From Aureispira anguillae (GTDB lineage: Bacteria > Bacteroidota > Bacteroidia > Chitinophagales > Saprospiraceae), in contig NZ_AP026867.1 in the NCBI RefSeq assembly GCF_026000115.1, positions 3,219,716-3,283,715 on the forward strand: a DNA stretch of 64,000 bases. Reading direction: 5' to 3'. The notes beneath the pieces were generated by a model that was not told where the DNA came from, ran no database searches, and was given only the letters and a program-made list of their open reading frames with translations. The first letter of the stretch is position 1, and the number at the start of each line of letters is the position of its first letter. The position numbers and the translations under genes are program-made. Positions 1 to 64,000 of the stretch are shown in pieces.

Positions 1-108
1 AACGCTCTATCTGATAATTTTTTATTCATTCACTCTGCTTATTTTAACCATTTACTGACAAATAATCATTACAATTCCTCACTCCTCACCCAAATCAATC
101 CATACTAT

Positions 109-1212
109 TTATTTCCAAGTTTTATTTTTTTGTTCTACCAGTGTCGATGCAAAAATAAGATAATATATAGGAAGTAAAACATCTAGCAGTAAAACATATT
201 TAAAAAATGAAATATACTTTATCTTCTTTAGATAGTTAAAGAACACGGTATGCAACAGAAAAGTTCTTAGTATAAGTATCATTATTATTGCACAATTCCA
301 AACATTTGCACCAATAAAGATAAAGAATCCTAAATAAAAACACAAATGGGAGCTAGAAAGTAATCCCAACAAGATTTTATGTTTTAATTTATAATGATTA
401 CTTGACGAATAATGTCTTTTCTTTTGTCGATACAAAGCTCCCCAAGAGGTTGGTACAGTTGAATACATAAAGCTATCTGACTCCAAGCAAATGGTTGTAT
501 TTTGGCTTGTTGCTGCTGCATTGACAAACAAATCATCGTCTCCCGATATTAAATGTTGGTGTTGTTCAAAACCTCGATTTTGAAGAAATAATTTTTTGGG
601 ATACATCAAGTTGCGCCCCACTCCCATATAAGGTTCCTTCCACAAGGCAAAAGAAAAATATTGAATGGCTACATAGATGGTTTCAAATTGCACCCAACGG
701 TTCAACCAACTTTCTTCTATTTGATAAGGACCATATCCCAATACGATGGCACTATTGGTAGCATGAGCCTGTTGATACATCTTTGTAATCCAATGAGTAG
801 AATTGGGAATACAATCCGCATCGGTTAACAACAACCAAGGATATTTCGCAACTTGAATGCCTCTTGTTAGCGCAGCCTTTTTGCCCTTTACTTTTTTATG
901 TTCTATCTGTACTACTTTAAGATGAGAATATTCCTCTGATAATCTTGCCAATACAGCCGATGTATCATCACTAGAATCATCATTTACCACAATAACTTCA
1001 AAGATCGAATAATCTTGTTTTAGGATAGATTCTAAGTTTTTTTGTAGATTTGCAGCTTCATCTCTGGCACAAATCACAATAGATACTGCTGGAAAAGATA
1101 ATTTGGCATCTACTGGAGGTGTTTTGTACCAAGCCAATCGCTGAAAAACAATCCCCCAATATCCAATTTGGATGGCTGCCATAGCGTACCATATTATAAA
1201 AAAAATACCCAT
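109..1212 (-). CDS. Membrane-anchored family 2 glycosyltransferase
   Basis: This 367-residue protein should transfer a sugar from a nucleotide-sugar donor at the inner membrane, probably for a surface glycan; the acceptor is unknown. An N-terminal membrane segment (about residues 1-22) precedes a GT-A domain starting at VSIVICARDEAANL (residue 43). The donor-site aspartates are in VVNDDSSDDT, the metal-binding DAD is at 131-133, a GDDD acid motif at 224-227, and a QKKRH motif at 263-267 occupies the place of the processive QxxRW. Three hydrophobic segments close the C-terminus. The ATG start lies 91 bp from the divergent tgt gene, so both promoters share that gap. Family assignment is firm; substrate is not. 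Confidence 0.85.
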   Translation of the reverse strand: MGIFFIIWYAMAAIQIGYWGIVFQRLAWYKTPPVDAKLSFPAVSIVICARDEAANLQKNLESILKQDYSIFEVIVVNDDSSDDTSAVLARLSEEYSHLKVVQIEHKKVKGKKAALTRGIQVAKYPWLLLTDADCIPNSTHWITKMYQQAHATNSAIVLGYGPYQIEESWLNRWVQFETIYVAIQYFSFALWKEPYMGVGRNLMYPKKLFLQNRGFEQHQHLISGDDDLFVNAAATSQNTTICLESDSFMYSTVPTSWGALYRQKKRHYSSSNHYKLKHKILLGLLSSSHLCFYLGFFIFIGANVWNCAIIMILILRTFLLHTVFFNYLKKIKYISFFKYVLLLDVLLPIYYLIFASTLVEQKNKTWK

Positions 1213-1303
1213 TTGTGATTTGTCTCGTGTTGGTTCTTATTTGTTTGTTCGAAAATAAAACTCCCAATCCACAACTCACAATTTACGACTAAAAAAATGA
1301 GTT

Positions 1304-2440
1304 ATGAAGATGAAATTTGATCTAGAGGCCAACGATCCCCACTCGAATGCACGAGCGGGATGCTTACATACTGCTCATGGCGATATACAAACCCCTATTT
1401 TTATGCCTGTAGGTACTGTTGCTACGGTAAAAGGAGTACATCAACATGAATTGACCAATGACATTAAAGCACAAATCATACTCGGCAATACCTACCATCT
1501 TTACTTGCGTCCTGGAACAGATATACTAGAGCAGGCAGGCGGCTTGCATAAATTTAACGGTTGGGACAAGCCCATTTTGACAGACAGTGGTGGCTATCAA
1601 GTTTTTTCATTAGCACATCGACGCAAAATAAAGGAAGAAGGAGCTACTTTTGCTTCTCATATTGATGGTTCTAAGCATCTTTTTACGCCAGAAAATGTAA
1701 TGGATGTTCAGCGAAAAATAGGCGCAGATATTATCATGGCATTTGACGAATGTACGCCTTACCCCTGTGAATACAAGTATGCCAAACGCTCTATGCACAT
1801 GACACATCGTTGGTTAAAACGCTGTTGGACTCGTTTTAACGAGACAGAACCTCTATATGGTTATGAGCAAGCTTTGTTCCCGATTGTCCAAGGTTCTGTT
1901 TACAAAGATTTGCGCAAACAATCGGCAGAAACAATTGCCAGTTATGATAGTGTAGGAAACGCCATTGGTGGGTTATCTGTCGGAGAACCTCATGAAGATT
2001 TGTATGAAATGACAGACTTGGTTTGTAGCATTTTGCCCAAAGAAAAACCTCGTTATTTGATGGGGGTTGGTACTCCTGCCAATTTATTGGAGTGTATTGC
2101 TTTGGGAGTGGATATGTTTGATTGTGTTATGCCTACTAGAAATGCTCGTCATGCTCTCATTTATACCAAAAATGGCAAAATGAACCTAAAAAATGCAAAA
2201 TGGAAAGATGACTTCTCTCCTCTTGATCCAGAAGCACCGAACCCTACTTCTCGCTTTTATACCAAAGCTTATGTCCGTCACCTTTTTGCTGCTGGTGAAT
2301 TGTTGGGTCCACAAATTGCCTCTATTCATAATTTGTCGTTTTATTTGTGGTTGGTTGGAGAAGCTCGCAAGCACATTTTGGCTGGTGACTTCTTGGCTTG
2401 GAAAAATGAGATGGTTCCCAAGTTAGATCAACGCTTGTAA
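1304..2440 (+). CDS. tgt: tRNA-guanine transglycosylase (queuosine biosynthesis)
   Basis: This 378-residue enzyme exchanges guanine 34 of GUN-anticodon tRNAs for the queuosine precursor preQ1 in the cytoplasm. The base-recognition motif TDSGGYQVFS is around residues 93-102 (D94) and the catalytic MFDCVMPTRNARH holds the nucleophile D273. The C-terminal zinc site is unusual. Where the enterobacterial enzyme has CxCxxC after DPE, this protein has APNPTS (311-316), so the three cysteines are missing, while the histidine of SIHNL (H342) remains. From memory, other Bacteroidota enzymes look the same, so it may work without zinc or with another ligand. ATG at 1304; a second in-frame ATG lies two codons later. 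queE, another gene of the pathway, is 32 kb downstream. Confidence 0.95.
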   Translation: MKMKFDLEANDPHSNARAGCLHTAHGDIQTPIFMPVGTVATVKGVHQHELTNDIKAQIILGNTYHLYLRPGTDILEQAGGLHKFNGWDKPILTDSGGYQVFSLAHRRKIKEEGATFASHIDGSKHLFTPENVMDVQRKIGADIIMAFDECTPYPCEYKYAKRSMHMTHRWLKRCWTRFNETEPLYGYEQALFPIVQGSVYKDLRKQSAETIASYDSVGNAIGGLSVGEPHEDLYEMTDLVCSILPKEKPRYLMGVGTPANLLECIALGVDMFDCVMPTRNARHALIYTKNGKMNLKNAKWKDDFSPLDPEAPNPTSRFYTKAYVRHLFAAGELLGPQIASIHNLSFYLWLVGEARKHILAGDFLAWKNEMVPKLDQRL

Positions 2441-2609
2441 GACTTTTTGAATTGATTACAAAGATTCTTCTAGAGAATATCTATTTGAGGTGCATGACCT
2501 GAAATCTTAAACTTTAAATGGCGGAGAAGCGGACTAATACATTAGAATATTATTTATATTACAGCTAATTATTTCGCTTTTTAATGCCTTTGAGAATTAA
2601 ATAAGTAGC

Positions 2610-2644
2610 AAAAGGCTTTTGGTGTATACTGAAAGCTTTTTTTT
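2610..2644 (+). terminator. Probable intrinsic terminator downstream of tgt
   Basis: A 9-bp stem (AAAAGGCTTT with one bulged G at 2610-2619, pairing with AAAGCTTTT at 2632-2640) runs into eight T residues at 2637-2644. It lies 170 bp past the tgt stop on the plus strand. The rest of the 2441-2745 gap holds no convincing gene. Confidence 0.5.
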
Positions 2645-2745
2645 ATTGAGTATCCAGAAAAACATCACTCTGCTACGCTAATATTGGCAGAGGAATACTA
2701 AAAATTGTTTTAGCAATTTGAATTAGCAAAGGGAAATTTTTTTTG

Positions 2746-3921
2746 CTAATTTTCTAATTTTAATATTGAGTTTATTTTAGTTGTGAGAGTTGAATATAAA
2801 TTTTCATCATATCCTTTTTGTTCAAATTGAATAATTCCATTTTTATCCAATAATACAAATGTAGGATAGCTTTTTGTGTTAAAATTTTGGCTCAATTCTC
2901 CATTACCTAAAACAATAGAATAGGTCATATCATTTTTGGCTAGAAAATGCTTTAGTAGTTTTTTATTTCTTGAATCAAAAGGATTGATACCAATAATAAT
3001 CAAATCTTCTTTTTTATAATTGCCCTGTATTTTTTTAATAATAGGAATCGCTTTTAAACAAGGAGGACATCCCATGTACCAAAAATCAATTAATACTACC
3101 TTATTTGTTAGATCTAACGTATCAATAGTTACTTCATCAATGGTTTTTAGAATGCCTAATTTATTATAAGCAGATTCAAACAGCAAGGATTTTTGGCTCT
3201 TATTATTGGGGGGATATTCTAGTATATCAGGAATACTTGCAACATGACGAGTTCCTTCAAAAAAATTGGAAAAGTACTTCCGTTTTTTATTAATTTTATA
3301 AGAAGAAATTGTCTTTTCAGTAAACTGAACTAATCCCATGTGTTCAAAAGTAGTAACAAATTTAACAGGCAAATAATCTTCTACATTTATATAAATGGTC
3401 ATCACTACAAGAGAGGCATCCTCTTCATTGTAAGTAGAGTAGGTGATTTTATGACAAACTTGGTTTAATACTTTTGCTTTACCAATGTACTCTTTATCAA
3501 TATTATGAATAAATGCTCCATCTATAATAGTATGAACTAACCAACCATCTAAAAAGTAGTCTATAAAATCAAAGAGATCAATCCTCCTTTGTTCAAAAGA
3601 AGTAATTGTAGATTTTTTTTTCTGTCTTTGAAAAAGAGAATCCCCCAAATATAAATAAGAAATTGCATCTGTATCAACATAGAAAGACCTCGAAAAAAGT
3701 GTATCAGTGGCATTATTTTCCACATAACAAAAAGATTTAGTAGTAGTGGTATCTATACGATCCATAGGTTTAAATTTGCACTCAATTTCGTATTCTATGG
3801 TATGAATTGATTTTACTGTTTTAATGGTTTGGGAAACAATATCTTCTATTAAAAGACTATCATTTTGCCCCGTCAATAAAAATGGAAAGAACATCAAAAT
3901 AACTAAATATAGTTTACCCAT
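2746..3921 (-). CDS. Secreted TlpA-like thioredoxin-fold protein
   Basis: A 391-residue envelope protein likely to act in thiol-disulfide exchange outside the cytoplasm. The first 19 residues form a signal peptide (MGKLYLVILMFFPFLLTGQ). Residues 30-230 form an unassigned beta-rich N-terminal region. The TlpA/AhpC-like thioredoxin domain follows, with the motif DFWYMGCPPCLKAIP placing the redox cysteines at 285 and 288. The cis-proline region is seen in NTKSYPTFVLLDKNG. Combining an N-terminal accessory domain with a TlpA domain is common in Bacteroidota; the partner is not identifiable. It lies 64 bp downstream of the lipoprotein gene at 3986-4669 on the same strand, so co-transcription is likely. 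Confidence 0.75.
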   Translation of the reverse strand: MGKLYLVILMFFPFLLTGQNDSLLIEDIVSQTIKTVKSIHTIEYEIECKFKPMDRIDTTTTKSFCYVENNATDTLFSRSFYVDTDAISYLYLGDSLFQRQKKKSTITSFEQRRIDLFDFIDYFLDGWLVHTIIDGAFIHNIDKEYIGKAKVLNQVCHKITYSTYNEEDASLVVMTIYINVEDYLPVKFVTTFEHMGLVQFTEKTISSYKINKKRKYFSNFFEGTRHVASIPDILEYPPNNKSQKSLLFESAYNKLGILKTIDEVTIDTLDLTNKVVLIDFWYMGCPPCLKAIPIIKKIQGNYKKEDLIIIGINPFDSRNKKLLKHFLAKNDMTYSIVLGNGELSQNFNTKSYPTFVLLDKNGIIQFEQKGYDENLYSTLTTKINSILKLEN

Positions 3922-3985
3922 AACATCTATATTAAAAAATAGAACTTTGGAAATCTCAAAGTCCTATTAATGTGAAAATTTATGA

Positions 3986-4669
3986 CTAATTAATGAACTT
4001 TATTTGTTTTATAGGGCTACTTCCATTACTGATACTGACAATCATTCTAGCTTGAAAAGTTCTTTCGTTGGATTCGCATCTTGCACAACCTCTGCACCTA
4101 ATTGATATTTTTCCTGTATGTATATTCATAACTTTTGTAGGCTCGCAATCATTGCTAGAACTAGGAGCTGTGTTTACACAAGAACAAGTTATTGCTGTTG
4201 TCGCAACAGTTCCTCCTGTATAAGCTTCAATTACATCATCGTTAGGATCAAAAGGAATAAATCTAAGAGTTGACAATATCTCTGCATCAAAAGTAGCCTT
4301 ATACCCATCTAAATTTTGAGCTGTTAGTTGTATTGGAGCAATAATCATATTTTCTCCAAGTGCAACTTCATCTTCTAACTCCATAAAAATTTCTTCTCTT
4401 GAAATATTCAAGACACCGTTTTCATCAAGAATACAAGTCATTTTATAAGCCGAAAAACCTGTCTCCATTTTATCGACTAAAAATTCTTCTGTTTGACCTA
4501 CTTCAAATACAAACCCATTACTATTTACATTAATACCTTCTGTTTGGGTAGTTGATTTTTCTAAACTTACGAGTGTTTTTACATTAGTTATTTCATCGAT
4601 TTTTGAATTTTTTTCACAAGAACAAAGTACCAAAATGGCAAAAAGGGAATTGAGCAATAATTGTTTCAT
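3986..4669 (-). CDS. Cysteine-rich lipoprotein of unknown function
   Basis: A 227-residue protein that I do not recognise. The N-terminus MKQLLLNSLFAILVLCSC is a lipoprotein signal; the acylated cysteine is C16 or C18. The middle (40-140) is acidic and likely beta-rich. The last 75 residues contain a cysteine cluster: TCSC, then single C, then RCRGCARC, suggesting a metal site or disulfides. The gene precedes a TlpA-like thioredoxin-fold protein by 64 bp on the same strand, which would fit a substrate and its thiol-disulfide partner; that link is inference. The cysteine tail could also resemble the C-terminal motifs of some secreted peptides, but no maturation gene is nearby. Confidence 0.6.
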   Translation of the reverse strand: MKQLLLNSLFAILVLCSCEKNSKIDEITNVKTLVSLEKSTTQTEGINVNSNGFVFEVGQTEEFLVDKMETGFSAYKMTCILDENGVLNISREEIFMELEDEVALGENMIIAPIQLTAQNLDGYKATFDAEILSTLRFIPFDPNDDVIEAYTGGTVATTAITCSCVNTAPSSSNDCEPTKVMNIHTGKISIRCRGCARCESNERTFQARMIVSISNGSSPIKQIKFIN

Positions 4670-5037
4670 TACTTTTTACTTTAGAGTGATTTAATATATT
4701 TTCAATAAACATACCACTCTAAAATAAATATATCCTTAAACGAAATGTTAATTTCTTATTGCCAACTCAATATATTTTTTCCCACCAACACCTTCTCTTC
4801 CAATAACTTCTAAATATTTTTTCATTGCCCAACATTTTTATAGACCTTAAAATTGGACTAGCTTTTAGCTATTTTTAGACTGAGCCATAATTAGATCAAC
4901 CTACTCGATCACTACGTTCATACGCTTAAATTTTAGACTCCCATTACGTTATAATGGGAGTCTAAAATCCAACATTTAGTATTAAAAACCATCGGGTAGC
5001 GTAGAAAAGGTAGGCATCCTGTTTATCTTCAACCCAA
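4670..5037. other. Gene-free interval with a hairpin
   Basis: No open frame with support is visible in this 368-bp interval. It contains the long hairpin at 4930-4968 and, nearer 4669, the presumed promoter of the lipoprotein gene, in which I see no clear consensus box. Confidence 0.5.
4930..4968 (-). terminator. Long perfect hairpin downstream of the sigma/anti-sigma operon
   Basis: Arms of 17 bp (4930-4946 and 4952-4968) pair perfectly around a 5-nt loop. The core arm is TTTTAGACTCCCATTA. It lies 70 bp beyond the stop of the anti-sigma-like gene on the minus strand, with only a short T run, so a terminator or mRNA-stabilising hairpin is the simplest reading. Confidence 0.55.
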
Positions 5038-5691
5038 TTAAAAAATGATATTGTTGCTCAAGCCTTGCAAAAAAGTATCCTTACTAATAGGTTCGCTAGA
5101 AGCATTGCTACAATATTGCAATACCTGATCCATCTCGTTTGCATCCATTCCTCCACGTTCAAGCCTTGCAATAGGTCCCGTACGCTCAATAGATGTGTTG
5201 GCTAGTACCTTAGCATCAAGTGTATCGGGTTCTCGATCCAATACTTTATACACCACTTTAATAATGGTATCCGAAGGCTGTACCACCTCTTTAATCTGAG
5301 TAATATATTTATCAACAAATACCGTATCAATCAAATTCTGGTGCGCCAAAATAGCAGCATCTTTAGAACGATTGGTTCCTAAATGCTGCGCTAAAAAGAA
5401 AACCAATAATGTTGCTGCAACTGCTTGCCAAGCAGGGATTTTATACGCCAACAAAACCGTCCAAATCATTGGCTTTTTCTGCTGTTTATTCCTCAATGCC
5501 AACAATGCTTTATTAGGAGCTGCATTGGCTTGTATTTTTTGTTCGTCAATAACAAAAAACGCTTGGCTTTCTAGGATTGCCATTCGTTCTGTGTCATAAT
5601 CCTCTTTTGTCATTTGCTCCAAAACAAATGCTCGTTCCTCTTGATCTAAATCTTGAAACGCTTTTTGTTCTAATAAATCATGCAAATCCAT
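5038..5691 (-). CDS. Putative membrane anti-sigma factor
   Basis: A 217-residue protein with an acidic N-terminal cytoplasmic part (1-80, beginning MDLHDLLEQKAFQDLDQEE), one membrane segment near residues 84-105 (PAWQAVAATLLVFFLAQHLG) and a periplasmic tail of about 110 residues. This layout and its place 44 bp downstream of an ECF sigma gene point to an anti-sigma factor that holds the sigma at the membrane until a signal arrives. No zinc-binding anti-sigma motif (HxxxCxxC) is visible, so the inhibitory contact is not evident from sequence. Last gene of a three-gene minus-strand run that begins at 7524. Confidence 0.6.
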   Translation of the reverse strand: MDLHDLLEQKAFQDLDQEERAFVLEQMTKEDYDTERMAILESQAFFVIDEQKIQANAAPNKALLALRNKQQKKPMIWTVLLAYKIPAWQAVAATLLVFFLAQHLGTNRSKDAAILAHQNLIDTVFVDKYITQIKEVVQPSDTIIKVVYKVLDREPDTLDAKVLANTSIERTGPIARLERGGMDANEMDQVLQYCSNASSEPISKDTFLQGLSNNIIF

Positions 5692-5735
5692 TCTAATTTT
5701 TTATAATTTAATACTCCGATAATTGATAAATTCAT

Positions 5736-6308
5736 TCAATAATTACTTAAAACATCCTTTTTATATTGAGCTAGCCGTTTTCCCAATAATTTGGTTGCAC
5801 TACTCAGTCTAGATTTTACGGTTCCTAATGGACATTCCATCACCAGCGCAATCTCTTTTAATTGCAACCCCTCTTTGTATTTTAAAATAAACACCTCTCT
5901 ATATTTATAAGGCAAGTCCATCAAAGCTTCGTTTAGTTTCTGATGAAATGCTTCTGTATTTAGTCCTTCGTCTTTTTTTTCTATTCCCTCCCTACTAGAA
6001 GTAGCCCCTAACTCTACAATTGACCGTTTTTGTGTTCTAAAATAATTCTTACAATGGTTGGCAGTCACTGTAAAAATCCATGTTTTGAAGCTTTGGTTGA
6101 CATCAAATTTTTCAGGAGCCTCAACAATTTTCAGAAAAACATCTTGCAATAAATCTTGGGCTTTAGCCTCATCCTGTTTGAGCATTTTATACAAAAAATA
6201 TAAAATTCGCTGGCTGTATCGTTGATACAACTCATTAAAGGCCCATTCTACGCCTTTTTGAACATGCCGCATGAGTTCTTCATCAGATATATTTGTGTAC
6301 TTTTTCAT
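5736..6308 (-). CDS. ECF-family RNA polymerase sigma factor
   Basis: A 190-residue group 4 sigma factor. Region 2 spans about residues 15-80, with the -10 recognition helix in QDLLQDVFLKIVEAPEKF and FKTWIFTVTANHCKNYFR. Region 4 is at 130-180, with PYKYREVFILKYKEGL and the helix-turn-helix ALVMECPLGTVKSRL. I chose the ATG at 6308 (MKKYTNISDEELM) over an upstream TTG at 6341 because family proteins begin just before region 2 and ATG is the usual start. It is 44 bp upstream of a putative anti-sigma gene and 64 bp downstream of a secreted TPR-type protein, suggesting one envelope-responsive operon. Confidence 0.9.
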   Translation of the reverse strand: MKKYTNISDEELMRHVQKGVEWAFNELYQRYSQRILYFLYKMLKQDEAKAQDLLQDVFLKIVEAPEKFDVNQSFKTWIFTVTANHCKNYFRTQKRSIVELGATSSREGIEKKDEGLNTEAFHQKLNEALMDLPYKYREVFILKYKEGLQLKEIALVMECPLGTVKSRLSSATKLLGKRLAQYKKDVLSNY

Positions 6309-6372
6309 ATCCCAAATTGTACTAGAAGGGACGCTTTCCAAAGCCCCCCTAGTACCTCTAGCGAATTCATTA

Positions 6373-7524
6373 TTATTTAGTTTTTGATTCGTAATCTGCT
6401 AAAACCTCAAGAATTCTTTCCCGCTGATCGTAATCTGTTCCTATTTTTAAAATTAAGGTTCTTAATTCAGCTTGTTTATTGAGATCATTGGTCAATAAGT
6501 AATGCTTGTATAACATTAGCAAACTTGGAATATACAACACATTATAACGTTGTATTTCAGATGGAAACTCTTCTTTATAAATCGAGCATTTGAGATGATC
6601 CAACATAATGTTCTGCTCAAAATTTTTGATCAATAAAGAAGTACTATTGGCTCCATCTTCACAATAAAGCATCGCCAAACCAACATTAAACAGTTTATCT
6701 TGCATTCCCAATTTAGCAGGATTTCCTCCTAACGCAAAATACAGAGGATGTGTTCCTTTATGCTCAATCACATAATTGACAATTTCCTTATAATCATTTA
6801 TTTCACCATTTAGCGCAGGGATGCCCAACTCTTTGAACAATGCATTTCGGTAATCTTCTTTTAAGGCTAGACTTTTATTAAGCACCACAACATCTTCTCT
6901 TATTCCTTCTGCATATTGTAAGACCAAAGAAGGATAAGTATCATTGTCCCCCATCGTAATTAAGATGGCATTTTTTTCTGTGCTATTCAGCATATTATAG
7001 TTCCAAATTAGAACCGTAGGAGAAAAATCGCCTGAAGCCAACCACTTTTTAGCAATTTCTTTGAGTTTGGTTTTATTTCTTGTCAACTCATAATGAGTCA
7101 TTAGCTCATCATAAACATCAGGGCGATTAGGATCCATTTCATAGGCTTTTAAAGCATGATTAATCCCCTCATCGTCCATATCGTGATAAGCTTGAATATA
7201 ATAGTATTCATACGTGCCTTGAATTGCTGCTTTCATTTCTTCCACTACCTGCCCCATCTTTTCAAACCAAGTATTTCTTATGTCCGAACTTGGAGCGCCT
7301 ATTTTAGCCATTCGAGTAGCTGTGTAATAATTTAACCAACCTGCGGGGTTATTGGGGTGCTGTGCCAGTTCTTTTTTCCATAATTCGTGTTGTTCCGAAT
7401 ACCATTCATAGCCTTTGTATATTTTTACAATAGAATGTACTTTTTCGGGTTTGGCAGATTGTGCTTGTAAAGTAACCGTAAAATAACAAACGATAAGCAT
7501 TAATAGCCCAAGGATAACTTTCAT
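6373..7524 (-). CDS. Secreted TPR-like protein with a GDNDTYP motif
   Basis: A 383-residue exported protein (signal peptide MKVILGLLMLIVCYFTVTLQAQ). The ATG at 7524 is preferred to a TTG at 7569 because the signal peptide begins there. Helical, TPR-like repeats occupy about residues 50-170 (for example HALKAYEMDPNRPDVYDEL). Around residue 210 comes ILITMGDNDTYPSLVLQY followed by EGIREDVVVLN, which resembles the region after the membrane domain of DUF2723 proteins (GDNDTFP...EGIRPDV). Here that piece stands without the membrane domain. It heads an operon with an ECF sigma and a putative anti-sigma gene, so it may feed a signal to them; that role is inference. Confidence 0.6.
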   Translation of the reverse strand: MKVILGLLMLIVCYFTVTLQAQSAKPEKVHSIVKIYKGYEWYSEQHELWKKELAQHPNNPAGWLNYYTATRMAKIGAPSSDIRNTWFEKMGQVVEEMKAAIQGTYEYYYIQAYHDMDDEGINHALKAYEMDPNRPDVYDELMTHYELTRNKTKLKEIAKKWLASGDFSPTVLIWNYNMLNSTEKNAILITMGDNDTYPSLVLQYAEGIREDVVVLNKSLALKEDYRNALFKELGIPALNGEINDYKEIVNYVIEHKGTHPLYFALGGNPAKLGMQDKLFNVGLAMLYCEDGANSTSLLIKNFEQNIMLDHLKCSIYKEEFPSEIQRYNVLYIPSLLMLYKHYLLTNDLNKQAELRTLILKIGTDYDQRERILEVLADYESKTK

Positions 7525-7627
7525 ATTTTTTTGTTTTGTAGTTTCTAATTTGCCGTAATACCCCGCCAAAAAGAAAAGGTTCGCAAAACGAAAAAATAAT
7601 TTTCAAAAAACAACTTAAAGTGAATCA

Positions 7628-8203
7628 TTAGGGCTCAAGAAGTTCCCTTCGAATTCGGCTCAATGACTCTGGGGCAATGCCCAAAAAACTTGCAATTTGA
7701 TACAAAGGGAGTTTTTGAACCAGTTTTTCTGGAGAATTTTCAATAAAGTCCAAATAACGTTGTTTAGCCGTCTTGGACTGCATCAAAAGCGTTCGATCTA
7801 AAATACAGAGGTAATTTTTTTCGGCTAGTATTCGCCCAAATCGTTCAAATTTTGGAAACTGCTGATAAAGTTGATAGAGCGCCTGATGGGATAAGCTGTA
7901 AGCGATAGTATCTTCTATGGCTTCCAAACATTCTAACGATGCGTTTTGGGTGATAAAACTAGAAAATACAGTCATCAAGGCTCCATCACAAGAAAAATAG
8001 GTATTAATTTCTTTCCCATCTTCTAGGTAATAGCTACGCATTAAACCCGTTTTTATAAAATAAATATTATGAGCAATCATCCCTTCCCTAACGATCAAAG
8101 ACTTTGCCTCAAATTCATGGAGAACCAAATGTTTGCTAAACAGTTCCCACTCTTCCTCCTTTAAGGGTAAATGTGTCTGAAGGAGTTTTTTTATATAGTC
8201 CAT
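7628..8203 (-). CDS. Crp/Fnr-family transcriptional regulator
   Basis: A 191-residue regulator. Residues 20-115 form a cyclic-nucleotide-binding-like beta barrel (LIVREGMIAHNIYFIKTGLM), but no obvious phosphate-binding RxS motif is present, so the ligand is uncertain. The C-terminal helix-turn-helix is LPLYQIASFLGIAPESLSRI (165-184). No Fnr-type cysteines are seen, which argues against an iron-sulfur oxygen sensor. Short Crp proteins of this type are numerous in Bacteroidota and often single genes. The ATG at 8203 sits just downstream of the metK terminator, so it likely has its own promoter. Confidence 0.85.
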   Translation of the reverse strand: MDYIKKLLQTHLPLKEEEWELFSKHLVLHEFEAKSLIVREGMIAHNIYFIKTGLMRSYYLEDGKEINTYFSCDGALMTVFSSFITQNASLECLEAIEDTIAYSLSHQALYQLYQQFPKFERFGRILAEKNYLCILDRTLLMQSKTAKQRYLDFIENSPEKLVQKLPLYQIASFLGIAPESLSRIRRELLEP

Positions 8204-8218
8204 TGCAAATTATAGTAT

Positions 8219-8253
8219 AAAAGCCCCTTCCACAGTTGTAGAAGAGGCTTTTT
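8219..8253 (-). terminator. Intrinsic terminator of metK
   Basis: On the minus strand AAAAGCCTCTTC (8241-8253 side) pairs with GAAGGGGCTTTT (8219-8230 side) with one G-U pair, followed by a short T run. It lies 31 bp past the metK stop and just before the Crp/Fnr gene. Confidence 0.75.
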
Positions 8254-8283
8254 ATTATTTATAAATAAAGGATTATTCCTTTA

Positions 8284-9531
8284 TTAAGCATTTGAATTTT
8301 CTAGTAAACCAAAGGCAGCTTTTACATCGTCTACACGATCCAATTTCTCCCAAGTAAAGGTTTCATATTCTTTTCCATTTACGGTAACAGTTCCAGGAGT
8401 ACGTCCCATATGACCATAAGCCGCTGTCTCAGAGAAAATAGGGTTTCTCAAGCCCAAATTGCGAACGATTGCCGCTGGACGTAGATCCCACAATTCTGCG
8501 ATTTTTGCAGCAATTGCACCATCGTTCATATCCACTTGAGCAGTACCATAAGTATCAACAAACAAGCCTACAGGCTCAGCAACACCAATAGCATAAGCTA
8601 CTTGAACCAAACATTGTTTAGCCAAACCAGCCGCTACGATATTTTTAGCAATATGACGAGTTGCATAAGCAGCAGAACGGTCTACTTTAGAAGAATCTTT
8701 TCCAGAGAAAGCACCTCCACCGTGAGCACCTTTACCACCGTAAGTATCTACGATAATCTTACGACCAGTCAAACCTGTATCACCATGAGGTCCACCAATA
8801 ACAAATTTACCAGTTGGGTTGATGTGATAAATGATCTTGTCATCAAACAATGCTTGAACACGAGCAGGCAATTGAGCAACAACATTAGGAATCAAAATAT
8901 TGATAATGTCCTCTTTGATTTTTGCTAACATGATGCTATCTTCTGCAAAATCATCGTGCTGTGTAGACAATACGATTGTATTAACACGGATTGGCTGATG
9001 GGCATCATTATACTCAATTGTTACTTGAGATTTGGCATCTGGACGCAAATAAGGAATTTGCTTTCCTTCTCTACGCAATTTAGCCAACTCAACCAACAAT
9101 CTATGAGATAAATCCAAGGCCAAAGGCATATAGTTATCGGTTTCGTCTGTTGCATAACCAAACATCATTCCTTGATCTCCAGCACCTTGCTCATCCTCTG
9201 ATTTTCCAACATCAACACCTTGAGCGATATCAGCTGATTGCTCATGTATAGCAGAAAGAACACCACAAGAACTAGCGTCAAATTGGTATTCTGATTTTGT
9301 ATATCCTATTTTACGGATTGTATTACGTACAACTTTTTGTACATCTACGTAAGCTTGAGAGCGAACTTCGCCACCTACTACCACTTGACCAGTAGTTACA
9401 AATGTTTCACAAGCTACTTTTGATAATGGGTCTTGCGCCAAAAAAGCGTCAATAATAGCGTCTGAAATTTGGTCAGCTACTTTGTCTGGGTGACCTTCCG
9501 AAACTGATTCGGACGTAAAAAAATATGGCAT
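8284..9531 (-). CDS. metK: S-adenosylmethionine synthetase
   Basis: A 415-residue cytoplasmic enzyme that makes S-adenosylmethionine from methionine and ATP. The N-terminus carries [18 protein letters not shown], the ATP/methionine site. The signature [15 protein letters not shown] and the phosphate-binding [19 protein letters not shown] are intact. Length is slightly above the usual 380-400. The start ATG is 39 nt downstream of a clean TATCTTTG box. The gene appears to be transcribed alone: a hairpin terminator follows it, and I see no SAM riboswitch in the 275 bp before the start. Confidence 0.97.
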
Positions 9532-9569
9532 AACTAAGATTTTTTAATGTCTTGTATTTAAATTCCAAA

Positions 9570-9577
9570 CAAAGATA
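9570..9577 (-). promoter_or_regulatory. Candidate -7 box of metK
   Basis: TATCTTTG on the minus strand matches the Bacteroidota -7 consensus TAnnTTTG. It is 39 nt upstream of the metK ATG. A TTG for the -33 element is possible near 9593-9603 but is not clean. Confidence 0.55.
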
Positions 9578-10110
9578 GATAAATAATAGACACAAAAAAA
9601 CAACTGCATTCTAAAAAGATATTTTACTAAAAATTACGCTCCAAGATTCAACATATTATCATTTAATTGACAAAAACATTACCAATTAAAATTCTAACAA
9701 ACACCAAATTAATCAAAATAAAATTCTAACAAATACACTCACCTTAAAATATAAAAAACAAAAAGAAAGATATTAACCGCTCTCCATTTATAGTTTAAAA
9801 TATGGACTACTGTGTTTTATTTTGCTGTTTTATGACGATTGTTCGCAAACGCAATAAATAAGCTTTCTGCTGGATTAGATCATCCATTTTGCCTTCAAAA
9901 GAATGAATGTTTTTTAAGTTTGGAAAACTTAGTTTTGCTTTGGCAATAGAATGTGTTATCAGCAGATTTATACAATTGAATCTTAGTATAAACACTTGTA
10001 ACAAAGCTGTTTTGGTTTTTACAAGACCCAATTTATGTGCCGTTCTCTCATTGATAATATAACTTGTTCCTTTGACTTTGATTGAATTTGGAATACTCTG
10101 CTGCTCTTTT
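9578..10110. other. Gene-poor interval between metK and a mobile element
   Basis: Very AT-rich. The only notable frame runs on the minus strand from about 10134 to 9807. It has no ATG at its head, only a TTG at 10031, and no recognisable domain, so it may be a decayed gene fragment. I cannot support it as a real gene. Confidence 0.35.
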
Positions 10111-10118
10111 TTGTTTTT

Positions 10119-10328
10119 GGTTGTTTGATAACTCTAAGTTATAAGTTATAGGTCGTAAGTCGTATGCTTAGTTCCTGTAAATACAGGACATACGACTTAC
10201 GACCTATAACTTTCTTCTAAAACCACATAAACGTAGCCTTGTTACTCACTCTGTTTGTTACTCGTCCCTCGTGAGCCAGCAAGCTGGATTCGTGAGGTCT
10301 CAAGCTCTGTTCGGGTTTTCAAAGAACC
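10119..10328. mobile_element. MITE-like element, copy A (210 bp)
   Basis: The ends are GGTTGTTTGATAAC and GTTTTCAAAGAACC, an imperfect terminal inverted repeat. Both sides carry the same 8 bp, TTGTTTTT (10111-10118 and 10329-10336), a target-site duplication. Inside is a 24-bp perfect hairpin arm pair (10143-10166 and 10189-10212) enclosing a second small hairpin TCCTGT/ACAGGA. The right half contains CCAGCAAGCTGG. No coding capacity. It is related to copies at 24983, 40611 and 44062. Confidence 0.8.
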
Positions 10329-10494
10329 TTGTTTTTTAAATAAAACGAGTGTTTTAATTCTGTCATTTACCGTACGATAAGGTATGTTATACAATGGGGC
10401 ACTATTTTTTTACGCCTGCTTACTAAAAAACATTCGATTGCAAAGTACTTCTATTTTTTTACCAAAATGCATTAAAGTCCTGTTTAAAAAATGA

Positions 10495-10502
10495 TACTTT
10501 TG
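10495..10502 (+). promoter_or_regulatory. Candidate -7 box of the LolC/E-like permease gene
   Basis: TACTTTTG fits TAnnTTTG and lies 69 nt before the TTG start of the downstream gene. A matching -33 TTTG is not obvious. Confidence 0.4.
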
Positions 10503-10570
10503 CAATATTCTATCCAGTATTTAAGTTTAAAGTATACTAGATTATCCAAAAATTTTAAATCAACACTATC

Positions 10571-12424
10571 TTGAATCTAGAATTTCTAATTGCAAAAAAA
10601 GTTGGTACAGCAACAAAAAAATCCTTTTCAAACGCCATCTTACGTTTAGCAGTTATTGCCATTGCATTAAGCATGGTTGTAATGATTGTTTCAACAGGCA
10701 TCGTTGCGGGGTTCAAGAATACAATTAGTGAAAAAATATTTGGTTTTTGGGGGCATATTCACATTACCAGCAGCTATTCTCCTAGTAGTTATGCCTTTGA
10801 AAGTAGCCCTATGGATCAAAATCAAGATTTTTATCCAGCAGTAGATACCATTGGGCAGATTCTGCACAAATTACCCGCAGTTGATTGGCTATCGTCCATC
10901 CAACTAAATAGTAGCAACCCCAATGTAGGGATTGCATTTTTGTTGATTTTTATCGCCCTTCTTTTTTCTTTTTCGCCTGCTTTTCTCCGCAAAAAAATCC
11001 GCTTGTCTTACCGCCTACTCATTGCATTGGGTTTTACAATTGGTAGTATTTTATTGTTTAGCAGCCAAGAATATCAGCTTGCCCAACAAGATGTAACCCA
11101 CCAAACGCAAGGAGGAATTCGACACATTCAACTTTATATACATAAGGAAGGGATTATAAAAACGAAGGATCAGATTGAAGGTATTGTCTTGCGAGGTGTT
11201 GGAGCTGATTATGATTGGGAATTTTTAAGCCAATATATTCAAGAAGGTAACACGCTTAATACCACTTCTCAAACCGCAGAGCGAGGTATTCTCATCTCTG
11301 ATATAACAGCCAAACGATTAAAACTAAAATTAAACGATACCTTTTTAATCTATTTTGTGCAAGATGGCAATTCTTTGGGTCGAAAATTTACCATTACAGG
11401 GATTTACAAAACAGGGCTAGAAGAGTACGACAAACGTTTTGCAATTGTGGACGTTCGAAAATTGCAACAGCTCAATAACTGGCGTCCTTATAGAAGTTAT
11501 GGGACGGAATTGGATTTGGAGCAAGAACAAATTAGCCTCAAAGGCCTCACAGTAGCAACCGCTGAAGATGATGCAGGTTGGGCTTATGTACAACAACACT
11601 TGCAAAAAGGGCAGTTGCTAAATTTGGCTGATACCGCAAGCATGGGGGCTATCATACCCCATCAAGTTGCCTTTGTTCGACAAGTAGGTATTGGCGATAC
11701 CCTATCTCTAAAATACATCGACATTGGAGGCACTCCTCATGTCTTTAACTATTTAATTCAAGGAATCTATGAAGGCCCCAGTAATCCCAACATCAAAAAA
11801 ACGATATTTGTCAACTGGCAGTCGATTGACAACCTCAACAAAATACTTCCTCCTCAAGTATCAGGCTTTGAAATATTTGTTGACCACATTGCTGATTTAG
11901 ATGCCTTTGGGAACTATACCAATTATGTAGTTTTGATGGGAAAAGATCAATATGGCAATACGATTAAAGAGCTGTTTCCCAATATATTTGATTGGTTGAG
12001 TCTGACCGATATGAATGAGCGCATTATTTTGTTGCTTATGATCTTAGTTTCTATTATTAATATGACCACTTCGCTGATGATTTTAATTTTGGAACGGACG
12101 AATATGATTGGTATCCTCAAAGCCTTGGGAGCTCCCAATTGGTCAATTCGAAAGATTTTTCTATACAATGCCGCTTACATTATTGGTTATGGCTTGTTTT
12201 GGGGCAATGTTATTGGGCTTGGTCTCTGTTGGATACAAATGCAATTTGGCATTATTACCTTGCCAGAGGATCTTTACTATGTTTCTGTTGCTCCTATTGA
12301 ACTTAATTGGCTAACCCTGCTCCTATTAAATATTGGAACCTTATTGATTACCTTAATTGTATTGATTATTCCATCTTGGTTGGTGGCAAAAATAGATCCT
12401 GTAAAGGCCATACGCTTTTCTTAA
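10571..12424 (+). CDS. LolC/E-like (FtsX-fold) ABC transporter permease with extra membrane segments
   Basis: A 617-residue inner-membrane permease of the type that extracts lipoproteins or drives envelope mechanics. The first membrane helix is about 22-45 and the C-terminal FtsX domain with three helices covers about 490-610, ending SWLVAKIDPVKAIRFS as in LolE. The periplasmic core is at 180-470 (IRHIQLYIHKEGIIKTKDQI). Two additional hydrophobic helices (about 117-138 and 146-165) are inserted early in this core, where relatives have a short loop; two crossings keep the topology consistent. The protein is about 200 residues longer than typical relatives. It starts with TTG; the reading MNLEFLIAKKV matches the family N-terminus. 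No ATPase gene is adjacent. Confidence 0.8.
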   Translation: MNLEFLIAKKVGTATKKSFSNAILRLAVIAIALSMVVMIVSTGIVAGFKNTISEKIFGFWGHIHITSSYSPSSYAFESSPMDQNQDFYPAVDTIGQILHKLPAVDWLSSIQLNSSNPNVGIAFLLIFIALLFSFSPAFLRKKIRLSYRLLIALGFTIGSILLFSSQEYQLAQQDVTHQTQGGIRHIQLYIHKEGIIKTKDQIEGIVLRGVGADYDWEFLSQYIQEGNTLNTTSQTAERGILISDITAKRLKLKLNDTFLIYFVQDGNSLGRKFTITGIYKTGLEEYDKRFAIVDVRKLQQLNNWRPYRSYGTELDLEQEQISLKGLTVATAEDDAGWAYVQQHLQKGQLLNLADTASMGAIIPHQVAFVRQVGIGDTLSLKYIDIGGTPHVFNYLIQGIYEGPSNPNIKKTIFVNWQSIDNLNKILPPQVSGFEIFVDHIADLDAFGNYTNYVVLMGKDQYGNTIKELFPNIFDWLSLTDMNERIILLLMILVSIINMTTSLMILILERTNMIGILKALGAPNWSIRKIFLYNAAYIIGYGLFWGNVIGLGLCWIQMQFGIITLPEDLYYVSVAPIELNWLTLLLLNIGTLLITLIVLIIPSWLVAKIDPVKAIRFS

Positions 12425-12454
12425 GTATTTGGACTTTGCTTAAAATTAAAATGC

Positions 12455-12495
12455 TGAAGGTGGAACAATATAATCCTTGTTCCACCTTCAATTTT
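12455..12495 (+). terminator. Intrinsic terminator between convergent genes
   Basis: Perfect 14-bp arms TGAAGGTGGAACAA (12455-12468) and TTGTTCCACCTTCA (12477-12490), 8-nt loop, followed by ATTTTTAATTT. It ends the permease transcript and may also stop the minus-strand gene ending at 12543. Confidence 0.85.
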
Positions 12496-12542
12496 TAATT
12501 TCTTTCTTAGAAGAAATCGTCACAAACCTAGCACGTTATTTT

Positions 12543-15350
12543 TTATCCTTTGACAAAACGACTTAATGTTATTCCTTGATTCGTTTGTAAAGAAAGCAGG
12601 TAAACTCCTTTAGGAAGATTAGATACATCAATGGTATTTTGTGCTCCTACCCGTGTTTGAATTGTTTTCCCAGTAATATCGTTGATCGTAATGGATTCTA
12701 TTCTAAAATCAGCCTGTGTACTCGTCGCCACAATGGTTAACTGTGTGGTTGCTGGGCTAGGGAATACAGCAATAGATACATTCTTAGTAGCCAATGTTGA
12801 GATTCCAACTCCTGTTACATTCATACAAGCAGAAGTATCCGTTCCGCAAGCAGAAGTTACCAAACAAGCATAGTTTCCATTTGTAGTAGGCGTAAAAGTC
12901 ATTGTAGTAGCTCCCGCTATAGAATTTCCATTGTCACAATCAATCCACTGATAAGTCGTTGCCCCAGCAGAAGCTGTCAAGGCAGTTCCTACCTTTGTTA
13001 CTTCAACATCAGGAGTACACAACTCCCATAATTCGAATCCTGACGTTCCGTCATCTGCTGAGAAATACAATTTATCATTGTAGATGACCAAGTTTTTAGG
13101 GTAAGCTGATTCCGAGCCAACGTTAATATTGTCCGTTACCAAACGAGGGGCATCCACTCCATTGTAAGCCCATAATTCGTAGCCATGGGTAGCATCTCCA
13201 TAGTTATAATATAATTTTCCATGGTAAAGCGTTAGCCCACTAGCACTATAGTTCAAATCCGTAGCAATAGTAGTAGGTGCATTAATGCCATCATATTCGT
13301 ATACCTGATAGGTATAGGTCGCTAAATAATAAGCTACAAAGTACATTTTATCATTAAATACCAATGCATTTCGGCGTATGGATGAACCTGAAGACCCTGC
13401 TCTAAGATCTGCAATAAGAGAAGGCGCATTGTTGCCATCATATTCCCATAGTTCCCCACCATTAATTCCATCATCTGCCGAAAAATAAAGCTTATTATTA
13501 TATACTCCAATAGGATAAGGATTACTTCCTCCACTAGCATTAATATTAGCGACCATTGTTGGCGCATTGCTGCCATCGTATTGCCACAATTCAGAACCAT
13601 TCGTTCCATCATCTGCACTAAAATAAAGCTTATTGTTAAATACTTTTAGAGAACCAACCAATCCTGCTCCTGCATTAGGATTAATATTAGCTACCATCGT
13701 AGGCGTATTGCTGCCATCGTACTCCCACAATTCTTGTCCATTGGTATTGTCACTAGCAGCCATATACAGCTTATTGTTAAATACTGTCAAATACTGAGGG
13801 TTACCGCCAAAACCACCCGTTCTAAAATCATACACTTCAACTGGCGGATTCACACCATCGTATTCCCATAGCTCTCTATCATTGTATCCTCCTTCTGCTC
13901 TAAAGTATAATTTACCATTAAATACGGTCAAATCAGTGGGATTAGAACCATTTGCTCCTTGGTAAATTTCAATCATGGTTGGCAGATTGGTACCATCATA
14001 GACCCAAAGTTCTTTTCCATGTACACCATCGTCTGCATTAAAATACATTTTACCATTAAAAGCTACCTGCCCATTTGGGTCAGAAGCCAGTGTTCCTGCT
14101 TTTAGATCGGCAACAATACTGGGGGTATTCGTTCCATCATATTGCCACAATTCTCGCCCGTGCAACGCTTCTTGTGCCCCAAAATATAAACTACCATTAA
14201 ATACAATTAAATTACTTGGCAAAGAAGAGTTGTTGCCCGCAGTATCTATGTCGTAAACCATCGTTGGGGTATTACTGCCATCATACTGCCACAATTCATA
14301 ACCTGCTGCTGCATTTCTAGCCTTGAAGTACAATACATTATTCATTACGGTTAATTCAGAAGGAAAAGAACCGCCTGATCCTGTATAAATATCATGTACT
14401 AAAGAAAAACCGTTACCATTATACGTATACAGTTCTGTATGTGTTCCTCCTGTTTCAAAAGCTTGAAAATAAAGATTGCCGTTAAGCACTGTAAGATCTT
14501 TGGGGTTTCCACTTCCTGTCCCTGGTCTAATATCCGCTGCAATCACAGGGGTGCTAGCCGTATCGTATTTCCAAAGTTCTACACCATTTGCCCCATCATT
14601 CGCTACAAAAAACAAGGTATCGTTTAGCACCTCAAAATCTGTTGGTGTTGCCGATCCTGTTGGGTTTATATCCTCTACCATAATAGGCGCATTGGTGCCA
14701 TCGTATTCCCACAATTCAATACCATCTGTAGCGTCATCTACTTGAAAATATAATTTTCCTCTAAACACTTTCATATCTAGGTAGTCATATTGGGAATAAA
14801 AAATATTCGTATTAGAAGAACTGATGTCCATAAACATAGTAGGTGGATTGGTGCCATCATACTCCCACAAGGCAACATGATTGGTGCCATCATAAGCATA
14901 AAAATATAGCTTGTTGTTATAGACGGTCAAGCTTTGAGGATAAGAGCTGGCTTGTCCTTGATTGTTAATATCTAAGACCAGCGTTGGTGCATTCGTTCCA
15001 TCATATTCCATTAATTCTCTCCCCTTCCAAGATTGATAGCCTTGATAATAAATTTTATTATTAAAGACCACCATCTCACTAGGCGCACGCCCCGTTCCAT
15101 TAAGTTGGATTCCAGGCGCTAAAGTAGGCGTATTGACACCATCATACACCCAAAAATGAGCAGTACTAGAAGAGTGTTCACTTTCTTGAATGGTAAAATA
15201 TAGTTTGTTGTTAAAAACGATGGACTCGCCTGGTATAGAAGATACTTGAGTTGTATTAATATCTGAGACCAAAGAGGCCGTTTGAGCAAATAGATTCGTG
15301 GAGAAAGATTGAATGAGCAACATCCCCATTAGAAAGGACAATTTTTTCAT
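12543..15350 (-). CDS. ELWxxDG-repeat surface protein with T9SS sorting domain
   Basis: A 935-residue secreted protein. A signal peptide (MKKLSFLMGMLLIQSFSTNL) is followed by about 16 repeats of 45-55 residues with the core ELWxYDGTNxP, each paired with a strand such as NNKLYFSADDGTNG. This probably forms a beta-propeller-like chain. Around 790-850 is an Ig/PKD-like segment with conserved cysteines, then a type IX secretion C-terminal sorting domain (from VFPSPATTQLTI to LSRFVKG). It is therefore exported by T9SS to the surface. Binding partner or adhesive target is unknown. The repeats are also visible at DNA level, so copy number may vary between strains. Confidence 0.88.
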   Translation of the reverse strand: MKKLSFLMGMLLIQSFSTNLFAQTASLVSDINTTQVSSIPGESIVFNNKLYFTIQESEHSSSTAHFWVYDGVNTPTLAPGIQLNGTGRAPSEMVVFNNKIYYQGYQSWKGRELMEYDGTNAPTLVLDINNQGQASSYPQSLTVYNNKLYFYAYDGTNHVALWEYDGTNPPTMFMDISSSNTNIFYSQYDYLDMKVFRGKLYFQVDDATDGIELWEYDGTNAPIMVEDINPTGSATPTDFEVLNDTLFFVANDGANGVELWKYDTASTPVIAADIRPGTGSGNPKDLTVLNGNLYFQAFETGGTHTELYTYNGNGFSLVHDIYTGSGGSFPSELTVMNNVLYFKARNAAAGYELWQYDGSNTPTMVYDIDTAGNNSSLPSNLIVFNGSLYFGAQEALHGRELWQYDGTNTPSIVADLKAGTLASDPNGQVAFNGKMYFNADDGVHGKELWVYDGTNLPTMIEIYQGANGSNPTDLTVFNGKLYFRAEGGYNDRELWEYDGVNPPVEVYDFRTGGFGGNPQYLTVFNNKLYMAASDNTNGQELWEYDGSNTPTMVANINPNAGAGLVGSLKVFNNKLYFSADDGTNGSELWQYDGSNAPTMVANINASGGSNPYPIGVYNNKLYFSADDGINGGELWEYDGNNAPSLIADLRAGSSGSSIRRNALVFNDKMYFVAYYLATYTYQVYEYDGINAPTTIATDLNYSASGLTLYHGKLYYNYGDATHGYELWAYNGVDAPRLVTDNINVGSESAYPKNLVIYNDKLYFSADDGTSGFELWELCTPDVEVTKVGTALTASAGATTYQWIDCDNGNSIAGATTMTFTPTTNGNYACLVTSACGTDTSACMNVTGVGISTLATKNVSIAVFPSPATTQLTIVATSTQADFRIESITINDITGKTIQTRVGAQNTIDVSNLPKGVYLLSLQTNQGITLSRFVKG

Positions 15351-15691
15351 GTTGTACAGTTTTAGTTTTCTACAAATAGTTTTATCAATTCAGTGCAAGT
15401 TCATGCTTTTTTTTACCGCAAAATCCTGCTTTTGAAGCGTTTTATCTTTTGTAAAATTCGTGCTTTTTTTGATAAAAATCTCCTCCATATTTTCAAACTG
15501 CCCTATTTCCTCATGAATAGGGTCAATGGAGCAATCAACCTACTAATCTTTTCCATAAACAAATTATACATATATCTAATTTTAGCAACACAGCAAATAA
15601 GTGGCTAAAACTTCATATAATTAGGTGCATTGTTGCACGCTTTCTAAAAATGTCGTAAGTTGTTTTTTCTTATAAAACACTTAACTTAGCT
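15351..15691. other. Upstream region of mcrB
   Basis: A 341-bp interval between divergent genes. A 71-codon plus-strand frame at 15393-15608 has no family features and is not supported. The interval includes the near-palindrome at 15625-15638 but no clear TAnnTTTG box for mcrB. Confidence 0.4.
15625..15638. promoter_or_regulatory. Palindrome upstream of mcrB
   Basis: GTGCATTGTTGCAC has 5-bp arms around TTGT and lies 54 bp before the mcrB start. The core CATTGTTGC also occurs in the palindrome at 20647-20659 beside the TonB receptor. It could be an operator; chance is not excluded. Confidence 0.25.
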
Positions 15692-17905
15692 GTGAATTCC
15701 AAAACGCAACTTATACAATATTTTAAGCAATTTCCCAATACTCAATTGGTTGAGCATTTTCTAAAATTGCTGCGTTATAGTTTTGAGCATCTATCTCTAA
15801 AAGAAGATGCCAATAATCTATTGTGTTCGATACACACCAATAGTAACGCCCTTTATATACAACTCAATAACATCCCTATACTCATCCATAAGGTAAGGGA
15901 TAGAAAACATTACATTGAGTTTTTATGTTTTCAAAAAGATCGTGAGCAACTGTCCAATTTGCAAAATTTTCAGCCCAGCAAACAAAAAATTGGCAAAGAA
16001 CTAGGAGGAATGGCACGGTTTCAACTCTCTAGCTATTCGCTTACCAATCAAGCACTGATACAACTTTGGTTTAGTGCCGTCCAAGCCATAGATAAAGCCC
16101 CAAAAAAGAAAAACAACAATCGAATGGCCAACAATCCTTGGATTTATCGAGCGGCGATGGATTTGTTTGTGCATAATGACTTGTTAAAAGAAATTGAATC
16201 TAAGGATAAATACCTTAGCATCATCCCAAAAGCAATCCATCAATTGCTGCAACAGGAAACGGTTCAAGAGGTCCAAAAAGCAACTGATTTTTGGTTTCAA
16301 AAAGCTCAGGTAATCTTAGAAAAATTTCGAGCAATCGACCTTCCCTTGGAAGTTTATGAAGATTTTTGGGCTGATTACCAAAATTTTGAAGGGCGTTATG
16401 ATGCCTTTGTTACTCAAGCAAAAGATCAAGCCTTATATGCTGATTTGGCGCTTTTATTGGGGCAACTCGTTGCTTATATTGACGAAAAAGCAACGGCAAA
16501 ACAAAGCTGGAACGAATACAAAGACAAGCGTTGTTTGGCGACAACGGGAATTCGCCAAAACCTTTGGGTTCAGCAATTGCTGCAATACAAGCAAGCAGGA
16601 AATAATTTAGCGGCGATCACCACTCCAACGATCAAAAATGCTTTGCTATTTTTGCTTCATCCAGAAACACATAGCCCTATTTTGTCCCTTAGCCATCAAC
16701 GGCAAATAGCCAACCATTTGCTAGATAGTACTTATCAAGCCAGTTCTTTTTCATTGCAATTGGTGAGCTATTTTAATAAATTTGAACTCTCTGCTGCTAG
16801 TTTTAACAACTACACTTATCTCATCAAGTTGTTGCTCTATGCTCCTAGCGTGCAAGACTTATGGAAATACACAGAGGAAGACATCTATTATGATGAGGTC
16901 TTACACCAGCAAGTTGCCGAACCAACCAATGGTTATAAAATAGCCTCTAATACTAGGTTTCCGCTCAATCAAATCCTTTATGGTCCGCCTGGTACGGGCA
17001 AAACATTTGAAAGTATTCGCCGAGCCATTGCCATTGTTGAAAATAAACACTGGACCGTCATTCAGCAAATGGATGCCAATACCATTCAAAAACGAATAGA
17101 AGCGCATCTTAATACTGGGCAGGTTGTTTTTACTACTTTTCACCAAGCTATGTCTTATGAAGATTTTGTGGAAGGCATCAAACCCATGGTTGTTAATGAT
17201 CAAATACATTATAGCATTCAGGACGGAATGCTCAAAAAAATGGTGCAACATGCCCTACAAGAACCTGACAAATTGTTTGTGCTTATTATAGATGAGCTAA
17301 ATCGAGGAAATGTTGCCAATATCTTTGGTGAGTTGATTACGCTTTTGGAAGAGGACAAACGATTGCAAGCACTCAATGCCTTAAAAGTACAACTTCCCTA
17401 TTCAAAAAAACTTTTTGCCTTGCCTCCCAATCTATATCTTATTGCGACCATGAATACAACAGATAGAAGTATTGAGCAATTGGACATGGCACTAAGGCGG
17501 CGTTTTTCTTTTATTGAAATGTTACCAGATTCTATTTTATTGAGTGAAGATATTGAAGGGGTTAACATTCGTTTAATGCACCAAGTAATCAATAAACGGA
17601 TTGCGTTGTTATTGGACAAACATCATCTCTTAGGGCATTCTTATTTTATGCCTATTGGTTCTCTGGATGATTTGCAACAGGTTTTCAAAACCCAAATCAT
17701 CCCACTTTTGCTAGAATATTTTTATGGTGATTTAGGCAAAATAGGTTTAGTTTTAGGCAAAGATTTTTTGATTGCTCAAAAAGTAGAATACAAACATTTT
17801 GCTGATTTTGACTACGAAGGAATGGATCGATCATGGGATAAACCCATTTATGAAATCAACGAATTTCCGCTCCCTAAAGAAACTTATCTTAATATTTACA
17901 AATAA
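15692..17905 (+). CDS. mcrB: McrB-like AAA+ GTPase subunit of a McrBC restriction system
   Basis: A 737-residue protein that should form the nucleotide-driven motor of a modification-dependent restriction complex with McrC. The C-terminal AAA+ domain has Walker A GPPGTGKT at 431-438, Walker B LIIDELNRGN with D534/E535, and the McrB signature TMNTTDRSIEQLDMALRRRF with M587/N588. The N-terminal 400 residues are helical and unlike known recognition domains, so the target modification cannot be named. Start is GTG at 15692. Its mcrC partner is not adjacent: an opposite-strand TonB receptor lies between. A terminator at 18088-18120 follows. AAA+ assignment is firm; pairing with the mcrC at 20742 is inference from proximity. 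Confidence 0.88.
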   Translation: MNSKTQLIQYFKQFPNTQLVEHFLKLLRYSFEHLSLKEDANNLLCSIHTNSNALYIQLNNIPILIHKVRDRKHYIEFLCFQKDREQLSNLQNFQPSKQKIGKELGGMARFQLSSYSLTNQALIQLWFSAVQAIDKAPKKKNNNRMANNPWIYRAAMDLFVHNDLLKEIESKDKYLSIIPKAIHQLLQQETVQEVQKATDFWFQKAQVILEKFRAIDLPLEVYEDFWADYQNFEGRYDAFVTQAKDQALYADLALLLGQLVAYIDEKATAKQSWNEYKDKRCLATTGIRQNLWVQQLLQYKQAGNNLAAITTPTIKNALLFLLHPETHSPILSLSHQRQIANHLLDSTYQASSFSLQLVSYFNKFELSAASFNNYTYLIKLLLYAPSVQDLWKYTEEDIYYDEVLHQQVAEPTNGYKIASNTRFPLNQILYGPPGTGKTFESIRRAIAIVENKHWTVIQQMDANTIQKRIEAHLNTGQVVFTTFHQAMSYEDFVEGIKPMVVNDQIHYSIQDGMLKKMVQHALQEPDKLFVLIIDELNRGNVANIFGELITLLEEDKRLQALNALKVQLPYSKKLFALPPNLYLIATMNTTDRSIEQLDMALRRRFSFIEMLPDSILLSEDIEGVNIRLMHQVINKRIALLLDKHHLLGHSYFMPIGSLDDLQQVFKTQIIPLLLEYFYGDLGKIGLVLGKDFLIAQKVEYKHFADFDYEGMDRSWDKPIYEINEFPLPKETYLNIYK

Positions 17906-18087
17906 AATATATCGCTTCCTTTGCAATATCAAATCATATACATATATTTGTTTTATTATATAAATAACCAACTCTACAACGGTGATTTAATTATTAAATT
18001 TAACGCGCCATATACTCATTAACACTATCACTATCTATAAAAACGAGGATATTAAAATTTAGCAATTCCCACCAAATCACCTTAAAA

Positions 18088-18120
18088 ACATCAAGCCTAT
18101 TCCCGCTTGGTGTTTTTTTT
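18088..18120 (+). terminator. Intrinsic terminator downstream of mcrB
   Basis: ACATCAAGC (18088-18096) pairs with GCTTGGTGT (18105-18113) with one G-U, 8-nt loop, and runs directly into eight T residues. It lies 180 bp past the mcrB stop on the plus strand. The rest of the 17906-18242 interval holds no supported gene. Confidence 0.8.
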
Positions 18121-18189
18121 ATGTTAAGTACTTGAAATAAACGCAAACAAAGCCTAAAATCCTTAATTGCTTATTATTAGATTGAGTAC

Positions 18190-18223
18190 AGGACAAACCC
18201 AGTTTGCTGGTTGTCAAAGAATG
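18190..18223. repeat. Degenerate fragment of the MITE-like family
   Basis: Contains CCAGTTTGCTGG followed by GTTGTCAAAGAA, resembling the inner palindrome and right end of the intact copies. No left end or target duplication could be found, so this is a remnant at best. Confidence 0.35.
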
Positions 18224-18242
18224 ATAATTCAACGGAGTAATG

Positions 18243-20603
18243 CTATTTGGAAGATAAAGAAAATTCTAAAGGAACTTTTAGGCTGAGTACAATATTGCGT
18301 CCTTGTTCTGGAATTTCTAATATTCTGTATCGGCTGAGGTGATTAAGATAGGCTGTATCCAATAGGTTTTGAATTTGCAAACCAAAATGAATGGCTTGTT
18401 TTTTGACTCGAATTTTAAAGCCAACTCCTAAATCTAATAAATGATAAGCAGGCGTCCTTAATTCATTCCGATCGCTTCTTGCTTGTTCAAAACTATAACG
18501 ATACGTCAATTGGGTATATATATCTTCAAAAAAAGCAATTTTTGACCATTGATAACGCAACTCTGTCAAAATACTAGCAGGCGGTGTAAAAGGCAATCCC
18601 AAACCCGTTTTTAAATTAAGATTCCATACATATTCGTAAGCTTGCTTAAGCGTAAAATTGTTGATGGGTTCCCATTCCCAAGCCAGCTCTCCTCCTGTAT
18701 AAATCGCATCGGTTTGGATATGCTGATACAACTGTCCTGCCTCTGGCAAGGGTGAAAATTTTCCTGTTGGACTCAAATAGATATACTGTTGAAAATAATT
18801 GCCAAAAACAGCTCCATTGGCCTTTAATCGCTTCCACTTTATATCCATTGCCAATTCCAATTGATAGCCCTGCTCTGGTTTTAGGTTTGGCGTTCCCATT
18901 TCATGTCGAAAGGTGCCATGATGGATTCCATTAGACACTGTTTCGGAAGGATGTGGCACTCGATAACTCTTTCCTAAATGCATTCGCAGCCACAACATTT
19001 GAGGGCGAATTTCACAATTAAATCCCAAAGATGCCGCATAATTAAAAAAGTGCTGTTCCAATTCTTCTACCTTAGGAATGTATTGAATCTCTTGGTTGCG
19101 ATCATAAACCGCCTGCTGATAAGCATCGCTTTGGTTATAGGCATAATCCAAACGCAAACCAGCCGTCAACAACCAACGCTTATTGGGCTTAAAATTACTA
19201 ATCCAATAAATCCCTGAACGTATGGTTTGAAAATTGGGCAATAAAAATTCAAATCCTGCTCGTTTATTGTGTTGATATTGTGTGCTTAGACCATAGCTAT
19301 TTTCCCATTTTTTGGTTGTTCGATGGGTAAAAATAGCAGCTATACTTGCCGTTTGCAAGCCCAATTCCAGAGCTACATCTGAGCTATCTACTGGTGAAAA
19401 TTGATGGTAATGAGGAAAAGAAAATTCCTTGCGACTATTGTTTTGATACCCTATATTAATTTGTAAACGATGCTGTTGAATATAAAAATCATTGTTCCAT
19501 ATCAAACTAATATGGCTAACCTTTTGACTGGGATGATCTAAGTCTCTGTCGTCTCCATCTACTTCCAAAGCATAACTTCTTGGAATCCCTACTGCCCCAG
19601 AAAAGATACCTGCATTTAGGTAGTATTGACTAAACGTTAATCGGCTAATCCCCCAATCTTTGACCAAACCTAAAGTCGCTTTTATATTTCGCTCTTTTCC
19701 CGCTGTGTTCTTGAGTTGATAATTATAAATTGGCAGCACATAATCATTATAAACAAAACTATCAGTAGGGATTCTATAATCTGCAAAATCCTGGTAACTA
19801 ACTCGTGCTTCAAAAAAATAATCACTAAAACGACCGCCTATGTAAGCTGAAAAACCGCCATGTTGATTATTGGATTTGTAAAGCCCTATAAGACTAGCCT
19901 TTAAGGTATTTTTTGCTAGGATTTTGCTCGGCAGGATATTAATAGCACCACCCAAGGCATCAGAACCATAGCGCAAAGAGGCTGCCCCTTTTACCAATTC
20001 AACCCGTTCTACCCCAAACTGATCCACTTCCAGACCATGATCAGCCCCCCATTGTTGTCCTTCTTGCTTTATTCCATTGTTATTAACTACTATTCGATTA
20101 AAAGATAAACCACGAATAACAGGTTTGGCAATCCCTACGCCAACGTTAATGGCATTAATGCCTGCAATTTTTTCGATCGATTTTGAAAAAGTTCCCTGTG
20201 CGTTTTCTTCAAAAAAGGTTGAATTGAGTTGCTCCTTTTCTTGTGTGGATTGTACCTTTTTTTCTGTTACAACAATTGGCTCCTCTCCGCAACAATCCAG
20301 CAATTCTAAAGCCACATTTAATTCCCTTGTCTTTGCTTCGTTGCATAAAACCTCCTCAATCCTTAGTTTTTTAAACCCCAAATAACTAAACACAAGGGTA
20401 TAGCTCCCCTCTTTCTCTAGAGTCAATTGATATTTTCCCTCTTCATCTGTCAGTACAGCTATAGAGGACGACTCCAATTCAACAAGCGCCCCACTCAAGG
20501 GTTCTTGTTCATTAGATAAAACTTGTCCTTTTAAAATAGCGTTTTGTGCTTGTATGGAGCAATAACTGAGAAGGATAATTATTGTAGCTATTATTGTTTT
20601 CAT
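18243..20603 (-). CDS. TonB-dependent outer-membrane receptor, possibly metal uptake
   Basis: A 786-residue outer-membrane transporter. A signal peptide (MKTIIATIIILLSYCSIQAQ) precedes a carboxypeptidase-regulatory-like domain (about 20-105), a plug (about 115-230) and the 22-strand barrel. The ATG at 20603 is preferred to a TTG at 20639, which would put the operator-like palindromes inside the gene. The plug has GADHGLEVDQFGVERVEL then KGAASLRYGSDALGGAI. The DHG...ERVE pattern with histidine resembles zinc/copper receptors (ZnuD/OprC type), so a metal substrate is plausible but inferred. It lies between mcrB and mcrC on the opposite strand. Confidence 0.85.
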   Translation of the reverse strand: MKTIIATIIILLSYCSIQAQNAILKGQVLSNEQEPLSGALVELESSSIAVLTDEEGKYQLTLEKEGSYTLVFSYLGFKKLRIEEVLCNEAKTRELNVALELLDCCGEEPIVVTEKKVQSTQEKEQLNSTFFEENAQGTFSKSIEKIAGINAINVGVGIAKPVIRGLSFNRIVVNNNGIKQEGQQWGADHGLEVDQFGVERVELVKGAASLRYGSDALGGAINILPSKILAKNTLKASLIGLYKSNNQHGGFSAYIGGRFSDYFFEARVSYQDFADYRIPTDSFVYNDYVLPIYNYQLKNTAGKERNIKATLGLVKDWGISRLTFSQYYLNAGIFSGAVGIPRSYALEVDGDDRDLDHPSQKVSHISLIWNNDFYIQQHRLQINIGYQNNSRKEFSFPHYHQFSPVDSSDVALELGLQTASIAAIFTHRTTKKWENSYGLSTQYQHNKRAGFEFLLPNFQTIRSGIYWISNFKPNKRWLLTAGLRLDYAYNQSDAYQQAVYDRNQEIQYIPKVEELEQHFFNYAASLGFNCEIRPQMLWLRMHLGKSYRVPHPSETVSNGIHHGTFRHEMGTPNLKPEQGYQLELAMDIKWKRLKANGAVFGNYFQQYIYLSPTGKFSPLPEAGQLYQHIQTDAIYTGGELAWEWEPINNFTLKQAYEYVWNLNLKTGLGLPFTPPASILTELRYQWSKIAFFEDIYTQLTYRYSFEQARSDRNELRTPAYHLLDLGVGFKIRVKKQAIHFGLQIQNLLDTAYLNHLSRYRILEIPEQGRNIVLSLKVPLEFSLSSK

Positions 20604-20624
20604 AGCAACAAAGGTAGGCGTTTT

Positions 20625-20659
20625 GCAACAATGTTGCAAAAATAACGCAACATTGTTGC
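20625..20659 (-). promoter_or_regulatory. Twin palindromic operator upstream of the TonB receptor
   Basis: GCAACAATGTTGC (20625-20637) and GCAACATTGTTGC (20647-20659) are each near-perfect palindromes and reverse complements of one another. They start 22 bp apart, about two helical turns, and end 22 bp upstream of the receptor ATG. This is the layout of a dimeric repressor site such as Fur/Zur. The regulator is not identified. Confidence 0.55.
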
Positions 20660-20680
20660 GCTTCTATTAAAACTTTTAAC

Positions 20681-20711
20681 TTGGATTCAATAAAAATAGT
20701 TATTATCTTGG
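20681..20711 (+). promoter_or_regulatory. Candidate promoter of mcrC
   Basis: TTGG (20681-20684), 19-bp spacer, then TATCTTGG (20704-20711), one base from the Bacteroidota -7 consensus, 30 nt before the mcrC ATG. It would give mcrC its own transcript, as required by its separation from mcrB. Confidence 0.45.
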
Positions 20712-20741
20712 AATTCTAACTAGGTTTATCCAATCTCTACA

Positions 20742-21977
20742 ATGCACAATCGTACCTACATACAAGTTTTTGAACATCAAGTATTGCGAGTAGATCAACA
20801 GCAACTCACTCAACAACAGCTCGATGCTTTAGCTTTTTTTAATGAAAAACACGATCAAAAGTATTTTACTCTTTTGCACAAGGGCGTTCGGTTTAGGCAA
20901 TATGTAGGTGTTTTGCAAGTGGGAACATTAACCATAGAAATCTTGCCCAAAACGGATCAATACGCCAATACCCCTCAAAATTGGCAAAAGGTGTTATTGG
21001 ACTTATTACACGCTTGCCAATTCATTAAAATTGATGCCTTATCTAAAGCTCCTCTAAAACTAAAAACGAGCCCCTTGCTTTGGCTATATCTAGAATTGTA
21101 TGTCCAAGAAATTGAGCGTTTGTTGTTCAAGGGTTTACAAAAAAATTACCGCAAAGAAGTCGCCAATACCAATCGTTGGAAAGGGCAAATCAATTTTGCC
21201 AAACAACTCCAAAAAAACCTAACACAACCCCATCGTGTTTATACCACTCAACAGACCTATGATTACCAGCACCCTGTTCATCAGGTTTTGTACAAAGCCC
21301 TCAAAATCGTAGCACAGTTTGGGGTCAACCAGCAGCTCAAAAGTAAAATACAATACTTAATAAAAGCATTTCCTCCACAAGAAAACATTGTTGCAACAGA
21401 ACATTTATACCAACAATTATACAGCTACCCTAAATTTAAAGATTATCATGCTGCATTGGACTTGGCGAGAATGATTACCTTACAATATAGTCCTGATTTA
21501 AAAACGGGGAGCTGCCCTGTTCTTGCCATTTTGTTTGATATGAATCAATTGTTTGAACATTATATTTATCAGCAGCTCAAAAAACACCTAGACGACTCTT
21601 GGACCATTCGAGCCCAGGCCTCTAAGCGTTTTTGGGCGAGTCGAAATTTACGCCCTGATATTTGGCTTAGCCACCAAGATCAAAATTATATTCTAGATAC
21701 CAAATGGAAAATTCTCAAACGCCCCTCTCCTTCGGATGAAGATTTGCGTCAAATTTATGCCTACAACCATAGCTTTCAAGCCACCAATAGTTTACTTATT
21801 TATCCCAACGTCTTTGCTTTGCATCAACGCAGCGAAGCCTATGCCCAACCTATGCTTATTCAAGGACAAGCCAAAGAACATTATTGTAATGTAATTTTTG
21901 TTAATATTTTAAATAAAAAGGGTACTTTAAATACCGATATTGCCCATGATATTATTCAAGTATTAAACCATCAATAG
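20742..21977 (+). CDS. mcrC: McrC-like nuclease subunit of a McrBC restriction system
   Basis: A 411-residue protein that should bind McrB assemblies, stimulate their nucleotide hydrolysis and cut DNA. Residues 1-130 match the McrC N-terminal region (FEHQVLRVDQ, VGVLQVGTLTIEILPKTD). The central NTNRWKGQINFAKQL and the DMNQLFEHYI stretch (266-275) are typical. The PD-(D/E)xK nuclease site is NLRPDIWL...YILDTKWK, with D306, D319 and K321 as candidate catalytic residues; aspartate replaces the usual glutamate. ATG at 20742. It is followed after 16 bp by a membrane-protein gene on the same strand, likely co-transcribed, and is separated from mcrB by a receptor gene on the other strand. Confidence 0.88.
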   Translation: MHNRTYIQVFEHQVLRVDQQQLTQQQLDALAFFNEKHDQKYFTLLHKGVRFRQYVGVLQVGTLTIEILPKTDQYANTPQNWQKVLLDLLHACQFIKIDALSKAPLKLKTSPLLWLYLELYVQEIERLLFKGLQKNYRKEVANTNRWKGQINFAKQLQKNLTQPHRVYTTQQTYDYQHPVHQVLYKALKIVAQFGVNQQLKSKIQYLIKAFPPQENIVATEHLYQQLYSYPKFKDYHAALDLARMITLQYSPDLKTGSCPVLAILFDMNQLFEHYIYQQLKKHLDDSWTIRAQASKRFWASRNLRPDIWLSHQDQNYILDTKWKILKRPSPSDEDLRQIYAYNHSFQATNSLLIYPNVFALHQRSEAYAQPMLIQGQAKEHYCNVIFVNILNKKGTLNTDIAHDIIQVLNHQ

Positions 21978-21993
21978 CTGGCTAACACACACT

Positions 21994-23160
21994 ATGACCA
22001 ATATTCCACCTTCTAAAAATAACAATAATTCAAATGCTATAAATTGGGTCATTAGAATTATTACCTTGGCTTTTATCGCCCAATTTTATATGTCATCCAA
22101 TTTGTGGTTTCCCAACGATCGATCCTACCCTACCATTCCCCTCCTATCTAGCTTGGATTTTGAATTGGGGCAGTTGTTAACCTCCTTATTAAGTGCTTTG
22201 TTTATCTTCTTTTTGGTACTTAGCTCCATTCGAGAAAGCCTACAGCGTTACAGTTTATTAGCAGCTTTTTTTTGCTATTCCATCCTTCTATTAGAAGACA
22301 TTAACCGTTTTCAGGCTTGGGTTTATATTTATCTTGCTTTTTTAGCCATTATTTGTTGGCATAAGTGGAAATTTCAGCAGGCAAACAGCCTCTTAAATTT
22401 GAAATTTATCCTAGCAATGGTTTATTTTTGGACAGGCATTCAAAAACTTAATGTCCAGTTTATAACCGATGTTTATCCTTGGTTGGCAAAGATTTTTGAA
22501 ACGACCAAAGGTCTAGCAGCCTACCCCTCGCTAGGATATAGTATTGGTATTTTAGAAATGCTGATAGGGCTTTTATTATTAAGTCAACACAAACAAAAAC
22601 TAGGGGTTTTTCTCGCTGTATTGTTACACATTGGCATTTTAATTTTATTGATAAAAGATGAATGGAATAGTGTGGTCTATCCTTGGAATGTAGCGATGAT
22701 TCTTTTATTGATGCTATTGTTTAAATCATCAGATGTTCCATCTATAAGCCGTCAAAACTTGCCAAATTTTGCGCTTTTAATTTTATTTGGGATCGTTCCC
22801 TTTTTAGATTTTTTCCAACTAAGCCCCCACTGCCTCGCTTTGGGCATGTATTCGGGAACATCAATAGAATGCGACCTAATTATCAACGATGAAGGAACAG
22901 ATTCCTGCGTTCCTAAAAAACTCCAAGATAATTTATTATTTAAATCGGATCGCCAAAGTATTTTGTCCTTAGACGATTGGGGAATGGAAGATTTAAACAT
23001 TCCTCCCTTTGCTTCAGAACGAGTATATCAAGCCGTTGCTAAAGAATTTTGTGTTTGTTCTGCTCCTCATGGTGGTTTTATAGAGCTTTATATCCCTCAA
23101 CGCTGGAAAGATGAAGATCAAGCGTTAACCATTAGCTGCCAAGCATTACTAAAAAAATAG
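21994..23160 (+). CDS. Polytopic membrane protein next to mcrC
   Basis: A 388-residue membrane protein with about eight to nine hydrophobic segments between residues 14 and 270 and a C-terminal soluble part of about 115 residues with five or six cysteines (IECDL, TDSCVPKKL, FCVCSAPHGG, TISCQ). The segment VYFWTGIQKLNVQFITD recalls the HTTM and MauE/DoxX-type membrane domains, but the similarity is weak and I do not assign a function. Its ATG follows the mcrC stop by 16 bp, so the two are probably one transcript. That raises the possibility of an accessory envelope component of the McrBC locus, or simple read-through. Confidence 0.65.
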   Translation: MTNIPPSKNNNNSNAINWVIRIITLAFIAQFYMSSNLWFPNDRSYPTIPLLSSLDFELGQLLTSLLSALFIFFLVLSSIRESLQRYSLLAAFFCYSILLLEDINRFQAWVYIYLAFLAIICWHKWKFQQANSLLNLKFILAMVYFWTGIQKLNVQFITDVYPWLAKIFETTKGLAAYPSLGYSIGILEMLIGLLLLSQHKQKLGVFLAVLLHIGILILLIKDEWNSVVYPWNVAMILLLMLLFKSSDVPSISRQNLPNFALLILFGIVPFLDFFQLSPHCLALGMYSGTSIECDLIINDEGTDSCVPKKLQDNLLFKSDRQSILSLDDWGMEDLNIPPFASERVYQAVAKEFCVCSAPHGGFIELYIPQRWKDEDQALTISCQALLKK

Positions 23161-23177
23161 GCTATGGTACTTTTAAA

Positions 23178-23223
23178 TTGGTAATTTGGAAATTAATCCA
23201 TTGGTCAACATCCAAATTACCAA
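23178..23223. terminator. Bidirectional hairpin between convergent genes
   Basis: TTGGTAATTTGGA (23178-23190) pairs perfectly with TCCAAATTACCAA (23211-23223). Outer TTTT/AAAA flanks extend it with a small bulge. It separates the mcrC-linked membrane gene from the convergent secreted LRR gene. Confidence 0.6.
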
Positions 23224-23235
23224 AAGTCCAATCTC

Positions 23236-24963
23236 CTAATGCTTTACAAAATGTCGAATGTATGTATTATTGCCTTGCTTTATTTTCAAAAAATATAAGC
23301 CCGAAGGGTAATTATTTACCGCTACAACCAAGGGGCTATTTTTAGGACTCCAATTAGAGTTGCTATACAATTTGTTCCCATTGGTAGTATAAATTTCTAG
23401 GGCAACCTCCCCTTCATTAAAACCATTGCAATCAATCCTCAACTGATCTTCAACAGGATTAGGAGCTAAGGTCATCCTCCATTGTTGAGCACTTTGATAA
23501 TCAACGGCAATAATACTAGAATAAAGGACTGTTCCGTCCAAATTTACTTGTTTTAAACGGTAATAATTAGTTCCATTATAAGGCTGCGTATCCCAGTGTT
23601 TATACTGATCCCCTTCCATTTCTGTTCCTTGCTGTAGCAAATATTCAAAAACAATCCCATTGATTGAACGTTCTAAAATATAATAAGCAACCTCTACTTC
23701 ATTTTGCCCCCTCCAATCCAATCGAATACCTCCATTTATTGCCTTTCCTTCAAAATCTAACGCATTTACGGCTAATAAGGTATTACAACTCGTACCATAA
23801 GAAGTAGTATTGTTAATATTCGTCCAATTGGTCGTAGAATAGACAGGATCATCTACTTGTATACAAAGCAAATTAGGGTTTGACCTCGCTACAAAAGAGG
23901 TTATATTGGTATTCGTGCCATTTTGTACATTGAGGCTAATTAGTTGATTGTTATCACACCACAACGTGGTCAAGGCTACATTTAAACTAAAATCTAACGC
24001 ACTCAACTGATTGCCTGAACAGATCAGACTACTCAGACCTAGGTTATTACTCACATCTAAAGCCGTAAGTTGGTTATTACTACACCAAAAAGTAACCAAA
24101 GCCGCATTCATGCTTACATCCAAGGCCATTAATTGATTATCAGAACACATCAAACCAGTCAAGGCGGTATTGTTGCTTACATCTAAAACACTCAACTGAT
24201 TATTAAAGCAAGATAAGTAGGTTAATAACGTATTGGTAATCACATCTAAAACGGTCAATTGATTTGCCGAACAATCCAAGCTTGTCAAAAGCGTATTGAG
24301 ACTCACATCTAAGGTCGCCAACTGATTGCCACTCACCCCCAAAGTAGTCAATGCCAAATTATTACTGATGTCTAAAATAGACAGTTGATTATTGGAACCA
24401 TGCAAATGTGTTAGATTGGTATTTTGGCTTACATCCAAGGTCATTAATTGATTGTTGGAACATTGTAAACGGGTTAAGCTCGTATTGAGTGTTACATCCA
24501 ATGCTGTTAGTTGGTTCCTTTGACAATACAAATTTGTTAATCCAGTATTCGTGCTTACATCTAAAGTCGTCAATTGGTTGTTATTACACCATAACCACAT
24601 TAATGTAGCATTTCCACTCACATCTAAGGTTGTCAACTGATTGTTATAACAATACAGGGTTCTCAATGCGGTATTGGTACTTAGATCTAAGGCTATTAAT
24701 TGGTTGTTATTGCACGATAGGTTTTCCAGAAGCACAAAGGTCTCTATTCCCGTTAAATCAGTGATATTTTTGCCATCTACATTAATGGCACCACTGAAAG
24801 CCTGCGCTTCGGTCAATTGTATTTCTGTATCTCCATTGGTATTAATAGAAGTATTGGCTAATAACTCTGCCTTAAAATTAGCGTCTGGGATGGTAACATT
24901 CTGAGCAAAATTAAGTGCTGGAAATAAAAGTAAGCCAATCCATAAAAGTGTTCTTTTCTTCAT
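23236..24963 (-). CDS. Secreted leucine-rich repeat protein with T9SS sorting domain
   Basis: A 575-residue surface protein. After a signal peptide (MKKRTLLWIGLLLFPALNFAQ) come about 15 tandem repeats of 21 residues, roughly residues 65-370, of the form LDVSxNTxLTxLxCSxNQL. This is a short bacterial LRR type with a cysteine or tryptophan at the variable position. A fibronectin-like linker (400-490) leads to a T9SS C-terminal sorting domain ending TYIRHFVKH. The protein is likely an adhesin or scaffold; no ligand can be named. A MITE-like element begins 20 bp upstream of its ATG, so its promoter must lie within or beyond the element. Confidence 0.85.
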   Translation of the reverse strand: MKKRTLLWIGLLLFPALNFAQNVTIPDANFKAELLANTSINTNGDTEIQLTEAQAFSGAINVDGKNITDLTGIETFVLLENLSCNNNQLIALDLSTNTALRTLYCYNNQLTTLDVSGNATLMWLWCNNNQLTTLDVSTNTGLTNLYCQRNQLTALDVTLNTSLTRLQCSNNQLMTLDVSQNTNLTHLHGSNNQLSILDISNNLALTTLGVSGNQLATLDVSLNTLLTSLDCSANQLTVLDVITNTLLTYLSCFNNQLSVLDVSNNTALTGLMCSDNQLMALDVSMNAALVTFWCSNNQLTALDVSNNLGLSSLICSGNQLSALDFSLNVALTTLWCDNNQLISLNVQNGTNTNITSFVARSNPNLLCIQVDDPVYSTTNWTNINNTTSYGTSCNTLLAVNALDFEGKAINGGIRLDWRGQNEVEVAYYILERSINGIVFEYLLQQGTEMEGDQYKHWDTQPYNGTNYYRLKQVNLDGTVLYSSIIAVDYQSAQQWRMTLAPNPVEDQLRIDCNGFNEGEVALEIYTTNGNKLYSNSNWSPKNSPLVVAVNNYPSGLYFLKIKQGNNTYIRHFVKH

Positions 24964-24982
24964 GTCAATTTTTTTAGATTTT

Positions 24983-25215
24983 GGCTCTTTGACAAATTGT
25001 GTGCTACTAAATTATACGGTAAGATGATATTATTCTATTTGGGGATATTAGAGCATAGACCAGGTTGTTGTTAGATCGCTTCGCTTTTAGACTATATAGA
25101 TATGAATTGCAGCTATATAGTCTAAAAGCGAAGTGATCTAATTTCTAAAATCTAATCCCCAAACGGCATAAGTAAGACCATTAATTAAAATTTCCACACA
25201 AGTTGTCAAAGAACG
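24983..25215. mobile_element. MITE-like element, copy G (233 bp)
   Basis: The left end is GGCTCTTTGACAAATTGTGTG and the right end, read inward, is GTTCTTTGACAACTTGTGTG. TAGATTTT is repeated on both sides (24975-24982 and 25216-25223). Inside lies a 29-bp hairpin (25071-25099 with 25113-25141, one G-U pair). It shares its ends with copy C at 44062, but its core sequence differs. It has no coding capacity and lies directly upstream of the LRR gene. Confidence 0.82.
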
Positions 25216-25473
25216 TAGATTTTTAAGTGCCTAAACTTAGATTTATTGACATAAATTGGCTTCATCAAAAATGATGATTTTTCTAAAAACAGCCCTCACA
25301 GCTATTTAAACGCTCTTTTTTTATCGTTATAAAATTGCTCCTGAATTCTACCCCTTAAACAATACAAGGGTATATGTCGCTGCATTTTTGTTGATAAACG
25401 AAAAGAAAGGCACCCCAACGACCAGCCGAGACACCTTTACTTTTCAAAAACAAAACCTCTATCTTTAATTATT
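25216..25473. other. Interval downstream of the M43 protease gene
   Basis: Contains no supported gene. A plus-strand stretch near 25395-25440 (AGGCACCCC...AGACACCTTT) hints at a weak GGTGYC-type hairpin after the protease stop, which could serve as its terminator. Confidence 0.3.
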
Positions 25474-28400
25474 TTACCGTTTTACAAAACGTCGAGTAGT
25501 TGCATAATTTCCTTGTTTAACCCTCAATACATAAATACCTTTAGGGTAGTCTTTTACATTGAGCAATATTTTATTCCCTCCATCATTTACAGATAGATTT
25601 GATTCACTCAACATTTTTTTCCCTACTAGGTCATAAATTTCTACCATAAGCAGTCCTTTTTGAGGGCTGTCGTAATCCACGGTCAAATGATTATAAGCAG
25701 GGTTAGGAGCAATAGTCATAATAGGCTGCTGATCCGCTTCAAATCTAACCGCAACAATCTTAGAGAAAGTTTGTGTTCCATCCAGATCTACCTGCCCTAA
25801 ACGATAATAATTGATACCTACATGGGGCTGTTGGTCTAGATAATTGTATGCATTGTCTTTGGAACGCCCATTGCCTGTTGCTACTTGTTCTAGAATGGTT
25901 TTAAAATTCACCCCATCTATTGATTTTTCTAAGGTATAATGAGCCACATCTACCTCATTCTGCGTGATCCAGTCCAATTGAATATTCTTATTGACTCGTT
26001 TAGCATTAAAAGCTAATAAATCCATTGGCAATAAAGTAACAGGAGAAGGTCCAATATCACCAATTCCAAAGCCTGAAAAACCAGAATTGAACGTAGCCGT
26101 TAATGTAATATCCGTACCAAAAGAGCCAAGTGTTGCGGCTACTTGTTCGATCGTATAAGCGGTATAGTTGCCAGCATTCACCGCAGCAATAGGTGTATTC
26201 GCTACTTTTACAATTTTTAAAGCCGTACGGTTTTTTCCTGTTGCTGCTTCCCATGCAGCAATCTCGGCTTCTGTATAATATAGCGTTATTGTATAAGAAC
26301 CTGTTGGTGTATTATTATTTGGGGCTACAAAAAATGTCTTTGCAGCTAGTGCATTTGCAGGATTATTGTCCCAAAAGGGAGCTGTAGCTGTGCCCAAACC
26401 AAGCGCAGCAGCATCTCTATCAATTTCTACTCTTGTGCATTGATAATCCCAAGTAGACAAATTCTGAATCGTTCCCATTACATTATTAGTGTTTTTATCA
26501 TAATAATGAACCGTTTCCATTCCCCCTACAGGAATCCGTTGAGGTAGAGCAGTATTGTTGGTCACTTGAATATTGGTAGGTGCCTCAGCAGAAACAACTA
26601 CATTATCAACAGCTAAGCCATACTGCCAGGTACCACCATCGTTATATCTAAAACGAATTTGAACCGTAGCTTGACCTATGTAAGGGGTTAAGTTTACAGT
26701 TGTCCCATTAACCCATGGCGTTGTTACTAAACCTCCCCCTCCTGCTACACTAGTATTCGTAAGTGTTGCAATCGTTGTATAGGCTCCCCCTGTTGAAATT
26801 TGGACTTCCCCTACTTCCCCATTTCTATTGGCAAATGCATGATCAAAGGTTAGTGTTGCAGAAGTATAAGCAGCACCTGCCAAACTAAAAACTGGAGAGG
26901 TTAAGCGATCATTTGCTTTATCACAGTTACAATTATCATCGTTAGAATAGGCAAATTGAGTAGCATTCGTAGAATTAATATTCCAAAAACCACTATTAGC
27001 TCCTGCTGTACTCGCCACTAAAAATAAATCCGAAGTATTGTTTCCTTGCGTTGTAAATGGAGCAATACCCGTTTCAAAATCTTGGCTCAATAAGCGAACT
27101 GTTCGATTTGTTGCTGGAGCTATATCATCACTAATAATTGTAAGATCATGATCCACTAAGTCACCAGTTGTGGCTATAGCATCACCTGTTGTAGTAATAT
27201 TGAAGGCCATCAAAATATCTTCGAGCCCTTCTACAATGCCATCGTTATAAATTCTTATTCTAACTTGGCGAGTAGGTGTTGCCCCAGCAGGAAAGACAAC
27301 TGAGGCAGGATTAATATCATAATCAAGCCCATTGGTGGCTGTTCCTGACGTAGTAAAAGTTACGGTAGCATCCGCAGAAGGTGCCATGGAAATCGTTAAA
27401 TCTAATGTAATATCTTGAAAACCACAGTCGGTTCCTTCATTAACAACCGTTCCTCCACCACTAACAAAACCAATCATAGGAGCAGGTGTTGCACATTTGG
27501 TAGAATTAGCCAAACTTGCACGCCTTGGTGAAACGGTCATTACAGTACGAACACGTGCTTTTTGGTCTGCGGTAAAAATATTCATGCAGGCATCATCTGT
27601 ATAATCCATATAATTCTCTATCATATCAACACTACCACAAGAGCTATGTCCTGTCGGGCAACCATAATTAGCAGCATCCGACCCAGGGGTATCTCCACAA
27701 AAATCATCAACACCACAAGCTCCATCTCCCCAAATATGACGCAATCCTAGCCAGTGTCCCACCTCATGGGTCAAGGTTCGCCCACGGGCATAATTTCCAC
27801 CAGCAGGATTAGGATTGGCAACAGAACCAACTGATGAAGCTAAAATGACTACCCCATCTGTATTAGCAGCTCCCCCATTAGCATTGAGTCCCGCCAAGCC
27901 AGAATTGTCAGGAAACTGAGCCCACCCCAATAAACCACCTGAAATATTCGCAGACCAAATATTCATATAATTATTAGGGTCCCAACTTGTGCCTGTTTTT
28001 ATTGTATTATCCACATAATTACTAGTAAAAGGTCCTTCGCCATAAGCTGTAACTCGATTGATTCCTGGCTCAGCCATAGGGTTATTATTGGGATCCAAGG
28101 TCGCTAAGCAAAACTGCACTTCAACATCTGCTGCTGCCGCATGGCTGCTCCCTGCCAAATTTCGATAATCAATATTAAGTTGATCAATTTGTGCCTGCAC
28201 TTGTGCGGCTGTCAAATTCTCAGCCCCAGCCCCGTCTGTTATAATGTGAAAAACAACAGGAATTGTTAATAGAGGGGCACGATAGCCGTTAGATTGCTGC
28301 TTTTTGTAAGCATCTACCAACGGAGCCAACCAACGTTCAAATTCTTCCAAGGTTCCTCGCTCTGGATATTTTTGCCTGTTGTATGCATCTATTTCCATGG

Positions 28401-28506
28401 TTGCACAATGACTATCATGGATATGCGGATACGTTTTTTGTCCGTTTACGGTTGTTCCAAAAACTGTTAATAAAATAATTAAGATGCTTAAGTAGATTTT
28501 CTGCAT
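25474..28506 (-). CDS. Secreted M43 (pappalysin-like) metalloprotease with T9SS sorting domain
   Basis: A 1010-residue secreted zinc protease. A signal peptide and propeptide cover residues 1-65. The catalytic domain is about 66-335, with the extended zinc motif HEVGHWLGLRH (H247, E248, H251, H257) and a downstream Met-turn candidate in MIENYMDYTDDACMNIF. A Calx-beta-like domain (about 350-460) and a MAM-like beta-sandwich (about 475-650) follow. After further beta-rich sequence the T9SS sorting domain ends the protein (MTIAPNPAYNHLTV to TTRRFVKR). It probably degrades extracellular protein for nutrition or prey attack. Start ATG at 28506 with no closely linked partner. Confidence 0.92.
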   Translation of the reverse strand: MQKIYLSILIILLTVFGTTVNGQKTYPHIHDSHCATMEIDAYNRQKYPERGTLEEFERWLAPLVDAYKKQQSNGYRAPLLTIPVVFHIITDGAGAENLTAAQVQAQIDQLNIDYRNLAGSSHAAAADVEVQFCLATLDPNNNPMAEPGINRVTAYGEGPFTSNYVDNTIKTGTSWDPNNYMNIWSANISGGLLGWAQFPDNSGLAGLNANGGAANTDGVVILASSVGSVANPNPAGGNYARGRTLTHEVGHWLGLRHIWGDGACGVDDFCGDTPGSDAANYGCPTGHSSCGSVDMIENYMDYTDDACMNIFTADQKARVRTVMTVSPRRASLANSTKCATPAPMIGFVSGGGTVVNEGTDCGFQDITLDLTISMAPSADATVTFTTSGTATNGLDYDINPASVVFPAGATPTRQVRIRIYNDGIVEGLEDILMAFNITTTGDAIATTGDLVDHDLTIISDDIAPATNRTVRLLSQDFETGIAPFTTQGNNTSDLFLVASTAGANSGFWNINSTNATQFAYSNDDNCNCDKANDRLTSPVFSLAGAAYTSATLTFDHAFANRNGEVGEVQISTGGAYTTIATLTNTSVAGGGGLVTTPWVNGTTVNLTPYIGQATVQIRFRYNDGGTWQYGLAVDNVVVSAEAPTNIQVTNNTALPQRIPVGGMETVHYYDKNTNNVMGTIQNLSTWDYQCTRVEIDRDAAALGLGTATAPFWDNNPANALAAKTFFVAPNNNTPTGSYTITLYYTEAEIAAWEAATGKNRTALKIVKVANTPIAAVNAGNYTAYTIEQVAATLGSFGTDITLTATFNSGFSGFGIGDIGPSPVTLLPMDLLAFNAKRVNKNIQLDWITQNEVDVAHYTLEKSIDGVNFKTILEQVATGNGRSKDNAYNYLDQQPHVGINYYRLGQVDLDGTQTFSKIVAVRFEADQQPIMTIAPNPAYNHLTVDYDSPQKGLLMVEIYDLVGKKMLSESNLSVNDGGNKILLNVKDYPKGIYVLRVKQGNYATTRRFVKR

Positions 28507-29105
28507 AACCTTTTTTTTATGGTTTTATTTTAGAATCCAATCTTAATACACTGTAAAAACCATCCATAGATTTTGTTACCGTGTACTTAAGGAACTAAGT
28601 AGAACTAATGCTTGTAAATTTAGCGCATAATCAATTCTGCTTTGTTGCTTATATTTTTTTAATTGATTGATTGGCTTCCACCAGCAAGTGAAATTTTATT
28701 TGGCTACGAAGCGAAGCGCAATTATATAATTTTACAAAACTATATTTCACAAAATCTAACATTATTTAAATCAATAAATAGCCAATAAAAAGGTTTCTAA
28801 AAACAAGTTTTTTCTAAAAAGCAATGGAACCTCTTTTTATTTTACATTGTTACCTATGGATACAATCTTATAGTGTATAAGGTTTCTAAGTTCTAGTTTG
28901 GAAGGCGTTTTATACCAAACCTTCTCCTAAAAACAACAAACAATTATAGGTCAATTCATTAAATAACAATTAATTTACAATTTTAGACAAACTCCTTTTA
29001 GGGGGTAATCTCAATAAACGATCTGTAATGCTAAATTAATCGATCATTAACTTAGCTAGAAGCTTAAACATTATTAATTTCATAACCTTTTATTTCATTC
29101 ATCCA
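28507..29105. other. Long divergent intergenic region
   Basis: About 600 bp with no supported gene, very AT-rich. Near 28680-28760 there are bits (CCAGCAAG, CGAAGCGAAGCGC, and GTGAAAT...ATTTCAC as distant arms) reminiscent of the hairpin cores of the MITE-like family. No ends or target duplication are recognisable. Promoters for the protease and tyrS must lie here. Confidence 0.35.
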
Positions 29106-29115
29106 TTTGAATGTG

Positions 29116-29123
29116 TATTTTTG
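29116..29123 (+). promoter_or_regulatory. -7 box of tyrS
   Basis: TATTTTTG, an exact TAnnTTTG match, 43 nt upstream of the ATG at 29167. Because it overlaps the in-frame upstream extension that begins at a TTG at 29107, it argues that the ATG is the true start. Confidence 0.65.
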
Positions 29124-29166
29124 TGCCCTTAACAAAACAGCAAAACACTGTTTAAAAATTTTAGAA

Positions 29167-30669
29167 ATGAACTTTATAGAAGAACTTACTTGGAGAGGAT
29201 TACTAAAGAATGTGTCCGAAGGATTAGAAGATGAACTGCAAAAAGGTACTATAAAAGGTTATATAGGTTATGATCCTACAGCCCCATCTCTAACCATTGG
29301 CAATTTAGTTACAATCATGTTACTCAAACATTTGCAACTACACGGTCATCAACCTATTGTGTTAATGGGAGGAGCTACTGGAAAAATTGGAGATCCATCA
29401 GGCAAAGATGCCGAACGTCAATTGCTTAGTTATGACATAATCGATCAAAATATAGAACGCTTTAAGCAGCAATTCAGCAAATTATTAGATTTTGAAGGAG
29501 AGAATGCTGCCATCATTCTTAATAATGCTGATTTCTATAAAGGAATGGATGTCTTTACCTTTTTGAGAGACATTGGTAAAAATATCACCGTCAATTATAT
29601 GATGGCTAAAGATTCGGTTAAAAATCGTATCGAAAATAGAGACCAAGGGCTTTCTTTTACAGAATTTTCTTACCAATTGATCCAAGGATATGACTTTCAA
29701 TACCTTTACGAAAAAGAAGGGTGTACCTTAGAAATGGGCGGTTCTGACCAATGGGGAAATATCACAACAGGGACTCACTTTGTGGGCAAAGCTGGTGGCA
29801 AAGCTTTTGGCTTAACTTGTCCTTTATTGACCAAATCAGATGGCACCAAATTTGGAAAATCTGAAGGGGGAAATGTTTGGTTGGCTGCTGACAAGACTAG
29901 TCCTTACCAGTTTTACCAGTTCTGGCTCAACAAGATCAATGATGATGATATTCCTAAGATGCTTAAAATTTTCTCTCTAAAATCAAGAGCAGAAATAGAA
30001 GCGTTATTGGAAGAACATCTAGAAACAAACCCAAGGTTTTTGTTACAATTATTGGCAGAAGAATTGACTACTCGCATTCACTCTAAAGAAGCTTGTGATG
30101 GTGCCAAAAAGGCAACGGAAATTGTTTTTAATAAAAAATTAAAACCAAGCTTTTTGCAAAGCTTATCGCCTGCTGATTTTGATATGCTAAAGGGGGAGTT
30201 ACCTACTTTTTACATCGACTTGTTTTTGCTAAACCAGGGCATTCAAGTAGACAACTTATTGGTCAACAGCCATGAAAGCTTAGATTCTAAAGGTAAAATT
30301 CGTACGGCGATCAAAGGAAATGCGCTTTCTATTAATGCTGAAAAAGCAACAGGTCACAATCAAATCATTGGTGCAGATAGTTTGATTCATAATACGGCGT
30401 TGTTTGTCCAAAATGGAAAAAAACATAAATTTTTGGGCATCCCTTATGCAACTACCAATGAAGATGAGCTTGTTTTAAAAGCTTATTATGAGCGTTACCA
30501 AGAAGATGTTCAGGAAGAAGATAACACAACTCCCGAAGTTGTTGTTCAACAAACACTAACAGAGCGAATTCCTGCTTTGCTAGAGAAAGGTTATCTAAAA
30601 CAAAATCAACAAACCATTAGTCTAAGTGCTAAAGGTTTATTGTTCTGTACTTCTAAATTTGATGCGTAG
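29167..30669 (+). CDS. tyrS: Tyrosyl-tRNA synthetase with a C-terminal extension
   Basis: A 500-residue class I synthetase charging tRNA-Tyr in the cytoplasm. The HIGH-like region is DPTAPSLTIGNLV, the KMSKS-like loop is KFGKSEGGNVWL, and the tyrosine pocket is around YDFQYLYEKEGCTLEMGGSDQ. The S4-type RNA-binding domain ends at about residue 425 with VQNGKKHKFLGI, where most bacterial enzymes stop. Here about 75 residues follow: an acidic linker (YQEDVQEEDNTTPE) and a segment LTERIPALLEKGYLKQN...ISLSAKGLLF that looks like a small winged helix, similar in pattern to the HemW C-terminus. The role of the tail is unknown. Confidence 0.93.
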   Translation: MNFIEELTWRGLLKNVSEGLEDELQKGTIKGYIGYDPTAPSLTIGNLVTIMLLKHLQLHGHQPIVLMGGATGKIGDPSGKDAERQLLSYDIIDQNIERFKQQFSKLLDFEGENAAIILNNADFYKGMDVFTFLRDIGKNITVNYMMAKDSVKNRIENRDQGLSFTEFSYQLIQGYDFQYLYEKEGCTLEMGGSDQWGNITTGTHFVGKAGGKAFGLTCPLLTKSDGTKFGKSEGGNVWLAADKTSPYQFYQFWLNKINDDDIPKMLKIFSLKSRAEIEALLEEHLETNPRFLLQLLAEELTTRIHSKEACDGAKKATEIVFNKKLKPSFLQSLSPADFDMLKGELPTFYIDLFLLNQGIQVDNLLVNSHESLDSKGKIRTAIKGNALSINAEKATGHNQIIGADSLIHNTALFVQNGKKHKFLGIPYATTNEDELVLKAYYERYQEDVQEEDNTTPEVVVQQTLTERIPALLEKGYLKQNQQTISLSAKGLLFCTSKFDA

Positions 30670-30676
30670 ATTTTTT

Positions 30677-30736
30677 GATTTGAAAATTTGAAAATTGAGC
30701 GATTTTTTGATTGTTTCATTTTCAAATTTTCAAATC
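30677..30736. terminator. Bidirectional terminator between tyrS and the convergent gene
   Basis: Perfect 19-bp arms, GATTTGAAAATTTGAAAAT (30677-30695) and its complement (30718-30736), with a 22-nt loop. A T-rich stretch follows on the plus strand. It sits exactly in the gap between the two converging genes. Confidence 0.75.
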
Positions 30737-30740
30737 TATA

Positions 30741-32207
30741 TTATTTTTTCTTAGAAGGATTTGCCTGTTTAGCTGTTCTAAGATTTTTCCGAGCAACCCG
30801 AATTGCTTTTAACGTTCTTTTTCGCCACAATTTTTTGTTCTCTTGGGCTTCTTTTAATTTTTCTTGCGCCATTTCCACCTCCAACAACGGGCTATTGCCT
30901 TTTCTTTCTTTTGTCTTGTCTTTTGTGGTATCTAATGATTGAGTCGTCTCATGATCCTTTTCTTTCAACAATGATTGTTGAAACCGAGTTCTTTTCTTGG
31001 TATCCTCTGGAGGAAAAACTTCAAAAAGGTCGTTGCTCAAAATTTTAGATTCATAGGCATAGCGTTCTGTGCAAATTTGGGCATCTCTTTTTTGATATAA
31101 GGTCATTGCATAACGAGTTCCGATACACACCGATTTTTGTTCTAAATAAGCAGGACCTACTCTAATTTTATCTCCTCTACTATACAGCAAAAATTCCAAG
31201 GTAGTATCCCTTAGTGCTGTCAATAAATCATGTCCTTCTGCTGGAATAAAATGAAACAAGACTTGATACTCATCATAGCCCCACATACTCTCATCAGCGG
31301 TTTTTATTTTATGAATGGCTACAATTTCTGCCAAGCCAGGCACCACCTCATAATAACACCCCCTAAAAATTTTTGTTTCATTGACCACTTTAGGGAGGCT
31401 GGCTGTTTTCATTGCTTCTATTTTAGCCTTTAACAATGCTGCTGCCTTTTTTTCTTGTTCCTCTTTTAGCACTTGTTGTTGATAGACCTTTTCTTCCATT
31501 TTTGCCAAAACTCTTATTGCAGCTTCATATTCCTCTAATAATATTCTATGCCTTTTTAGAAAAGCTATTGCTGTTTTTGTCAATTGAGCCTTTACCAAGG
31601 TCTTATTTTTAAGTCCATGCTTTAGTTCTGCATCCATCAATGCCCGCTGTTCTGCCCCCGTTAGGGTAACAGCCTCCAAGTTCACCAACATTGAATCTAT
31701 GGGGTCAAAGCTAATGATCTCCCCCAGCAAATCAACAATATCTTCATAAGCTTCAAATAATCGATGTTCTAAGGCTTTAGATTGATAAAAATAGCGTTTG
31801 ACTCCTAGCCCACCACTTCTAGTCTGAAATAAATCCATTGCATATCGAGTCCCAACCTTGAGTCTCATTTTTTTAATATAAGCTGGTCCTACACAAACTG
31901 CCGAAGATCGATAACTCAATTTAAATTCGAGTTCTTTGTCTTCTAAAATTTGTAGCAAATGCTGTCCTTCCATGGGAACAAAACGAAACAAAACCTGATA
32001 CTCATCATAACCTAATGGGCTCTCCTTAGCTGTTTTTATCCGTTTAATAGAAGTTATTTCTGCCAAGCCAGAAAGCAGCTCATAATTCACCTGATTAACC
32101 TGTCGAATATTATTTTTTATAGGGTGAATCACCTTCTGAGCATCGCTATTTACTCCCATCAATAGCCCCCCTATCAAAACGATAATTTTAAAAAATGACT
32201 GCATCAT
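30741..32207 (-). CDS. Secreted protein with two copies of an unrecognised domain (paralogue 1)
   Basis: A 488-residue exported protein (signal peptide MMQSFFKIIVLIGGLLMGVNS). Two copies of a domain of about 120 residues are seen at roughly 40-165 and 280-400. Shared landmarks are GLAEI, YDEYQVLFxFxPxEGxxLL, VGPAYI, GTRYAM and YxSKxLxxxLFE. A helical, lysine-rich stretch (about 200-275) separates them, and a basic helical tail ends the protein (RKNLRTAKQANPSKKK). I do not know this domain. The neighbour at 32317-33927 has the same architecture, so the pair arose by duplication. A terminator lies between them, so they are transcribed separately. Confidence 0.6.
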   Translation of the reverse strand: MMQSFFKIIVLIGGLLMGVNSDAQKVIHPIKNNIRQVNQVNYELLSGLAEITSIKRIKTAKESPLGYDEYQVLFRFVPMEGQHLLQILEDKELEFKLSYRSSAVCVGPAYIKKMRLKVGTRYAMDLFQTRSGGLGVKRYFYQSKALEHRLFEAYEDIVDLLGEIISFDPIDSMLVNLEAVTLTGAEQRALMDAELKHGLKNKTLVKAQLTKTAIAFLKRHRILLEEYEAAIRVLAKMEEKVYQQQVLKEEQEKKAAALLKAKIEAMKTASLPKVVNETKIFRGCYYEVVPGLAEIVAIHKIKTADESMWGYDEYQVLFHFIPAEGHDLLTALRDTTLEFLLYSRGDKIRVGPAYLEQKSVCIGTRYAMTLYQKRDAQICTERYAYESKILSNDLFEVFPPEDTKKRTRFQQSLLKEKDHETTQSLDTTKDKTKERKGNSPLLEVEMAQEKLKEAQENKKLWRKRTLKAIRVARKNLRTAKQANPSKKK

Positions 32208-32249
32208 AGTAAGATCTTATTAAAATGCTTTGGTTTAACCAAAGAACAA

Positions 32250-32291
32250 AAAAAGTGGCTATCTCAACAAACTGCGAGAAAGCCACTTTTT
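32250..32291 (-). terminator. Intrinsic terminator of the second paralogue
   Basis: On the minus strand AAAAAGTGGCT and AGCCACTTTTT pair (32281-32291 with 32250-32260), with an inner CTC/GAG extension, ending in a run of seven Ts. It lies 26 bp beyond the stop at 32317. Confidence 0.85.
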
Positions 32292-32316
32292 CAAAACAAA
32301 TAACGGTTATATTTTT

Positions 32317-33927
32317 TTATTTTAATTTGATTTTAGAAGAATCATTTGGTAAATCAGGAGAATAAAGCATCATCTCATTACAAATACCAGATTGTAGCGG
32401 CTGTGCAAAACCTTGGTATTTAGAAGCTTTGAACACCTTGTATTTTCTGATGTACCCTGCACCAGGGTTAGCATTTTGCCCCATTGGATCAAGTGTAAAA
32501 GTAAACTGAGCCTCCCATTCCTTTTTTTCTTTTTTGGATAAGTCTCCAAAATTATCTGGTCGGAAAGTAACTAAAACCTCATATTCTGTATATTTTAGGT
32601 GGCTCAAATTCGCTTCTTTAACTTTGCTTACTTTTACGACCTCTATTGTTCCAGAAATACGCTCTCCAAAAACACAATCTTTGCGCTTAGTCTCATCAAC
32701 AATACGCTGAGACATTTCACGTTCAATTTCCTTAATTTTTTCAAGAGCAGCCATTTTTTTATTTCGCTCCTCTTCTTCTTTTTTAGCATCTTGTGCTGCC
32801 GCTAATCTTGCAGCTTCTGCCTTTTCCTCAATTTCACGTTGAATTTCAGCTTCAATTTCTTTTTCAATTTTTGCTCTAATTTCTTCTTCTTTGCGTTTTT
32901 TCTCCAAAGCTTCTTGCTCTTTACGTTTTTCTTCTAACTTAGCCTCTTTCTCTGCTTCTTTAGCTTTGCGTTTAGCCTCTCTAATAGCATCTGTTGCAGC
33001 ATTGGTGCTTTTAGTAGTTGATTTAGTCGCTTTTTTGTTGGAAGAGATTGAAGATACAGTACCAGCATTTTCAGCCTCGGCCAATTGAGCCGCATATTCT
33101 TCTCGCTTCTTAGCTTCAATTTCAGCTCTAATAGCCGCCTCATCAATTCCAGCAGAAGCTCCCCCATAAGAAGTAGGCGTTCCACCATCTTCAATTTCCT
33201 TTCTCAAATTTTTCTCTACTAAGGCACGCATTTCAGCTTCTGTAAGATTAGCGATTTCTTCTTCCGACAAGCCTCCATAATCAAATCGATCTGTAGTTGT
33301 TTCTACCTCTGCTTTTGGTGTCTCAACAGTAGGATCTACTGTTTCGGTAACCGTCACATCTTCTTCATTAGCTTTTCGTCTTTCGTGCGCTCGCTCCTTT
33401 TCTTCTAATTGGCGAACATAAGCTTCTTTGGTATAATCAATAATATTTTCATAAGCCTCAAACAAATCATTATCCAAAGCCTTAGATTCGTAGGTAAATC
33501 GCTCCAAACAAGCATCTCTATTTTTTGTTTGTAGCAAGTTCATTGCGTATTTAGTTCCCACCTTTAGTCCCTTCTTCTTAATGTATTCGGGGCCAACAGG
33601 AACACGCACTGCACGAGAACGCAAAACAAACTCGATATCTGTATCACGCAACATTTCTAACAAATCACCACCTTCCATAGGAGTAAAAGTAAACAGAACT
33701 TCATGTTCATCATATTTGAGAGCACTTTCAGAAGCGGGACGCAACATTTCTATAGAAGTCACCTCTGCCAATCCTGGCAAGACCTCATACTCACAATCTC
33801 TAACTATTTTAGTACGTACGTTTCCTGAAGTTCCTTCACTTGGTCCCTTTTGTGCCATCATATCTACTGGCATAGAACATAATGCGCCAATTGCAGTTGC
33901 CAAAATTCCAGAATATAGTTTTCTCAT
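32317..33927 (-). CDS. Secreted protein with two copies of an unrecognised domain and a long coiled coil (paralogue 2)
   Basis: A 536-residue exported protein. ATG at 33927 begins a good signal peptide (MRKLYSGILATAIGALCSM), so an upstream TTG at 33951 is rejected. Residues 42-160 contain the same domain as the neighbour (PGLAEVTSIEML, YDEHEVLFTFTPMEGGDLL, VGPEYIKKKGLKVGTKYAM). A charged Glu/Lys/Arg/Ala segment of about 240 residues (165-415, EIEAEIQREIEEKAEAARL) should form a coiled coil or single alpha helix. A second, more diverged copy ends the protein (IEVVKVSKVKE, YTEYEVLVTFRP, GAGYIRKYKVF). Function unknown; it may be a periplasmic spacer or envelope-linked structural protein. Confidence 0.6.
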   Translation of the reverse strand: MRKLYSGILATAIGALCSMPVDMMAQKGPSEGTSGNVRTKIVRDCEYEVLPGLAEVTSIEMLRPASESALKYDEHEVLFTFTPMEGGDLLEMLRDTDIEFVLRSRAVRVPVGPEYIKKKGLKVGTKYAMNLLQTKNRDACLERFTYESKALDNDLFEAYENIIDYTKEAYVRQLEEKERAHERRKANEEDVTVTETVDPTVETPKAEVETTTDRFDYGGLSEEEIANLTEAEMRALVEKNLRKEIEDGGTPTSYGGASAGIDEAAIRAEIEAKKREEYAAQLAEAENAGTVSSISSNKKATKSTTKSTNAATDAIREAKRKAKEAEKEAKLEEKRKEQEALEKKRKEEEIRAKIEKEIEAEIQREIEEKAEAARLAAAQDAKKEEEERNKKMAALEKIKEIEREMSQRIVDETKRKDCVFGERISGTIEVVKVSKVKEANLSHLKYTEYEVLVTFRPDNFGDLSKKEKKEWEAQFTFTLDPMGQNANPGAGYIRKYKVFKASKYQGFAQPLQSGICNEMMLYSPDLPNDSSKIKLK

Positions 33928-34513
33928 AATTATATAATTTGATATTTTCAAATGTTATGCTATTTGAATTGGTAGTTCCTATAAATAATAGTATTACAAA
34001 TAGATCACGAACTATAAGCGATAACGCTCACGGAGTAAGCCACACTGAAGGTAATTATAAAAGCGGTAAAAATAAGCATTTTTAATTTTTTGAATCTTCC
34101 CAAATAAGCCTCTTGGTTAGTCGCTATTTTTTGAGTTGATAAAAATAAGAAAACGTTATTTTACGATATGAAACCCTTATTGTATGAACTTGTGTTTCGT
34201 AATAATGTTTATTAATTATCTTTAAATTCTTTGTCTTATTAGATGCAAATCTAATGCAAAGTGGTGCAAATAATAGGCACTTTATTTTATAATTAACGTA
34301 TTTTTATTTATTTGGATGCCAAAATAAGGATTTTTTCAAGGTTTTGGGTACTAATAGTTCTTTGATTTTTTTCATTTTTTGCTAAAAAATAAAAAACGTC
34401 CTATATATCCCATTAATTGCCACCATTTCATAAATAGAATTTCATTGATGATAAAAGAGGTTTCCTCTCTTAACACTTAACTAAGATAAATTATTAATAG
34501 CTCATTAGAAAAC
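33928..34513. other. Divergent intergenic region before queE
   Basis: About 590 bp without a supported gene. It includes a GC-richer patch (about 34005-34055, GATCACGAACTATAAGCGATAACGC) distantly like the inner parts of the MITE-like elements. A small hairpin AAGAGG/CCTCTT lies near 34455-34470, 45 bp upstream of queE. I do not see the pseudoknot pattern of a preQ1 riboswitch. Confidence 0.35.
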
Positions 34514-35275
34514 ATGCATAAAAACCAAAAAATTGCTGTCAGCGAATTTTTTTACAGCTTACAAGGTGAAGGTCGTACTATGGGAATACCTGCCATATTT
34601 TTGCGCTTAACAGGCTGCAATCTAATGTGTGGAGGCAAAGGAGTTGAAAAAGATGGTACCATGCGAGATGGTGCTACGTGGATTTGTGACACCATTGAAG
34701 TCTGGATGCATGGAACGACCCTTTCTTTCCCCGAATTGGTCAACCAACTCAATGAACATACTAATTTTATTGACCGATTAAAAGAGGGCGTCCATTTAGT
34801 GATTACAGGAGGTGAGCCTCTATTACAACAGGATCGTATTGTTGCCTTTTTAGAATACTTAGAGCAGGCTTATGCTTTGAGACCTATTATTGAGATAGAA
34901 ACCAACGCAACAATTCTTCCCTCTGCTGCTCTCGATGATCGTGTTCATTACTGGAATACATCTCCAAAATTAAGCAATTCTGGAATGTTTCCTCAACAAA
35001 GATTAGTCCCTGAAGTACTCACTTGGTTTTCTAAAAACCCAAACACAATGTTCAAATTTGTCGTTACCCAACAACAAGATTTTGATGAATTGCAACAAAC
35101 GCTAATCGCTCCCAAGCTTATTGATCCAAAAAAAATTGTCTTAATGCCAGGAGCCGATAGTATCGAACAACTTTTAGAACGCAATCAGTTGGTTGCAGAA
35201 CTGTGTATCAAACATCAACTCAGAATGTCAACAAGGCTTCACGTGGAAATTTGGAACCAACTCACAGGCGTTTAA
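34514..35275 (+). CDS. queE: 7-carboxy-7-deazaguanine synthase (radical SAM)
   Basis: A 253-residue radical SAM enzyme converting 6-carboxytetrahydropterin to 7-carboxy-7-deazaguanine, the ring-contracting step toward queuosine. FYSLQGEGRTMGIPAIFLR precedes the cluster region. The cysteines are C35, C39 and C58 (TGCNLMCGG ... WICDTIEVW), so the motif is Cx3Cx18C with an insert of about 16 residues between the second and third cysteine, compared with the usual Cx3Cx2C. GGEPLLQQ binds SAM. The altered spacing is reminiscent of the known atypical Cx14Cx2C QueE enzymes but different. ATG at 34514. tgt of the same pathway is at 1304. Confidence 0.93.
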   Translation: MHKNQKIAVSEFFYSLQGEGRTMGIPAIFLRLTGCNLMCGGKGVEKDGTMRDGATWICDTIEVWMHGTTLSFPELVNQLNEHTNFIDRLKEGVHLVITGGEPLLQQDRIVAFLEYLEQAYALRPIIEIETNATILPSAALDDRVHYWNTSPKLSNSGMFPQQRLVPEVLTWFSKNPNTMFKFVVTQQQDFDELQQTLIAPKLIDPKKIVLMPGADSIEQLLERNQLVAELCIKHQLRMSTRLHVEIWNQLTGV

Positions 35276-35278
35276 CAA

Positions 35279-35392
35279 GGTTGTTTTTTGACAACCCGAA
35301 CAGAGCGCTTGCTGGCTCACGAGTGATAACTAGCTAAACTAACAGCGCAGCTAAACAGAGTGAGTAACAAGGCTCACGCAGTAAACTATATA
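35279..35392. repeat. Degenerate MITE-like element (copy D)
   Basis: Begins GGTTGTTTTTTGACAACC and continues with CCGAACAGAGC, CTTGCTGGCTCACGAG and CAGAGTGAGTAACAAGGC, which match the reverse complement of the right half of copy A in the same order. A right end (perhaps GTCAAAG at 35449) and a target duplication are not clear. The remaining sequence up to the lon start has no supported gene. Confidence 0.55.
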
Positions 35393-35697
35393 GAATTTTA
35401 CAATAGGGCTTATTTTGTCTTTTGACCACGAGATCTGATTTTTTACTGTCAAAGTGTACCGCAATCGCTAAAAAAAAGGACTGGCACATTAGTTGAATTC
35501 TAAAAACAAACTATTTATACCAAACAAGCTTAAAGACTATAAATCAAGAAAATAAAGCAGCATTTACACCTTCCATTATTTATAAAGAAGGAATCCATGT
35601 GCTTCTACACATGACAAATTGGCTATTATGCTGCCAAAAACAAACTTACGTGAAATTAACAACCAAAATAAATTTAGAAAATAATATCTCATTACAA

Positions 35698-38088
35698 ATG
35701 CTAAGTGGAAGTAACGACGAAGTAGATTTTTTGCCTCTTTTTTCAATTAATGAGCAGGGGTTTGATGAAAATGAACAAGAGGATTACCCTGAAATTCTCC
35801 CTGTTTTAGCCCTCAAAAACACCGTACTTTTTCCTGGTGTCATTATCCCCATCACTATTGGGCGACCCAAATCGATCGCTGCTGTTAATGAAGCTTACAA
35901 TTCAGATAAAAATATTGCGGTTGTCACACAAAGGGATATACAGATTGCTGACCCTATGCAACAAGATTTATTTGAGGTGGGGGTAGTTGCCAAAATTTTG
36001 AAAGTACTCAAAATGCCCGACGGTACTACCACTGCTATTCTACAAGGACGACAAAAACTGACCTTAAATGAATTGTTGCAATCTGAACCTTATCTAAAGG
36101 GAGCCCTTTCTTTTGCTGCTATTGAACCACCCAATTTAACCCCTCAATTTGTAGCTGTTGTTTCTGCAATGCGTGATCTTGCCGAAAAAATCATCAAATT
36201 ATCACCCAATATTCCCAATGATGCTTCTTTGATGTTACAAAATATCAAAAGTCAGCATTTCTTGGTCAATTTTGTAGGGTCTAACCTCAATGTTGATATC
36301 CAGACCAAACAAAATCTGTTAGAAATCGAACAGATCGAGAACAAAGCAGACGAAATTCTTAAGCATATGAACCATGAGCTTCAAGTGTTGGAGCTAAAGC
36401 AGAAAATTGAGGTGGATGTTCATGGCGATATGGAAAAGCAACAACGAGATTATATTCTCAATCAACAACTCAAAAAAATTCAGGAAGAACTGGGGGAATC
36501 GCCCAATCAAAATGATATTTCTGAGCTAGAAGAAAAAGCAAAAACAAAACAATGGTCTAAGGCTGCTCAAGAAAAATTCATGAAAGAAATGCGTAAACTT
36601 AAACGCATGAATCCTGCCGCTCCTGAGCATTCTATATTGATCAATTATTTGGAGTGTTTGGTGGATTTGCCTTGGGACGAAGTAACAGAGGATTTGTTTG
36701 ATTTAGCCTCCGCTGAAAATATTTTAGATAGCGATCATTTTGGACTAGACAAAGTCAAAGATAGAATATTAGAGCATTTAGCTGTTCTGAAATTACGCCA
36801 AGATATGAAATCTCCTATCCTTTGTTTGGTAGGCCCTCCTGGTGTTGGAAAAACATCTTTGGGGCGTTCTATTGCCAAGGCTATCGGAAGAAAATACATT
36901 CGTATGTCTTTGGGTGGTGTACACGATGAATCTGAATTGCGTGGCCATCGCAAAACATATATTGGTGCTATGCCTGGGCGTATTATCCAATCGCTCAAAA
37001 AAGTTGAATCGAGCAACCCTGTCTTTATTTTAGATGAAATCGACAAATTGGGGACGAGTTATAAAGGAGATCCTTCTTCTGCTTTGTTAGAAATTTTAGA
37101 TCCCGAACAAAATACTTCTTTTTATGACAATTATCTGGAATTAGAGTACGACCTATCCAAAGTCTTGTTTATTGCTACCGCCAACTCTTTACAAAGTATT
37201 CAACCTGCATTGTTAGATAGAATGGAAATTATTGAGGTGAACGGTTATTCCATTGAAGAAAAATTAGAAATTTCTAAAAGACATTTGGTTTCTAAACAAC
37301 TCAAAGAGCATGGTCTTAGTTCAGCAGAAATTGAATTGCCAGACGATGCCTTACTTAAAGTTATTTCTGATTATACTCGTGAATCGGGGGTTCGTTCTTT
37401 GGAGCGTGAAATTGCAAAAGTAATGCGCCATGTTGCCAAAAAAGTAGTCATGAAGTCGAATGGAACGCCTACCTTAACTCCTGAAGATATTAGTACTATT
37501 TTGGGACCTAAAAAGGTAAATTTAGACGATATTTTTGAAGAAGAGCAAGAACCTGGAGTGGCGATTGGTTTGGCTTGGACCAGTGTTGGGGGAGATATTT
37601 TATTTATAGAATCTAGCCTAAGCAAAGGAAAAGGCAAATTAACCTTAACGGGGAATTTGGGGGATGTAATGAAAGAATCTGCCACTACTGCCTTAAGTTA
37701 TTTAAGAGCTCATGGCGAAGAATTGGGCATTCTGCCTGAGTCTTTTGACGAAACCAATGTACATATTCATGTACCCGCTGGGGGAATCCCCAAAGATGGT
37801 CCTTCGGCTGGAATAACCATGTTGAGTGCCTTGGCATCTGCTTTTACCAAACGTCCATTGCGTCAAAAATTAGCCATGACAGGTGAAATTACCTTGCGTG
37901 GAAAAGTGCTTCCTGTTGGAGGAATAAAAGAAAAGGTTTTGGCCGCCAAACGTGCTGGTGTCAAAGATATTATTATGTGTGCAGACAATGAAAAGGACGT
38001 CAAAGAAATCAATCCTGATTATATTCAAGGGGTGACTTTTCATTTTGTAAAAAGAATGAAGGAAGTGCTTGATTTCGCACTAACATAA
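35698..38088 (+). CDS. lon: ATP-dependent protease Lon
   Basis: A 796-residue cytoplasmic protease degrading misfolded and regulatory proteins. The N-terminal substrate domain begins [18 protein letters not shown]. The AAA+ module has Walker [10 protein letters not shown] at residue 379 and Walker [12 protein letters not shown]. The catalytic Ser-Lys dyad is S703 in [10 protein letters not shown] and K746 in [14 protein letters not shown]. The frame is open further upstream to a GTG at 35599, but family proteins start shortly before the acidic segment that precedes LPVLALKN, and the ATG at 35698 ([11 protein letters not shown]) fits best. A strong hairpin follows the gene, which appears monocistronic. 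Confidence 0.97.
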
Positions 38089-38108
38089 TTTAATCCAATA
38101 TCTATATC

Positions 38109-38153
38109 TGTTAATTTGAAGGTGATCTGATAAAGATCATTTTCAAATTAACA
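38109..38153 (+). terminator. Hairpin terminator after lon
   Basis: Arms of 20 bp, TGTTAATTTGAAGGTGATCT (38109-38128) and 38134-38153, pair with two G-U pairs around a 5-nt loop. It lies 21 bp past the lon stop; the T run after it is weak. Confidence 0.65.
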
Positions 38154-38321
38154 ACCTAAAAAACTCCTTGCCTATCCCCCAAAACTCAATTCTTCAATAA
38201 CCAATCTTACCTTATAGAAGTCTTCCTTATAGATCATAAAATAATAAGGTTGTGCACCTCTACCCCCTTCTTATTTCGAATCCAATTTTATTCCTAATCC
38301 CCCTATAAAACTTTATTCACT

Positions 38322-38702
38322 ATGGCTGTATTACTAGTATATGGAGGTCCCCTCTTACTAATCACAATTTGGGTACTTGCACTTCGAAAATACGCTCAAC
38401 AAAACAACTTAAAAAAAGGATTTCAAGAACTTTGGCGCTGCCTAAAAACCAACCTATTAATTGTAATCGGTACAGCTCTTATTGTCTGGGCTCAAAACAT
38501 GAGCATGAAGGGCTCTGGAGGTTCTCCTGAGGGCAGTTGGGCGGCAGGACTGGGACTTATAATCACCATGTTAATTGGAGCAGGGCTTATTGTTTTGGTT
38601 TTTATTATATGGGGTTGTAGGGCTTATGTAGATGCTGCATCTATTGACCCTAAAAGTGGCACACTCAGCGAAAATGACGACATATTGGATGATTCCTTCT
38701 AA
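38322..38702 (+). CDS. Small membrane protein of unknown function
   Basis: A 126-residue protein with three hydrophobic segments: about 2-21 (VLLVYGGPLLLITIWVLAL), 44-61 (NLLIVIGTALIVWAQN) and 76-98 (LGLIITMLIGAGLIVLVFII). A conserved-looking glycine/serine loop (KGSGGSPEGSWAAG) separates the last two. The tail is acidic (SENDDILDDSF). No family recognised. It stands alone between lon and the convergent DUF4252 operon, and its stop codon is part of the A-rich side of that operon's terminator. Confidence 0.6.
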   Translation: MAVLLVYGGPLLLITIWVLALRKYAQQNNLKKGFQELWRCLKTNLLIVIGTALIVWAQNMSMKGSGGSPEGSWAAGLGLIITMLIGAGLIVLVFIIWGCRAYVDAASIDPKSGTLSENDDILDDSF

Positions 38703-38734
38703 AAAAAAGACCTAAGCAAATTAGATTGCTTAGG
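38701..38734 (-). terminator. Intrinsic terminator of the DUF4252 operon
   Basis: On the minus strand CCTAAGCAA and TTGCTTAGG pair (38726-38734 with 38711-38719) around a 6-nt loop, followed by TCTTTTTTTT. It is 46 bp beyond the stop of the last DUF4252 gene. Confidence 0.88.
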
Positions 38735-38780
38735 CTTCATTAAAGTACAAATTGGTTATATCATTATTCCGTTAATTTTA

Positions 38781-39371
38781 CTAATCTTCTACCAAGCCCC
38801 CTATCCTATCTGCAGAATTTGCAGCATTGGCTGTTGATTCATCATTGGCAGCAACAAAATCTAGGCGTTCAACAAGATTAATTTCATTCTTTTCAAGCAT
38901 TTTTTGAACTAAAGATTTTCTCCAGCGACCGTTAAACGTTACTAAAACTAACTCGTCTTCTTCAGCGACTAAGAACAGGACATTTTTGATTAATTCTTCT
39001 TTAGGAGTCTTTTTTTCTCGCACCATAACATTCACCCTTGTTCCCCCTTCTTTGACTGTCAATAAGTTGACAAAATGATGCTTTTGGGCATCCTTAATCA
39101 GTGCGTTTACTTCCTTGGGTGAAGCATAGTTCTTCTCTTCCATTACAAGCACTTTCATATTGTGCAAGCCTCTCAGCAAAGGACGATACTCGTTAATTTC
39201 TTTTCTATCTTCAGAAAGATTAATACCTAATTTTACCAACCAACCAGGGAGCGCAATTGATAAGGTATTGGGGCTATGTTTATATTTGGCATAAAACGTA
39301 TTCAGTTTAGCACTTTGTGCCATAGTTGATAGGCTTAGACCAAGTAATAATACGATAATAGTCGGTTTCAT
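38781..39371 (-). CDS. DUF4252 protein, third of three tandem copies
   Basis: A 196-residue exported protein (MKPTIIVLLLGLSLSTMAQ). ATG at 39371 begins the signal peptide, so the upstream ATG at 39410 is less likely. DUF4252 traits: an N-terminal FYAKYKHSPNTLSIALPGWL, a central LHNMKVLVMEE, and a VNLLTVKEGGTRVNVMVREK strand pair before a final beta segment DELVLVTFNGRW. It is the most diverged copy and has a 30-residue serine/alanine/aspartate tail. DUF4252 proteins are commonly encoded with ECF sigma factors in Bacteroidota; the function is unknown. Confidence 0.75.
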   Translation of the reverse strand: MKPTIIVLLLGLSLSTMAQSAKLNTFYAKYKHSPNTLSIALPGWLVKLGINLSEDRKEINEYRPLLRGLHNMKVLVMEEKNYASPKEVNALIKDAQKHHFVNLLTVKEGGTRVNVMVREKKTPKEELIKNVLFLVAEEDELVLVTFNGRWRKSLVQKMLEKNEINLVERLDFVAANDESTANAANSADRIGGLVED

Positions 39372-39423
39372 TGTTGTCAATTTTAGTGGTTTAAATCCAA
39401 TGATTTTCAAAAAAGTTTGATGG

Positions 39424-39945
39424 TTAATGCGCCTCTGCCTCCTCTACTTTATCTAAATGTTCTAGCCCTTGTATGTCCATGTGTTTGGCTAATTTAGAAA
39501 TCTTATTCAAGTTAATATTTCCAACAATACTCAATAAAACAAACTCATCCCCCCCCACTAATAGCAAAAGTTCTTTTACGCTATTCTTTTCTTTTTTGAT
39601 TAAAAACCGAACATTAGTCCCTTCGTCTTTGACCTTCATCAACACCTTATACTCTTTTTGGTTAATGAGTTGAATCGCCTCTTCATAATATTTTTGAGGA
39701 CTCTTATCCGTTGTCAAAACTTGCAAGCCCTTCAGACCATTCAGAATTTCCATAACCTCCTTGTCTTCTGGATTTTCCATATCAATATCGGCAAAAAGAC
39801 TAAACATATATTCGCTTACATATACTGAGGTAAAAGCATCGCTATCTTCGTATTTTTTAAAATACTTATCAATGGCATTGTTTTGAGCCCATGCTCCCTG
39901 TATTATCAGAGTGGCTAATACAATTGTTGTTATTATATTTTTCAT
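39424..39945 (-). CDS. DUF4252 protein, second of three tandem copies
   Basis: A 173-residue exported protein with signal peptide MKNIITTIVLATLIIQGAWA; the ATG at 39945 is chosen for this reason. The mature part begins FKKYEDSDAFTSVYVSEYMF, the typical DUF4252 opening. LNGLKGLQVLTTDKSPQKYY and KDEGTNVRFLIKKEKNSVKE follow, then ELLLLVGGDEFVLLSIVG. The final helix ISKLAKHMDIQGLEHLDKVE is characteristic. The gap to the next copy is 52 bp, and the three genes probably form one transcript. Confidence 0.85.
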   Translation of the reverse strand: MKNIITTIVLATLIIQGAWAQNNAIDKYFKKYEDSDAFTSVYVSEYMFSLFADIDMENPEDKEVMEILNGLKGLQVLTTDKSPQKYYEEAIQLINQKEYKVLMKVKDEGTNVRFLIKKEKNSVKELLLLVGGDEFVLLSIVGNINLNKISKLAKHMDIQGLEHLDKVEEAEAH

Positions 39946-40025
39946 AATTTTATTATTTAGTACTCTGTGCAGCGCTAACAAGCTAGATTTTATACAGCTC
40001 TGCACAGAGTAACGATTATTCTAAG

Positions 40026-40478
40026 TTATGATCTATCAGAGAAAGAAATCAATACAAAATCATCCTCTCCTCCTGCCAACATCAAGACTTCTTCCACCCC
40101 TTTAGTACTTTCCTTGACCATAATACTCATGCCAGAATTTTTGCCTTCTTTTACCCTCATTAATGGTTTATAATTTCCTTTTTTAATCAATGCCATGGCC
40201 TTTTCATAATGTTTTTGAGTTTGTTTTTCAGTAGTTAGTAAGGTCATTTGGCTCAAATTTTTGATCAATTCAGAAAACTTGCTGTCCAAATCGCCCAATT
40301 CTTTGCGAATATCATTCAACATCTCTTTTGAGATTAAGTTGCTGAGTGAAACATTGATAGAAGTAAAGTCATCGTTTTGCTGATACTCCTTCATGTGTTT
40401 TTCAATAAAGTTACTTTGCGCTTGAATTGATCCTACCAAGCAAAATACTGCTATAAAAATTCCAAAAATAGTTTTCAT
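40026..40478 (-). CDS. DUF4252 protein, first of three tandem copies
   Basis: A 150-residue exported protein (signal peptide MKTIFGIFIAVFCLVGSIQA). Its mature part follows the DUF4252 pattern: MKEYQQNDDFTSINVSLSNL, then LSQMTLLTTEKQTQKHYEKA, MRVKEGKNSGMSIMVKESTK and EVLMLAGGEDDFVLISF. It ends right after the last beta strand and lacks the C-terminal helix seen in the second copy. It is the first gene after a MITE-like element that separates the DUF4252 genes from the upstream sigma/anti-sigma pair. Confidence 0.82.
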   Translation of the reverse strand: MKTIFGIFIAVFCLVGSIQAQSNFIEKHMKEYQQNDDFTSINVSLSNLISKEMLNDIRKELGDLDSKFSELIKNLSQMTLLTTEKQTQKHYEKAMALIKKGNYKPLMRVKEGKNSGMSIMVKESTKGVEEVLMLAGGEDDFVLISFSDRS

Positions 40479-40610
40479 CTTCTGTTGTTTTATTGTTTAA
40501 TTGAAGTTAGTGAATGAAGTTGTTTTAAAACAGTAAAGCTTTACGGTATTGAACAAGGTGATCAAATCTTGTTTTATTAATTAAATTTTGTATTCGATAG
40601 ATTATTTTTG

Positions 40611-40784
40611 GTTCTTTGATAACTCTATCACGACCACAGAGTAGCAGCGCAGCTAAGTAAATTGTGTGGAATCGTAAACTATCTTGCCTGCTTATTACTA
40701 CTTTTGTTATAAGTTATAGGTCGTAAGTCTTGTATTTACAGGAACTAAGCATACGACTTACAGCCTATAACTTATCAAAGAACC
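40611..40784. mobile_element. MITE-like element, copy B (174 bp)
   Basis: The ends form a perfect 13-bp terminal inverted repeat, GGTTCTTTGATAA. TTATTTTT is duplicated on both sides (40603-40610, 40785-40792). The inner hairpin is 40709-40729 with 40755-40775 (two mismatches). The left part (CAGCGCAGCTAA) matches copy D, and ATTGTGTGGAAT...TTACTACTTTTGTTATAAG matches copy C. The core is inverted relative to copy A. The right-hand target copy forms the stop codon of the anti-sigma gene. Confidence 0.85.
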
Positions 40785-41249
40785 TTATTTTTTTGCCTTT
40801 TTGACTCCTTCCTTTGTCTTTTCAAGCCCCTTATTCAGACCTTTAGAAATTAGCATCAAAGCTGCTTTTGCTTCCTTGTATGCAATTTGAGGGTCACGAT
40901 AAGTATCTTTAGCCAGATCGCTTTCGTCTTTTGCAAGGCTCGGATTTGTTATTTTACTATTGTGATAAGTCAACCAACTTATGGCTACAACTAAGACAAT
41001 ACTAGCCGCAATCGCCAACCAATTTCCCCATAAGGAATGAACTCGATTTGTTGAAGTTGGAGGAATAAAAGGCTGTGTAGAGGTACGCTTTTTTTCTTTT
41101 TCTAAATAAGCAAACAAAGGTTGAAAAGGTACTAAATCGTTGGCTACAGAATCGCCATTAAAATAAGCTTTCAATAATTGCTCTTCTTCCAAGGAAGTTT
41201 CTCCTTCCCAATATTTGTTTAGCAGAATTTTTATTTGATTATAATCCAT
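40785..41249 (-). CDS. Putative membrane anti-sigma factor
   Basis: A 154-residue protein with a cytoplasmic N-terminus (MDYNQIKILLNKYWEGETSL, then EEEQLLKAYF), one membrane segment near 85-106 (WLAIAASIVLVVAISWLTYH) and a short periplasmic tail rich in lysine. The start region resembles the FecR/anti-sigma N-terminal helix found in many Bacteroidota proteins. ATG at 41249 is used in place of a TTG at 41258. It overlaps the end of the ECF sigma gene by 11 bp, so the two are translationally coupled and almost surely a sigma/anti-sigma pair. Confidence 0.75.
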   Translation of the reverse strand: MDYNQIKILLNKYWEGETSLEEEQLLKAYFNGDSVANDLVPFQPLFAYLEKEKKRTSTQPFIPPTSTNRVHSLWGNWLAIAASIVLVVAISWLTYHNSKITNPSLAKDESDLAKDTYRDPQIAYKEAKAALMLISKGLNKGLEKTKEGVKKAKK

Positions 41250-41748
41250 AAGATTCAATATTTAATAGCTGCTTTCTAATACTTTTTCTAGCTCTAAATA
41301 GATTTACCTTAACTTGATTAAGTGGTATCTCTAATATTTGAGCGATTTCTTGGTATTCCATTCCTTCAATATCTCTTAGTTGCATGACCATTCGTTGTTT
41401 ATGGGACAAGTTTTGCATCAATTGATGGATATGAGAAATGGTATCTTTGTGTGCGGTCTGTTGATAAGGATTTAAAGCCTCTTGAATTGGCTCAGGTGCC
41501 TTGTCTAATCCAATATTTTGATAATTCTTAGCCCGTGTTTTATCAATGGATAAATTTTTGGTCAAACGCATACAATAAGATTCTAAATTTTCATATTGAT
41601 CCCGCTCTTCCCTTTTATTCCACATTTTGATTACCACATCTTGAACCACATCTTCTGCCAATTCGTCGTTGCCAACAATTCGAGCCGAAAATCGAAAGAG
41701 TTTGTCTTTTAGACCTACCAGTTGATATGTAAATTCTTTTAGTGTCAT
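41239..41748 (-). CDS. ECF-family RNA polymerase sigma factor
   Basis: A 169-residue group 4 sigma factor. Region 2 includes ARIVGNDELAEDVVQDVVIK and ESYCMRLTKNLSIDKTRAK. Region 4 has LSHKQRMVMQLRDIEGMEYQ and the helix-turn-helix EIAQILEIPLNQVKVNLFRA. ATG at 41748 is preferred to a TTG seven codons upstream. The gene overlaps the putative anti-sigma gene. The downstream DUF4252 genes are probably part of its regulon or operon, an association seen across Bacteroidota. I see no clear autoregulatory promoter. Confidence 0.92.
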   Translation of the reverse strand: MTLKEFTYQLVGLKDKLFRFSARIVGNDELAEDVVQDVVIKMWNKREERDQYENLESYCMRLTKNLSIDKTRAKNYQNIGLDKAPEPIQEALNPYQQTAHKDTISHIHQLMQNLSHKQRMVMQLRDIEGMEYQEIAQILEIPLNQVKVNLFRARKSIRKQLLNIESYGL

Positions 41749-42093
41749 TTCACAACCAAGACGAACCAAGTCAATAAAAGTTACAGCTACAATAAAAATA
41801 ATTCATTTTTTTTTCTTTCCTTGAAAATATTCTCCTTGAAGTTATAAAAAATAGATTCGTTATTGTCCTTCTTTACATTACTTTGCCAAAAATCATATTC
41901 TACTGACTATCAAAACAATACCTTTCCCATAAAAAAAATACAACCACTCAAAATTAGTGTTTTAGTTATTTGCTTTTGGTGTTAATTTGAAAATTTACCG
42001 ATTTGATAATTTGATAATCATCTTGTATTATCTTTATAGACGAACAAGCTAATTTTTGTACTATCTTTAAATTCAAAAGCAAACAAGCATATC
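41749..42093. other. Divergent intergenic region
   Basis: About 345 bp with no supported gene. It is very AT-rich and should carry the promoters of the ECF operon and of the LRR gene, but I cannot place a clean -33/-7 pair. Confidence 0.35.
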
Positions 42094-42804
42094 ATGATAA
42101 ATTCTAATCCATCTATCCAACAACTTATTCGAAGCGGTATTTTGACCAATACCAGTAAAGCCTTACAATTGGCATTATCCTCTCATAAAGAGATCGATTG
42201 GGAACCCTACATAAGTTTGGCTACGTGGTTACAAAAACAAAAAATCATTCCACAACCAAGCCCTGTTTTAGCCGATTGCTTGGTTCAATTATTTTCTTTT
42301 AGCACCTTAGATTTATCCAACAAAGCACTCCAACAAGTACACACTTCTTTAGGTTTATTAGAACATTTAACCCATCTAAACATCAGTGGCAACCAACTTA
42401 AGAAGTTACCCATATCAATTGGCATGTTACCCAAAATTGAACGACTAGAACTTCAAAACAATCAACTTTTAGCCTTGCCTGAATCGATTGGTCTTTTGCC
42501 TACTTTGGTAACATTAAATCTGGCCAACAACCAGCTTCATGTCTTGCCTGATTCTCTAGCATTGTTATTAAACCTGCAAAATTTTTCTCTAGCCAATAAT
42601 CAACTAGAGGCAATCCCCACTGATATTGGTTGGTTATCCAAGCTGAATTTTTTAGACTTACACGGCAATCAAATCACAATAATTCCTACCTTTATAAAAG
42701 AGCTACAACAACTGGAAGTACTCAACCTAAGTGCTAACCCGCTTATTCCTGAAGAATTGTTAAAAGCAAAAAAATTATTACCCAATACTCAAATCATTTT
42801 TTAA
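42094..42804 (+). CDS. Cytoplasmic-type leucine-rich repeat protein
   Basis: A 236-residue protein without a signal peptide. The N-terminal 65 residues are helical (SKALQLALSSHKEIDWEPYI, then LATWLQKQKI). About seven LRRs of 23 residues follow (70-225), consensus LxxLxLxNNQLxxLPxSIGxL, the type found in ROCO proteins and plant-like intracellular LRRs. The C-terminal cap NPLIPEELLKAKKLLPNTQI is nearly the same as in the next gene. The protein probably mediates protein-protein contacts. The next gene (42943) has the same plan, so the two are tandem paralogues. Confidence 0.82.
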   Translation: MINSNPSIQQLIRSGILTNTSKALQLALSSHKEIDWEPYISLATWLQKQKIIPQPSPVLADCLVQLFSFSTLDLSNKALQQVHTSLGLLEHLTHLNISGNQLKKLPISIGMLPKIERLELQNNQLLALPESIGLLPTLVTLNLANNQLHVLPDSLALLLNLQNFSLANNQLEAIPTDIGWLSKLNFLDLHGNQITIIPTFIKELQQLEVLNLSANPLIPEELLKAKKLLPNTQIIF

Positions 42805-42942
42805 ATGCAACCCAATTAAGATAGTTGTCCGTTAAAACGTTGCATTAAATTAGTTGTGTTGCTTCTTATGAGGTATTTAATCTATTCTCGTTGATGCGCC
42901 ACACAGGTATAACCTAATAAACGGACTGTTATTAAGAAAAAC

Positions 42943-43989
42943 ATGACGGATAAAGAAAAATTATACCAACTCATACAGACGGCAAAACCTGAAAACATCA
43001 CCTTGGCTATTCAATTGGCTGAGGCAAATAAGCTGCACTTGCACGAGTACCAAGACATTCAAGAATGGTTTGCAGAAATAAAAAAACAGCGTTTTCACGC
43101 CGCACTATTAAAGGAACACTTGGATGACATCGCCCAAAAAACACACGCCTATCTCAATCAATTGAACTTGCAAAATTTGCCAACAACCTTAGGGCGATTG
43201 TTTAATTTAGAACGGCTCTACCTAAATAATAACCAACTAAAAACACTTCCTGAATCACTAAAAAACTTAAACGCTTTAACGGAACTCAATATTGGAAACA
43301 ATAACATTAGCATCTTTCCTTCTTGTATTTTGGATCTACAGAACCTAGAAGATTTAACGATTTCATACAATTACTTAAGTTTTATTCCAAAATCAATTGG
43401 CAATTTAAATAAACTTCGGCGACTTCGCTTAAACTATAATCAATTAGAATCATTTCCTGAATCTGCCCGACAATTGACCAATCTCCATACTCTGCATTTG
43501 CACCACAATCGGCTAAAAAGAATGCCTCGTTCTCTAAGTTATTTGCCGCATCTAAGCAGCTTAGATCTTTCTGGAAATCAATTAAAACAGGTACCAGACT
43601 ATATCGACAGCTTTAAGCAAATTCTTCAATTATCATTCAGCAATAATCCCATTCAGACCATTTCTCCCTTTATAGGAAAGTTAACAGCATTAGAAAAACT
43701 TCATCTTGACCAAACAGCAATTCAGATATTGCCAGATAGCATTGGCGATTTAAGTCAACTCAAAGAGTTGTACCTTTTTGGCAATCAACTCAAATCGCTC
43801 CCTCAAAGCATTGGTAATTTAAGCCAACTCAAGTTATTAAAACTCACCGCCAATGTAGGCATCCAAATTCCTGATACAATTGGACGTTTAAAAAACCTAA
43901 AAAAACTTTGGTTGTGGGATTGTGAATTGCCAGAAAAGGAAATTCTGCGCATCAAAAACTTATTGCCCCATTGTCAAGTAAAACATTAA
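42943..43989 (+). CDS. Leucine-rich repeat protein, tandem paralogue
   Basis: A 348-residue protein without a signal peptide. Residues 1-65 form a helical region similar to the preceding gene (ENITLAIQLAEANKLHLHEY, then IQEWFAEIKKQ). About ten LRRs of 23 residues run from 70 to 330, consensus LxxLxLxxNxLxxLPxSIGNL. The cap is CELPEKEILRIKNLLPHCQV. It is 138 bp downstream of its paralogue on the same strand. The shared N-terminal helical piece, not only the repeats, shows common descent. A MITE-like element lies just downstream. Confidence 0.82.
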   Translation: MTDKEKLYQLIQTAKPENITLAIQLAEANKLHLHEYQDIQEWFAEIKKQRFHAALLKEHLDDIAQKTHAYLNQLNLQNLPTTLGRLFNLERLYLNNNQLKTLPESLKNLNALTELNIGNNNISIFPSCILDLQNLEDLTISYNYLSFIPKSIGNLNKLRRLRLNYNQLESFPESARQLTNLHTLHLHHNRLKRMPRSLSYLPHLSSLDLSGNQLKQVPDYIDSFKQILQLSFSNNPIQTISPFIGKLTALEKLHLDQTAIQILPDSIGDLSQLKELYLFGNQLKSLPQSIGNLSQLKLLKLTANVGIQIPDTIGRLKNLKKLWLWDCELPEKEILRIKNLLPHCQVKH

Positions 43990-44061
43990 TTTTTGTGTTG
44001 ATCCTAACTCGCAAAAATTGTAGGTCATGCCCCTTTTTATTACCTTTGTGTTTTTATTTAT

Positions 44062-44324
44062 GTTCTTTGACAAATCGTGTGGAATATTAAACAACCTAGA
44101 TTACTACTTTTGTTATAAGTTATAGATAGTAAGTCGTAAGTCCTGTATGAACAGAAACTAAGCATACGACTTACTATCTATAAACTTTCTTCTAAACCAC
44201 ATAAACGTAGTGCACGAGTAGTTTGTTTGGTATGGTGTACCAACGGGGATGCCTAGCAGCGAAGCTAAAAGTAGCAGAAAGCTTACCCTTTGTTAGTGCT
44301 TGTCACACGATTTGCCAAAGAACC
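44062..44324. mobile_element. MITE-like element, copy C (263 bp)
   Basis: The left end GTTCTTTGACAAATCGTGTG and the right end, read inward, GTTCTTTGGCAAATCGTGTG differ at one of 20 positions. TTTATTTAT is repeated at 44053-44061 and 44325-44333 as a 9-bp target duplication. Inside is an 18-bp perfect hairpin arm pair (44121-44138, 44165-44182). TTTCTTCTAAACCACATAAA at 44186 matches copy A. No coding capacity. It sits between the second LRR gene and the PolX-like gene. Confidence 0.88.
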
Positions 44325-44406
44325 TTTATTTATAATAGACTTCATTGCAGAGTAATTTGTCTAGAATCTGTTATTCAACTCAAAAATACCTAGCGTACCT
44401 ACTATC

Positions 44407-46095
44407 ATGACCAATAAAGAATATGCTAATGCCTTCCAAACGTTGGCTAAATTAATGGAATTGCACGAAGAGAATAGTTATCGTATTAAATCCTATAGCA
44501 ATGCCTACAGAATTATCCGTGGTGTTAGTGATCCTGTACACGAAATGACACTGACAGAGGTTAAGCAAATCAAAGGAATTGGCGATGCAATTGGTCTAAA
44601 AATCATGGAATTGCAACAGGATGGAAAAATGAAAATGCTGGAAGAATATAAAGCGTCTACCCCTCCTGGCATTGTTCAATTACTTTCTATCAAAGGGCTC
44701 GGAATAAAAAAAATAAAAACACTTTGGCAGGAACTCGAAATACAGTCTCCTGGTGAGTTATTGTATGCTTGCCATGAAAATCGATTGATTACACTAAAAG
44801 GTTTTGGCTCCAAAACGCAGGCTACTCTCAAAAAACAATTGGAGTATTTCTTTCAATCTATTGATAAGTTTCATTTTGCAAAACTCGAAGAAGAGGCTGA
44901 AAATTTGGTCTTGGATATTCAAGAGACTTTGGGTACAGAATTGGTGGCTTTAACAGGAAAAATTCGCCGATTAGAACCCATTCTAGAAGCCATTGCGATT
45001 ATTGTAGGGCAACAAGACATTCAAGCCATTTTTGACGAGCAATTGCTTACTTTAGTTCAGAAAAAAGAAGCAGCCCCTATTTATCATTGTAAAACCATTG
45101 AACAGGGGTTTCCAGTTATTATTTGTACCTCTGACCCTGATTTTTTTGGGTATAATTTATTGCGAACAACAGGAACGGAGCAATTTAACAAGGATCTTTT
45201 TGAGACCGTGTTCTCTCCCGCTATTGATTGGAGGCACAACAACCCCGAACAGCTAAAAGGCTTGCAAGAAGCTGAAATTTTTGCAGCAGCAGGGCTAGCT
45301 TTTATTGAACCTGAGATTAGAGACATTTCTAAAATTATTTTTAAGGCGCAAAGTAATAAAGTCCCTCAATTAATTCAAGAGCAAGACATCAAAGGGATCT
45401 TACATGCTCACAGTACTTGGAGTGATGGAGCCAATACCTTAGAACAAATGGCCAGCTATGTACGAGATCAAGGTTATGAATACCTAGGCATTACCGACCA
45501 TTCCAAGTCTGCTTTTTATGCCAATGGTTTATCTGTAGAACGGGTGTTGGAGCAAATGGAGGAAATTGATGCACTCAATCAAAAACTAGCTCCTTTCCAT
45601 ATTTTTAAAGGCATTGAATCAGATATTTTGTACGATGGATCGCTGGATTATACTCCCGAAATTTTGGCAAAATTTGACTTCGTTATTGCCTCTATCCATT
45701 CTACGCTACGAATGGATAAGGAAAAAGCAACCCAACGTCTAATTACAGCCATCAAAAATCCCTATACCACTATTTTGGGGCATCCCACAGGAAGAATTTT
45801 ATTGTCTAGACAGGGATACCCTATCGACCATCAAGCTGTTATTGATGCGTGTGCCGAACATAATGTCGTGATTGAAATCAATGCCAACCCTCTCCGTTTG
45901 GACTTAGATCATACTTGGATTCCCTATGCTTTAGAAAAAGGCGTAAAAATTGCAGTAAATCCAGATGCACACAATTTGGATGGCGTTCACGATGTACATT
46001 TTGGTGTTTTAGCAGCTCGAAAAGGCTTATTAAACAAAGAGATGTGCGTCAATTGCTTATCTACGGATGCTTTTGCAGCATTAATAAAGAACTAG
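44407..46095 (+). CDS. PolX-like protein with intact PHP domain but altered polymerase site
   Basis: A 562-residue protein with the layout of bacterial family X DNA polymerase: helix-hairpin-helix regions (1-130, KQIKGIGDAIGLKIMEL and LSIKGLGIKKIKTLW), a nucleotidyltransferase palm (about 150-310) and a C-terminal PHP phosphoesterase (about 325-560). The PHP metal residues are present: H333, H335 and D340 in HAHSTWSDG, then GITDHSKSA, GIESDIL, SIHSTL, GHPTG and NPDAHN. In the palm the motif GSxRRGxxxxxDxD has become G184-K-I-R-R-L...A195-I-A197, so both catalytic aspartates are alanines. I infer a repair nuclease or phosphoesterase without polymerase activity. ATG at 44407. Confidence 0.88.
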   Translation: MTNKEYANAFQTLAKLMELHEENSYRIKSYSNAYRIIRGVSDPVHEMTLTEVKQIKGIGDAIGLKIMELQQDGKMKMLEEYKASTPPGIVQLLSIKGLGIKKIKTLWQELEIQSPGELLYACHENRLITLKGFGSKTQATLKKQLEYFFQSIDKFHFAKLEEEAENLVLDIQETLGTELVALTGKIRRLEPILEAIAIIVGQQDIQAIFDEQLLTLVQKKEAAPIYHCKTIEQGFPVIICTSDPDFFGYNLLRTTGTEQFNKDLFETVFSPAIDWRHNNPEQLKGLQEAEIFAAAGLAFIEPEIRDISKIIFKAQSNKVPQLIQEQDIKGILHAHSTWSDGANTLEQMASYVRDQGYEYLGITDHSKSAFYANGLSVERVLEQMEEIDALNQKLAPFHIFKGIESDILYDGSLDYTPEILAKFDFVIASIHSTLRMDKEKATQRLITAIKNPYTTILGHPTGRILLSRQGYPIDHQAVIDACAEHNVVIEINANPLRLDLDHTWIPYALEKGVKIAVNPDAHNLDGVHDVHFGVLAARKGLLNKEMCVNCLSTDAFAALIKN

Positions 46096-46232
46096 TTTAC
46101 TGCGTTTTTAGTTTTTTAGGATCAAATCAATCCCAGGTATTTACCTAATTGGTTATACATTCAATAAAAAACAATGTATATTGTTAATCGTGATTAGTCT
46201 TTTTATTAAAATTGAGAGGCTGTTTAAAATTG

Positions 46233-46278
46233 TGTCTTTGGCAAACATCTTCTTATACAGAATTGCGTAATTCTGTAT
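46233..46278 (+). promoter_or_regulatory. Promoter-like box and palindrome before a secreted-protein gene
   Basis: TGTCTTTG (46233-46240) is one base from TAnnTTTG. It is followed by the inverted repeat ATACAGAATT/AATTCTGTAT (46255-46264 and 46269-46278, 4-nt loop), ending 29 nt before the ATG. An operator or 5'-leader hairpin is possible. Confidence 0.35.
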
Positions 46279-46307
46279 TACTACAACGCTAAAAATCGAG
46301 CAATATA

Positions 46308-46952
46308 ATGAAATCAATTGTAGGGATCATCTTGGGTTTTATTTTCTGGGGGCAGTTGGGAGTTGCACAAGTCACCATCTGTGAAAAAAATACCATTTTA
46401 TATTTTTCTTGTTATAAACTGAACCCTGATAGTACGTTTAGTTATCAGTATATTGATGGAACAAACGAGCGAATTGGCATTGGTACCTATCGCCAAAACA
46501 AAAAAGAAATCGTATTTAGTTACGACAGTCTAGTTTCGCCTATTATTAACAAAACAAAAGTTGGGAATTCACTAAAAACCATTACGATCAACTGTGCTTA
46601 TATTTTAGATTCATTCCCTCAATTGTACCATCCTGTCGTTTATCGCAACAATTTATTTTTTTGTGACTCTTCTGGGCAGGTTACCATCAATAATTATATA
46701 GACGGGCCTATTTTAGTACACAATTATACCGATTCTATCCTCCTTCACCCACAACTTGATGACTGCAATAACTATCAATTGTATACCCATTATCCCGACA
46801 ACAAATTTATTGCAAAAGGTAGTGTGCATGTATTAGAAAAAAAGGGAAAATCTTATCGTAGAAAGGTAAGCACCTATTTTGATAAGAAAGGCATCCCCAC
46901 TCCCAAGCCAAATATCTGGAAGTATATTTATTTTAGCATGCATCCATACTAA
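46308..46952 (+). CDS. Secreted protein of unknown function
   Basis: A 214-residue exported protein (signal peptide MKSIVGIILGFIFWGQLGVA). I do not recognise a family. The opening of the mature part, YKLNPDSTFSYQYIDGTNER and IGIGTYRQNKKEIVFSYDS, resembles a small beta-rich lipocalin-like opening seen in many uncharacterised Bacteroidota proteins. The remainder is beta-rich with several cysteines and ends in a tyrosine- and lysine-rich stretch. It converges on recF with a 12-bp gap. Nothing in the context suggests a specific role. Confidence 0.55.
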   Translation: MKSIVGIILGFIFWGQLGVAQVTICEKNTILYFSCYKLNPDSTFSYQYIDGTNERIGIGTYRQNKKEIVFSYDSLVSPIINKTKVGNSLKTITINCAYILDSFPQLYHPVVYRNNLFFCDSSGQVTINNYIDGPILVHNYTDSILLHPQLDDCNNYQLYTHYPDNKFIAKGSVHVLEKKGKSYRRKVSTYFDKKGIPTPKPNIWKYIYFSMHPY

Positions 46953-46964
46953 TGATCAATTGGT

Positions 46965-48080
46965 TCAATCTACTTTCTGCATTTCAGTAGCAACGCCATT
47001 ATTGACTTGAAATTGTTTATAATCTGTCCCTAAACCTGATACAATCTCTACAATCCTATTTTCGTGGGTATCTGTAATAAAAATTTGTCCAAAATCTCGT
47101 TCCAATAAGAGTTCCAATAGCTGTTGCACTCTTTTTTTGTCCAATTTATCAAAAATATCGTCCAACAAAACCAATGGAGCAACTTCTGATTCTTGGCGCA
47201 GCAACTCGTATTGAGCCAATTTTAACGCCAACAAGTAAGATTTTAGTTGCCCTTGTGAGGCAAATTTCTTGACAGGATAACCATTAATTAATAATTTTAA
47301 ATCATCCTTGTGAATCCCCTTGGTTGTTCGCTGCAACCAAGTATCCTTTTCTTGACTTTCCTGCAATAAATCGGCAAAGGAACATTCCAATAATTGCGAC
47401 TGGTATTTAAGATCTACCTGTTCTTTGTCTCCAGAAATTGCTTTATAATAAGTTTGGAAAATGGGTTTGAGCTGACCGATAATTTGTTGGCGTTTTTCAT
47501 GAATATATTGAGCAGGTTTGAGCAGTTGTTGACTGTAAATCTCTAACAATTCATAATTAACTTCTAATGGATGTTTAAAACTTTTTAGAAACGCATTCCG
47601 CTGTTGCAAAATTTTATTATAGGTCATTAAATGCTCTAAATAGATAGCATCCAACTGTACCAACAAAACATCTATAAATTGACGGCGATTCTCACTTCCC
47701 TCTGTAATTAGTAACGTATCATCAGGAGTAATCATAATCATCGGTAACAAACCAATATGATCTGCAAATCGTTTATACGCCAACTTATTTCGCTCTATTA
47801 CCTTCCGTATTTTAGGAGCATATTTACAAACAATCGATTCCTTTTTTTGATTGCGTTGAAAAACACCTTCCAATCTAAAAAAATCTTCTTGGTGCCGAAT
47901 AACTTGCTTATCAGGAAGGCTAAAATGACTCTTGCACATGCATAAATAATGAATGGCATCCAACAAATTAGTTTTGCCAACTCCATTTTCCCCCACAAAA
48001 CAATTTAGTTTGGCAGATAAGTCAATGGTTTGACATTCATAATTTTTAAAATTGGTCAATTTAAGCCCTTGAAGATACAT
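46965..48080 (-). CDS. recF: DNA replication and repair protein RecF
   Basis: A 371-residue SMC-like ATPase that helps load RecA at gapped DNA. Walker A GENGVGKTNLLDAIHYL is near residues 31-47, the signature SQGQLKSYLLALKLAQ near 273, and Walker B LVLLDDIFDKLD near 312. N-terminal LTNFKNYECQTIDLSAKLNC is typical. ATG at 48080 lies 2 bp after the stop of the peroxiredoxin-like gene, so the two are co-transcribed and probably coupled. Usual recF neighbours (dnaA, dnaN, gyrB) are absent, as often in Bacteroidota. Confidence 0.95.
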   Translation of the reverse strand: MYLQGLKLTNFKNYECQTIDLSAKLNCFVGENGVGKTNLLDAIHYLCMCKSHFSLPDKQVIRHQEDFFRLEGVFQRNQKKESIVCKYAPKIRKVIERNKLAYKRFADHIGLLPMIMITPDDTLLITEGSENRRQFIDVLLVQLDAIYLEHLMTYNKILQQRNAFLKSFKHPLEVNYELLEIYSQQLLKPAQYIHEKRQQIIGQLKPIFQTYYKAISGDKEQVDLKYQSQLLECSFADLLQESQEKDTWLQRTTKGIHKDDLKLLINGYPVKKFASQGQLKSYLLALKLAQYELLRQESEVAPLVLLDDIFDKLDKKRVQQLLELLLERDFGQIFITDTHENRIVEIVSGLGTDYKQFQVNNGVATEMQKVD

Positions 48081-48082
48081 AG

Positions 48083-48670
48083 TTAAAGATTTTCTAAAAT
48101 CATCTCTACTGTAGAGCGTTGCTTGTAATCTGTTTCAAAGTGTACAAATTTAATTCGTCCATCCTTCCCTATAATATAAGTGGCAGGGACAGGCAATATA
48201 GCTTCATCGTCTTGATTATGGGTTTTGGTGTGTGATACCACATAATCCTTAAATGACATTTCATCCGTTTTTTGGATGGTGTATTTAGTATGGTAATCTT
48301 CCATAATGGCATAATCCTCATCGTGCAAAATAGAGAATGTTGCCGCTGTTTTTTTAACCATCTTTTTAATGTACTCTGGACGTTCAGGCGTTACAACAAC
48401 AACATTTGCCCCCTTGTCAATCAATTGTTCTAAACCTTCTTGTAATTCGCTAACATGTTTTTGACAATAAGGACACCAAGTTCCTCTATAAAACACCAAT
48501 ACAATAGCTCCTTTTTCTAATAGATCGGCTGATTTAATCGGTTCTCCTGCTTGATTTTTAGCTTCAAAGCTAGGCGCCAAACTACCAATTTCTAGAGGTT
48601 CTAATCCAATACCATGTTGTGCATACCCCAATTGAGTCAAGAATAAAAAAAGAATTCCTAAATATTTCAT
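48083..48670 (-). CDS. Exported peroxiredoxin-like (AhpC/TSA) protein
   Basis: A 195-residue protein with a signal peptide (MKYLGILFLFLTQLGYAQ) and an AhpC/TSA thioredoxin fold. The active-site region VLVFYRGTWCPYCQKHVSEL carries a CPYC pair, so it may act as a thiol peroxidase or a disulfide reductase in the envelope. VVVVTPERPEYIKKMV, FSILHDEDYAIMEDY and VPATYIIGKDGRIKFVHFE follow the family pattern. It lies 2 bp upstream of recF. A fragment of repeated intergenic sequence precedes the gene. Confidence 0.85.
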   Translation of the reverse strand: MKYLGILFLFLTQLGYAQHGIGLEPLEIGSLAPSFEAKNQAGEPIKSADLLEKGAIVLVFYRGTWCPYCQKHVSELQEGLEQLIDKGANVVVVTPERPEYIKKMVKKTAATFSILHDEDYAIMEDYHTKYTIQKTDEMSFKDYVVSHTKTHNQDDEAILPVPATYIIGKDGRIKFVHFETDYKQRSTVEMILENL

Positions 48671-48697
48671 TACTACTTTTTTTTGTAACGTAAATCA

Positions 48698-48770
48698 TCA
48701 CTCTGTTAACGACCACATGAACCCAGCTTGCTGGCTCATAAGCGATAGCGAGCAATGTAGTTAATCGCAT
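48698..48770. repeat. Degenerate fragment of the MITE-like family (copy E)
   Basis: CACTCTGTTAACGACCACAT and CCAGCTTGCTGGCTCATAAG match inner parts of copies A, B and D. No terminal repeats or target duplication are visible, so it is a decayed or partial copy. Confidence 0.45.
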
Positions 48771-48830
48771 TCGATTATTCCATTACTCCAACAACTACCT
48801 TAGCTTTTTGTTGACCATTCTTCAACCTTT

Positions 48831-50420
48831 TTAAGCATTAGAAAGTGTTTCTGAAATATCTACTCGATAAGCTTGAATAGCAGGAATTATAGCCGCAAAG
48901 AAACCAATCAATAAAGCACCTAAGGTTAAAAAGAATTCTTCCTTTAAGAAAATCCACCCCGAAAAAGTATACTTATAAGTCTCTTCCAGATGAGAAGCCA
49001 TAATTTCCATTCCCAAATGACTAATAATCATCCCTAACAAAAGACCAGCTATTGCTACTAAAATGCCTTCCATTATAATCATGATAAACAACTTGGCTGG
49101 CGAAGCTCCCATTACTCGCATCAATGCCATTTCATACCGACGTTCTTTAAGCGAACTGTACAAAGAAATAAACATACTAAAAGCAGATATAAGGATAATA
49201 ATAAAGGCTAAAGCACTCAAAAAATCCATTCCAACGCCCGTCATTTCCAACAAACGTTGCAATTCAATAGCTGGTTTTGCATAACCAAAATCTTCGCTAT
49301 TATCATCAATTAACATCGGAGCCTCAACCGTTGCTCGCATTGATGTATTGCCATCACTGTCTTTTTTATACTGCACCAAATAGGCTGTAACTTCTTTTCC
49401 TTCTTTAGAAATTGGGGGCAACGCCTTAGTTTTTTTATGCACATGTCCTGCATGGTCGTGCCCATCGTGATTGTGCCCTGCATGATCGTGCCCATCATGC
49501 TTATGTTCTCCATGATCGTGCGCAGCGTGGTCGTGTTCTCCATGATCGTGCGCAGCGTGATCGTGATCTCCGTGGTCGTGTGCATCATGCTTATGTTCTC
49601 CATGATCGTGTGCAGCGTGGTCGTGATCTCCATGGTCGTGCGCAGCGTGCTTATCTTCTCCATGATCGTGCGCAGCGTGGTCGTGATCTCCATGGTCGTG
49701 TGCAGCGTGCTTATCTTCTCCATGATCGTGCGCAGTGTGATCGTGATCTCCATGGTCGTGTGCATCAGAATCATGGTTATGCCCTTCTGCTCCATGATCG
49801 TGATCTTCATGCATACGCCAAACCGTTGAGACATTGGTAAGAATCAATTGATCCAAAACTAAATTTGTTTCTTTTAGAATTCCAACCACTTCATAAGCAT
49901 AGGTTTCATGTACATGTCCCCCATCCTTCACTAAACCATGAGATCCATAAAAAGTAGCTCCTAATTTTAAGCCTAATTTTTTGGCTGCACGAGCCCCTAT
50001 CACGACCTCTAAATCTTGCTCAATCAGGCGACCCGTTTCAATTTCTGCTCCAAAATGCTCAATATATTGATGATCCGTTCCGACAATTCGAAAACCATCA
50101 TAACTATCACCCAAAGCCAAAGGAATTGCCTTTTCTACGTAAGGATTTTTGGTAACTACATAAGACTCCTTTAAAGGAATATTGCCTGTTGGGGCATCAA
50201 TGTGATAAACTGAAGAAAGAATCATTTGCAATGGACTCCCTTTGGCACTAACCACCAAATCAATTTCGTCAATATTTTTGTACAATCGATCTTGAAACTG
50301 TTTGTTCAACAAAAATAAAATAGACGTCAAACTAACACCTAATGCTACCAATATGGTGCTCAATAAAGTAGCAAAAGGTTTGGCAGCCAAATATTTCCAA
50401 CTGAGTTTTAATAAATTCAT
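48831..50420 (-). CDS. FtsX/MacB-type ABC permease with a His-rich periplasmic insert
   Basis: A 529-residue inner-membrane permease. Helix 1 is about 15-38, then a periplasmic core, then three FtsX-domain helices (about 398-420, 445-470, 495-518). The motif ERRYEMALMRVMGASPAKLF is typical of MacB-like permeases. Between residues 204 and 328 is an insert built on 10-residue units such as HDHGDHDHAA and HDHGEDKHAA, holding 47 histidines in 130 residues. By topology it faces the periplasm and should bind Zn, Ni, Cu or Co. The DNA of the insert (49437-49811) is a 30-bp tandem repeat, so length may vary. The gene begins 12 bp after the flippase-like gene; no ATPase gene is adjacent. Confidence 0.85.
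   Translation of the reverse strand: MNLLKLSWKYLAAKPFATLLSTILVALGVSLTSILFLLNKQFQDRLYKNIDEIDLVVSAKGSPLQMILSSVYHIDAPTGNIPLKESYVVTKNPYVEKAIPLALGDSYDGFRIVGTDHQYIEHFGAEIETGRLIEQDLEVVIGARAAKKLGLKLGATFYGSHGLVKDGGHVHETYAYEVVGILKETNLVLDQLILTNVSTVWRMHEDHDHGAEGHNHDSDAHDHGDHDHTAHDHGEDKHAAHDHGDHDHAAHDHGEDKHAAHDHGDHDHAAHDHGEHKHDAHDHGDHDHAAHDHGEHDHAAHDHGEHKHDGHDHAGHNHDGHDHAGHVHKKTKALPPISKEGKEVTAYLVQYKKDSDGNTSMRATVEAPMLIDDNSEDFGYAKPAIELQRLLEMTGVGMDFLSALAFIIILISAFSMFISLYSSLKERRYEMALMRVMGASPAKLFIMIIMEGILVAIAGLLLGMIISHLGMEIMASHLEETYKYTFSGWIFLKEEFFLTLGALLIGFFAAIIPAIQAYRVDISETLSNA
49437..49811. repeat. Tandem 30-bp repeat encoding the His-rich insert
   Basis: Roughly a dozen degenerate 30-bp units encode the HDHG(D/E)xxHAA decapeptide of the permease. 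On the plus strand the repeat gives phased bits such as CTCCATGATCGTGCGCAGCG. Adjacent units are similar enough for slippage or recombination to change copy number. Confidence 0.85.
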
Positions 50421-50432
50421 GTTTTGTATATT

Positions 50433-51674
50433 TTACTTATCTTCATTTAAGTGCCCTTGTTTTTCTAACAGAGCTTCTTCCTGATTTCTTTTGATAATTT
50501 TACTCACCCAATTAGGTACTACTATAGCCCCAACAAAAAGATAAACATAGTAAGTAAAAGAACGCCAAAGCGTTGCCATAATCACCATTAGGGTTCCTGC
50601 CGCTGCAATATTAGTTGCTTCTGTTGGGATATAATCAAAATGGAATGTTTTAAAAGCATACTCTGCTACTCCTGCTCCACCAGGACTTGGCATTACTGCC
50701 ATAATTACATACATGGCCTGCTGACGAGCATAAATAAATATTTGCTGCCAAAATGCATTAAATTGCAATTCTCCATGCATAAAATCATTGTAATGTGCTT
50801 GAATTTCTGGATTGGGCGAGTAGGCAACAAAGGCAACAATCAAACAATTTAACACCATAAAACGTGAAGCCCAAGCAGACATTGTACTCAAATAAGTCCC
50901 TATATGAAAACTCCATTTTTGTGTCTTTAACTCTTCCGAAGCCAAATCCATATCATCGGTTACCTTGATTGCTTTTTCTCTAAAACGTTTCAAAAATGGA
51001 ATTTTACAAAACCACAATAAGATATTTTCTAATTTTTTGGCATCAACTAAAACACCATAGAAAAAAGCCCCTCCATAAAATAACATCAACAAATAAGCAA
51101 ATACAAAGGCTCCACCCCATTGGCTATCGCTCAACAAATGAGCAACGGTATCCGATTCGGGTTGAATCATGATTGGTCCAAAAATCAAAAAGAAAATCAA
51201 TAGCGCTGATAAAAAAGAAAAGGTATCAACAATAACTGTGTACAAAACAATCATAGCTGTTTTTCCTGCCGCTAATTTTTCTTGTGCAATAGCAAACATT
51301 GCCACAGCAGCGCCCCCCACACTAGTTGGGGTTACGGCAGAACTAAATTCCCACATCATAACTAGCTCAAAGCATTTTTTCCAGCTAAAAAAACCATTGG
51401 TTATAATTCTGAGTCGAACCATATAACAAAAATGTCGGAAGCACATAAAGAATCCCGCCATTCCTATCCAAAAGAAAACGTGGTTGCTAAATTGAATTTT
51501 ACTAAATTCTTCAGCATTAAAATCTTTATAAAACATATACACCACGACACTCAAACCTACCATTGCGGCCAAAAAGATCTTAAATGGGCTAATCGAATTT
51601 AAAACCCCTGCTTGCTGTTCTTCTTGTTCTTTGCTTATTGTTGTTTTATTCTCTACTGATTCCGTTTCACTCAT
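50433..51674 (-). CDS. Flippase-like (lysylphosphatidylglycerol synthase TM region) protein
   Basis: A 413-residue membrane protein of the LPG_synthase_TM/UPF0104 family, which moves or modifies lipids at the inner membrane. About eight hydrophobic segments are present. The hallmark SSAVTPTSVGGAAVAMFAIA (around 115) and the second AVMPSPGGAGVAEYAF (around 335) match the paired glycine-rich motifs of the family. No C-terminal synthase domain is present, so it is a flippase-like stand-alone domain. It is 12 bp upstream of the His-rich permease gene, and the two are likely co-transcribed; functional coupling is inference. Confidence 0.85.
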   Translation of the reverse strand: MSETESVENKTTISKEQEEQQAGVLNSISPFKIFLAAMVGLSVVVYMFYKDFNAEEFSKIQFSNHVFFWIGMAGFFMCFRHFCYMVRLRIITNGFFSWKKCFELVMMWEFSSAVTPTSVGGAAVAMFAIAQEKLAAGKTAMIVLYTVIVDTFSFLSALLIFFLIFGPIMIQPESDTVAHLLSDSQWGGAFVFAYLLMLFYGGAFFYGVLVDAKKLENILLWFCKIPFLKRFREKAIKVTDDMDLASEELKTQKWSFHIGTYLSTMSAWASRFMVLNCLIVAFVAYSPNPEIQAHYNDFMHGELQFNAFWQQIFIYARQQAMYVIMAVMPSPGGAGVAEYAFKTFHFDYIPTEATNIAAAGTLMVIMATLWRSFTYYVYLFVGAIVVPNWVSKIIKRNQEEALLEKQGHLNEDK

Positions 51675-51807
51675 TTTTTTTAATTCTATTTTCTTTTATT
51701 TAACATTACTTCGTGGAAAAATCACATTAAATTGATTATCAATAAGGTATATCTTTGTTAATAAAAAAGTTAAAACATTGATAATCAGTCTAATATTTCG
51801 TGGATTT

Positions 51808-52629
51808 TTAATTAAGATTATGATCTTCGCTATTACTCAACGTATTAACCGCTTCTTCTTTTTGATCCAAGGGCTCGACTTGGTCTTCCATTGATTCTAC
51901 GGCTTTTAGTTCAAAATCGTTGAATCCTCCAGCCCCTTCAACAAAGATAATCCGTTCTTGTTGCATTAAGTCCAAGATCGCTAAAAAAGTAAAAATAGCA
52001 TGTAAACGATTTTCACAAGCACTAAAGATACCTTTAAAGGTCATTTTCTTTTTAGAATTAAGACTATTTAACAAAAAGTCTCTCCGTTCTTCTATGGTAT
52101 AATGAAAATGAACAACAGTATGTATTGTCTTTTCCATTCTAAATTCAAAAGTAGACATAATACGTTCATACGCTTGCAACAGACGAAACAAAGATAAGTT
52201 CTCAAGCTCAGCATCTGCCAAAGCCGCTGTAGCAACCTGTTGCACTTCGTCCACTACATTACCTCTATGTGCCATCGCAGCACGGGTAGCCTCCAAGGTT
52301 CTTAACTCTTCCAAGACCTCTTTATAACGTCGATATTCTAATAATCGTTCTACCAATTCTGCCCTAGGATCAATCTCGTTTCCTTCTTCATCCAATTCTT
52401 TTCTAGGAAGCAACATTTTGGCTTTAATACGCATCAAAGTTGAGGCAACAAGGATAAATTCACTTGCCGTATCAATATTAAGTTCCTCCATTTCACGTAG
52501 GTATTCCAAAAAATCATTGGTAATTGAAGAGATGGGAATATCATAAATATCCAATTCATCTCGTTCTATAAAGAACAATAACAAATCAAAGGGGCCTTCA
52601 AATTCAGGAAGTTTTATTTTATAGGTCAA
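51808..52629 (-). CDS. scpA: Segregation and condensation protein A
   Basis: A 273-residue kleisin that links SMC heads and ScpB in chromosome condensation. The N-terminal FEGPFDLLLFFIERDELDIY, then DIPISSITNDFLEYL, is diagnostic. The middle MRIKAKMLLPRKELDEEGNE and the C-terminal winged-helix region (FKGIFSACENRLHAIFTFLA) fit the family. Start is a TTG at 52629, since the usual first residues MTYKIKLPEFEGPFDL begin there and no ATG precedes. A 30-residue acidic tail follows the last domain. scpB and smc are not in the window. Confidence 0.93.
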   Translation of the reverse strand: MTYKIKLPEFEGPFDLLLFFIERDELDIYDIPISSITNDFLEYLREMEELNIDTASEFILVASTLMRIKAKMLLPRKELDEEGNEIDPRAELVERLLEYRRYKEVLEELRTLEATRAAMAHRGNVVDEVQQVATAALADAELENLSLFRLLQAYERIMSTFEFRMEKTIHTVVHFHYTIEERRDFLLNSLNSKKKMTFKGIFSACENRLHAIFTFLAILDLMQQERIIFVEGAGGFNDFELKAVESMEDQVEPLDQKEEAVNTLSNSEDHNLN

Positions 52630-52678
52630 CTTTTATAGTTTTTAATGGTCAAATAGACGGAACAAGATAGCTATTCTT

Positions 52679-52708
52679 TTTGATTCAAAATTAATAGTAT
52701 TAACTTTG
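52679..52708 (+). promoter_or_regulatory. Promoter of uppS
   Basis: TTTG (52679-52682), 18-bp spacer, TAACTTTG (52701-52708): close to the Bacteroidota -33/-7 consensus. It lies 131 nt upstream of the ATG, implying a long 5' leader. Confidence 0.6.
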
Positions 52709-52839
52709 TGAGAATGCACCCAAAAAATTAATACGCAAAACCATGATTATACTTTATCAATAGATCAAGTATAATTGTCGTTTGCATAAGATGAATTATT
52801 TAGTCATACTGGATACAAAATTAGGGAAAAATAATATTA

Positions 52840-53592
52840 ATGGAGCTAAAAGATAAAATAGATTTAAACAATCTACCTAAACATGTTGCCATCATTATGG
52901 ATGGAAATGGACGCTGGGCAAAACAAAAAGGTAAAGCACGTGTTTTTGGACACAAAAATGGTGTTCAATCGGTTCGTGAAGTAACAGAAGCTGGTGCGGA
53001 ATTAGGTATTCAATACATGACTCTCTATGCGTTTTCTACCGAAAATTGGAATCGCCCCAAGTTTGAGGTAACGGCTTTAATGACGTTGTTGGTATCTACC
53101 ATTCGAAAAGAAATTTCTACCCTCAACAAAAACCAAATCCGCCTTCAGACCATTGGAAACATCAACATGCTTCCATCTGCTGCTCAAAAAGAATTGTTAG
53201 AAGCTGTCGAAAGTACAAAACACAATACTAGAATGACCTTAGTACTCGCCTTGAGTTATAGCTCTAAATGGGAAATTATTGAGGCCGTCAAAGATATTGC
53301 ACAACAAGCTAAAGATGGGCAAATTGCCATTGATGACATTAACGAAGATAGCATCAAAGATGCCTTGTCTACCAAAGATTTTCCTGATCCAGAGTTGATG
53401 ATTCGAACCAGTGGAGAAACCAGAATTAGCAATTTTTTGTTGTGGCAATTGGCTTATGCAGAATTGTTTTTTACACCTGTTTTTTGGCCTGATTTTCGTA
53501 AAAAACATTTCTATGAAGCCATTCTCAATTTTCAAAACAGAGAACGTCGCTTTGGTATGACCAGCGAACAAATTACAGATGTAAAGGGGTAA
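52840..53592 (+). CDS. uppS: Isoprenyl transferase (undecaprenyl diphosphate synthase)
   Basis: A 250-residue cis-prenyltransferase making the C55 carrier lipid for peptidoglycan and other glycans. The substrate aspartate D21 is in HVAIIMDGNGRWAKQKGKA. YMTLYAFSTENWNRP and the C-terminal ELMIRTSGETRISNFLLWQL, then AYAELFF, are intact. SSKWEI replaces the GRxEI seen in enterobacteria. In many Bacteroidota the outer-membrane assembly gene bamA follows; here small membrane-protein genes follow, so that synteny is broken. Confidence 0.96.
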   Translation: MELKDKIDLNNLPKHVAIIMDGNGRWAKQKGKARVFGHKNGVQSVREVTEAGAELGIQYMTLYAFSTENWNRPKFEVTALMTLLVSTIRKEISTLNKNQIRLQTIGNINMLPSAAQKELLEAVESTKHNTRMTLVLALSYSSKWEIIEAVKDIAQQAKDGQIAIDDINEDSIKDALSTKDFPDPELMIRTSGETRISNFLLWQLAYAELFFTPVFWPDFRKKHFYEAILNFQNRERRFGMTSEQITDVKG

Positions 53593-54140
53593 TTTATTGA
53601 TTTTTTTTTTATGATTCCATCTTTCTAAAACCTAAAAATAAAATGCATATAGTTCTAATTATAGGATTGCTTATTTTAGTAGTAGGAGTTGGTCCATTAA
53701 CAACATTAATTCTATTAGATAACTTTGGTTTTATTGAGATTCCTCAGGGACCTGTAGAAACTCCTGGAACCGAAGCTATATTTTTCTTCGGATTCTTAGC
53801 AATGGTAAGTTTTCCCTTTTCTATTCCAATTATACTAGTCGGGATGATACTTACCTTTATTCAAAAGAAAAAGAAAAAATCACTATAATGATCATTCGTT
53901 TGGCAATAACCTAATAAAATAGTGTCTTTTTGATTTTTGTTTAAAATCATTGATAGCATTAGAATGTTCTTAAAAATAAAATCACTTGTTATATGAAAAC
54001 AAGTGAACCAAGTACTAATCAACAACAAACCACAGGCACAAAAGGGGAATTCATTGATTTTTTTATGATTCCAACTTTCTAAAACCTAAAAATAAAATGC
54101 ATATAGTTCTAATCATAGGATTGCTTATTTTAGTAGTAGG
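53583..54140 (+). repeat. Direct duplication of about 115 bp, spaced about 455 bp
   Basis: Positions 53585-53699 and 54040-54153 are almost identical: AAAGGGG, ATTGATTTTTTT, ATGATTCC, CTAAAACCTAAAAATAAAAT and the first codons of the small membrane protein. Similarity falls away inside the genes. It records a recent local duplication. Confidence 0.75.
53643..53888 (+). CDS. Small membrane protein, duplicated pair member 1
   Basis: An 81-residue protein with two hydrophobic segments (about 2-26 and 45-72) and a lysine-rich end (TFIQKKKKKSL). The opening MHIVLIIGLLILVVGVGPL is identical to the next small gene at 54097, and the 60 bp upstream are also nearly identical. It starts 50 bp after uppS. 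No family recognised; it may be a holin-like or stress-related small protein, but this is not supported by sequence. Confidence 0.55.
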   Translation: MHIVLIIGLLILVVGVGPLTTLILLDNFGFIEIPQGPVETPGTEAIFFFGFLAMVSFPFSIPIILVGMILTFIQKKKKKSL

Positions 54141-54318
54141 AGTTGGTCCATTAATCAGCTTAATTTTATTAGAAAATCTTGGTCTAATTAAGCTTCCTGA
54201 TAGTTCTAAAGAAACGCCTCAATCCAAATTGATCGTTTTCTTAGGTTTCTTAGCAATGGTAAGTATCCCTGTTGGTATACTACTTATGCTAATTGGAGGT
54301 GTATTTACCCTTATTTAG
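54097..54318 (+). CDS. Small membrane protein, duplicated pair member 2
   Basis: A 73-residue paralogue of the preceding gene: MHIVLIIGLLILVVGVGPL, then a short loop (LPDSSKETPQSKL replacing IPQGPVETPGTEA) and the second hydrophobic segment ending at VFTLI. It lacks the lysine-rich end. The upstream 50-60 bp copy those before member 1, including AAAGGGG from the tail of uppS, so the duplication unit reached from the uppS end into this gene. Function unknown. Confidence 0.55.
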   Translation: MHIVLIIGLLILVVGVGPLISLILLENLGLIKLPDSSKETPQSKLIVFLGFLAMVSIPVGILLMLIGGVFTLI

Positions 54319-54399
54319 TCCCCCTAAACCAATAGGGGTATGAGCAGTTCATCTATTCTTATAGGAACTTTATCTCAGAAATCATAGTTGAAGATTATA

Positions 54400-54432
54400 A
54401 TCTATAAGTTGCTATTAGACGAACTTATAGAT
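54400..54432 (+). terminator. Hairpin after the second small membrane gene
   Basis: ATCTATAAGTT (54400-54410) pairs perfectly with AACTTATAGAT (54422-54432) around an 11-nt loop. It lies 80 bp past the stop at 54318. There is no long T run, so terminator function is uncertain. Confidence 0.4.
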
Positions 54433-54512
54433 ATATTCTTAGGACTATAACCAAGGCTACAAGGGAGTAACAAAAACAGGGAGCTAATCCACCAAGTATT
54501 AATAACAATAAA

Positions 54513-54968
54513 ATGAAAAAAAATAAGCAAGTTCCCAACAAAAGGAAAATTATTTACCAAATTGGTCTTGGGCTCATTATAATTGGAGGTTTACTATTTC
54601 TTTCAACCTTTATAACCTTTGCCATTAACTTTGGAAATTTTGAAAATTTTGACCAGCAAATGAGTAGCCATTTTTTTAGAGCTATAGGAGGAATGTTATC
54701 CATCATCATTGGTGGATTTCTTTTATTCGTAGGCAAATTAGGTCTAGCGGGTTCGGGGTTAGTGTTAGATACTGAACAAAAAAGAAAAGACTTAGAGCCC
54801 ATTAATAGAATGCTTGGAAAACAATTAGGCGATGTATTAGAAGCGTCAAATATTAAATCCCATTTTGGACAACAAAACCATCAAATCATAAAAATCAGAT
54901 GTCAATCATGCAATCACCTCAATGATGAACAAAATAAGTTTTGTGGTAAGTGTGGCAAAAAAATTTAA
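54513..54968 (+). CDS. Membrane protein with C-terminal zinc ribbon
   Basis: A 151-residue protein with two hydrophobic segments (about 12-36 and 58-82) and a cytoplasmic C-terminus ending in a zinc ribbon: CQSCNHLNDEQNKFCGKCGK, that is CxxC-x10-CxxC near 128-146. Zinc-ribbon membrane proteins of this size are common and uncharacterised. ATG at 54513. It stands between the small duplicated genes and the Rpn gene and shows no clear operon link. Confidence 0.6.
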   Translation: MKKNKQVPNKRKIIYQIGLGLIIIGGLLFLSTFITFAINFGNFENFDQQMSSHFFRAIGGMLSIIIGGFLLFVGKLGLAGSGLVLDTEQKRKDLEPINRMLGKQLGDVLEASNIKSHFGQQNHQIIKIRCQSCNHLNDEQNKFCGKCGKKI

Positions 54969-55016
54969 AAAATCATATCGCTAACAGCCAACAATAACAA
55001 CTTTGTAAAGCAAAAA

Positions 55017-55036
55017 ATGGTATATTTGTATACCAT
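55017..55036 (+). promoter_or_regulatory. Palindrome overlapping the -7 box of the rpn gene
   Basis: ATGGTATA-TTTG-TATACCAT is a perfect 8-bp inverted repeat whose left arm and loop contain TATATTTG (55021-55028), an exact TAnnTTTG -7 box. A TTTG at 55002-55005 could be the -33 element with short spacing. The ATG follows at 55048. A bound dimer would block transcription directly. Confidence 0.55.
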
Positions 55037-55047
55037 AAACATTAGAA

Positions 55048-55905
55048 ATGAGTTTGAAAGACAAATATATTAACCCACTTACTGATTTTGGATTTAAAAA
55101 GCTTTTTGGGGTCGAACCCAACAAAGAATTATTGATTGATTTCTTAAATCAACTCCTCCCTCCTATTCATCAGATTAAGCACCTTTCTTATACTAAAAAC
55201 GAACACCTAGGCAGCACCGCCCAAGAAAGAAAAGCTATTTTTGATTTATATTGCGAAAGTGCTTCGGGTGAAAAATTCATTGTAGAAGTCCAAAAAGCAA
55301 AACAAAACTTCTTCAAAGATCGGTCTGTCTATTATTCTACTTTTCCTATCCAAGAACAAGCTAAAAAGGGTGATTGGGATTTTCAACTTGCTGCTGTTTA
55401 TACCATTGGCATTTTAGATTTTGTTTTTGACGAACATAAAGATAGAGATGATATTTTGCATACTGTAAAATTAAAAGATCATAAAAACAGGCTCTTTTAT
55501 GATAAACTCACTTACATCTATATTGAATTGCCCAAATTTACCAAATCGGACACAGAACTTCAATCTAAATTTGATAAATGGCTTTATGTTTTCAGGCATT
55601 TAGCAAATCTGCAAAATCGTCCGATAGCTCTCCAAGAAAAGATTTTTGAAAAACTCTTTGAGGTTGCTGAAATTGCTAAATTCTCTCCCAAGGAAAAAGA
55701 ACGGTACGAAGAGAGTTTAAAGTATTATCGTGATTTAAAAAATGTCGTGGACGCTTCTAAAGAAGAAGGGCGAATGGAAGGAAAAATAGAAGGACGAGAA
55801 GAAGAAAAAATAGAAATTGCTTCCAATCTAAAAAAACAAGGTATTCCTATCGCTGTCATTATACAAGCAACAGGCTTATCTGAAGATATAATTGAAAATT
55901 TGTAG
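55048..55905 (+). CDS. Rpn-family PD-(D/E)xK nuclease
   Basis: A 285-residue member of the Rpn/transposase_31 family, DNA endonucleases linked to recombination and, in E. coli, phage defence. The opening DKYINPLTDFGFKKLFG is diagnostic. The nuclease core has D66 in AIFDLYCE and the ExQ motif E80-V-Q82 in KFIVEVQKAK. The helical C-terminal part (205-285) carries EGRM-EGKI-EGRE tetrapeptide units, then the conserved end NLKKQGIPIAVIIQATGLSE. An internal Met at 243 precedes this tail. A second, nuclease-less copy follows at 55972. A palindrome covers its -7 box. Length is typical for the family. Confidence 0.9.
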   Translation: MSLKDKYINPLTDFGFKKLFGVEPNKELLIDFLNQLLPPIHQIKHLSYTKNEHLGSTAQERKAIFDLYCESASGEKFIVEVQKAKQNFFKDRSVYYSTFPIQEQAKKGDWDFQLAAVYTIGILDFVFDEHKDRDDILHTVKLKDHKNRLFYDKLTYIYIELPKFTKSDTELQSKFDKWLYVFRHLANLQNRPIALQEKIFEKLFEVAEIAKFSPKEKERYEESLKYYRDLKNVVDASKEEGRMEGKIEGREEEKIEIASNLKKQGIPIAVIIQATGLSEDIIENL

Positions 55906-55971
55906 ACGGATAATCAAAGGTGACAAACCAATAATAGCGATTTCATGAAGTAATAAATAACTTTTTCACCT

Positions 55972-56361
55972 ATGTCATCAATGCTAACCATGAGCTCAGA
56001 AAATAAATACATCAACCTCCTTACTAATTTTAGATGCTCTGAGGTGGCTGAAATAGCTAAATTCTCTCCCAAGGAAAAAGAACGGTACGAAGAGCGTTTA
56101 AAGTATTATCGTGATTTAAAAAATATCGTGGACGCTTCTAAAGAAGAAGGGCGAATGGAAGGAAAAATGGAAGGAAAAATAGAAGGGCGAATGGAAGGAA
56201 AAATAGAAGGACGAATAGAAGGGCGAATGGAAGGACGAATGGAAGGACGAGAAGAAGAAAAAATAGAAATTGCTTCCAATCTAAAAAAACAAGGTATTCC
56301 TATCGCTGTCATTATACAAGCAACAGGCTTATCTGAAGATGTAATTGAAAATTTGAACTAA
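55972..56361 (+). CDS. Short Rpn paralogue lacking the nuclease core
   Basis: A 129-residue protein that keeps the first dozen residues of an Rpn protein (NKYINLLTNF, degraded) and then jumps to the C-terminal region: residues 24-58 match 204-239 of the upstream nuclease and 92-129 match its last 38. The nuclease residues are gone. The tetrapeptide EG(R/K)(M/I) occurs nine times against three in the full-length protein. The shared parts are about 95 percent identical in DNA, so the copy is recent. It could be a pseudogene, or a stand-alone equivalent of the short RpnS product that inhibits full-length Rpn in E. coli. Start ATG at 55972; M4 and M7 are alternatives. Confidence 0.65.
   Translation: MSSMLTMSSENKYINLLTNFRCSEVAEIAKFSPKEKERYEERLKYYRDLKNIVDASKEEGRMEGKMEGKIEGRMEGKIEGRIEGRMEGRMEGREEEKIEIASNLKKQGIPIAVIIQATGLSEDVIENLN
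56155..56251 (+). repeat. Expanded 12-bp tandem repeat (EGRM/EGKI units)
   Basis: Nine degenerate copies of a 12-bp unit, GAAGGRMRAATRG, encode EG(R/K)(M/I). The matching site in the upstream gene (near 55767-55803) has three copies. The frame is preserved at any copy number. Confidence 0.75.
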
Positions 56362-56469
56362 ATACTTAGTCTGCCAAATAATTCGTACTTTTTACTCTAA
56401 GTTTGGACAAACAATAACCACACACAATTAAACGAGGAACTTGGTGCAGCATCAACTAATAGGCAGAAA

Positions 56470-56865
56470 ATGAAAAGAAACAAAATTTACTATCTAATCC
56501 TAATTGTTAGTACAATAATACTAGGGTTAGCGACTAGGCACTACTCAAACTACCTTCCCTCTATCATCAACTTAGGCTTAGGGGATCTTTTATGGGCGTT
56601 GATGGTTTATTGGATTATTGGCTTCTTATTCCCTCGGTATAGTATTCAAAAACTAGCCCTTATTAGTTTAAGCATCTGTTTTTTAATAGAATTTAGTCAA
56701 CTTTGTCAAGTAGATTGGCTAAATGCTATGCGAAGCAATCGCTTTGGAAGCCTAGTTTTAGGAAAGGGCTTTTTATGGACAGATCTTCTGGCTTATACCA
56801 TTGGAATAGGTATTGGAATGACAAGTGAACTCTATTTAGAAAAAAATTATCTTTCTCAAGAATAG
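56470..56865 (+). CDS. DUF2809 membrane protein
   Basis: A 131-residue protein with four hydrophobic segments. GLATRHYSNYLPSIINLGLG, GDLLWALMVYWIIGFLF and IEFSQLCQVDWLNAMRSNRF, then LGKGFLWTDLLAYTIGI, match the DUF2809 pattern. Function is unknown; the family is scattered in Bacteroidota and Firmicutes. ATG at 56470. It is convergent with the metal-related operon downstream and separated from it by a shared terminator. Confidence 0.85.
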   Translation: MKRNKIYYLILIVSTIILGLATRHYSNYLPSIINLGLGDLLWALMVYWIIGFLFPRYSIQKLALISLSICFLIEFSQLCQVDWLNAMRSNRFGSLVLGKGFLWTDLLAYTIGIGIGMTSELYLEKNYLSQE

Positions 56866-56879
56866 TTTTTTATTCTTAA

Positions 56880-56917
56880 AACTTAAAAAACAGGCACGAT
56901 TACCTGTTCTTTAAGTT
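56880..56917. terminator. Bidirectional terminator
   Basis: AACTTAAAAAACAGG (56880-56894) pairs with CCTGTTCTTTAAGTT (56903-56917) with one mismatch, 8-nt loop, flanked by ATTATTTTTT on the right. It lies between the convergent DUF2809 gene and the HMA-like gene. Confidence 0.8.
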
Positions 56918-56927
56918 ATTATTTTTT

Positions 56928-57266
56928 CTAATCTTCAATAGGGTAAGGCGTTTTATTGATAGCCTTTTTGATGGCTTCTTCTTTGCATTTTTTGCTATCA
57001 TACCATACCAAAATTTTTTGTTGTTTCAAATTACTCTCTGCTCTTATAAACCCTTTAACCTCTTTTAAAGAATAAGTCACAATACCTAAGCAACAAGACT
57101 GTTTTAGGCCCTTTAATTTATATGTTTTGGATATAATAGTAGACTTATTTTTAGTCTCCTTCTTTGTAATATATTTATTAGCATCTAACTGATCCTGGCA
57201 AAATACACTAGACAAATTTAACAACAAGATCATAATTGGCAACAGTACCATTTTTATTATTTTCAT
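56928..57266 (-). CDS. Exported heavy-metal-associated (HMA)-like protein with a CC motif
   Basis: A 112-residue exported protein (signal peptide MKIIKMVLLPIMILLLNLSS). The mature part has a ferredoxin-like HMA fold: LKGLKQSCCLGIVTYSLKEV, then KGFIRAESNLKQQKILVWYD, and CKEEAIKKAINKTPYP. The usual GMxCxxC is replaced by GLKQSCC: the first cysteine is absent and two adjacent cysteines stand at the second. This resembles periplasmic MerP in position. It is the last gene of a four-gene metal/thiol run, 45 bp after a MerT-like gene. Confidence 0.75.
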   Translation of the reverse strand: MKIIKMVLLPIMILLLNLSSVFCQDQLDANKYITKKETKNKSTIISKTYKLKGLKQSCCLGIVTYSLKEVKGFIRAESNLKQQKILVWYDSKKCKEEAIKKAINKTPYPIED

Positions 57267-57312
57267 TATTTTGATTTAGAAGTTATTAAAAAGCTATTAT
57301 CACTTTGTCACC

Positions 57313-57669
57313 CTAAAGATAAGGTAGTAACAAAATGATAATCGTTATCCAAGCAATAGCCCACAAAAATGCTTTCGATTGAAAAAAAGAAATTGTTTTG
57401 ATTTCTTTCGGATTTAACTTTGCTAAGGTTTCATTTTGGTCTATAGCACAACAATTCTCCTTATTTTTGGGAATGTAAGCCCGATATAAATTGTATGATA
57501 TAGCCAACAAACTAGTCCCTATGAGGTAGTTTTTTATGCTTGATAGCCAAATTAATTGAGATGCACTAACTCCAAGGACTCCTGCTAATGCCAACAGTGG
57601 ACTGATACAACAAGTACAGGACAATAATGCTAGAAATACCGCACTAATAGATGATATCAATGATTTCAT
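57313..57669 (-). CDS. MerT-like small membrane metal transporter
   Basis: A 118-residue membrane protein with three hydrophobic segments. The first carries SCTCCISPLLALAGVLGVSA, like the CC-containing first helix of MerT (CCxLPLxxxxLGxSG). A cytoplasmic loop follows with NKENCCAIDQNE, a second vicinal pair, where MerT also has cysteines. The last helix (AFLWAIAWITIIILLLPYL) closes the protein. It should move a soft metal ion from the HMA-like periplasmic protein into the cytoplasm, or act with the adjacent permease; no merA or merR-like gene is nearby. Confidence 0.75.
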   Translation of the reverse strand: MKSLISSISAVFLALLSCTCCISPLLALAGVLGVSASQLIWLSSIKNYLIGTSLLAISYNLYRAYIPKNKENCCAIDQNETLAKLNPKEIKTISFFQSKAFLWAIAWITIIILLLPYL

Positions 57670-57698
57670 TTTTATTTTTATTTTATGGCAGCCTACTA

Positions 57699-58673
57699 TT
57701 AAAAAATTAGATTAAAAAATATCCCTGATAGAACCATTCCGATTCCGATAGTTAAGAAAAAGGCTACAATCAATTGTCTTTGCATTACCTTTTTGAGCAA
57801 TAAAGCCTCTGGAAGAGACAAACCAATCGCAGCCATCATAAATGCGATAGCCGTACCTAAAGGCAGTCCTTTATCCACCAACGATTCAATGATTGGCAAA
57901 ACACCAACTGCGTCAATATATAAAGGGATAGCAAGTACAACAGCAATGGGAACGGCAAAGGGATTAGATTTGGAAATATAGGTTTCAAAAAAAGACGCAG
58001 GAATATAGCCATGAATAAATGAACCAATCGCAAGCCCTACAAAAATGTAAGGAATTAGTTGGCGTAAGGTTTGAACTACTTCCGCATGAATTTCGGGCAA
58101 ACGTTCTCTAAAACTTCTGTCATCTTTTGCTATTGAGGTATTGCTTTCTTCTAAACCTTTTATCCATTCGGCTACATAATTTGCCATTCCTATTTTTTCT
58201 AAAAAAAGCCCCCCTATTATTCCTAGAAAAACTCCTGTAAGTACATAAATTATCGTTACTTTCCAACCATAAGACACCCAAAACACCGCTATGGCAATTT
58301 CGTTCACTAAAGGTGAGGTAATTAAAAAAGATAAAGCAATACCCAAAGGGATTTTTGCTTGCATCATTCCTACAAAAAGCGGAATCGAGGAACAAGAGCA
58401 AAAGGGGGTTATCGCTCCCAATAAAGCTGCCAGGACATTCCCCAAACCAGATTTTTTATTTTTATCCAAGAACGCTCGAATGCTATTCATAGGTAAGTAG
58501 TTCGTAATGATTCCCATTAAATAAGTAACTACAACAACTAGAATAGTAATTTCTGTAAATCCAATTATAAAATAATGTAGCGCCTTTGTAAATAGGCTTG
58601 TTACGTCCAATCCTAACAGATCATAAACCAAATAATCTGCCAATATAGTTAGTATATATACCAGAGTTTCCAT
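57699..58673 (-). CDS. ArsP/UPF0718-type permease
   Basis: A 324-residue permease of the two-domain DUF318/ArsP family, known in other bacteria for efflux of organoarsenicals or related small molecules. The first half has TPFCSCSSIPLFVGMMQAKI, then PLGIALSFLITSPLVNE, the family signature with a CSC site. The second has IPLYIDAVGVLPIIESLVDK and AFMMAAIGLSLPEALLLKKV. About eight membrane segments are seen. It starts 11 bp after the thioredoxin-like gene, so they are co-transcribed. Substrate is inferred from family: trivalent methylated arsenicals or other thiophilic compounds. Confidence 0.85.
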   Translation of the reverse strand: METLVYILTILADYLVYDLLGLDVTSLFTKALHYFIIGFTEITILVVVVTYLMGIITNYLPMNSIRAFLDKNKKSGLGNVLAALLGAITPFCSCSSIPLFVGMMQAKIPLGIALSFLITSPLVNEIAIAVFWVSYGWKVTIIYVLTGVFLGIIGGLFLEKIGMANYVAEWIKGLEESNTSIAKDDRSFRERLPEIHAEVVQTLRQLIPYIFVGLAIGSFIHGYIPASFFETYISKSNPFAVPIAVVLAIPLYIDAVGVLPIIESLVDKGLPLGTAIAFMMAAIGLSLPEALLLKKVMQRQLIVAFFLTIGIGMVLSGIFFNLIF

Positions 58674-58684
58674 AGTAAAACGAA

Positions 58685-58921
58685 TTATAAAATTGATACT
58701 ATTTTTTCTTCTGAAGCATACTTTTTATAGTCGTAAACCTTTCCATTAATGACAATAGCAGGAAAAGTCAAGGCACCATATATCATAGTATCTTTCAACT
58801 CAGATAGTTCTTCTATAGTTACTTCTATATTATTTTTAGAAGCTATTCGTTCTAGTTGATTTTTGATCGGAGAATTTTTTGCACAACAAGATGAATGCAA
58901 AATTTTAATTTCAGTACTCAT
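58685..58921 (-). CDS. Small thioredoxin-like protein with a CCxxN motif
   Basis: A 78-residue protein of the thioredoxin_3/redox-active disulfide family that commonly accompanies ArsP-type permeases. The fold markers are ILHSSCCAKNSPIKNQLERI near the N-terminus, VTIEELSELKDTMIYGALTF, and the cis-proline TFPAIVINGKVY. Relatives have GCxxCK; here the motif is SCCAKN, so the second redox cysteine is replaced by asparagine while an extra one precedes. A single vicinal pair cannot make the usual CxxC disulfide and may instead bind a metal(loid). First gene of the operon. Confidence 0.78.
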   Translation of the reverse strand: MSTEIKILHSSCCAKNSPIKNQLERIASKNNIEVTIEELSELKDTMIYGALTFPAIVINGKVYDYKKYASEEKIVSIL

Positions 58922-59038
58922 AATTTTTGTTTTAATGTTGATTAAACTTTATTATGAAGTCTGAAATAGAACAAGAAAAGACACAAAAAATAAGACTTTT
59001 AAAAAAAAAAGTCCAATTAAAAAACATAAAACACTAAT

Positions 59039-59632
59039 TTACTGCAACTTACCTTTTATGTCTTTTTCAATTTTTTTTAAAGGGGTACAAAATGGTTTAA
59101 CGGTACAAGCTATAAAGTTTCCATTTTTGTCGTATTCAATATCACAACATTCTATAAACAACTCACGCAACTTATTCCGTCCTCTTTGTATTCGCATTTT
59201 GGCAGCAGATAATCCAATTTTCATTCTTTGAGCAATATCCTTCTGCGGAATATTCTCAATATCACTCCACATTAGAGGAACGGCATAATTCTCTGGCAAT
59301 AACTGAATCATAGGAATGATATAATCTGAAACGGTAATTTTTGAAAAATCAGATAGTGGGTCATCTCCCCCTACCTCTATTTCTTCACCACTTAATTCTA
59401 TTTTATTATTTTTATAATAATCATAAATTGTATTTCTACTTACTTGAAACAGCCAAGCCTTAAGGTTTTTGATTTCTCTTGATTGCTGATGCGATTCAAT
59501 CAGTTTTATCATTACTTCTTGAACAATGTCCTGCGCAATAAATCGATCCTTAGTTTTTGTTAAAACATAGGACTCCAAATAAGTATAAAACTCTTGGACG
59601 ACTTCATTAATATTGCAACATTCATTTTTCAT
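59039..59632 (-). CDS. SigZ-like ECF sigma factor with a cysteine-rich C-terminal tail
   Basis: A 197-residue ECF sigma factor. Region 2 includes DRFIAQDIVQEVMIKLIESH and LKAWLFQVSRNTIYDYYKNN. Region 4 has PLMWSDIENIPQKDIAQRM and the helix IGLSAAKMRIQRGRNKLREL. After it comes a tail with cysteines in FIECCDIEYDKNG, IACTVKPFC, typical of SigZ-like proteins; the N-terminus also has MKNECCNI. These could sense metal(loid)s without an anti-sigma. ATG at 59632 is preferred to a TTG at 59653. It lies 117 bp upstream of the thioredoxin/permease operon it probably controls. Confidence 0.87.
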   Translation of the reverse strand: MKNECCNINEVVQEFYTYLESYVLTKTKDRFIAQDIVQEVMIKLIESHQQSREIKNLKAWLFQVSRNTIYDYYKNNKIELSGEEIEVGGDDPLSDFSKITVSDYIIPMIQLLPENYAVPLMWSDIENIPQKDIAQRMKIGLSAAKMRIQRGRNKLRELFIECCDIEYDKNGNFIACTVKPFCTPLKKIEKDIKGKLQ

Positions 59633-59654
59633 GACAATTCTTTTTTCATCCAAG

Positions 59655-59686
59655 GAGTATTGAAATTGTTGTTTTTTACAATACTC
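59655..59686 (-). promoter_or_regulatory. Leader hairpin upstream of the SigZ-like gene
   Basis: GAGTATTG (59655-59662) and CAATACTC (59679-59686) form a perfect 8-bp inverted repeat 22 bp before the ATG. Possible leader hairpin or operator. Confidence 0.35.
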
Positions 59687-59730
59687 TGTGGTATAGTCCG
59701 TGAGCTACTCTTAATAATGTTTGATAACTA

Positions 59731-59738
59731 CAAAGGTA
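59731..59738 (-). promoter_or_regulatory. Candidate -7 box of the SigZ-like gene
   Basis: TACCTTTG on the minus strand is an exact TAnnTTTG match, 98 nt upstream of the ATG. The candidate TTTG upstream is at short spacing (13 bp). Confidence 0.4.
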
Positions 59739-59751
59739 AATCAAAATTATC

Positions 59752-59787
59752 CAAAAATAAAATAGCCCCAGCGAATGCTGGGGCTAT
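59752..59787 (-). terminator. Intrinsic terminator of the triple PilJ-domain gene
   Basis: ATAGCCCCAGC and GCTGGGGCTAT (59762-59772, 59777-59787) form a perfect 11-bp GC-rich stem with a 4-nt loop. On the minus strand it runs into TTTTATTTTT. It is 59 bp beyond the stop at 59846. Confidence 0.9.
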
Positions 59788-59845
59788 ACACAAACAATAA
59801 CATTTAGTACACTTATTTATTCTATGCTAGATAAGAAATATGCAC

Positions 59846-62092
59846 CTAGAAAAGAATAGATTCTTCATATGCCTTTGTCAATTTTTCTGTCTCTAATAGC
59901 AGAACATTGTGCAAAACCAATATACTGTATAGATCCACTTCCTTGAGTTTTTGGCAACTTTCTTTCAGTCGTTTATGGTGTTTACTTATGGCCGTTAAAC
60001 TCTTGGTTATTTTTGGTGAATTATTTTCATTATTACTTAAGAATTTAACTTTTTGTTCAAATGCATTCAGTACTTTCATATTTTCAGCTTGGAAATTACC
60101 AACTTCCCATCGTTCAGCCAAAGCAAATAACAACACCTGTTCTGTCATCGTTCTTAGATGTGCTGCATCATCCACCATCGCCACTTGTTCACTTTCGCCT
60201 CCCTTCTTAATACGCTCCACAACCTGTTCACAAGCGGTAAGCATTTCTTGGCTAATTTCTAATAGATGAGGTGTTTTTTCTTTTAATAATTTACCAGTAA
60301 ATGTAATTTGATACGTATTCCAAAGTTGATTTACTTCCGTTAAAACCTCTTTCAGATCGTTTGTGTTAGCAAAAGCTTCCAATTCCTCCAATTGTCTTTG
60401 AAACAATAATTTATCTTTATCAAATTGCTGCTCATAGTGCTTCACATTCAGGTTCATGCCGATCGCTAAGTAACTTGTTGCTATTTTTTGAGATAGCATA
60501 CATTGGTAGTTAGCCTTATCAATAGCCTCTTCTGTTACCATTTTATTAATTCGCTCTTCATACAAACCCGTTAATGCATCCAATTCTTTAGATAAGGATA
60601 AAGCCCACTCTAACAAATCCTCCTTGTGATTGTCAATATCCTCCAAATAAATTTTAATGGTTCCCCATTTATCAACCAAGGCTTGCCCTCTACGCTCCAA
60701 ATCAGGAACAGGAAAAGCGCTGTTTAGCTCATTTAAGTTTTTGATGTATTTGTATCCTGTACGCTCTAGTTCTTCTGCCAAATGACTATCATCAACTCCC
60801 CAAGCCATCGCATAGCTATACATTAATATGCGCTCTGTTAACATCTCTTGACGACCAATTTGATTGGTCCAGTGCGACATATCACTATTAAATCTAGAAA
60901 CACTTTTTTTGTAAATTTTTGCATACATTTCTAATAACATCACAACATTATCACAGCCTCTTAGCAATTCATTATTAGCATATAGTAATTTTTTAGCCCC
61001 CTCTTTAGTTGTTGGACTCATTGCTTGATTTCTATAATTTGTCCAAAGATCGTCCACTATATCTAATCCCGTTGTAATTTCGTCAATAGGCGCAAATAAC
61101 TTTAATTCATCAATATGATGTTCAAATAGCGTTATATCATCTTCCAAATTTTTTCTATGTTTGTCATGATCCACCATTCCCGCAACAATATAAGATTTTG
61201 CAATTTTTTGAACTAACATACTTTGTTTGTTGGCCATATTGATTGCATTATTCAACAACAAAGAAGCTACTCGAAAATCTATTAAATCTTCATACAACAC
61301 TGTAACCTCGTCCATGGATGCCAAAAGCTTATTTCCCAATTTCAACACATCTTTGATACGGCTAGCATCCTCTACTTTTACAGTACAAAACTTAGCAATG
61401 GTCTCCCATTCATTACTCAACAACGTCAAACGATAATCAATTTCAGGCGTATTTTCAGTTGCTCCCATTAATTCAACTAATGTTTTTTCGTAATCTTGTA
61501 GAGCAAGATTCAGTTCTTTTTCTATTTGTGGAGCTAGCCCAATGATAGATTGATGAGCCAAAAAATAGAACAAAATTCTTTCGGTTAGCATTCGTTGTCT
61601 CCCAGCTACATTTTCTAGGTGCACAATATTGCTGTTCATTTTATAGAGGTCATTTTTTTTAGAAAAACGACTGCCATGTAACTCTAACTCATAAACTACT
61701 AATTCACAGCTTTCCAAAATAACGGTATTGTCTACTAATAATTTTTCTATGTTTTCTTTGGTTGGGCGACTCATTATAAGTTCTTTATAAGACGTCCATA
61801 AGTTTTGTACTTTATTAAGTCGTTGATTATAACGACCATTAATTTTTGAAGCTTTTAGTTCCTGAAGCCGATTTTCAAAAAGCGCAACGCTACCATCAAT
61901 TACCTTTTTATTTGCATCTACATCCATCCCAATATACATAGCAATGTAAGCCTTTCCCATTCGTTGGGTTAACATACGTTGAGCGCCTGCCTTATTCAAT
62001 AAATCCCCAATAAGAAATGCCTTGTCATTTTGTTGCGCATCCAAAGGAACTAAAGAAAAAATCATCAAAACTACCAATACGACCTGTTTCAT
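59846..62092 (-). CDS. Exported protein with three PilJ-type sensor modules
   Basis: A 748-residue, mostly helical protein with a signal peptide (MKQVVLVVLMIFSLVPLDAQ) and no further membrane segment. It is built from three modules of about 245 residues. Each has an A motif (NKAGAQRMLTQRMGKAYIAM at 33-52; NMANKQSMLVQKIAKSYI at 285-302; DKANYQCMLSQKIATSYL at 525-542) and a B motif (GRQRMLTERI at 164; GRQEMLTERI at 413; HLRTMTEQVL at 645). These match the four-helix ligand-binding domain of the PilJ/NarX type, normally found once in front of HAMP and signalling domains. Here no output domain exists. It may be a periplasmic ligand scavenger or a partner for a separate receptor; this is inference. 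Confidence 0.72.
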   Translation of the reverse strand: MKQVVLVVLMIFSLVPLDAQQNDKAFLIGDLLNKAGAQRMLTQRMGKAYIAMYIGMDVDANKKVIDGSVALFENRLQELKASKINGRYNQRLNKVQNLWTSYKELIMSRPTKENIEKLLVDNTVILESCELVVYELELHGSRFSKKNDLYKMNSNIVHLENVAGRQRMLTERILFYFLAHQSIIGLAPQIEKELNLALQDYEKTLVELMGATENTPEIDYRLTLLSNEWETIAKFCTVKVEDASRIKDVLKLGNKLLASMDEVTVLYEDLIDFRVASLLLNNAINMANKQSMLVQKIAKSYIVAGMVDHDKHRKNLEDDITLFEHHIDELKLFAPIDEITTGLDIVDDLWTNYRNQAMSPTTKEGAKKLLYANNELLRGCDNVVMLLEMYAKIYKKSVSRFNSDMSHWTNQIGRQEMLTERILMYSYAMAWGVDDSHLAEELERTGYKYIKNLNELNSAFPVPDLERRGQALVDKWGTIKIYLEDIDNHKEDLLEWALSLSKELDALTGLYEERINKMVTEEAIDKANYQCMLSQKIATSYLAIGMNLNVKHYEQQFDKDKLLFQRQLEELEAFANTNDLKEVLTEVNQLWNTYQITFTGKLLKEKTPHLLEISQEMLTACEQVVERIKKGGESEQVAMVDDAAHLRTMTEQVLLFALAERWEVGNFQAENMKVLNAFEQKVKFLSNNENNSPKITKSLTAISKHHKRLKESCQKLKEVDLYSILVLHNVLLLETEKLTKAYEESILF

Positions 62093-62311
62093 TTTATTTT
62101 TGCATTTTTAAGCTGGATGGTAGTATACTAATGCTTGTTAGTATAAGGGGGACCATCTAAATTTTACACAATTGATATAAAGGAATATAATTATTAAGGG
62201 GGGCTTCAATCTTAGCACAAAGGTCAAAAAAAAATATCTGAACAAAAATGATCTAAATTATTTTAAACCTTGATCCCAATCACCTATTTGTAATAGGTAC
62301 TTATAAATCAA
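62093..62311. other. Upstream region of the PilJ-type gene
   Basis: No supported gene. It contains the small inverted repeat at 62124-62145. I see no exact TAnnTTTG box on the minus strand. Confidence 0.35.
62124..62145 (-). promoter_or_regulatory. Inverted repeat before the PilJ-type gene
   Basis: TATACTAA (62124-62131) and TTAGTATA (62138-62145) form a perfect 8-bp inverted repeat with a 6-nt spacer, 31 bp upstream of the ATG: an operator or leader hairpin candidate. Confidence 0.35.
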
Positions 62312-62348
62312 AAAAATAGGCTGTCAGAGTATCTGACAGCCTATTTTT
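62312..62348 (-). terminator. Intrinsic terminator of the TVP38/TMEM64 pair
   Basis: Perfect 17-bp arms, AAAAATAGGCTGTCAGA (62312-62328) and its complement (62332-62348), with a 3-nt loop and A/T tracts at both bases. It lies 78 bp past the stop at 62427. Confidence 0.9.
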
Positions 62349-62426
62349 CTTTCAGCTTGGCATTTTTCGCCTAACAGCCTGTTTACAAATTGAGTAAACA
62401 AACATTCTAAGATCAATACTATTTTT

Positions 62427-63017
62427 TTAGCCAAACAAACTACGTATTGTATCTTCAAAAAAATACATTCCTATGCTCAAACCAATTGTTGGAATTAAGA
62501 TCCCAATCACATTTCCAATCATATAATGGCGTTGTTTTATATTCGTCAAAGCCAACGTATACCCCACTAAAGGCGAAAATTGGACTAAAATTCGCAAAAC
62601 AATTAATGTTCGGATAGGACGTACTTCCGCTTCTAATAATAAATTCTTCACGGTAGGGTTTTTTATTTCTGTCAAAGCTTTCCCGCCCATTGTTCTACCC
62701 AAAACAAAAGTCACCCAAGCCCCCAACAAGGCTCCTATATAAGTAAATAAAGCCCCTTGCCAATACCCAAACAATAAAATAGAAAGCAATAAAAATGCCG
62801 TTCCTGGCACATTCATAATGGCTGCTGCTACAAAAATTCCAATAAAAATAAGAATCCCCCAAAAGCCTGTCTGTTCAACCATAGATTGCATCCGATCCAA
62901 ACTCAACCAATCTCCTACAGCCGTATATTTTACCAACAAGATAGAAAGTACAATAAACAGCAGCATTCCTCCCAAGCGGAGACCTACATATTTTTTACGA
63001 TCATCTTTTTTATTCAT
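62427..63017 (-). CDS. TVP38/TMEM64 (VTT-domain) membrane protein 2
   Basis: A 196-residue membrane protein of the TVP38/TMEM64/DedA-like superfamily, proposed lipid scramblases or transporters. About five hydrophobic segments; the re-entrant motif region is FLLLSILLFGYWQGALFTYI, then GALLGAWVTFVLGRTMGGKA. A second conserved part is LRILVQFSPLVGYTLALTNI followed by KQRHYMIGNVIGILIP. It follows its paralogue by 19 bp and shares clear similarity across its length, so the two are a tandem duplication in one operon and may form a heteromer. Confidence 0.87.
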   Translation of the reverse strand: MNKKDDRKKYVGLRLGGMLLFIVLSILLVKYTAVGDWLSLDRMQSMVEQTGFWGILIFIGIFVAAAIMNVPGTAFLLLSILLFGYWQGALFTYIGALLGAWVTFVLGRTMGGKALTEIKNPTVKNLLLEAEVRPIRTLIVLRILVQFSPLVGYTLALTNIKQRHYMIGNVIGILIPTIGLSIGMYFFEDTIRSLFG

Positions 63018-63036
63018 AAATAATTGATATTTGTTG

Positions 63037-63642
63037 TTAGCTTATTACGGATTTTACCCAAACTAAGATAACTTCTTGGAAAAATAGGCTTCTAAAAAAC
63101 ACTGTTCCTAGTATAATAAACGCAAAAGGAAAGATCATTGCTATTGCATTGCCAATAAAAAACTGCCTCGATTTTATATTCGTTAACGCCATTGCATAAT
63201 TAACAACAGGTGACAACAACATAAAAACACGCAACCAACAAATGGTTTGAATGGGGTGGGTCTCTACTTTAGATAACACTTTTTGGATTCTTTTGTTCTT
63301 GATTTCCGACAAGGCCTTCCCTCCTATAAATCGAGCAAACAAAAAATTAATCATTGCACACAAAATTGCTGCCAAATAAGACAATAAGATGCCTCCTAGG
63401 TAACCATAGGTTAAAATCGCAAAAACCAAAAAAACAGCCCCTGGCACACTCATTAGCGTTCCCACTAGAAAAACGAGAAAGAAAATGAACAAGCCCCAAT
63501 TTCCTGCGTCCTTAATTAATGCTTGCAATTTCTCTACACTAAAATAAGTTCCTAGTGTGGTATATTTTGCTATTATCAATAACCCGAGCATAATTGTTGC
63601 TAACAAAATTATGCGTAAAATAAATTCTCTTTTATTAGCCAT
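63037..63642 (-). CDS. TVP38/TMEM64 (VTT-domain) membrane protein 1
   Basis: A 201-residue paralogue of the next gene. Landmarks: VFLVFAILTYGYLGGILLSY and LFARFIGGKALSEIKNKRIQ, then LRVFMLLSPVVNYAMALTNI and SRQFFIGNAIAMIFPFAF. The family is linked in other organisms to membrane lipid homeostasis and, in some bacteria, selenite or phosphate handling; no substrate can be set from sequence. ATG at 63642. First gene of the pair, divergent from fbp with about 300 bp between. Confidence 0.87.
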   Translation of the reverse strand: MANKREFILRIILLATIMLGLLIIAKYTTLGTYFSVEKLQALIKDAGNWGLFIFFLVFLVGTLMSVPGAVFLVFAILTYGYLGGILLSYLAAILCAMINFLFARFIGGKALSEIKNKRIQKVLSKVETHPIQTICWLRVFMLLSPVVNYAMALTNIKSRQFFIGNAIAMIFPFAFIILGTVFFRSLFFQEVILVWVKSVIS

Positions 63643-63949
63643 TCGGCTCCCTACTTTTGGTTCTTTTCCTAGATGAATAATTTATTACAAAAACGACCAC
63701 AAAAAACACTTAAAATTACAAAAAATAAATCCAAAAAGCAACTAAAGAGAATATTCTCAGTTAGAATAAGTTGTTGAATTTCGTCTATTTAAAACATAGA
63801 AGTTTATTTTTGCGTTATAAATAGAAAAATCGACTAGAATATTGCTGCGAAAAAGCTTATCTTTGCATCATTAACAATGACCTAAAACGTTTGTCTTTAT
63901 ATAAGGCAACTACTATAGCACTCAGAGATTTAGTATTAAAATAATAACT
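63643..63949. other. Divergent promoter region before fbp
   Basis: About 307 bp with no gene. Two plus-strand TAnnTTTG matches are present: TATTTTTG at 63805-63812 and TATCTTTG at 63858-63865. The second, 84 nt before the ATG, is the better placed. Confidence 0.45.
63858..63865 (+). promoter_or_regulatory. Candidate -7 box of fbp
   Basis: TATCTTTG matches TAnnTTTG, 84 nt upstream of the ATG at 63950. A TTG at 63842-63844 gives a short 13-bp spacer, so the -33 element is doubtful. Confidence 0.4.
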
Positions 63950-64000
63950 ATGAATAGAATTATTACTTTGGATGAATTTATCATCCAACGTCAAAAAGAT
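63950..64000 (+). CDS. fbp: Start of class I fructose-1,6-bisphosphatase (cut by window end)
   Basis: Only 17 codons are present: MNRIITLDEFIIQRQKD. This matches the N-terminus of class I fructose-1,6-bisphosphatase (xxTLxEFIIxxQxDFPxATGELS), the gluconeogenic enzyme removing the 1-phosphate. The frame is open to the window edge. The call rests on this short stretch, so it is probable, not certain. Confidence 0.6.
   Translation, partial: MNRIITLDEFIIQRQKD

Follow-up and report, generated by a model that had tools for sequence, protein, structure and literature searches.

The four short elements found in the window (the whole 64,000-nucleotide stretch analysed, C1:3219716-3283715 of the 7.79-Mb genome of Aureispira anguillae, hereafter the home genome) are very probably non-autonomous MITEs derived from ISL3 insertion sequences, because other members of their bacterial family, the Saprospiraceae, have ISL3 insertion sequences with the same ends on both sides. 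The family had no name in the initial annotation, and its ends now assign it to ISL3. The elements share inverted ends that closely match those of ISL3 elements from sister genera, are flanked by target duplications and occur in many intergenic copies; one of them probably has an empty site in a congener.

Elements in the window

All four elements have GGTTCTTTGACAA-type inverted ends and perfect 8-bp A/T-rich duplications (Table 1). Re-examination of the window recovered every one of the four elements with inverted ends and exact flanking duplications that the initial annotation had described. The internal long hairpins also proved real, and an inverted-repeat search of the window found hairpin arms in copy 3 as well. 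The outermost base of the end is variable (G, C, A and T at 81, 39, 6 and 4 of 130 ends, respectively). With this base counted in, the duplication of copy 4 is 8 bp long and copy 3 starts at 40610; the apparent 9-bp duplication at 44062 is thus an 8-bp duplication plus the variable first base. The duplication length, previously given as 8-9 bp, is mostly 8 bp, and the 9-bp case in the window falls away, but an element at C1:5184823 is compatible with a 9-bp and not with an 8-bp duplication. With up to three mismatches tolerated, the 13-bp end by itself is about as common in the window as in shuffled sequence (33 observed versus 31.55 expected), and the case therefore rests on the pairing of ends, the duplications and the copy number.

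Table 1. Elements, hairpins, target duplications and remnants in the window (window coordinates)
Feature	Position	Strand	Description
MITE copy 1	10119..10328	.	210 bp; subfamily A hairpin; cassette at right-hand end; ends GGTTGTTTGATAA / GGTTCTTTGAAAA; exact 8-bp duplication TTGTTTTT
Copy 1 internal hairpin	10143..10212	.	perfect 24-bp arms, loop of 22 nt; inverted-repeat search
Copy 1 target duplication, left	10111..10118	.	TTGTTTTT
Copy 1 target duplication, right	10329..10336	.	TTGTTTTT
MITE copy 2	24983..25215	.	233 bp; subfamily B, AGATCGCTTCGC hairpin; duplication TAGATTTT
Copy 2 internal hairpin	25071..25141	.	inverted-repeat search
MITE copy 3	40610..40784	.	175 bp; cassette CTCTATCACGACCACAGAGTAGCAGCGCAGCTAAGTA at left end; duplication TTATTTTT
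MITE copy 4	44061..44324	.	264 bp; subfamily A; element of the original finding
Copy 4 target duplication	44053-44060 and 44325-44332		TTTATTTA, 8 bp
Copy 4 internal hairpin	44120..44183	.	
Degenerate copy	35283..35384	.	one end and cassette sequence; BLAST with 65 catalogued copies, best E 1.7e-14
Cluster of cassette words	48709..48753	.	matches catalogued copies, E 8.2e-9; no recognisable end
Single end-like motif	18211..18223	-	2 mismatches; weak remnant at best

At least three degenerate copies had been proposed in addition. The BLAST result supports the one near 35279, although a second end was looked for at 35283..35384 and none was found, and the one near 48698 is reduced to cassette sequence. 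The third, near 18190, contains cassette-like sequence besides the end-like motif but has no BLAST match to the 65 catalogued copies at E<=0.001. The window also holds other repeats. An array at 13147-15166 has a spacing of mostly 138-156 bp and a conserved GG...CCATC.TATTCCCA-like core. Arrays of 15-bp and 12-bp units are present at 49407-49796 and 55656-56355; the second of these (AAAGAAGAAGGGCGAATGGAAGG...) would, if coding in that frame, encode a charged Glu/Lys/Arg-rich repeat.

Copy number and target duplications in the home genome

BLAST searches of the home genome matched element 44061 to at least 78 stretches (40 of 164 first-look candidates scored) and element 24983 to at least 59 stretches (40 of 110 scored). 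Genome-wide, 159 occurrences of the 12-base end KTTCTTTGAYAA were counted, versus 18 of the reversed control. From ~0.64 Mb of the home genome, comprising the window, loci around matches or ends and seven further 20-kb pieces, with duplicate loci excluded, 65 elements of 128-362 bp were catalogued. In this catalogue, whose copies were picked by their ends and selected partly by their duplication, the duplication is exact in 42 copies, has one mismatch in 13 and has more in 10. A or T occupies 305 of the 336 duplicated bases of the 42 exact copies. At positions 2-13 of the 130 ends, the commonest base is present in 100 to 130 ends.

The duplications were also evaluated in 50 pairs picked on ends only, with flanks unseen. 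An exact 8-bp duplication flanks 30 of the 50 pairs, and 39 have at most one mismatch; shuffling of the flanks 200 times yielded a mean of 1.23 exact duplications and a maximum of 4. In the examined part of the home genome, the comparison of copies and their flanks that the initial annotation had suggested as a check returned common ends and, for most pairs, exact duplications. The elements combine three features of a MITE, namely shared inverted ends, a target duplication of fixed length and a short body without a transposase gene.

The copies look like relics because the six best full-length relatives of element 44061 in the home genome are only 81-86% identical to it (40 of 164 candidates scored). 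Copies of subfamily B are more alike: element 24983 has a full-length match of 91% identity at best (40 of 110 candidates scored).

Coding capacity and genomic context

The elements have little coding capacity, as had been noted from the window: the longest closed ORF among the 65 copies encodes 61 aa, and the median is 26. The flank is too short for context in 13 of the 65 copies, leaving 52 testable copies. The earlier statement that all elements lie in intergenic space holds for almost all of them, but three of the 52 overlap a predicted ORF by >60 bp. The neighbouring genes of testable copies are arranged in tandem in 28 cases, divergently in 16 and convergently in 4, and one case could not be classed. 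Predicted coding sequence makes up a fraction of 0.85 of the window and the seven 20-kb pieces, whose intergenic DNA consists of 16,871 bp between tandem, 7,460 bp between divergent and 3,330 bp between convergent genes. Nearly all copies thus lie between genes, with no evident bias towards one arrangement of the neighbours, and the arrangements are close to the make-up of the intergenic space.

Orthologous sites in a congener

The congener G003 was compared over 1.6 of its 7.31 Mb. No element match was obtained in G003 among the 12 of 90 candidates scored, and the exact 21-base end is also absent. Seven catalogued loci have both flanks in the examined part of G003, and none of the seven holds an element there; the best end match in the corresponding intervals has 3 to 5 mismatches in 13 positions. 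The two flanks of window element 10119 adjoin each other in G003, in a single register and on either side of one diverged target copy. When joined, they match G003 at 36 of 54 ungapped positions, compared with 34 or fewer for 300 random 920-bp pieces of G003, and this is the best-looking of the seven loci. The left flank alone (20/30) and the right flank alone (16/24) pick exactly adjoining G003 positions. This locus, one chosen from seven and with a modest score, is probably an empty site. At the other six loci the element is absent and the spacers are too diverged for the junction to be read. Empty sites inside other repeats were searched for with 71 joined-flank queries, which returned, across a junction, self-matches and two weak matches only (80% over 50 bp and 70% over 171 bp); the latter were not accepted as empty sites.

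Shared ends with ISL3 insertion sequences

A search of a public genome collection, from which records of the home genome were possibly excluded, for paired ends ~195-255 bp apart identified 30 loci. Twenty-seven are in Bacteroidota, of which 12 are titled Aureispira and 15 are titled as other Saprospiraceae, Saprospirales, Chitinophagales, Bacteroidetes or Bacteroidota. An exact 8-bp duplication is present at 16 of the 30 loci, all among these 27; the remaining three (L163, L173 and L176) have no duplication and appear unrelated. Elements at L053-L057 in the congeners G006 and G001 have counterparts of 80-92% identity in Aureispira-titled contigs; the query with L052 had no match. The exact 21-base end was found in three of 298 family genomes, namely the home genome, G081 and G209. 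The G209 end (L150) stands by itself at the boundary of a gene, with no partner seen. In G081, which belongs to another genus, a minimal element of ~110 bp with these ends lies at L149:1500-1609, and a second end-like motif is located just upstream.

Twelve MITE-bearing genomes were searched for an ISL3 transposase; two matched, one of them by fragments only, and the other ten did not. The matching locus, seen in two copies of one assembly (L195 and L199), contains a transposase gene with an in-frame TAG within a 1256-bp element that has CGTTCTTTGACAAATAGTGTGGA at both ends. Its ends match the home MITE consensus at 21 and 20 of 24 positions. The protein piece matches PF01610 (9.6e-33), PF14690 (4.1e-15) and the ISL3 model NF033550 (212 bits, cut-off 180), and Pfam and NCBIfam place it in ISL3.

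A relative of this transposase, queried with its intact first 286 residues, is present in 15 of 398 family genomes. Of the 20 loci returned, four (L199, L201, L202 and L203) deviate from the 14-base core by no more than one mismatch at either end, and L200 has at most two mismatches per end. The best end pairs of the other 15 loci have 4 to 8 mismatches in total, or there is no pair; L204, with a transposase 40% identical, has no matching ends, and L211 has one only. The matching-end insertion sequences span 1.25-1.28 kb, and L200-L203 have open frames of 352-431 aa. The elements at L201-L203 are 1267-1279 bp long, and both of their ends begin with GGTTCTTTGACAATTTTTGCAAA, the first 21 bases of which are found at both ends of the MITE loci L177, L180, L184 and L192 from other Saprospiraceae. 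The sharing between MITEs and insertion sequences was seen over no more than about 24 bp of end. The search for a full-length insertion sequence with the same ends, also suggested in the initial annotation, was answered by ISL3 elements of other Saprospiraceae.

A perfect 8-bp duplication is present at none of the four matching-end insertion sequences with readable flanks (L199, L200, L202 and L203); L202 has 7 of 8 duplication bases, in poly-T. Exact 8-bp duplications were found at three more distant ISL3 loci, of which L213 was found by its ends, while L205 and L209 (18 and 19 of 22 end matches) came from a search that had the duplication as a requirement. Two features expected of an ISL3-derived MITE, an end match with ISL3 insertion sequences and an 8-bp duplication, are both present in the elements of the window.

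Search for a partner transposase in the genus

A partner transposase in the same genome is usual for ISL3 MITEs, although it does not define them and can be lost. The ISL3 transposase model PF01610 had no match in the home genome, and a query with the L195/L199 protein likewise returned none. Neither the home genome nor any of eight other genomes of the genus that were searched yielded an ISL3 transposase, and the MITEs therefore look orphaned in the genus. The view that they were moved by a transposase encoded elsewhere agrees with the shared ends, the duplications, the scarce coding capacity and the intergenic placement, but the enzyme was not found in this genome and was located only in other genera. 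The IS1595 transposase (PF12762) was not found in the home genome, which is rated 98.6% complete; an SSU rRNA model also had no match in it.

Long elements with the same ends and an exact duplication were sought around the first 100 of the 159 end sites (C1 up to ~4.82 Mb), and none was found in loci L032-L038, L051 and L088-L127; loci L128-L134 were viewed for open frames only. An end pair at C1:3409881-3412450 was rejected as a long element; it is set among host-type genes, not a transposase. Ten translated frames beside unpaired ends were judged by eye to be host-like genes.

Mosaic structure of ends and interiors

The 13-bp core runs straight into the inner end sequence in 72 of the 130 ends by a simple motif test. 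In several other ends, a cassette composed of words such as CTCTATCACGAAGTA, CCCGTAGGCTCACGCAGTA and GTAGCAGCGAAGCTAA is inserted after the core, and such end cassettes are also observed in some Aureispira-titled contigs. Some cassette words are present far from elements as well: CTCACGNAGTA is found 41 times and AGCAGCGNAGCTA 46 times in the 1.6 Mb of G003, a sequence that contains none of the hairpin-arm words tested and the MITE end only twice. Chains of the words CTCACGAAGTA, TAGCAGCGAAGCTAAC, ACTAAAAGCGCAGCG and CCACGTAG are hairpin-like, combinatorial and dispersed in the genus (for example, at L252:14054-14180 and in the window at 35307-35384 and 48709-48753). They occur without MITEs (L219-L298 of G003) yet also inside MITE ends, and bring to mind the GC clusters of mitochondria.

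In 38 subfamily A hairpins, the two arms of one element differ at a mean of 2.9 of 24 positions, compared with 3.5 across elements. A value as low was reached in 9 of 10,000 permutations, and kinship of the copies could also produce this similarity. The hairpin loops are present in both orientations. Outside the genus, the interiors are unrelated to those of the home genome, whereas the end shells are common across genera. Several outside interiors are strong palindromes, such as that of L180 (35 of 45 pairs), and others contain only short ones in an ungapped test. The strong palindromes include L170:39-241, a Saprospiraceae element of 203 bp that has the same ends and is palindromic almost throughout (84 of 85 arm pairs).

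One conceivable, though doubtful, reading of these end shells with interchangeable palindromes is that ISL3 ends in Saprospirales were repeatedly closed around unrelated inverted repeats and that the palindrome itself was needed. The palindrome, for example as a cruciform or hairpin, would then help to join two ends or drive copying. Such a need would explain interiors that differ between genera yet are often palindromic, the co-varying arms and the two loop orientations.

Mobilization and alternative explanations

The ends and duplications suggest that the GGTTCTTTGACAA(A/T)T... inverted ends were most probably recognized by an ISL3-type DDE transposase, supplied in trans, which placed the elements in A/T-rich intergenic DNA with an 8-bp stagger, the repair of which would have left the 8-bp duplication. 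The enzyme would since have been lost from the genus, or would have been present only transiently, and the copies left decaying. It is rather unlikely that these ISL3 MITEs are instead still mobile today through a divergent transposase missed by the models or through an ISL3 element that enters the genome from time to time. Transposase relatives in 15 of 398 family genomes make entry by transfer possible, and the 42 perfect duplications among 65 copies (a set chosen partly by duplication) and the 91% relative of element 24983 (40 of 110 candidates scored) point in the same direction. Present mobility is opposed by the distance of element 44061 from its six nearest full-length relatives in the home genome (only 81-86% identity; 40 of 164 candidates scored), by the lack of a PF01610 match there and by the lack, in the loci scanned, which cover part of the genome, of a long element that combines these ends with an exact duplication.

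Several insertion-sequence families make 8-bp duplications, and the genomes of the genus were searched without an ISL3 transposase being found; the elements might accordingly be MITEs of another such family (IS1595, IS6, IS1 or IS66), with the match to ISL3 ends arising by convergence. This is very improbable given that five Saprospiraceae ISL3 elements (L199-L203) carry these ends on both sides, with two mismatches per end in 14 for L200, and that four of them retain long open frames; the home genome, moreover, lacks a match to the IS1595 transposase. Least credible of all is a conserved function in regulation or as RNA (terminator, antiterminator or sRNA), with the copies maintained by selection and not by mobility. 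The long hairpins, with arms co-varying to a degree reached in 9 of 10,000 permutations, and the intergenic placement would suit such a function, as would the end GTTCTTTGACAA (for example, at window 44062-44073), which we take to resemble the rRNA boxA antitermination sequence. Selection for such a function is opposed by the target duplications, the probable empty site (one locus of seven, with a modest score), the absence of an Rfam match in the window, the gene orientations near the intergenic make-up (28 tandem, 16 divergent and 4 convergent), the lack of an element match in G003 (12 of 90 candidates scored) and the lack of an element at all seven orthologous G003 loci. Within ISL3-derived MITEs, the boxA-like ends, which face inward at both sides, could nevertheless lower the polarity of transcripts crossing an element.

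Comparison with known systems

An unnamed repeat family of the Saprospiraceae is now placed with ISL3, which accounts for a class of hairpin-rich intergenic repeats in the annotation of these genomes. The MITEs are abundant in a genus where a transposase of their own family was not found, which makes it possible to test how long orphaned MITEs persist and what their palindromic interiors do. BOX and ERIC type repeats are, like the elements described here, modular, mosaic, hairpin-forming, intergenic and present in many copies, but the present elements differ in having conserved transposon ends and target duplications. ISL3 insertion sequences (PF01610 / NF033550) have closely matching ends, and three distant members have 8-bp duplications; they are 1.25-1.28 kb long and contain a transposase, whereas the window elements are 175-264 bp long and do not. 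Among the titles listed from open-licence literature, none describes these MITEs in the Saprospiraceae or in Aureispira.

The BrickBuilt MITE of Porphyromonas gingivalis is likewise from Bacteroidota, reported as strictly intergenic and built with a repeat-containing interior, but it has a minisatellite inside, and the available portions of the two sources state no link to ISL3 (PMC4596501; PMC10969869). The main text of the review, in its accessible part, does not mention ISL3 (PMC10969869). The closest counterpart, from Microcystis aeruginosa PCC 7806, is a 187-bp MITE associated with ISL3 that has GGCTCTTCG ends and 8-nt duplications; for this element, the accessible part of the report describes a strain-specific insertion in a gene and an ISL3 partner in the same genome (PMC11448079). 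As described there, it resembles the present elements in being short and mainly intergenic, lacking a transposase and having a stem-loop, 8-nt duplications and ISL3-matching ends, and the Microcystis ISL3 elements also have 8-nt duplications (PMC11448079). Compared with that account, the elements in Aureispira have GGTTCTTTGACAA ends, more diverse interiors, end cassettes and a partner not found in the genus. The cassettes, the palindromic interiors and the absent partner are the less ordinary parts. Since an ISL3 MITE with 8-nt duplications is published for Microcystis, the Saprospiraceae elements are a known kind of thing, and they add another example to the ISL3-linked MITEs already known from the part of that report available (PMC11448079).
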